Notes under the pieces: generated by a model
The model's input: the letters and a program-made list of their open reading frames with translations, nothing else
What the model was told of the DNA's origin: nothing
The model's database searches: none
Virus record (IMG/VR): IMGVR_UViG_3300010354_000905
Span: 1 to 20,080 of that record
Length of the DNA: 20,080 nt
From: a virus
Strand: one strand, 5' to 3'
In this document: piece by piece, positions 1-20,080 of the stretch
How positions within the stretch are numbered: the first letter of the stretch is position 1
How the letters are laid out: each line of letters opens with the position of its first letter
Position numbers and translations under genes: made by a program

Positions 1-16
1 ATCTATCACAAATATT

Positions 17-442
17 TTAGGAACCTGTTGAACCATAACCTCCTTTACCTCTTTCTGTGTTAGTCAACTCTGATACCTCCTCAAACTGCACTTGTGGGTA
101 AGGCAAAATAATAATTTGACCTATACGATCACCTGGATAATACACTTCTGGATTAAATGACACTGTTCTCCTAAACTTGAATATGATTTCTCCTCTGTAT
201 CCAGAGTCTATCACTCCTACGTGATTTGTAAGATATAAATCCTTTTTGGCATTACTGCTTCTTGGAAATATAAGTCCAACATATCCTTCGGGTATTTCCA
301 TTGCTAAACCTGTGTGGTAAATAACATTACCACTATCATCCCACTCCATGGAAACTGCTGTTAGATCCATTCCAGCATCACCCGGCTTTGCGTAAGCCGG
401 GATCACTGCGTCTTCGTGTAACTTTTTAATATTGACTTTCAT
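17..442 (-). CDS. dut: dUTPase (dUTP diphosphatase)
   Basis: Hydrolyses dUTP to dUMP and pyrophosphate, which lowers uracil incorporation and supplies dUMP for dTMP synthesis. At 141 aa it is the usual size of a trimeric dUTPase subunit. All five family motifs are visible: GDAGMDL (residues 21-27), PRSS (60-63), GVIDSGYRGEI (75-85, with the catalytic Asp and Tyr), GDRIGQ (104-109) and the C-terminal glycine-rich arm RGKGGYGSTG (131-140). The start is ATG with an A-rich leader and no clear Shine-Dalgarno. It lies 14 bases after the ribonucleotide reductase gene and is probably cotranscribed with it, a sensible pairing for nucleotide supply. Stop is TAA. Nothing looks damaged. The identification rests on motif recognition and is very secure. 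Confidence 0.97.
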   Translation of the reverse strand: MKVNIKKLHEDAVIPAYAKPGDAGMDLTAVSMEWDDSGNVIYHTGLAMEIPEGYVGLIFPRSSNAKKDLYLTNHVGVIDSGYRGEIIFKFRRTVSFNPEVYYPGDRIGQIIILPYPQVQFEEVSELTNTERGKGGYGSTGS

Positions 443-456
443 TGTAACTATGTTTT

Positions 457-2316
457 TTATTTAACTTCGCAAACACCTCCAGCACAAGCAGCTTGATCCT
501 TCAAATCTGTGTTATCATCATACTCCACAACTTTCTTGAGATTAATCTCAGTTAAGGTGCTCATCAGCCGTTCATAATCTTCTTTTGTGCAATCCTCAAA
601 AGGTGCTTGAACGTAAGATCCATTATCGTACGGGAGAAATGACAGACCGTTGTAATGCTCCCTGTTTTCCCAAAGCCACTCACCAACAGATTCCCACTCA
701 TTTTCTTTAATACTCACTGTAGCTGAAACATTGTGAGCATTGTTACCACTTCTGTGTCCTGGCTTGATCCATTCCATATGTACCTTTCTAATACGCTCGA
801 GTAGTGAGAAGGGTGATTCAGTCCTGAGTATGGATCCTTCCGGAGCTTTTTGTGGTATTGATATAATCGCTGTATCGTGTGGACGGAAATAATCGTCTTC
901 CAACAGTTGTGGGTGATTGTTGAGCAAATAGCTGTAGATTGCTTCGTTTTTACCAACACGTATTCTGCGAATGTAGTAATCGTTGTGCCAAGCGTGAATA
1001 CCTGATGATGTACCTAATGTTAATGATGTTGTTCCAGCTGGTTTTACAGTTGTAGTTCTTGCAGACTTGTTTATTCCGATCAAACCAGCTACACGAATGT
1101 TTTCTTCTTTTACTACTTTAGCTGCCTCTTTAAGATTGTACCCAAGTACAGTACCAGAACCAATACCAGTCATAGAAACACCAATCAAAGCATCCTTTTC
1201 GGTGGTACGCTTCCACACATCGCGAAGATAGTGAAAGTCGGTGTACCCCGCTTGTATAGTACCAATGAATGCAGCTGCCTTTACTCTGGCGTTAAGATCT
1301 TCTTGGGATTCAATATCACTAACATTTACCTCACACAAGTTGCAAAACTGATAAGGTCTAAGTGCAATTTCACAGCAAGGATTTGTACCCCAATCTTTAT
1401 CATTACTAAGATAAATACCAGGTTCACCGGCTCCAGATAATTCGACACGCTTCCAAAGATCTAAGAAAAACTCCTTATCAACTTTGTGACGCAACAATAC
1501 TGCTGAGTTGTTTGCACGTCCTCTTTGTGGATTGTCTTCCCACCAAGCTCCGGACTTGCAAGAAATCATCTCGTCGTCATCAGCACTAAACAAGCAAATA
1601 AGAGCTGCTCTACGAATACCTCCAGCCAGAACGGCATCAGCAATATGACATACAATATCGTGTACTTCAATCGTGCTAAGTTTATCTCCATTTTCTTTTC
1701 CATCTAATATACCTTGAATTTTTATTAAACATTCTTTAAGTGGTTGTGGTCCAGGTGCTTTACCGCCTGATGTAACTAGTCTTGCTCCTTTTGGACGTAT
1801 GTCTGAAAAGTCAAAGGTTACTTGTGAGGTTCCATAAAAATAACTCTTCATCATCGCTTTAACAGCGTCTGCCCATCCCTCAATACTATCTGCTATAAGA
1901 TATCGCTTTGTGCGATTTTTAGTTGGTTTGTGTATTTCTGGAAGTTGCTCGATATGATGCTTTTGTACAGAATATCCTACACCAGTACCACCAAGTAGCA
2001 GAAACATAATTTCACTAAATGCCCTATAATCGTCGATAGGTAGGTATGCACAGTTGTATAATCTGTTTGGCGAAAGCTCAATAGGTTTTCCAGCAAACTG
2101 CATAGATCGCATTGACGGAAGTACCTTTTTATCGTACACAAACTTGTAAGCCTCTTCAATTTCTTCTGCAAGAGCAGGATACTTTTTAAGGTGCATGTTT
2201 TTGTTTCGTGTTACCAACTCCTCCCAAGTTTCTCGTCTTTGTAACTCAGGTATGTACTTTGCGTACTTCATAAAGATAGTAATTTCACTTAGGATCTCAT
2301 TGGATAGTGTCATCAT
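457..2316 (-). CDS. nrdJ: Adenosylcobalamin-dependent ribonucleoside-triphosphate reductase (class II)
   Basis: Reduces ribonucleotides to deoxyribonucleotides using a B12-derived thiyl radical. The 619-aa chain resembles the monomeric Lactobacillus-type enzyme. Visible landmarks are an N-terminal Cys in NCAYLP (C89), GGTGVGYS (109-116), the active-site NPCCE (312-316, with C314 as likely radical cysteine and E316), C325 as likely partner of C89, the TVKPAGTTS phosphate-binding loop, and the C-terminal redox pair C611/C616 in ACAGGVC. The C611/C616 spacing equals that of C731/C736 in the Lactobacillus enzyme. It is about 120 residues shorter than that enzyme, so part of an allosteric or peripheral region may be missing. 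No separate small subunit or activase is seen, as expected for class II. It starts with ATGATG, so the exact start is ambiguous by one codon. It is the first gene of a two-gene unit with dut, preceded by a TATTTATA element. Confidence 0.93.
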   Translation of the reverse strand: MMTLSNEILSEITIFMKYAKYIPELQRRETWEELVTRNKNMHLKKYPALAEEIEEAYKFVYDKKVLPSMRSMQFAGKPIELSPNRLYNCAYLPIDDYRAFSEIMFLLLGGTGVGYSVQKHHIEQLPEIHKPTKNRTKRYLIADSIEGWADAVKAMMKSYFYGTSQVTFDFSDIRPKGARLVTSGGKAPGPQPLKECLIKIQGILDGKENGDKLSTIEVHDIVCHIADAVLAGGIRRAALICLFSADDDEMISCKSGAWWEDNPQRGRANNSAVLLRHKVDKEFFLDLWKRVELSGAGEPGIYLSNDKDWGTNPCCEIALRPYQFCNLCEVNVSDIESQEDLNARVKAAAFIGTIQAGYTDFHYLRDVWKRTTEKDALIGVSMTGIGSGTVLGYNLKEAAKVVKEENIRVAGLIGINKSARTTTVKPAGTTSLTLGTSSGIHAWHNDYYIRRIRVGKNEAIYSYLLNNHPQLLEDDYFRPHDTAIISIPQKAPEGSILRTESPFSLLERIRKVHMEWIKPGHRSGNNAHNVSATVSIKENEWESVGEWLWENREHYNGLSFLPYDNGSYVQAPFEDCTKEDYERLMSTLTEINLKKVVEYDDNTDLKDQAACAGGVCEVK

Positions 2317-2349
2317 AAATTGTGGGGATTTTTAAATTTGTATTATGCC

Positions 2350-2357
2350 TATAAATA
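2350..2357 (-). promoter_or_regulatory. TATTTATA element upstream of nrdJ (candidate promoter)
   Basis: The sense strand reads CATATTTATAGG, ending 33 bases before the nrdJ start in the 69-base gap after the helicase stop. It is one of five copies of the same octamer in the window, all intergenic and in the same orientation. The promoter role is inferred from that distribution. No separate -35 element is obvious. Confidence 0.45.
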
Positions 2358-2385
2358 TGTTTGAAATAATATAGAATGCATTTTT

Positions 2386-3753
2386 TTACGAAATTAACGT
2401 GTTTAATTCGGAGAATTTATTGGCCAATGCTTTTCTTACTACCTCACTCTCATTTTCCATTAATTTTTTGGCTTCCTTACCTAACACAGTATTCTCAGCA
2501 AAAATGTCAATCTTAGCAGTGGCCATATTCATCTTACTTGGGAATGTTAAGCCATCTGGACCAAAACGATTCTTAATTATATGCCACCTTCCAGTACCTG
2601 ATATCTTGTCTGTTGTTTTTCTTGACAGTGACACGACAAAGTCAGCAACCATCACCTTTGCGTAAGATTCAGCAATCTTGTCAGCTTCAATAATATCTTC
2701 CTCCAAAGCTGATCTGTTTGCTTGTGATGCTGTGTATAGTGGTACTTGGTATGTACCTGCTAAACCTCTTAGATCCTCGTATATGTTACCCAGCATAATA
2801 TCATTACGAACAGCTCCTTTAACTCCAGTATCTCGTAGCAAGTCTGCATAGTCAACAAGTATCACATCTGGTTTTACTCCTTGCATTACGCATTTGTCTA
2901 TGTGTGCTGACAGTGTGTTAACTGTAGCTGTCTTGGTTGGATAGTATTTGATAATTAGTTTACCTTTAACTCCCTTCAAAGTTTCAATTACAGTGTCCTG
3001 ATGAAACTTCAAGTCTTGTGATGGTATTCCTGTGTAGTGTGAGTCGAATCTTGCACCGACATAAGTTTCTGAAAGTTCAAGTGTGTAGTACACAACGTTA
3101 AGTCCCTTCTTGGCTAGATGTGCTGCAACATTCACAAGGGCCATGGATTTTCCAATTCCTGCTGGAGCAACAAATACAGCCATCTCACCAGCTCCTAATC
3201 CACCATCCATAATCTCATTCACAACATCCCAAGGAGTTTCTTTTGTGTTGCGTTTATTTTCTACAAATCGTAAACTTATGTCATCAATATACTCGTGACC
3301 AATATTACGATCCGTACCAGCTTTCATAGCCTCATCAATGCTGGATTTAATCTCATCATACTTACCTGACTTCAGTAGTTCTACTGATTTTAAGATTGCT
3401 CCTTTGAGTTTTTGGTTCTTGCAGAAGTTGATTGTGTTATCCTTTATGAATTGGTTGTCATCAGAATCAACATACTTGATTACTTCCTTAAGGTTTTCAA
3501 CAACAGCGGTCTTAAATATATCAACATCAATCTTATCCAACTCAACTTTAAGTACATCTAAGCTGGGTGGTGATTTATATTGCATGAAATACTCCAAAGA
3601 TGTTTTTGCTATCCACTGTGATGATTCGGATGAAAAAAACTTAGGATCTATTATATCGTGAGCTTGTTGCAAAAATGCTCTATCCTTTAGCAAGATAGCC
3701 AGCACTTTGTTTTGAAACCCTGTGCCATAAAAGCTTAATGTATCTTTATTCAT
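2386..3753 (-). CDS. Replicative DNA helicase, DnaB/T4 gp41-like
   Basis: Hexameric 5'-3' helicase that would unwind the fork on the lagging strand and work with a primase. In the 455-aa chain, residues 1-150 look like a DnaB-type helical N-terminal domain, and the RecA-fold motor follows. Walker A is GIGKS (199-203), the DnaB-type H1a motif is YTLELSE (223-229), and Walker B is ILVD (298-301) followed by YADLL. The length is close to T4 gp41 and E. coli DnaB. No primase domain is fused. The start is ATG with AAGG about seven bases upstream. It is the last gene of the run gp32-uvsX-exonuclease-helicase. Its leader shares sequence blocks with the gp32 leader (see the regulatory entries). DnaB-like against gp41-like cannot be separated without alignment, but the helicase call is firm. 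Confidence 0.93.
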   Translation of the reverse strand: MNKDTLSFYGTGFQNKVLAILLKDRAFLQQAHDIIDPKFFSSESSQWIAKTSLEYFMQYKSPPSLDVLKVELDKIDVDIFKTAVVENLKEVIKYVDSDDNQFIKDNTINFCKNQKLKGAILKSVELLKSGKYDEIKSSIDEAMKAGTDRNIGHEYIDDISLRFVENKRNTKETPWDVVNEIMDGGLGAGEMAVFVAPAGIGKSMALVNVAAHLAKKGLNVVYYTLELSETYVGARFDSHYTGIPSQDLKFHQDTVIETLKGVKGKLIIKYYPTKTATVNTLSAHIDKCVMQGVKPDVILVDYADLLRDTGVKGAVRNDIMLGNIYEDLRGLAGTYQVPLYTASQANRSALEEDIIEADKIAESYAKVMVADFVVSLSRKTTDKISGTGRWHIIKNRFGPDGLTFPSKMNMATAKIDIFAENTVLGKEAKKLMENESEVVRKALANKFSELNTLIS

Positions 3754-3807
3754 ACTTTACCTTACTGTTTTATTTGTATGTTTGCAACAATGTAGCTGGA
3801 TAAAATC
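3754..3807 (-). promoter_or_regulatory. Helicase leader with elements repeated in the gp32 leader
   Basis: This 54-base gap carries two blocks that recur upstream of the gp32-like gene: 3782-3793 (sense ACATTGTTGCAA) and 3759/3760-3771 (sense AAAACAGTAAGG). The second block also supplies the AAGG near the helicase ATG. Both blocks match the copies at 6849-6860 and 6896-6907 exactly, but in the opposite order. A shared transcriptional or translational control site is inferred, not shown. Confidence 0.35.
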
Positions 3808-4860
3808 TTATCCGTGTAGCGCAAACTGATCAAGCTTCGTTGTAACCTCTCGCAACCACATTTCTACATTTTTGATTGCACCTGTCATACTATCTTCAAT
3901 GAGCATAGTGTGAAACTTGATCTTTGCGAGTCTGTTTATGTCTTGCTCAAGCAAATCAACAATTTTAAGTTTGCTTGCTGTGTTGATACCACTAACACCA
4001 AGCTGAACAACTTCGTAATAAAGTCTTACGTCACTCTCAGCATCTAGTACTTTTTGGTATATCTTTCCTTTGTTGGTTTTTGCCAACTCTTTAGCGTATG
4101 TGTAGAATTCATCCACACTCATTTTTGTTGTAACTATTTGTGGAAAGTTTTTGATTAATGTTGCTTCACCTAACCCACTTACGCCTGGAATATTGTCACT
4201 ATCATCACCTGTTAAAGCTCTGTAAAGTGCAAAGTTGTATGATGGTATTCCATAGTCTTGTACAACATCCTCAGCATAAAACATTTTCTTTTTTGTGGGA
4301 CTCCACACGTGAACTCGATCATTGACAAGTTGTAAAAAGTCTTTGTCTGACGACATGATGAATACTTGACTACCTTTTTGTTTAAGGTAATCTTCACTCA
4401 TATACGCAATCACATCATCTGCTTCTGCACGATCTATTGTGATGGTGGTAAGTGGTAGTATCTCCAAATACTCCACAAGTCTCATTAGTTGTTGCAGTTG
4501 ATTATCTTGCTTGTCAACTGTCTCAGAGCGATTAAGCCTAATCTTAACTTTACGATGTGCTTTATAGTCTGGATACAATGATCTACGCCTTGCAGCTCCA
4601 TCCTTTCCATCAAACACAACCACAAGTCTGGTTGGATTAATTGCTTTGATTGCGTGTCCAACACTAAGTAAAAAGCCAGAAATTCCACCTACATGTTCAC
4701 CGTTGCCATTCGTAACGGGGCTTGCTGAATATGCACGTATAAACGTGTTCAGCTAAAGACCGTCAACAATCAACACTCTACTATTGCGGTGCTGATCGTC
4801 GACGGCCGGTCCGGTTTGTATTTCCTTCAGATACGATAAATATCTTTGGTAACTGTTCAT
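3808..4860 (-). CDS. 5'-3' exonuclease / T4 RNase H-like flap nuclease, interrupted by in-frame TAG at codon 36
   Basis: Flap/5' nuclease that removes RNA primers during lagging-strand synthesis. The true start is judged to be the ATG at 4858-4860. It follows the uvsX stop by one base, has AAGGAGAG upstream, and gives a family-like N-terminus. The frame reads through VLIVDG (catalytic Asp33), meets TAG at 4753-4755, and continues with LNTFIRAY, VVFDG (84-85), EADD (146-149), SSDKDF (170-175) and the helix-hairpin-helix GDDSDNIPGV (218-227) to a TAA. Everything after the TAG is intact. The family, from memory, reads DGxNTFIR, so the two codons TAG CTG (or CTT TAG) look like a 6-base insertion. 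A restart at the GTG at 4621-4623 would lose the first catalytic motif. It could be a fresh nonsense mutation, suppressor-dependent, or bypassed by the ribosome. Confidence 0.88.
4747..4758 (-). other. In-frame CTT-TAG-CTG site inside exonuclease catalytic motif I
   Basis: The sense codons are GGT CTT TAG CTG AAC, translating G-L-stop-L-N. Two synonymous leucine codons flank the stop. If peptidyl-tRNA-Leu moved from CTT to CTG (six bases), the product would read DGLNTFIR, the normal motif. The sequence is read directly; the hopping mechanism is hypothesis. Confidence 0.5.
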
Positions 4861-4861
4861 A

Positions 4862-6013
4862 TTAATCTATTAACTCTCCTTCGTCAACGGAAATCTCATC
4901 CGGATTGATTTTATCTTGATCGCGATACTTCATTATGTAAATGTCGCAGATCTTTCTGTAGCAGTAGTCCTTCATTTCTGGATTGGTTTCTAGTAACTTG
5001 TACCACTCACTAGATTGAAACTTGTCATAGGTTTCTCCAGTTTCTTCGTTAACAAGTGTATAGTAAGCTCCTGATCTTTTTACAATCTCATAATCCTTAA
5101 GCAAGGTAAGCCAACTGTTGTAGTCATCAATACCGGAGCTAAAATAGATATCAAAGGTTGCTTTGCGGAAAGGAGGACCCATCCTGTTTTTGATTACTTG
5201 CGCTTCTGTTTGTACTCCAATCACCTGCTCAGTTTTTCCAGATCCACTTTTCAGCTTTCCAACACCTTTCAATCGTACTCGACAACTGGCGTGAAATCCT
5301 AATGCTTTACCTCCGGAGGTAGTGTATTTGTCACCAAACATTACACCCATCTTCTCTCTGAGCTGCGAGGTACAAAGTAACAACACTCTCTGCTTTCCAA
5401 TGATGTTTGTGATTTTACGCATTGCTTTTGACATTACAATTGCTTTAGCCGTTGCCCAACCATCCTTATCGTAGTCAGCATCCTGTTCTATTTTTGTAGT
5501 TGCAGCTGATACTGAGTCGAGTGCAATTGTCACAAGTCTATTCTTGGAACTTTTACGTACGGTTTCAATAATGTTTTCAATTGCTTCAAAAGCATCTTCA
5601 ACAGTTTCCAAAGGAACATACAGCATGTTTGTTACATCCACTCCAACAGCTCTAAGAAACTCCTCACTAAGAGCATTTTCTGTATCTATGTACACAGCCA
5701 ACCCACCTTTCTTTTGTGTGTTTGCTAATGTATGCGCTACAATCAAGCTCTTACCTGATGCTTCCATACCTTGGAGTTCCACAATACGTCCTACTGGAAA
5801 TCCTCCGTCAGGTCTGTTGGAGATAGCCAAATCTAACGTAGTGGATCCTGTTGAGACCCACTCCGTTAAATCTGTTGGTGTTTCTTCCTCACCATTCAAG
5901 AAATGCGCAGCTTTAAAATCTTTGAACTTTTTGTTTAAGCTATCAGCCAAAAGTGATGCAAGTTCGTCCCGTCCCGAAATTTCATCGGGTGTTTTTGTAG
6001 TCTGCTTTGCCAT
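4862..6013 (-). CDS. uvsX: UvsX/RecA-like recombinase
   Basis: ATP-dependent strand-exchange protein that forms filaments on single-stranded DNA and drives recombination-dependent replication and repair, working with the adjacent gp32-like protein. In the 383-aa chain, Walker A is GMEASGKS (82-89), Walker B is LVTIALDS (about 160-167), and the DNA-binding L2 region has TSQLREKMGVMFGDKYTTSGG (about 214-234). The N-terminal 50 residues are polar and the C-terminus is acidic (DEISVDEGELID), as in many RecA/UvsX proteins. It starts at ATG five bases after the gp32-like stop with no Shine-Dalgarno, suggesting translational coupling. It ends one base before the exonuclease start. Neighbours favour UvsX over a cellular RecA, although the sequence alone would fit either name. 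Confidence 0.93.
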   Translation of the reverse strand: MAKQTTKTPDEISGRDELASLLADSLNKKFKDFKAAHFLNGEEETPTDLTEWVSTGSTTLDLAISNRPDGGFPVGRIVELQGMEASGKSLIVAHTLANTQKKGGLAVYIDTENALSEEFLRAVGVDVTNMLYVPLETVEDAFEAIENIIETVRKSSKNRLVTIALDSVSAATTKIEQDADYDKDGWATAKAIVMSKAMRKITNIIGKQRVLLLCTSQLREKMGVMFGDKYTTSGGKALGFHASCRVRLKGVGKLKSGSGKTEQVIGVQTEAQVIKNRMGPPFRKATFDIYFSSGIDDYNSWLTLLKDYEIVKRSGAYYTLVNEETGETYDKFQSSEWYKLLETNPEMKDYCYRKICDIYIMKYRDQDKINPDEISVDEGELID

Positions 6014-6018
6014 GAATT

Positions 6019-6786
6019 TTAGCTATTAAATAGTGAGTCGAATGCTGAGGATACATCTTCAACCTTAGTACCTCCTGAGATAGGCTTTGCGGTTGCTTTG
6101 GTACCAGTTGCTGCATCTGTTGATGGATCCAGCCACTTTTGCAATGCTTCAGTCATTTCTTCGTAACTCAGTTCAGTGAACAGGTCTTTAAGATCTTTCT
6201 GACCATTTACAATAAGTGAAGCTATTTCCTTATCAGTTGTAGCTGGACTTGTGTTTGGTTTTACACGAACTGTGAATGTTGGGAATGCTCCTTCCTTTTC
6301 AGCGGCAATGTGCTCAACTGTCAAGTCACGTCCATTCATCAGGTCTGTAATATCACCGTAATCAGGATCTGCAATTACACTCAGCAGTTCTGTATAGATC
6401 TGTTTTCCAAAGGACCAGAACTTTACACCTTCGTGTTCCAAGCCACGAACAATAACTGGAGCATATACTCGGAACTTAGGCTCAATCTTTTTACCTAATT
6501 TCCAATCATCCTTACTACCGGATTTTTTCAGCTTCTCGGCAAATTCCACAATTGGGTCTGGTCGTCCGTAAGAAATTGGTGATACCATTGTACGCTTTGC
6601 AATCTCATAGTGGAAATACATTTCCTGAAATGGATTGTTTTTGTCAAATGCATAGGGAACTATGCGTACTTGTGATTTCCCTACTGGTGGCTTCCACATG
6701 AAGTCACTTGACTTACTCCCGCCTCCTGCACTCGCTTGCTGCATTTGTTGCAGCTTCTGTTTGATCGCATCTAAATTGATAGACAT
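6019..6786 (-). CDS. gp32-like single-stranded DNA-binding protein
   Basis: Coats single-stranded DNA at the fork and recruits recombination and replication proteins. The 255-aa chain has a basic/polar N-terminal arm (1-30), an OB-fold-like core starting near FMWKPPVGKSQVRIVPY, a linker rich in Thr, Ala and Gly, and a C-terminal tail ending EDVSSAFDSLFNS, the short acidic-plus-aromatic tail used for partner binding. T4 gp32 carries a zinc-binding Cys/His cluster in the core. This protein has no cysteine at all, so that metal site is absent. It leads the run gp32-uvsX-exonuclease-helicase and is preceded by a 150-base leader with candidate control elements. Placement next to uvsX supports the call. 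The start is ATG with the leader AAAACAGTATCAGT. Confidence 0.88.
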   Translation of the reverse strand: MSINLDAIKQKLQQMQQASAGGGSKSSDFMWKPPVGKSQVRIVPYAFDKNNPFQEMYFHYEIAKRTMVSPISYGRPDPIVEFAEKLKKSGSKDDWKLGKKIEPKFRVYAPVIVRGLEHEGVKFWSFGKQIYTELLSVIADPDYGDITDLMNGRDLTVEHIAAEKEGAFPTFTVRVKPNTSPATTDKEIASLIVNGQKDLKDLFTELSYEEMTEALQKWLDPSTDAATGTKATAKPISGGTKVEDVSSAFDSLFNS

Positions 6787-6936
6787 ACTGATACTGTTTT
6801 AAGGTTTAAACTAAATTGACTCTTAAATATAAGGATACTTTTTCGAACTTGCAACAATGTTGCTTAACTTTCTTTTTTACTCCTTGTACTCTTAGCCTTA
6901 CTGTTTTAATATACGTAACTTTCTTGTAATAGACAA
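6787..6936 (-). promoter_or_regulatory. gp32 leader: dyad, shared repeats and candidate promoter
   Basis: No credible ORF is present in this 150-base gap. It holds a perfect dyad, GCAACA-A-TGTTGC (6851-6863), inside the block 6849-6860 that is shared with the helicase leader. It also holds the block 6896-6907 (sense AAAACAGTAAGG), likewise shared, and near the start TATATTTA in CTTATATTTAAGAG, which resembles the TATTTATA elements. The region is a likely promoter and control site for the replication operon. The role is inferred from position and repetition. Confidence 0.4.
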
Positions 6937-7311
6937 CTACAGTTCCTTGATTTTAATCATTTTGCAATTAAATTCGCCGTCAGACAAAAGTAAAGTGTCT
7001 TTGTACTGCGGCCAGTCGATTCGATATGTTTTATCAAGTACGCCGTTGTTTAAAACGCGAATTAAACTATTGAGAGCATTAATACTATAATATGTATTGC
7101 TTTCTTTCTTTCTGTTAATTGAGATTGTGTCCTTTAATCTCCTATCAGCTACTACCACATTGTATATACACACCACATTTGTTGGAACCTCTACGTAAAC
7201 ATAACACTTTACGTTAGATATTTCCTCAGGACTATAAACTTTGTATATCTGACCTAAACTGGCAGCTAATTTATCTGTATAGGTGAATGTACAAAGTAAC
7301 TGTGGTCTCAT
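6937..7311 (-). CDS. Hypothetical protein, 124 aa
   Basis: I do not recognise this protein. It is 124 aa with an alternation of short hydrophobic stretches and charged residues that suggests a small mixed alpha/beta domain. It has no signal peptide and no membrane segment. Four cysteines are scattered (LLCTF, VKCYV, VVCIY, FNCKM) without a CxxC pair. It starts with ATG two bases after the stop of the upstream 60-aa gene and ends in TAG, one of the few TAG stops in the window. If that TAG were read through, only about 13 codons would follow before TAA. It may be cotranscribed with the 60-aa protein from the TATTTATA element at 7520. The coding call rests on length, tight packing and protein-like composition. 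Confidence 0.75.
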   Translation of the reverse strand: MRPQLLCTFTYTDKLAASLGQIYKVYSPEEISNVKCYVYVEVPTNVVCIYNVVVADRRLKDTISINRKKESNTYYSINALNSLIRVLNNGVLDKTYRIDWPQYKDTLLLSDGEFNCKMIKIKEL

Positions 7312-7313
7312 TG

Positions 7314-7496
7314 TTATTTATCTACAGGTGTAGCACTTGCTTGTTTAAGTTTATCCTGAGCACCTTTTAGAGCTAACTTTTTGGCTTCAATGTCTGCATT
7401 GGCTGCTTTTATATTGGCTGCCTTCTCAGCTTGTGTCAGCTCTAATACGGCTTTTATTTCTTTGCGAATTAGATTTCTTAGCTCTGTGAGTTTCAT
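7314..7496 (-). CDS. Small helical protein with prohead-targeting-like leader, 60 aa
   Basis: A 60-aa protein whose first 18 residues, MKLTELRNLIRKEIKAVL, nearly match the first 18 of the 253-aa protein encoded at 17761-18522. The DNA at the starts is also alike (the 14 bases ending in the ATG are identical). The rest is Ala/Lys/Glu-rich and looks like one long amphipathic helix. In T4-like phages such N-terminal helices target proteins to the prohead core and are cut by the prohead protease, typically after L/I-x-E; here the nearest site is only V-L-E. A scaffold or internal capsid peptide is therefore possible but inferred. It starts with ATG 23 bases after a TATTTATA element. Confidence 0.72.
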   Translation of the reverse strand: MKLTELRNLIRKEIKAVLELTQAEKAANIKAANADIEAKKLALKGAQDKLKQASATPVDK

Positions 7497-7519
7497 GGTT
7501 TTTTGACAGATTTATTTAA

Positions 7520-7527
7520 TATAAATA
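7520..7527 (-). promoter_or_regulatory. TATTTATA element upstream of the 60-aa gene (candidate promoter)
   Basis: The sense strand reads CCATATTTATATT, 23 bases before the ATG of the 60-aa gene, in the 38-base gap after the polymerase stop. It has the same orientation and a similar distance to the start as the other copies. Confidence 0.45.
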
Positions 7528-7534
7528 TGGTTGT

Positions 7535-8842
7535 TTATTGTAAAAGTGCTAGACTCTTGTAGTTATCTCCCCTCTTTATTTTAATAGGAAACTTTTCTAA
7601 GTCAATTGCCTTTGTAACAACCCCCCTTAATAAATAGTCTAATTCTGATAATTCCACATCAAATAAAATACTATCATAGGTGTACAGCACCGGTTTTGTT
7701 TTGTGTGATTGTAACAACTCGTGAATCTTATTGAGTATAATCACATTCATCTCTGTCTCGTACATTTGTATGAAATAGTTAAACAAAGTGTTCATATTCA
7801 TATCACTGTGATTGCTCAGCATCAGTCTACGACCTGATATCGGACTTTCTACATAGCCAAGATCCTCAGCTGTTTTCCACAAGTATCTTGCTATTTCATT
7901 TGTTCTGCTAAAGAAAGGTATATGTAGATATTGTTGTTGAATACCACCATACAATTGTCTAAATGTTCCTTCTTTTGCGCTTTCAATCTGTTGTGGTGTT
8001 GGGTTTGGTGTGTTGTGGTAATATGATGCTAGATGCTCATACACATTATCAGTTCCAAAGTCGTAACCAATCAATTGTGCAATTAATCTTGGATGGTAGG
8101 AATTAAAATCTATTTCAACTAAACAACCCTGCTCGTGACTTGAAACAAAACAACTTCTCGTGTCATCCTCTTTGTTTAATGCTGCAAAGTTGATTCCACC
8201 AAACCTATTACTAGGTCTTCCTGTCGCAGTATAGTAGTTGTATTGTGTGTAAGACTTTTTATCAACTAAACTTAACGTGCTTCCAAACCTATTTGCAAAC
8301 AATTCTCCGTTAACAGCAATCCCATTAGTTTCTATTTTGTGAAACGCTGTTAGTAACTCATCCTGGTAGAATGATAATCCTGGTTGCAACTCCTTAACCC
8401 AACACTCCTGTAATATCTCCTGTGCGATTTGTTCGTGTTTACATAATGATACAAGCTCGTTAATACGATAGCAGTTGGGATAAACTCTTGTGTAATGTTG
8501 TATGATGTTTGGTGTCGTTGTTGTGTATCCCGTGTTTGTATACAGATAATACTGCATCATTACATCAATATACTTTGAGGTGTCATATCCAGCATACTTC
8601 AGTGCTATTGTATTGTAGCAATAAACTATGCTATTATTTAAAAACTCTAAATTGTTGGTATGCCAGATCCCTTCAGGATGGTTATTACTTATTGTGATTG
8701 CATTTCTGGTTTCTAAATCTATCACTACAAAGCCTATAACTGTGTTGACTTTGTTGTGAACGCGTAGATCTCTTAGGATGGGATATAGGAATACCGCTTT
8801 GCTGTTAAAATGTTGCAATTGTTGTATGCTATCCACTATCAT
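7535..8842 (-). CDS. Compact family A DNA polymerase with degenerate exonuclease region
   Basis: Template-directed DNA polymerase of the PolA/T7 type. I start it at the ATG at 8840-8842 (435 aa); a TTG nine codons upstream is possible. Palm and finger motifs are clear: TGRPS (207-211), motif A EIDFNSYHPRL (Asp245), motif B KEGTFRQLYGG (Lys290, Phe294, Tyr298), GRRLML, and motif C YTYDSILF (Asp390). Deviations from E. coli Pol I are His where motif A has the steric-gate Glu, Ile at the Arg four before the motif B Lys, and Ser for the second acidic residue of motif C. Only about 26 residues separate the NGIAVNGEL segment from TGRPS, where about 100 thumb residues are usual. The N-terminal ~140 residues resemble a 3'-5' exonuclease fold, but its acidic residues appear lost. 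The two catalytic polymerase aspartates remain, so it may be active. Confidence 0.85.
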   Translation of the reverse strand: MIVDSIQQLQHFNSKAVFLYPILRDLRVHNKVNTVIGFVVIDLETRNAITISNNHPEGIWHTNNLEFLNNSIVYCYNTIALKYAGYDTSKYIDVMMQYYLYTNTGYTTTTPNIIQHYTRVYPNCYRINELVSLCKHEQIAQEILQECWVKELQPGLSFYQDELLTAFHKIETNGIAVNGELFANRFGSTLSLVDKKSYTQYNYYTATGRPSNRFGGINFAALNKEDDTRSCFVSSHEQGCLVEIDFNSYHPRLIAQLIGYDFGTDNVYEHLASYYHNTPNPTPQQIESAKEGTFRQLYGGIQQQYLHIPFFSRTNEIARYLWKTAEDLGYVESPISGRRLMLSNHSDMNMNTLFNYFIQMYETEMNVIILNKIHELLQSHKTKPVLYTYDSILFDVELSELDYLLRGVVTKAIDLEKFPIKIKRGDNYKSLALLQ

Positions 8843-8872
8843 GGATACAACATACAAAATATATTTCAATTA

Positions 8873-9445
8873 TCAAACTTGGGTGATTCTCGCAAACTCC
8901 AAGTAGTTTCTTACAGCATATGCTATGCTCGGCACTATTGTTGATGCTTTAAAGATTTGATCTTCGTTGTGGTTAATTATGTCTTGGGATTTTCCAGTAA
9001 GCTTCCATCGTATTTCTGTAAACGTGTAGAGACCGGAATCAATGCCACCACGAGTGCCTATATTAACGTATTGTTGTTCATCAATTTCAATTGCATAACT
9101 TAAAGCATCTTCAATTTTTTCCACAAAGTATCTTGTATCAAAACCAGCCTCATAAACCTGTTCTGTTGGAACATACAAAAAAGGTATTGGATCTGCAAAC
9201 GATAATACACCAACATCAAAATTAAACTGCTTATCGTAAACATAATGGTCTGGGTTTCTGTATAGTCTTTGTAGAACTACGGAGTCCTTGGATTGTATAG
9301 GTCCTGTTTTTGGTGTTAGGCCAGCGTAGTGATACTCACCAACATACTCCTCACCATTCAAACTAAACTGACCACCCTTTGTGTATAGGTAGATGTTGTC
9401 ATTACGACCAGGGGAAAACTCACTATATCTTCTATCTAATGCCAT
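8873..9445 (-). CDS. Structural-type hypothetical protein, 190 aa
   Basis: Not firmly recognised. The segment EEYVGEYHYAGLTPKTGP (about 32-49) recalls a YxGxYHxxxxGxxxTGP motif that I associate with small virion-type proteins of marine and T4-like phages. The rest is Tyr- and Asp-rich mixed alpha/beta sequence with no signal peptide, membrane segment or catalytic motif that I can name. It sits directly after the hub-like gene (six-base gap) and before the polymerase, so it is the last gene of the baseplate module. A baseplate or tail accessory role fits the position. It starts with ATG and ends in TGA 30 bases before the polymerase ATG. The coding call is strong; the function is weak. Confidence 0.8.
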   Translation of the reverse strand: MALDRRYSEFSPGRNDNIYLYTKGGQFSLNGEEYVGEYHYAGLTPKTGPIQSKDSVVLQRLYRNPDHYVYDKQFNFDVGVLSFADPIPFLYVPTEQVYEAGFDTRYFVEKIEDALSYAIEIDEQQYVNIGTRGGIDSGLYTFTEIRWKLTGKSQDIINHNEDQIFKASTIVPSIAYAVRNYLEFARITQV

Positions 9446-9451
9446 ATTACG

Positions 9452-11428
9452 TTATTTGTATCTACACACTGTGTTTACTGAGGTAGTCCAGTCATTTGGT
9501 GTTATGGAATGTTCAACAGCCGTTACTTGAAAGTGGTAAGCCTTTCTAACTTGGTCTGGTATACGGTCGCTTGTTACTATTTGACCAAACGCAAATCCAC
9601 CTATCCCATCCAAAGTAAAGCTAAACTCGAACGGCAGTGGTGCTCCAACGCAATGGTCGTCTGTGGCTTTATCGTTTGCCGACTTGGCATACTCTTCCAC
9701 TAATGCAGACTTTGCTGCTGATACTGAGGTTGTGTCAACGTTGTTGCCTAATTTAGTAAATAACTCATCAAAAGTGGGTGGTGTGGGTGGTGTATTTGGT
9801 GATCCTTTTTCACAATCACACTTTAATGGATCTAATGCCGGTGGTGCTGCTTCATTTTTTATATCCTCATCTCCCTTTAATCCAAATCCAACAAACGTAT
9901 TTGCACCACAACCCCCACCAGCTGGTGTTTTAGTTGATGTTGGTCCTGCATTTGCGTATAATGCTTGAGTCTTCATCTGATCAGTCATCTTCATATCCAA
10001 CTTAAGATCCCTCAACACAGATGCCTTTGCTCCTATAGCCAACGACGGTATTACATACTCAGTGGCTGGTTCATATACTTTAACATCAACCACAGTTAGT
10101 ACAGGTTCCTTAAGTTCGTCTGTGCAGTTTTCTGTACTGGAAACTACTTCAAATTCCCACAAGTTTCCACATGCGTCGTTTATTTTAGCTAACACATTTG
10201 TTAAGAAATCTCTCAATGTTCCAGCTGAGCTTTCGATCTGCGATAACTCATTCATAAGAAATACAACATTAAGCATAATGTTACCTAACACTACACCTTC
10301 TGAAGTTACTGCTGATGGTGTGGTTCTTGCAACAGCTTTAAGCTTTGCTATAGTATTTGCCTTATTAGATCCAGGTAAAATACATATCCTAGGATCGGCT
10401 GATTCTACCTTTGGGTGACCTTTCAATACAATACCGTTACTATCCAATTTACCCAAAACATACTTTCCACCACTCTGCGGTGCAGTATTTCTATTTATTG
10501 CCTGTTCTAATGCATACCAAGATATGTAAGCTTCGACTGTGTCTGGTTGATTAACAGTCACGCCAAAGAAACTTCCTTCATACCAAGATGAATCATCACC
10601 ACCTTTTTCAGTTCTTGCTGGTCCGTTGTAGGCATATTGGGCCATGTTGATTGAATCTGGGTTTAGTACCCCCTCCCGCAAAAGTGGATAATAAATTGCT
10701 GAGGTGGGTTTAAAGTTTTTAAACAAATCGTAAAGTGTTGTGTACAAGCTTGATTTGTTTTCTGTTGATGGTTTTGCATCACCACCATCGGGAGTTTCAT
10801 TTTGGAAATCTCTAGCACACGGACAGGAGTACTCGTGTACCTTTGCTGTGGCAAACGAATCTGTTGCGGATACCACTTCCACTACACAGTCCCAATAACC
10901 GTTAGTATTTAATCCGTATGTAAAATTAGCAACAACACCTTGAAGGCCGTTGTAGTTTGGATACTTAGCAGATTGTGCATTCATTAAACATATTGCTACT
11001 GGATCTGATAGTTTTCTATCTGTTATTAGTGGTGGAATACCATCACCTAAGGCTGACTGAGACCATCCCCATTGCACTCTTACTCCCATTCTCGGAATAA
11101 AGTAGCATTTGCTTAGTTGTTTGAGTTGTTCGTCTGTGAATGCTATTAGGTTGATTGTGATTTTTCGTGTTGTTCCTAACTCCCCTTGTTTTTTAATATT
11201 CACTTGTGTTACAATAGGATACGGTCTCACATAATCGGATTGATACAAATCTCTACTTGTTACGCTAGATAGATCTCGGTATCGTGTTTCACATTTGTCC
11301 GATAGGCTAGTGACATGGATCCAAGGAAATCTTTTCGCTGCCCACAAGATGCCCTGTTTGCCAGCACGAGCATCTATTTCTCGTTGTGTTTTTTCTGGTA
11401 CCGCTTTTTTACCAAATGGATTTTTCAT
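9452..11428 (-). CDS. Baseplate hub-like structural protein, 658 aa
   Basis: Probably a baseplate hub or wedge component. Residues 65-125 (YPIVTQVNIKK through RMGVRVQWGWS) look like a beta-rich platform segment. The C-terminus (ITPNDWTTSVNTVCRYK) is typical of hub-domain ends in contractile-tail phages, where the last strands describe a tail-tube-like fold. A low-complexity insertion near 520-560 is rich in Pro, Gly and Lys and includes CDC and TPPTPPT. Further Cys pairs occur at SCPC (about 201-204), giving a Cys content high for a phage structural protein. It lies between the LysM-like gene (four-base gap) and the 190-aa gene. It is downstream of the tape measure, where hub genes are expected. 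It could instead be a gp27-type hub or a spike-carrying protein; no lysozyme domain is visible. Confidence 0.72.
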   Translation of the reverse strand: MKNPFGKKAVPEKTQREIDARAGKQGILWAAKRFPWIHVTSLSDKCETRYRDLSSVTSRDLYQSDYVRPYPIVTQVNIKKQGELGTTRKITINLIAFTDEQLKQLSKCYFIPRMGVRVQWGWSQSALGDGIPPLITDRKLSDPVAICLMNAQSAKYPNYNGLQGVVANFTYGLNTNGYWDCVVEVVSATDSFATAKVHEYSCPCARDFQNETPDGGDAKPSTENKSSLYTTLYDLFKNFKPTSAIYYPLLREGVLNPDSINMAQYAYNGPARTEKGGDDSSWYEGSFFGVTVNQPDTVEAYISWYALEQAINRNTAPQSGGKYVLGKLDSNGIVLKGHPKVESADPRICILPGSNKANTIAKLKAVARTTPSAVTSEGVVLGNIMLNVVFLMNELSQIESSAGTLRDFLTNVLAKINDACGNLWEFEVVSSTENCTDELKEPVLTVVDVKVYEPATEYVIPSLAIGAKASVLRDLKLDMKMTDQMKTQALYANAGPTSTKTPAGGGCGANTFVGFGLKGDEDIKNEAAPPALDPLKCDCEKGSPNTPPTPPTFDELFTKLGNNVDTTSVSAAKSALVEEYAKSANDKATDDHCVGAPLPFEFSFTLDGIGGFAFGQIVTSDRIPDQVRKAYHFQVTAVEHSITPNDWTTSVNTVCRYK

Positions 11429-11432
11429 AACT

Positions 11433-11729
11433 TTAACTGTTTAACTGCTCATAGCTTGCTACTATGTCACTTACTTGGGTTGGAACTCTGAGCTGTAAAC
11501 CTGGTGGAATAGTTAGGCTGCCTTTACCAATTCCGTTTGCTTCTGCTATGATCCACCAGTAACCTACCGATCCATAATATTTGTAGGACAGTAAGTCCAG
11601 TCTATCACCAGGTGTAGTGATTAAATATATGTCGCTAAGCTGTCTTGGTATTGGTGGATACAACACAGATCTAGTTACACGCTTTCCGTTGTCGTTTGTT
11701 TTTGTTGGTATGTTTTCGTATCTGTTCAT
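11433..11729 (-). CDS. LysM-like small baseplate protein, 98 aa
   Basis: A short protein with one LysM-like module. TTPGDRLDLLSYKYYGSVGYWWIIAEANGI is followed by IPPGLQLRVP, the usual order of the beta-alpha-alpha-beta LysM fold, at about residues 38-84. Small LysM proteins are part of contractile-tail baseplates (P2 gpX, the LysM domain of T4 gp53), where they link hub and wedge or bind the inner tube. The context, between the 728-aa baseplate protein and the hub, supports this over a cell-wall hydrolase subunit. Its ATG overlaps the stop of the upstream gene as TAATG, implying translational coupling. No signal peptide is present. The fold call is good; equivalence to gp53 is inference. Confidence 0.83.
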   Translation of the reverse strand: MNRYENIPTKTNDNGKRVTRSVLYPPIPRQLSDIYLITTPGDRLDLLSYKYYGSVGYWWIIAEANGIGKGSLTIPPGLQLRVPTQVSDIVASYEQLNS

Positions 11730-13915
11730 TATCCTAAATAATCAAAGTAGTTGTTTGATGTTGCGTTGAGTGGATTACCAGCTCTATCACCAAGTATTGC
11801 AAAATCCAATGCTACGTCAACAAGATGTGGCATTTTGTTATCTATATCCCAACTGTAGTCTGCTGGTTGTATGTCGTACTTAACCGAGTTAAATACACAC
11901 GGTGTATCTTTAAACCATCTACCTACAGTGATCGAGCATAGTGGTCCTGTAATATACGTATTTCCAGCCGAATTTCCTCTACCAACACTAGTAATTTTTA
12001 TTAGAGAGTTGAGTCTGCTGTAAAGTTGTCCTAGATCGGCTTTTGTAAAGCAGGCTACTTTAAAACCTACACTACCACCTCTAGTACTACTTTTAAATGT
12101 TTTTAAAATATCCTGCCTACCAACATACTGCAGATCGTTCCAGCCAACGGTGAAGTTATCGCTAAACGATGTTATATACGCTTCAAATCTTACTGATCCA
12201 CCACCGACTAAAGATGCGATCCTAAGTTCAACAATGTCCTTATCCGCTCTTGTGCTAAGAGGGTCAACTTGTATTGATGGTGTTGTGCGTTTTGATTGAT
12301 AGTTTTGTTTTGGTTGTGCTGCGCCTTCTGATAAACTCTTTTCACGTTGGATCAGTTGATCGTATGGTAAATAACTAGCACTATCAAAAAGTGTTTTATA
12401 CTTTTCATTAAACGCCTCCTGAGATGTACTCACCAAGTTTTGTATTTGATCAGCGTTCCCAGCAGGATCTATCCCATCTTCTACCAACGCTGAGCCTAGT
12501 GGATTTGGGTTGTTTTGTGTGTAGTTGGCTGGATATATACTGAAGCCAGTTGGGTTGTTTGCTTGCCCAGTAGTATTATCGTATTTTACAGCGTTGACCC
12601 CACCACTCTCTGATTTGAGGTTTTGTATGTAAGGTGCTATTCCGTTCTCATTATTTATCGGTCTCCCACCTCTAAACTGTGTAAGTATTCCTAAATCAAT
12701 CTTGTTTTGGCCAAGTGGTGATAAACTAACAGCTCCAAACGAACTGTTCCTAATAGACGCACTACCATGCTTAACCTCTGGAAAAAAGAATGCTGCTGAT
12801 CTGTCGGCTGAGTAGCCGAGTACTTGTAATGTTGGTGTTCTTATCGCTGGAACGAAAGTTATAGGTGTTGGATTTGTACCTCCCTGCTCAATTTGTGTAA
12901 TCGGTGATACTATCACTATGTTGTTTGGCACCAGTACCGGAAGCTCAACTGGATTAATTATTGTAATGTTTGTTGGAACTGGTTTTGGAAGCTCAACTGG
13001 TGTTAGTGAAGGCTCAATAGGTCCCGTCTCTACACCAGATACTGATATTATTCCTTGCAAGTAGGTAATTGTTGCTACACTTGCTGGAATTTGTGGCTCT
13101 ACGTTTGGATTTGTTGTTAAGCTACCTACTACCGGAACTTCTTCAGGACTTACAACCGATGTTAGATTGCCTTGGTATAAAATTGCACCTTGACGTAATA
13201 TCACATCCTGGGACATGCTGTTAGTAGTGACAAAAGAACTATACTGCTGATTGCTGAACAATCCTCCCTGCCTTAATATTATATTGCTTGTTGGTGTGGT
13301 AGGTGTTATGTTTGATGTATGATTGGGTACAAATGTAATAGTTGCTGGTAGTAATCCTCCTTGATTAAGTGTTGTGGCTGGTTGTAATAGGACTATGTTG
13401 CTCGTATGATTAAATACTCCAAACGGTGTTATAGTAATATAGTCTGTGAATTGGTCGGTTACAAAGTATTGTGCTAAGTGCCTTGTTGTGCCTAGCTGAG
13501 GTTGATTAAGTCTCTCTGCTAAATTAATAGATGATCTAAACTTTGTGTTTACGAAAGGCACCGGTCTACTGGCTAATGATAGCGTACTGAATTGACCGAT
13601 CTGTGGCAGCACCTGCTGTTTGTTTGAAAGTGTTGCTTTAAGTATTGCGCTGTTTTTTTCTGGTGTGTTTTGTGTTACTTTGAGTTGTGTAGCCTCTAGT
13701 TGTGGTGTATATTGCTTTGCTGCAATTGTGATACCACCCTGGTTGACTTCGTTTATATTATCCTGCAGTTTAATAGTCCCTTGATTGACAGGTTGTTGTA
13801 TGGATAATGTGGGTGTTTGTCCTTGCTTAACTGGCTGAGGTGTTATTGGTGCTTGATTGTATCGACTGTTTTTGAGTCGTTCTTCCAAGCTAATTGTTTT
13901 AAATATTTGTGCCAT
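11729..13915 (-). CDS. Large baseplate protein with repetitive N-terminus, 728 aa
   Basis: The C-terminal domain (about 561-715: VRFEAYITSFSDNF, then GWNDLQYVGRQD, TRGGSVGFKV and PHLVDVALDF) matches a pattern I associate with baseplate/tail-tube-initiator proteins in T4-like and jumbo phages. The 550 residues before it are low-complexity, rich in Gln, Asn, Thr, Pro and Val. A degenerate x-Q-G-G motif recurs near 31, 45, 59, 185, 216, 242 and 344. LEERL (10-14) and LAERL (132-136) appear in similar settings. A tandem 16-residue repeat VELPxxVPxNIxIxxP occurs twice at 307-338. This suggests a flexible or beta-solenoid extension. It lies between tape measure and LysM-like gene, with an 11-base gap upstream. 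The structural role is fairly sure; the exact T4 counterpart is not. Confidence 0.75.
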   Translation of the reverse strand: MAQIFKTISLEERLKNSRYNQAPITPQPVKQGQTPTLSIQQPVNQGTIKLQDNINEVNQGGITIAAKQYTPQLEATQLKVTQNTPEKNSAILKATLSNKQQVLPQIGQFSTLSLASRPVPFVNTKFRSSINLAERLNQPQLGTTRHLAQYFVTDQFTDYITITPFGVFNHTSNIVLLQPATTLNQGGLLPATITFVPNHTSNITPTTPTSNIILRQGGLFSNQQYSSFVTTNSMSQDVILRQGAILYQGNLTSVVSPEEVPVVGSLTTNPNVEPQIPASVATITYLQGIISVSGVETGPIEPSLTPVELPKPVPTNITIINPVELPVLVPNNIVIVSPITQIEQGGTNPTPITFVPAIRTPTLQVLGYSADRSAAFFFPEVKHGSASIRNSSFGAVSLSPLGQNKIDLGILTQFRGGRPINNENGIAPYIQNLKSESGGVNAVKYDNTTGQANNPTGFSIYPANYTQNNPNPLGSALVEDGIDPAGNADQIQNLVSTSQEAFNEKYKTLFDSASYLPYDQLIQREKSLSEGAAQPKQNYQSKRTTPSIQVDPLSTRADKDIVELRIASLVGGGSVRFEAYITSFSDNFTVGWNDLQYVGRQDILKTFKSSTRGGSVGFKVACFTKADLGQLYSRLNSLIKITSVGRGNSAGNTYITGPLCSITVGRWFKDTPCVFNSVKYDIQPADYSWDIDNKMPHLVDVALDFAILGDRAGNPLNATSNNYFDYLG
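12902..12997 (-). repeat. Two tandem 48-base units in the 728-aa baseplate gene
   Basis: Two 48-base units encode the 16-residue repeat VELPxxVPxNIxIxxP. The 14-mer ggaagctcaactgg occurs at 12939-12952 and 12987-13000, 48 bases apart. This fits a tandem duplication followed by divergence, and would be a natural site for copy-number change. Confidence 0.7.
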
Positions 13916-13925
13916 TATAGTGTGT

Positions 13926-16265
13926 TTATTTAATACCTCTAACAGGCATTGCTAATGCTATAACTTCACCTACCTTCCTGCCGTCCATATTGATGGTACT
14001 TCCTTGAGATACAACAGCTATTAATTGATCGATCTTGTCTGCAAGTATTTTTACCCCATCCTCTTGCTGCTCCGCACCACCCTCTGCAGTACTAAATCCT
14101 AAGGAATCTGCTAATTTTGCTAACGCTGGTGCTGCTACTGCCAATCCCACTAATGCACCTATCACTGGTAAAGCAGCTAGTCCTGCGGTAGCCATCATGT
14201 ACAATCCGGCACCTATTCCCATAAATGCAATCGGTAACGCTAATAGATTTTCAAACGGTACCTCTTTTAGTGTTGCTACTAACAAAGACATCCCTGCTGC
14301 TGCTATGCCAATTCCCGTGCCCATCATAAGTAAGCCAGCTCCAACACCCATAACAGCAAGTGCTAGTGCTCCTAAACCTGGGGCAGCTGTAAATGATGTG
14401 GCAGCGAGTATACCTATACCAACAGCAATTCCAGCTAAGATTGCACCCAACGTAATCATCTGATCACTATTCATTCCTTTTATAGCCTCTGCTAAGTTAG
14501 CTATTCCCATTGTAGCTAAGCCAATACCAGCTCCTATCATCAGTATTGCACCACCCAAGGCCAACATGCTTGTAGCTGCTCCCTTTGCCGCTTGACCTGA
14601 CGCTGTTGTTACTGGTATACTGGCTTCTGTTACTGATGTATTTAGAGTTTGAGCTGCTGTGTTTGAAAATAGAGCTATGGTTTTTGTGACTAACGCAGCT
14701 GCCCCAGAAGCGAGTCCAGATATCATTGAACCAAGTAGCGGTAGTGTTTGTATGAAACTTAGTATCAGTAAGCCATTTTCTTTTACAAATCCTGCTGTTG
14801 CCCCACCATATTTCATCACACCACCAATTACCCTATCCAACATAGTAGAATTTTCTCCAAAGTATTGGTTTTCAAGCTTTTGAGCTTCGTTGAATTTTGT
14901 AAGCTCTTCAACAGTCATATTCAACGACTCTGCTAATGCCTTTTTCTGCAGGAGGTTCATATTGTCCAAGCTACCCACTTGTTTCATTATGTTTGCTTGC
15001 TCTTGTAGTATTGCGTTTGAGTCACCCGCTAATGCAGCTGATCTTAAGCGGTCAAAGTTTAACTGCTTCCCTGTTAATACAGAGGCTTGCATTTGACTGT
15101 TAATAGAGCTCTCAAAGTCTAATGTTTTTTCTGCTGCACTGAGGACTGAACCCAACTCAACTCCCATTTTTTTGGCCGATGCGGCTGCTTTAGCAAATCC
15201 CTCAGCACCACCCTTTGAATATGTTGCTGTCAATCCTGAGTTTTTTGCCATTTCTTTCATAATCTGGGATGGCAACACTCCGGACATCTTACCGACGTTT
15301 TCTGCAGTCTTTGCGAAGTTTGTTGCCGTGTCTTTGCTTTCACCAGGCATTCTACTTATCGCCATTGTTAGATTAGCAGCTTCATCACCAGCTAATCCAT
15401 AGCTAGTAGCCATTTGACCAACGGCAGCTCTTTGTTCTTCTGTTAGTACCTTTGCTGTACCAAAATTCTCTACTAAGTTTTTGCTCACCTCACTGACTTT
15501 GCTTAAACCTACTGCACTCATTATTGAAAAGTCCTCTCGCATTAGGTTAATTGCTTCACCAGCCTGCATACCACTGTCTACCAGTTCGTGCATTGTGTGA
15601 TTAACATGTCCTATCTTTTCAGCCATCTGCTCAGCAAACACTCCTCCCGCTAGTTGTGGTGTTCTCAGTTGATCTATAAGTTCTTGTGTTATTCCTACAC
15701 GTTCCTTCAGCTTGTGGTTTATCTCTTTAAGTTTCTCCCCAACCTCTCTCTGCTTGCTATTAAACTCATCCTCTCTCTCTTGTTGAGCCAACTTTTTATC
15801 TAATGCCTTTGCTGTGCCTTCTATCTCCGCATTTTCCTGCTCCACAGATTCAATAAACTTTTGTGATTTTGCAATCTTTTTATCATATAGATCCACAAGT
15901 GCTTGATTTCCTGCTTGTTGAGCATGAAGCTTTAAAATTCCTAATTCTATAATGTTTTGTTCTGCTGCAGTTTTCACTAAATTGTTTCTCTCTAGTTGTT
16001 GCTGCTTAACGATTTGTATCTCCAAGCGTTGTGGTGATAGATTCTCATTAAGAAATTGCTTTCTCACCTTAGTTGCAAAATCCCTTACTTTTTCTTGTTG
16101 GTTTAGTTCGTTTAGCTGAGCTCTCATCTCTTTGATGAGGTCACCCCCACCAAATGATTGACCTCCTTTTTTGGCTCCTTGTTGCATGCCGCTAGCGATG
16201 GCGTCCGCGATCTGCCTTGTTAAATTTTGAAATTCACTTGGATCGATATTTAGCTTGTTAGCCAT
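13926..16265 (-). CDS. Tape measure protein
   Basis: Sets tail length and is ejected ahead of DNA. The 779-aa chain has a long charged, Gln-rich helical N-terminal half with coiled-coil character (about 50-215). A helical region containing tail tape-measure-like segments follows (VLSAAEKTLDFESSINSQMQ and neighbours, about 370-400). Then comes a strongly hydrophobic, Ala/Gly-rich region (about 490-710) with several membrane-like stretches, as expected for a protein that may form a channel in the host membrane. Using the common rule of about 0.15 nm per residue, the tail would be near 115 nm. It is directly downstream of the 106-aa gene (five-base gap) and upstream of baseplate genes, the canonical place. 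The start is ATG without a Shine-Dalgarno. No catalytic domain such as a lysozyme or peptidase was recognised. Confidence 0.9.
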   Translation of the reverse strand: MANKLNIDPSEFQNLTRQIADAIASGMQQGAKKGGQSFGGGDLIKEMRAQLNELNQQEKVRDFATKVRKQFLNENLSPQRLEIQIVKQQQLERNNLVKTAAEQNIIELGILKLHAQQAGNQALVDLYDKKIAKSQKFIESVEQENAEIEGTAKALDKKLAQQEREDEFNSKQREVGEKLKEINHKLKERVGITQELIDQLRTPQLAGGVFAEQMAEKIGHVNHTMHELVDSGMQAGEAINLMREDFSIMSAVGLSKVSEVSKNLVENFGTAKVLTEEQRAAVGQMATSYGLAGDEAANLTMAISRMPGESKDTATNFAKTAENVGKMSGVLPSQIMKEMAKNSGLTATYSKGGAEGFAKAAASAKKMGVELGSVLSAAEKTLDFESSINSQMQASVLTGKQLNFDRLRSAALAGDSNAILQEQANIMKQVGSLDNMNLLQKKALAESLNMTVEELTKFNEAQKLENQYFGENSTMLDRVIGGVMKYGGATAGFVKENGLLILSFIQTLPLLGSMISGLASGAAALVTKTIALFSNTAAQTLNTSVTEASIPVTTASGQAAKGAATSMLALGGAILMIGAGIGLATMGIANLAEAIKGMNSDQMITLGAILAGIAVGIGILAATSFTAAPGLGALALAVMGVGAGLLMMGTGIGIAAAGMSLLVATLKEVPFENLLALPIAFMGIGAGLYMMATAGLAALPVIGALVGLAVAAPALAKLADSLGFSTAEGGAEQQEDGVKILADKIDQLIAVVSQGSTINMDGRKVGEVIALAMPVRGIK

Positions 16266-16270
16266 CTATG

Positions 16271-16591
16271 TTAAAAAAATTTTGAGTAGCGAGACTTTGA
16301 AGCGTCGTAAGCAAGTATTTGTTCAAACCTCTTTGGATTTTCCTTAACTATTTTAGTAGCTTTACTCATAAAATCTTTTTCACTCATTCCAAATCTTTTG
16401 TGTAGAGACTTGAATTCGGGCGATTTTAGTAATCGAGCATATTGATAATCGGCTACGTGGTTGAAATGACCTTTTACAAAATTGGTCGCTTTATCCAAAA
16501 GCCAGTTGACTATTCCTTCTTCCATAATTTGATTTTTATACTCTTCTTGAATAATTTGATTAAGTACTTCTTTTGTGATTTTGCGTTTCAT
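16271..16591 (-). CDS. Small basic protein with leader-like N-terminus, 106 aa
   Basis: Not recognised. The first 25 residues (MKRKITKEVLNQIIQEEYKN...) form an amphipathic helix reminiscent of, but not identical to, the leaders of the 60-aa and 253-aa proteins. It is followed by IMEEG, which fits the L/I-x-E cut preference of T4-type prohead proteases. The remainder is Lys/Phe-rich and helical with no membrane span. The gene sits between the chaperone-like region and the tape measure. It has its own TATTTATA element 14 bases before the ATG and follows a terminator directly, so it probably heads the operon with the tape measure and baseplate genes. A packaged internal protein or a tail-assembly factor are both possible; function is unknown. 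Confidence 0.75.
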   Translation of the reverse strand: MKRKITKEVLNQIIQEEYKNQIMEEGIVNWLLDKATNFVKGHFNHVADYQYARLLKSPEFKSLHKRFGMSEKDFMSKATKIVKENPKRFEQILAYDASKSRYSKFF

Positions 16592-16605
16592 TTAGAGGCA
16601 TTTCT

Positions 16606-16613
16606 TATAAATA
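16606..16613 (-). promoter_or_regulatory. TATTTATA element before the 106-aa/tape measure operon (candidate promoter)
   Basis: The sense strand reads ACTATTTATAAG, 14 bases before the ATG and about eight bases past the terminator T-run. A terminator directly followed by this element, then a start codon, is the same layout as at 18628. Confidence 0.5.
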
Positions 16614-16620
16614 GTTTTGC

Positions 16621-16651
16621 AAAAGAAAAAGCCAGTGTTTAAGCTGGCTTA
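16621..16651 (-). terminator. Rho-independent terminator after the gp26-like/+1 ORF
   Basis: On the sense strand the arms AAGCCAG and CTGGCTT enclose an 8-base loop and are followed by TTTTTCTTTT. The TAA of the +1-frame ORF lies at the outer edge of the stem. This is a classic intrinsic terminator, with nearly the same stem as the one after the tail tube gene. Confidence 0.85.
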
Positions 16652-16864
16652 TCTTTTACCTGATTTGGCTTTATCGTAGGCAGCTTTTTCGGCCTCCGCT
16701 TCCTCCTTTTTTATTTTTGCTAACCTGAGATAAAAGTATCTCCGCAGGTGGGTTGGAAGGTTGTACAGTTCAGTATACGTCCATCCCATTTTCCCGTAAT
16801 ACATCAGATCAAAGATCTGGTCTTGCAGAATGGGTCTGTAGTCAGACCCCAGGCCAAAAAAAGT
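16649..16864 (-). CDS. +1-frame ORF overlapping the gp26-like gene (frameshift extension candidate)
   Basis: An open frame of 71 codons, shifted +1 relative to the gp26-like gene. It begins right after an in-frame TGA at 16865-16867 and ends in TAA at 16649-16651. It encodes GLGSDYRPILQDQIFDLMYY, then GKMGWTYTELYNLPTHLRRY and a Lys/Glu-rich tail. The pattern hGxxGWxxxExYxxPxxLRRxY recalls small tail-assembly proteins next to gp26/gp51 homologues in T4-like phages. No start codon with a plausible ribosome site lies near the front of the frame; the first ATG would remove 22 codons. A +1 (or -2) slip on the T run would fuse it after residue 285 of the gp26-like protein, giving about 353 aa. It could also be a separate small protein, or one half of a gene split by a homopolymer error. 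Confidence 0.72.
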   Translation of the reverse strand, partial: TFFGLGSDYRPILQDQIFDLMYYGKMGWTYTELYNLPTHLRRYFYLRLAKIKKEEAEAEKAAYDKAKSGKR

Positions 16865-16867
16865 TCA
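16842..16867 (-). other. Candidate +1/-2 frameshift window with seven-T run
   Basis: The overlap of the two frames is bounded by the +1-frame TGA (16865-16867) and the 0-frame TGA (16842-16844), so any slip must fall in this short window. It contains seven T (16856-16862) and GGGG further on. Phe-tRNAs on TTT TTT can re-pair perfectly after a +1 or -2 move. The window is read directly; use by ribosomes is inferred. Confidence 0.55.
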
Positions 16868-17711
16868 TATTGATGGGCAAAGCCATCTTTTCTTGTTCGT
16901 ATGAACAGTGAGGACAGGTGAATGTAAAGGTTGTGTCAATATCCGGTGTAACCTTCTTTAAATGCTTACGCAATTCGAGTGAATCACGAGAAAGCATAGT
17001 ATCCACTGTTTTAGATATTGTAGGAAGATCAGTAACACCATCCACAGAAACAATCATGTGTTTTAACCTTGTTGTTAGGTCTGGATCTACACCTGTGATT
17101 TTAGTTAGTTTTTTAGCTGCTTTGATTGCTTCGTCAATTCTTTTTTCATCACCATGAGTTAAAAACTTCAGCTCTAATACTTTTTTGGAAGCGGGAAGTG
17201 TAAACTTGTGTGTTGTTTGACCTTTTGTAAACGCACTCCAATCAATCTCCTTTTCTTCAAACTGCTGCAGGTCAATTGTGTGTTTAGATTTTTCACCACA
17301 ACTTGGGCATGTAATATCTATGTCATAATCAGCACCATAAGCTAAGATCCGAGCTGCAATGAATACAGCGTTTTTGTCTATTGTCAGTAAATCGTTATAG
17401 TTAATTTTGGTTACAATAAGTGAGGATAACAATTTATCGATTACTACACCCTGCTTAATAAGATTAGGAGAAGCGAGTATATCCTCCTCTTTTGCAGTCA
17501 TATACTTCATTTCAATTTTTCCAGAAGATAGTGGATGTCCTTCTGGATAAAACCATCCTTTTGATGGTAACTCGATTACTTCGGTAGGTACATCTGTCTG
17601 TGTAGTAGTCTCTATGTGACCAGTGTTTACGGAGTGTTCGAGAAATTTTGCTTTGATTTCATCGTCGGATAATGGACGATTGGGGTAATTGTCGTTTACA
17701 ACCTTTGACAT
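16842..17711 (-). CDS. T4 gp26-like baseplate/tail assembly protein with zinc-ribbon cysteines
   Basis: The 289-aa protein fits the T4 baseplate-assembly family (gp26/gp51 type). It has an N-terminal polar region, LPSKGWFYPEGHPL and EMKYMTAKEEDIL (about 49-79), a CPSC pair at 135/138 in a strand-rich segment, and a second pair CPHC at 266/269 near the end, then ALPINMNFFWPG. The two CxxC pairs suggest one zinc site. It lies between tube and tape measure, the place where tail-assembly chaperones are encoded. The last codons (AAC TTT TTT TGG CCT GGG GTC TGA) overlap an ORF in the +1 frame, so a longer fusion form may be made. The start is ATG, 17 bases after a TATTTATA element. The family call is good; the chaperone role is inferred from place and overlap. 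Confidence 0.82.
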   Translation of the reverse strand: MSKVVNDNYPNRPLSDDEIKAKFLEHSVNTGHIETTTQTDVPTEVIELPSKGWFYPEGHPLSSGKIEMKYMTAKEEDILASPNLIKQGVVIDKLLSSLIVTKINYNDLLTIDKNAVFIAARILAYGADYDIDITCPSCGEKSKHTIDLQQFEEKEIDWSAFTKGQTTHKFTLPASKKVLELKFLTHGDEKRIDEAIKAAKKLTKITGVDPDLTTRLKHMIVSVDGVTDLPTISKTVDTMLSRDSLELRKHLKKVTPDIDTTFTFTCPHCSYEQEKMALPINMNFFWPGV

Positions 17712-17728
17712 AACGTTTGTTTGTTTTA

Positions 17729-17736
17729 TATAAATA
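17729..17736 (-). promoter_or_regulatory. TATTTATA element upstream of the gp26-like gene (candidate promoter)
   Basis: The sense strand reads TTATATTTATATAA, 17 bases before the ATG, in the 49-base gap after the 253-aa gene. No strong terminator precedes it; only a weak GTAAG/CTTAC hairpin lacking a T-run is seen. Confidence 0.45.
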
Positions 17737-17760
17737 TAACCGTGTAAGAAAAGTAGCTTA

Positions 17761-18522
17761 CTAAATTAGCTTTTTATAGCCGGCCGGTCGGCGATATCCT
17801 GCTTGATGTAACGCTTTCTTTGCCATTTCAAGATAATTTTCACCTACACCAATATTAACAAGATCAGTTGTTTTAGTTGACGCTTGTACTCTAGGATCAG
17901 ATGGTGTTATCTTGATTGAGGACTTAATACCTGCGTTTTTAAGTATTTGTATAATTTTCTGTTTTGACTTATCGTCTGATTTGGACTTCACGGTCATAAT
18001 CCAATCGTATCGTGTATCCTTATCGTCATCTGTCCCTACCGGTTCACCATCTGCTTCGTATGTTACACCTAGTTGTAATGCTATTTTTTTCCATACACCG
18101 CCACTTTTATCATCTTCAATAGACAAAACCTTCTTTTTTACTGGTTTTAGCGCCTTCATACCATAATCAAATATGGCTTTTAATATTGGCGTAGTTACAC
18201 CTTTGAAATTGTTAGCAGTTGCATTTGCTACTACCAACACCAATTCAGCATCATCAGCATATAAATTGATGGCTAGGTAGTAATGTTTTGGATTACCCCT
18301 GCCCCACATACTAGCGGCATCCGGGTTTCTTTTATCCGTACTCACGTACAAATAATTTGCATCATTTTGAAAATATAATGGATCTGGATACTTGGTTTTG
18401 AATGCACGTTTTATTGTTGGTATAAGTACATCTAAATCATCCAGAAGCCTGAGATCGTCGCCTTCCTTTAAGACTTTCTTAACTTCTTCGCGGATTAGTT
18501 TTCTAAATTCTGTGAGTTTCAT
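17761..18522 (-). CDS. Unknown protein with prohead-targeting-like leader and possible GNAT-like fold, 253 aa
   Basis: The first 21 residues begin MKLTEFRKLIREEVKKVL and run into KEGDD. L-K-E before Gly, and I-R-E earlier, match the L/I-x-E cut preference of T4-type prohead proteases, so the protein may be packaged and trimmed. The middle (about 75-150) goes from strands (YYLAINLYADDAELVLVV) to a helix (TTPILKAIFDYGMKAL), then a strand and a helix ending in LQLGVTYE. That order faintly resembles an acetyltransferase (GNAT) core, but no clear Q/RxxGxG/A acetyl-CoA loop is present. The C-terminal 85 residues are Lys-rich. Stop codons TAG TAA stand in tandem. It shares its promoter-like element with the overlapping 37-codon ORF. 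Function is unknown; the coding call is strong. Confidence 0.8.
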   Translation of the reverse strand: MKLTEFRKLIREEVKKVLKEGDDLRLLDDLDVLIPTIKRAFKTKYPDPLYFQNDANYLYVSTDKRNPDAASMWGRGNPKHYYLAINLYADDAELVLVVANATANNFKGVTTPILKAIFDYGMKALKPVKKKVLSIEDDKSGGVWKKIALQLGVTYEADGEPVGTDDDKDTRYDWIMTVKSKSDDKSKQKIIQILKNAGIKSSIKITPSDPRVQASTKTTDLVNIGVGENYLEMAKKALHQAGYRRPAGYKKLI

Positions 18523-18616
18523 GCTTTTGGCGATCCTTTTGTTTACGAATCATTTGCTTAAATAGTAACATAGCCTTTTTCAAAACCTTCCTTTGTATCT
18601 GCTTTTTGTAATTCAT
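18503..18616 (-). CDS. Small basic ORF, 37 aa, overlapping the start of the 253-aa gene
   Basis: Too short for routine gene finding. It starts with an ATG 11 bases after a TATTTATA element and encodes MNYKKQIQRKVLKKAMLLFK then QMIRKQKDRQKHETHRI, ending in TAG. It is very basic and probably one helix. It overlaps the first 20 bases of the 253-aa gene in another frame, an arrangement compatible with translational coupling. Support is its position as the first ORF after a terminator and promoter-like element. The overlapping portion is constrained by the other gene, so the case is only moderate. It may simply be leader sequence. Confidence 0.42.
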   Translation of the reverse strand: MNYKKQIQRKVLKKAMLLFKQMIRKQKDRQKHETHRI

Positions 18617-18627
18617 CTGTGTTTTAC

Positions 18628-18635
18628 TATAAATA
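18628..18635 (-). promoter_or_regulatory. TATTTATA element after the tube terminator (candidate promoter)
   Basis: The sense strand reads ATCTATTTATAGT, about seven bases past the T-run of the tube terminator, 11 bases before the ATG of the 37-codon ORF and 105 before the 253-aa gene. Confidence 0.5.
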
Positions 18636-18642
18636 GATCACT

Positions 18643-18676
18643 AAAAACAAAAAAGCCAGCTTTTAAGGGCTGGCTT
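18643..18676 (-). terminator. Rho-independent terminator after the tail tube gene
   Basis: The sense-strand arms AAGCCAGC and GCTGGCTT (eight base pairs) enclose an 8-base loop and are followed by TTTTTTGTTTTT. It starts about 20 bases past the tube stop codon. It probably limits transcription from the highly expressed sheath-tube unit. Confidence 0.88.
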
Positions 18677-18697
18677 ATTTCATTGTTTTGATGTTGT

Positions 18698-19186
18698 TTA
18701 ATATTCAAGTACTGCGTAGTCTATACCTAAGGTCAGCTGAATTTCAACTGCTGTTTCAGTTGCCCAATCCATGTCACCAAACTGTGCGGTTTTAATGTAG
18801 GCTCCTTTCACTTTCCAGTTTTCAATTTTGTCTCCTACCGGACCAAGTACAAAAATATCAAAGTCTTTTTTGTAGAAGTCTGCGTATCCATCACGACCAG
18901 TTACAGATTCGTGAGCTGTTCTAACCCACTCCATTACGGCCTGTGCTCCGGAAGGTACGATTGCATCATACATTGTAAGTGTTATATCACTCCACTTACA
19001 CTTACCTTTCATCTTACGAATAAGGTTGATGTGCTCCAGTACTACCTCACCACATTCAATCTGTGGACGAGAGACTTTTTTGCAAAGAAATGATGGTATG
19101 CCATCAATCTGCAGGATAAATCTATTCTGTACTTTGGGTTCGTACGGAGTGTAGAAGATTTCGTTGTTTTCTATTAAGTTTGCCAT
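18698..19186 (-). CDS. Tail tube protein (T4 gp19-like)
   Basis: Forms the inner tube of the contractile tail by stacking hexameric rings. The 162-aa length matches T4 gp19 (163 aa). Family-like features are PKVQNRFILQIDGIPSFLCKKVSRP near the N-terminus (about 18-42), the central IRKMKGKCKWSDITLTMYDAIVP (about 56-78), ending with the beta-rich WKVKGAYIKTAQFGDMDWATET and a hydrophobic last strand. It lies 21 bases after the sheath stop and before a strong terminator, so sheath and tube form one unit. The start is ATG without a Shine-Dalgarno. The call is secure on length, motif pattern and order sheath-tube. Confidence 0.92.
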   Translation of the reverse strand: MANLIENNEIFYTPYEPKVQNRFILQIDGIPSFLCKKVSRPQIECGEVVLEHINLIRKMKGKCKWSDITLTMYDAIVPSGAQAVMEWVRTAHESVTGRDGYADFYKKDFDIFVLGPVGDKIENWKVKGAYIKTAQFGDMDWATETAVEIQLTLGIDYAVLEY

Positions 19187-19207
19187 GTCGCTATTTTCTA
19201 ATAATTA

Positions 19208-20080
19208 TTACGCGTTGTTAAAAGTTGCTCCGGTAGGCAGCACATTAAAGTCTAATACGATGAATTCTGCTGCTTTTGCTGGTTGCAGATAAATCTGTCC
19301 GTATAGAATGTTACGATCGATTACATCTGGTGTGTTGTTGGTTTCATCCATTACAACTCTGAACGCATATAATCCTTGACGTGCTTGTACTGTTTGCAGG
19401 TATGGATTCACAATGTTAAGGAATCTTTGGCGAGTGGCTGTGGTATTGTTTTCAAACACCAGGTAGCGGCTCGCAGATGCAATATACTTTTTCAGAGTGA
19501 TCATCAAACGTCTAACGTTGATTCTATCAAGAGCTGATGGTTTTGCTTGCATTGTTTTCTGACCCCAGATACAAATTCCTTGATTAGGGAATGTTGCGAT
19601 TGCATTGATTCTGTTATCATACAGATCGTTTCTATCTGCTTGGCTAAGCTTAAGTTCAATGTCGATTGCTTCAGATATACCACCACGATTCAGACCTGCT
19701 GGCGCAAACCATTCGTATGCTACAGAATCGTTGTAGGCCATTACACGAGGTACTACTACGGATGGTGGTACCCATACTGGCTTGTTTTTGTTTATGTCTA
19801 GGATTTTAACCCAAGGCCAGTAAGTGCCTACGTAGTTAGAATCAATTGAGCTATCTTCTACTGCTGCGATTGCTGCTGCAACTGATTGTCCTTGTTTAAC
19901 TGGATCTGCAATTACAAAGCAGTCACCTCTGTCTTCAGCAACTTCAATTGCTTTGTTTATGATTGCTGGATGGTCTTTAATTGTTGCGCCAGGTGTTACA
20001 ATCAGGTTTATGTCAAACTCGTCTGCGTTGCTAACTACATTAAGGGCTTTAATGTATCCTACAGATCCTATAGAAGAGGC
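19208..20080 (-). CDS. Tail sheath protein, C-terminal part (partial)
   Basis: The contractile sheath subunit that drives the tube through the host envelope. Only the last 290 codons are inside the window; the reading frame is open to the right edge (A-S-S-I-G-S-V-G), so the start lies beyond it. The visible part includes PPSVVVPRVMAYNDSVAYEW, WFAPAGLNRG, a polymerising region with GICIWGQKT, and a C-terminal domain with INVRRLMITLKKYIASASRYLVFENN and the terminal insertion-strand region, typical of T4 gp18-like sheaths. An internal ATG at 19739-19741 is not the true start because the matching sequence continues upstream of it. The stop is TAA, 21 bases before the tube ATG. Confidence 0.93.
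   Translation of the reverse strand, partial: ASSIGSVGYIKALNVVSNADEFDINLIVTPGATIKDHPAIINKAIEVAEDRGDCFVIADPVKQGQSVAAAIAAVEDSSIDSNYVGTYWPWVKILDINKNKPVWVPPSVVVPRVMAYNDSVAYEWFAPAGLNRGGISEAIDIELKLSQADRNDLYDNRINAIATFPNQGICIWGQKTMQAKPSALDRINVRRLMITLKKYIASASRYLVFENNTTATRQRFLNIVNPYLQTVQARQGLYAFRVVMDETNNTPDVIDRNILYGQIYLQPAKAAEFIVLDFNVLPTGATFNNA

Follow-up and report, generated by a model that had tools for sequence, protein, structure and literature searches.

The DNA analysed here, a 20,080-nt stretch of the uncultured virus record IMGVR_UViG_3300010354_000905 that we refer to as the window, carries a gene for a FEN/PolI-type 5'-3' exonuclease on its minus strand (3808-4860; 350 codons, with homologues found), flanked by a RecA/UvsX-like gene and a DnaB-like helicase gene. 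When we re-read the coordinates and the frame, they agreed with the original prediction: the gene runs from an ATG at 4858-4860 to a TAA at 3808-3810 (both minus strand), and a TAG at 4753-4755 is the sole stop within this frame. The codons around the TAG read GAC GGT CTT TAG CTG AAC ACG on the minus strand. The first part of the gene, ORF1 (4756-4860, minus strand), comprises 35 codons, ends in ...VLIVDGL and closes with the Leu codon CTT at 4756-4758, referred to below as the take-off codon. After the stop come a second Leu codon, CTG (4750-4752, the putative landing codon), and ORF2 (3808-4749, minus strand), which is in the frame of ORF1 and extends from AAC at 4747-4749 (NTFIR...), the codon at which decoding would resume, to the TAA. 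ORF1 encodes the beta-1 strand and the catalytic Asp of motif I, an N-terminal part common to uninterrupted relatives. In profile searches the post-stop part matched PF02739 (E 4e-32) and, more weakly, PF01367. Six other genes bearing the insert described below also matched PF02739 (E 3.7e-26 or better) and have the motif I Asp. The ATG had been credited with a good Shine-Dalgarno sequence; a Shine-Dalgarno-like GAAGGAGAG is indeed present, but at 13 nt from the ATG its spacing is long.

Motif I had been proposed to be two codons too long at this locus, and comparison with relatives agrees. Further relatives of the window gene (59-75% protein identity where the gene is complete) read DGLNTFIR or DGLNLFIR, and in one case DSLNTFIR, with the two codons absent, and motif I of Taq polymerase (VLLVDGHHLAYR) aligns without gaps to that of one insert-free relative, L003. 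Given the gapless DG-L-N of the insert-free relatives and the Taq alignment, the six-base excess is therefore real, and the gapless motif is consistent with nine bases specifying a single amino acid. The same nine bases, CTT-TAG-CTG, are kept in a second, diverged contig, IMGVR_UViG_3300010370_002718 (L002), which is 99.6% identical to the window; because the two differ by 36 substitutions over 9.4 kb, we regard L002 as a separate assembly of a related strain.

The insert recurs well beyond these two contigs. Scans of IMG/VR identified the same six-base insert at 44 FEN loci, representing ~22 distinct variants and reaching down to ~38% protein identity. The first scan looked for Asp-Gly-(Leu/Phe)-any codon-(Leu/Phe)-Asn-Thr-Phe-Ile; among the 36 contigs with this pattern, 34 are FEN genes, and the free codon was a stop in 34/34. 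When three codons were left free ahead of Asn-Thr-Phe-Ile-Arg (scan 2), two more FEN genes were recovered, with CTT-TGA-CGA and CTT-TGA-GTA. Pooled, these any-codon scans yielded 36 FEN contigs. In each of them the middle codon is a stop preceded by CTN, and neither scan turned up a FEN gene in which sense codons fill both extra positions; the aligned homologues likewise include none in which the two extra residues are encoded by sense codons. A third scan of IMG/VR, in which TRR was required, an NTN codon was allowed before it and other residues were allowed after the Asn, added 12 FEN contigs with seven new variants, all of them CTT-stop. The scan 1 pattern was also run on 11.3 million bacterial and archaeal contigs, where it produced 52 matches by chance; none of these lay in a FEN gene, and the middle codon was never a stop. 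In searches run without selection for the insert, 134 unique insert-free relatives were gathered, and only +0 or +6 bases were seen at the site. The nearest cultured phage relatives (Mel-JY01, the immuto phages and the unannotated record LR756508) are without the insert, and further protein searches led to the same nearest records. Rfam gave no match, and no convincing case of the same element was found in other genes of the collected viral loci.

The codons on either side of the stop follow a simple rule. Among the 22 variants, the take-off codon is CTT in 18, CTG in three and CTC in one, and the stop is TAG in nine, TGA in nine and TAA in four. The landing codon is CTN in 19 (CTG, CTT, CTC and CTA all occur); the exceptions are CGA (L140), GTA (L144) and TTC (L303), each of which can form 2/3 pairs with tRNA-Leu, one being G-U. 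The stop is flanked by codons that one tRNA can read, fully so in 19/22 variants. By comparison, 32% of insert-free relatives encode this Leu with TTA or TTG. Assuming 22 independent variants, the probability of zero TTR codons at take-off is 2e-4, and that of 19 CTN landings under free sense codons is 4e-20, values to be taken as guides only, because the variants are not fully independent by descent and scan 1 itself required YTN on both sides. On a quick maximum-likelihood tree, the minimum number of changes is at least 8 for the insert, 7 for stop identity and 12 for the landing codon, and from these counts the stop as such appears to be kept while its identity drifts. ORF1 is 19-44 codons long across the variants, and the corresponding part is similar in insert-free relatives.

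The original prediction lacks two features: a 48-nt hairpin that directly precedes the take-off codon, and the fact that the whole arrangement is conserved across phages. In the window, the hairpin spans 4759-4806 on the minus strand (GCCGTCGACGATCA..20..TGATTGTTGACGGT, read from 4806 to 4759), its arm 4806-4793 pairing with arm 4772-4759 such that the base abuts the take-off codon; its predicted energy is -28.9 kcal/mol (z about -4.9 to -5.5). At all insert-bearing loci, the 3' arm of the hairpin ends immediately before the take-off codon or is separated from it by a single base. The abutting hairpin is found in 32/32 unique loci, in which the 60 bases upstream have a mean z of -5.6, versus -1.4 for the same upstream fold in the 134 insert-free relatives, most of which lack the hairpin. 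The 80 bases downstream hold no conserved structure (mean z -0.3). The seven variants found after the hairpin rule had been set all obey it (7/7, z -2.6 to -5.7).

The stem also covaries. Its first pair occurs as G-C, A-U, C-G, U-A, G-U and U-G, and its fourth as G-C, A-U or G-U. Pairing across the six basal positions amounts to 98%, with 21 double-change cells, versus 6.8 in shuffles, and a covariation score that was reached by 0/500 shuffles (covariation was also run as a 12-pair version). A search of 1.8 Mb of viral loci for in-frame stops that lie between open frames gave 896; an abutting stem accompanies 46 of these, and 33 of the 46 are FEN sites. Another stem next to an in-frame stop is seen in L223 at ~1288, where a 12-bp stem lies one base upstream of TTT-TAA-TTT, at a gene end before a same-frame gene; it is probably a terminator.

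The Shine-Dalgarno duplex fits behind the ribosomal P site, and from its position there we inferred that a ribosome at the take-off codon would block the last six bases of the 3' arm. With these six bases blocked, the folds of insert carriers averaged -11.2 kcal/mol, versus -23.6 kcal/mol for the complete hairpin, a mean cost of 12.4. The same blocking in insert-free relatives gave -8.1 versus -11.1 kcal/mol, a mean cost of 3.0.

The gene behind the stop is under strong constraint. Across 11 sequences that form one clade and all carry the stop, dS is 1.6 (saturated) and dN/dS 0.093 in the downstream gene, and synonymous divergence is 0.13 in the hairpin versus 0.66 in the downstream gene. A gene behind a true nonsense codon would not stay so constrained for so long. 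In L029, L031, L032, L044, L045, L048, L050, L052 and L054, the ~50 bases before the stop are near-invariant and the downstream synonymous sites are saturated. Directly legible in the aligned loci, then, are a conserved stop with flanking CTN codons and a six-base spacing, a hairpin that abuts them and shows compensatory changes, and a downstream part that has long been under purifying selection while the stop was in place.

This pattern points strongly to a six-base jump of the ribosome across the stop in these nuclease genes of uncultured phages. The earlier proposal of a hop by peptidyl-tRNA-Leu from CTT to CTG over the TAG is supported by the recurrence of CTN-stop-CTN in ~22 variants, the occurrence of three different stops and the abutting 5' hairpin; none of the findings named beforehand as grounds to reject it turned up among the assembled sequences. 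Judging from the sequence comparisons, the FEN-type exonuclease gene would probably be expressed through a programmed in-frame translational bypass, or "stop hop". We also consider it likely that in-frame stop hops driven by a hairpin make up a natural class, old and widespread among the FEN exonuclease genes of phages, which may set or regulate nuclease dose.

We infer the hop itself, the re-pairing of the tRNA and the role of the hairpin as motor from the arrangement of these elements. The ribosome would read ORF1 to ...Val-Asp-Gly-Leu and stall with peptidyl-tRNA-Leu on CUU and the stop in the A site, at which point the upper part of the hairpin, behind the stalled ribosome, would already be paired. 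Once the tRNA released CUU, the basal pairs GCCGUC/GACGGU, located directly 5' of CUU, would zip up and drag the mRNA backwards, thereby moving the ribosome six bases forward; the pairs that a forward move of this size would allow to close are exactly the six most conserved ones. The same tRNA-Leu would then re-pair with CUG and decoding would resume at AAC, such that the nine bases CUU UAG CUG would yield one Leu and motif I would be restored as DGLNTFIR. Among the points that count against the hop, the landing codons are near-matched rather than matched in three variants, and no conserved A-site or downstream structure is seen, unlike in T4 gene 60. The hairpin and stop are otherwise intact in the three variants concerned (L140, L144 and L303), which are natural tests of how strict re-pairing must be. 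A +1 frameshift at CTT T was rejected as a candidate: in the window it meets a stop, TGA, one codon later, and ORF2 shares the frame of ORF1. Origin of the insert by quasi-palindromic copying of CTGAA (giving CTT-CAG-CTG, followed by C to T) was dropped, as no sense-codon form was found.

The main rival of the stop hop is readthrough, in which a near-cognate tRNA would decode the stop, with the 5' hairpin and the leaky context of a stop followed by C as stimulators, to yield an enzyme whose motif I is two residues longer (X-Leu). A downstream part that continues in the same frame fits this reading just as well, the three landing codons that are not CTN agree with it, and the base after the stop is C in 20/22 variants, a context that also favours leaky termination. 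We nevertheless consider readthrough unlikely, since TAG, TGA and TAA are all in use and replace one another among relatives (with no fewer than 7 changes on the tree), CTN is found on both sides of the stop and TTR never is, and the stimulator lies only 5', with no 3' structure found. Readthrough would moreover call for tolerance of the extra residues, and none of the scanned FENs carries them as sense codons. An AlphaFold2 model of the readthrough form is predicted to lose the motif I strand-helix, whereas the insert-free control, at an equally shallow alignment depth, forms both, a comparison that is weak because both models are poor (mean pLDDT 54 and 57).

A short first ORF together with a stop and a hairpin is also seen in leader-peptide systems. 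Termination at the stop, with ORF2 made separately by internal initiation or reinitiation, would leave the nuclease split or truncated and make ORF1 a leader peptide. This seems very improbable given that ORF2 is in frame with exactly six extra bases and that unselected sampling returned +0 or +6 only; in addition, the codon after the stop varies, no conserved start codon was found downstream of the stop among the variants, and the conserved strand and catalytic Asp are encoded by ORF1. More improbable still is removal of the six bases at the RNA level, for example by hairpin-driven forward slippage of RNA polymerase that re-pairs CTN with CTN. Hairpin-stimulated transcriptional slippage sites have a comparable layout, with a hairpin directly upstream of the segment concerned, here nine bases long. 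However, third-base mismatches between take-off and landing codons are common (CTT/CTG, CTC/CTT, CTG/CTC, CTT/CTA), even though the RNA would have to re-pair with template DNA, and tRNA wobble therefore fits better; a need for a stop, and for any of three, would also be meaningless at the RNA level.

Finally, nonsense mutation, assembly error, an amber-suppressor tRNA and TAG reassignment, each of which the single window would permit if taken alone, are ruled out for the TAG in motif I, being already refuted by the recurrence of TAG, TGA and TAA across the 44 loci and opposed by the purifying selection downstream. Assembly error is ruled out by the independent contig with 36 differences and by recurrence elsewhere, and amber suppression and TAG reassignment by the TGA and TAA found at the same site in related phages. 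Other in-frame TAGs and a suppressor tRNA had been named as things to look for: no in-frame TAG besides that of the exonuclease was seen in the window, and no tRNA gene was found there or in six insert-bearing contigs of 41-70 kb. The original prediction had judged global TAG reassignment less likely, in part by counting three other ORFs that end in TAG. The judgement holds and TAG is in use as a terminator, but the gene-sized ORFs ending in it number two, at 6937-7311 and 17761-18522, the latter followed by TAA.

Among known systems, the closest in layout to the proposed stop hop is the 50-nt bypass of T4 gene 60, in which the take-off codon is followed by UAG, the landing codon is matched and a 5' stem-loop has been proposed as a zippering motor (PMC5009743, PMC11194080); the top pairs of this stem-loop are preformed, and its last pairs are proposed to pull the mRNA (PMC5009743). 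The FEN site shares with gene 60 the stop right after the take-off codon, the matched landing codon, the 5' stem-loop and the location in a phage DNA-metabolism gene. Yet the FEN jump would be 6 nt and in frame, with Leu CTN codons for take-off and landing, and the sites are spread over many phage lineages, use any of the three stops and have no conserved take-off stem-loop or downstream structure. Because of the lack of conserved structure downstream, we did not file the FEN site as a gene 60 homologue. Artificial stop hops were obtained in E. coli reporters by Weiss et al. 1987 (as cited in PMC5009743); those are synthetic, whereas the FEN site is natural, conserved and equipped with a dedicated hairpin. 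A 2016 review described in-frame stop hopping as demonstrated with synthetic constructs, with no natural occurrences known, and suspected that some cases of "readthrough" might be hops (PMC5009743). We found no later report of a natural stop hop in the open-access literature, most subscription papers and all preprints being outside this scope.

Other recoding systems share individual elements with the FEN site. In work on RF2, CUU_U before a stop was the most slip-prone site tested (PMC5009743). Like the FEN site, the RF2 (prfB) +1 site has CUU before the stop, C after it and a duplex directly upstream that promotes forward slippage; its duplex, however, is a Shine-Dalgarno pairing, whereas that of the FEN site is an mRNA hairpin and the downstream frame is unchanged. 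The byp elements of Magnusiomyces mitochondria are also small inserts in coding genes that are bypassed by the ribosome, with a landing match of sometimes only 2/3 bases (PMC5009743), but they occupy many context-independent sites in most mitochondrial genes, while the FEN insert is confined to one site in one gene family and has a conserved hairpin. A short bypass has likewise been proposed for a phage gene, the terminase of Streptomyces phage Hau3, where it relies on a UUA codon rather than a stop and where no such hairpin family is described (PMC5009743).

If the stop hop operates as proposed, a reaction known previously only from artificial constructs would take place in many uncultured phages, at a stop among the codons for the active site of a DNA-repair nuclease. 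The FEN family offers many natural variants, with three stops, different landing codons and covarying stems, and the idea that mRNA zippering moves the ribosome is therefore directly testable, with a cassette of ~60-80 bases. At such sites, gene callers can split conserved phage genes in two.

As for the origin of the insert, its scattered occurrence could reflect an old element that was lost many times, or repeated gains. A weaker hairpin abuts the same Leu codon in several insert-free relatives of the window gene (L070, L131, L075, L071, L084 and L068), perhaps a remnant of a lost stop hop. Since some insert-free relatives keep it, the hairpin does not always go together with the stop, and its retention in the first five of these favours loss. 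No homing endonuclease ORF was seen beside the FEN gene in the collected loci, as judged by the small gaps to neighbouring ORFs. The previous gene ends within 300 nt in carriers other than L306, in which the 1079 nt upstream of the landing codon are without an ORF of 80 aa on that strand.

Elsewhere in the window, a gene at 7535-8869 encodes a 444-aa short family A DNA polymerase-like protein with a weak Pfam match, starting with a TTG just past the end of the preceding gene. Within this gene, L002 is one base short relative to window position 8387 (GTTGCAACC to GTTCAACC); the one-base loss, whether an assembly slip or a real frameshift, splits the polymerase frame in L002 and leaves it whole in the window.
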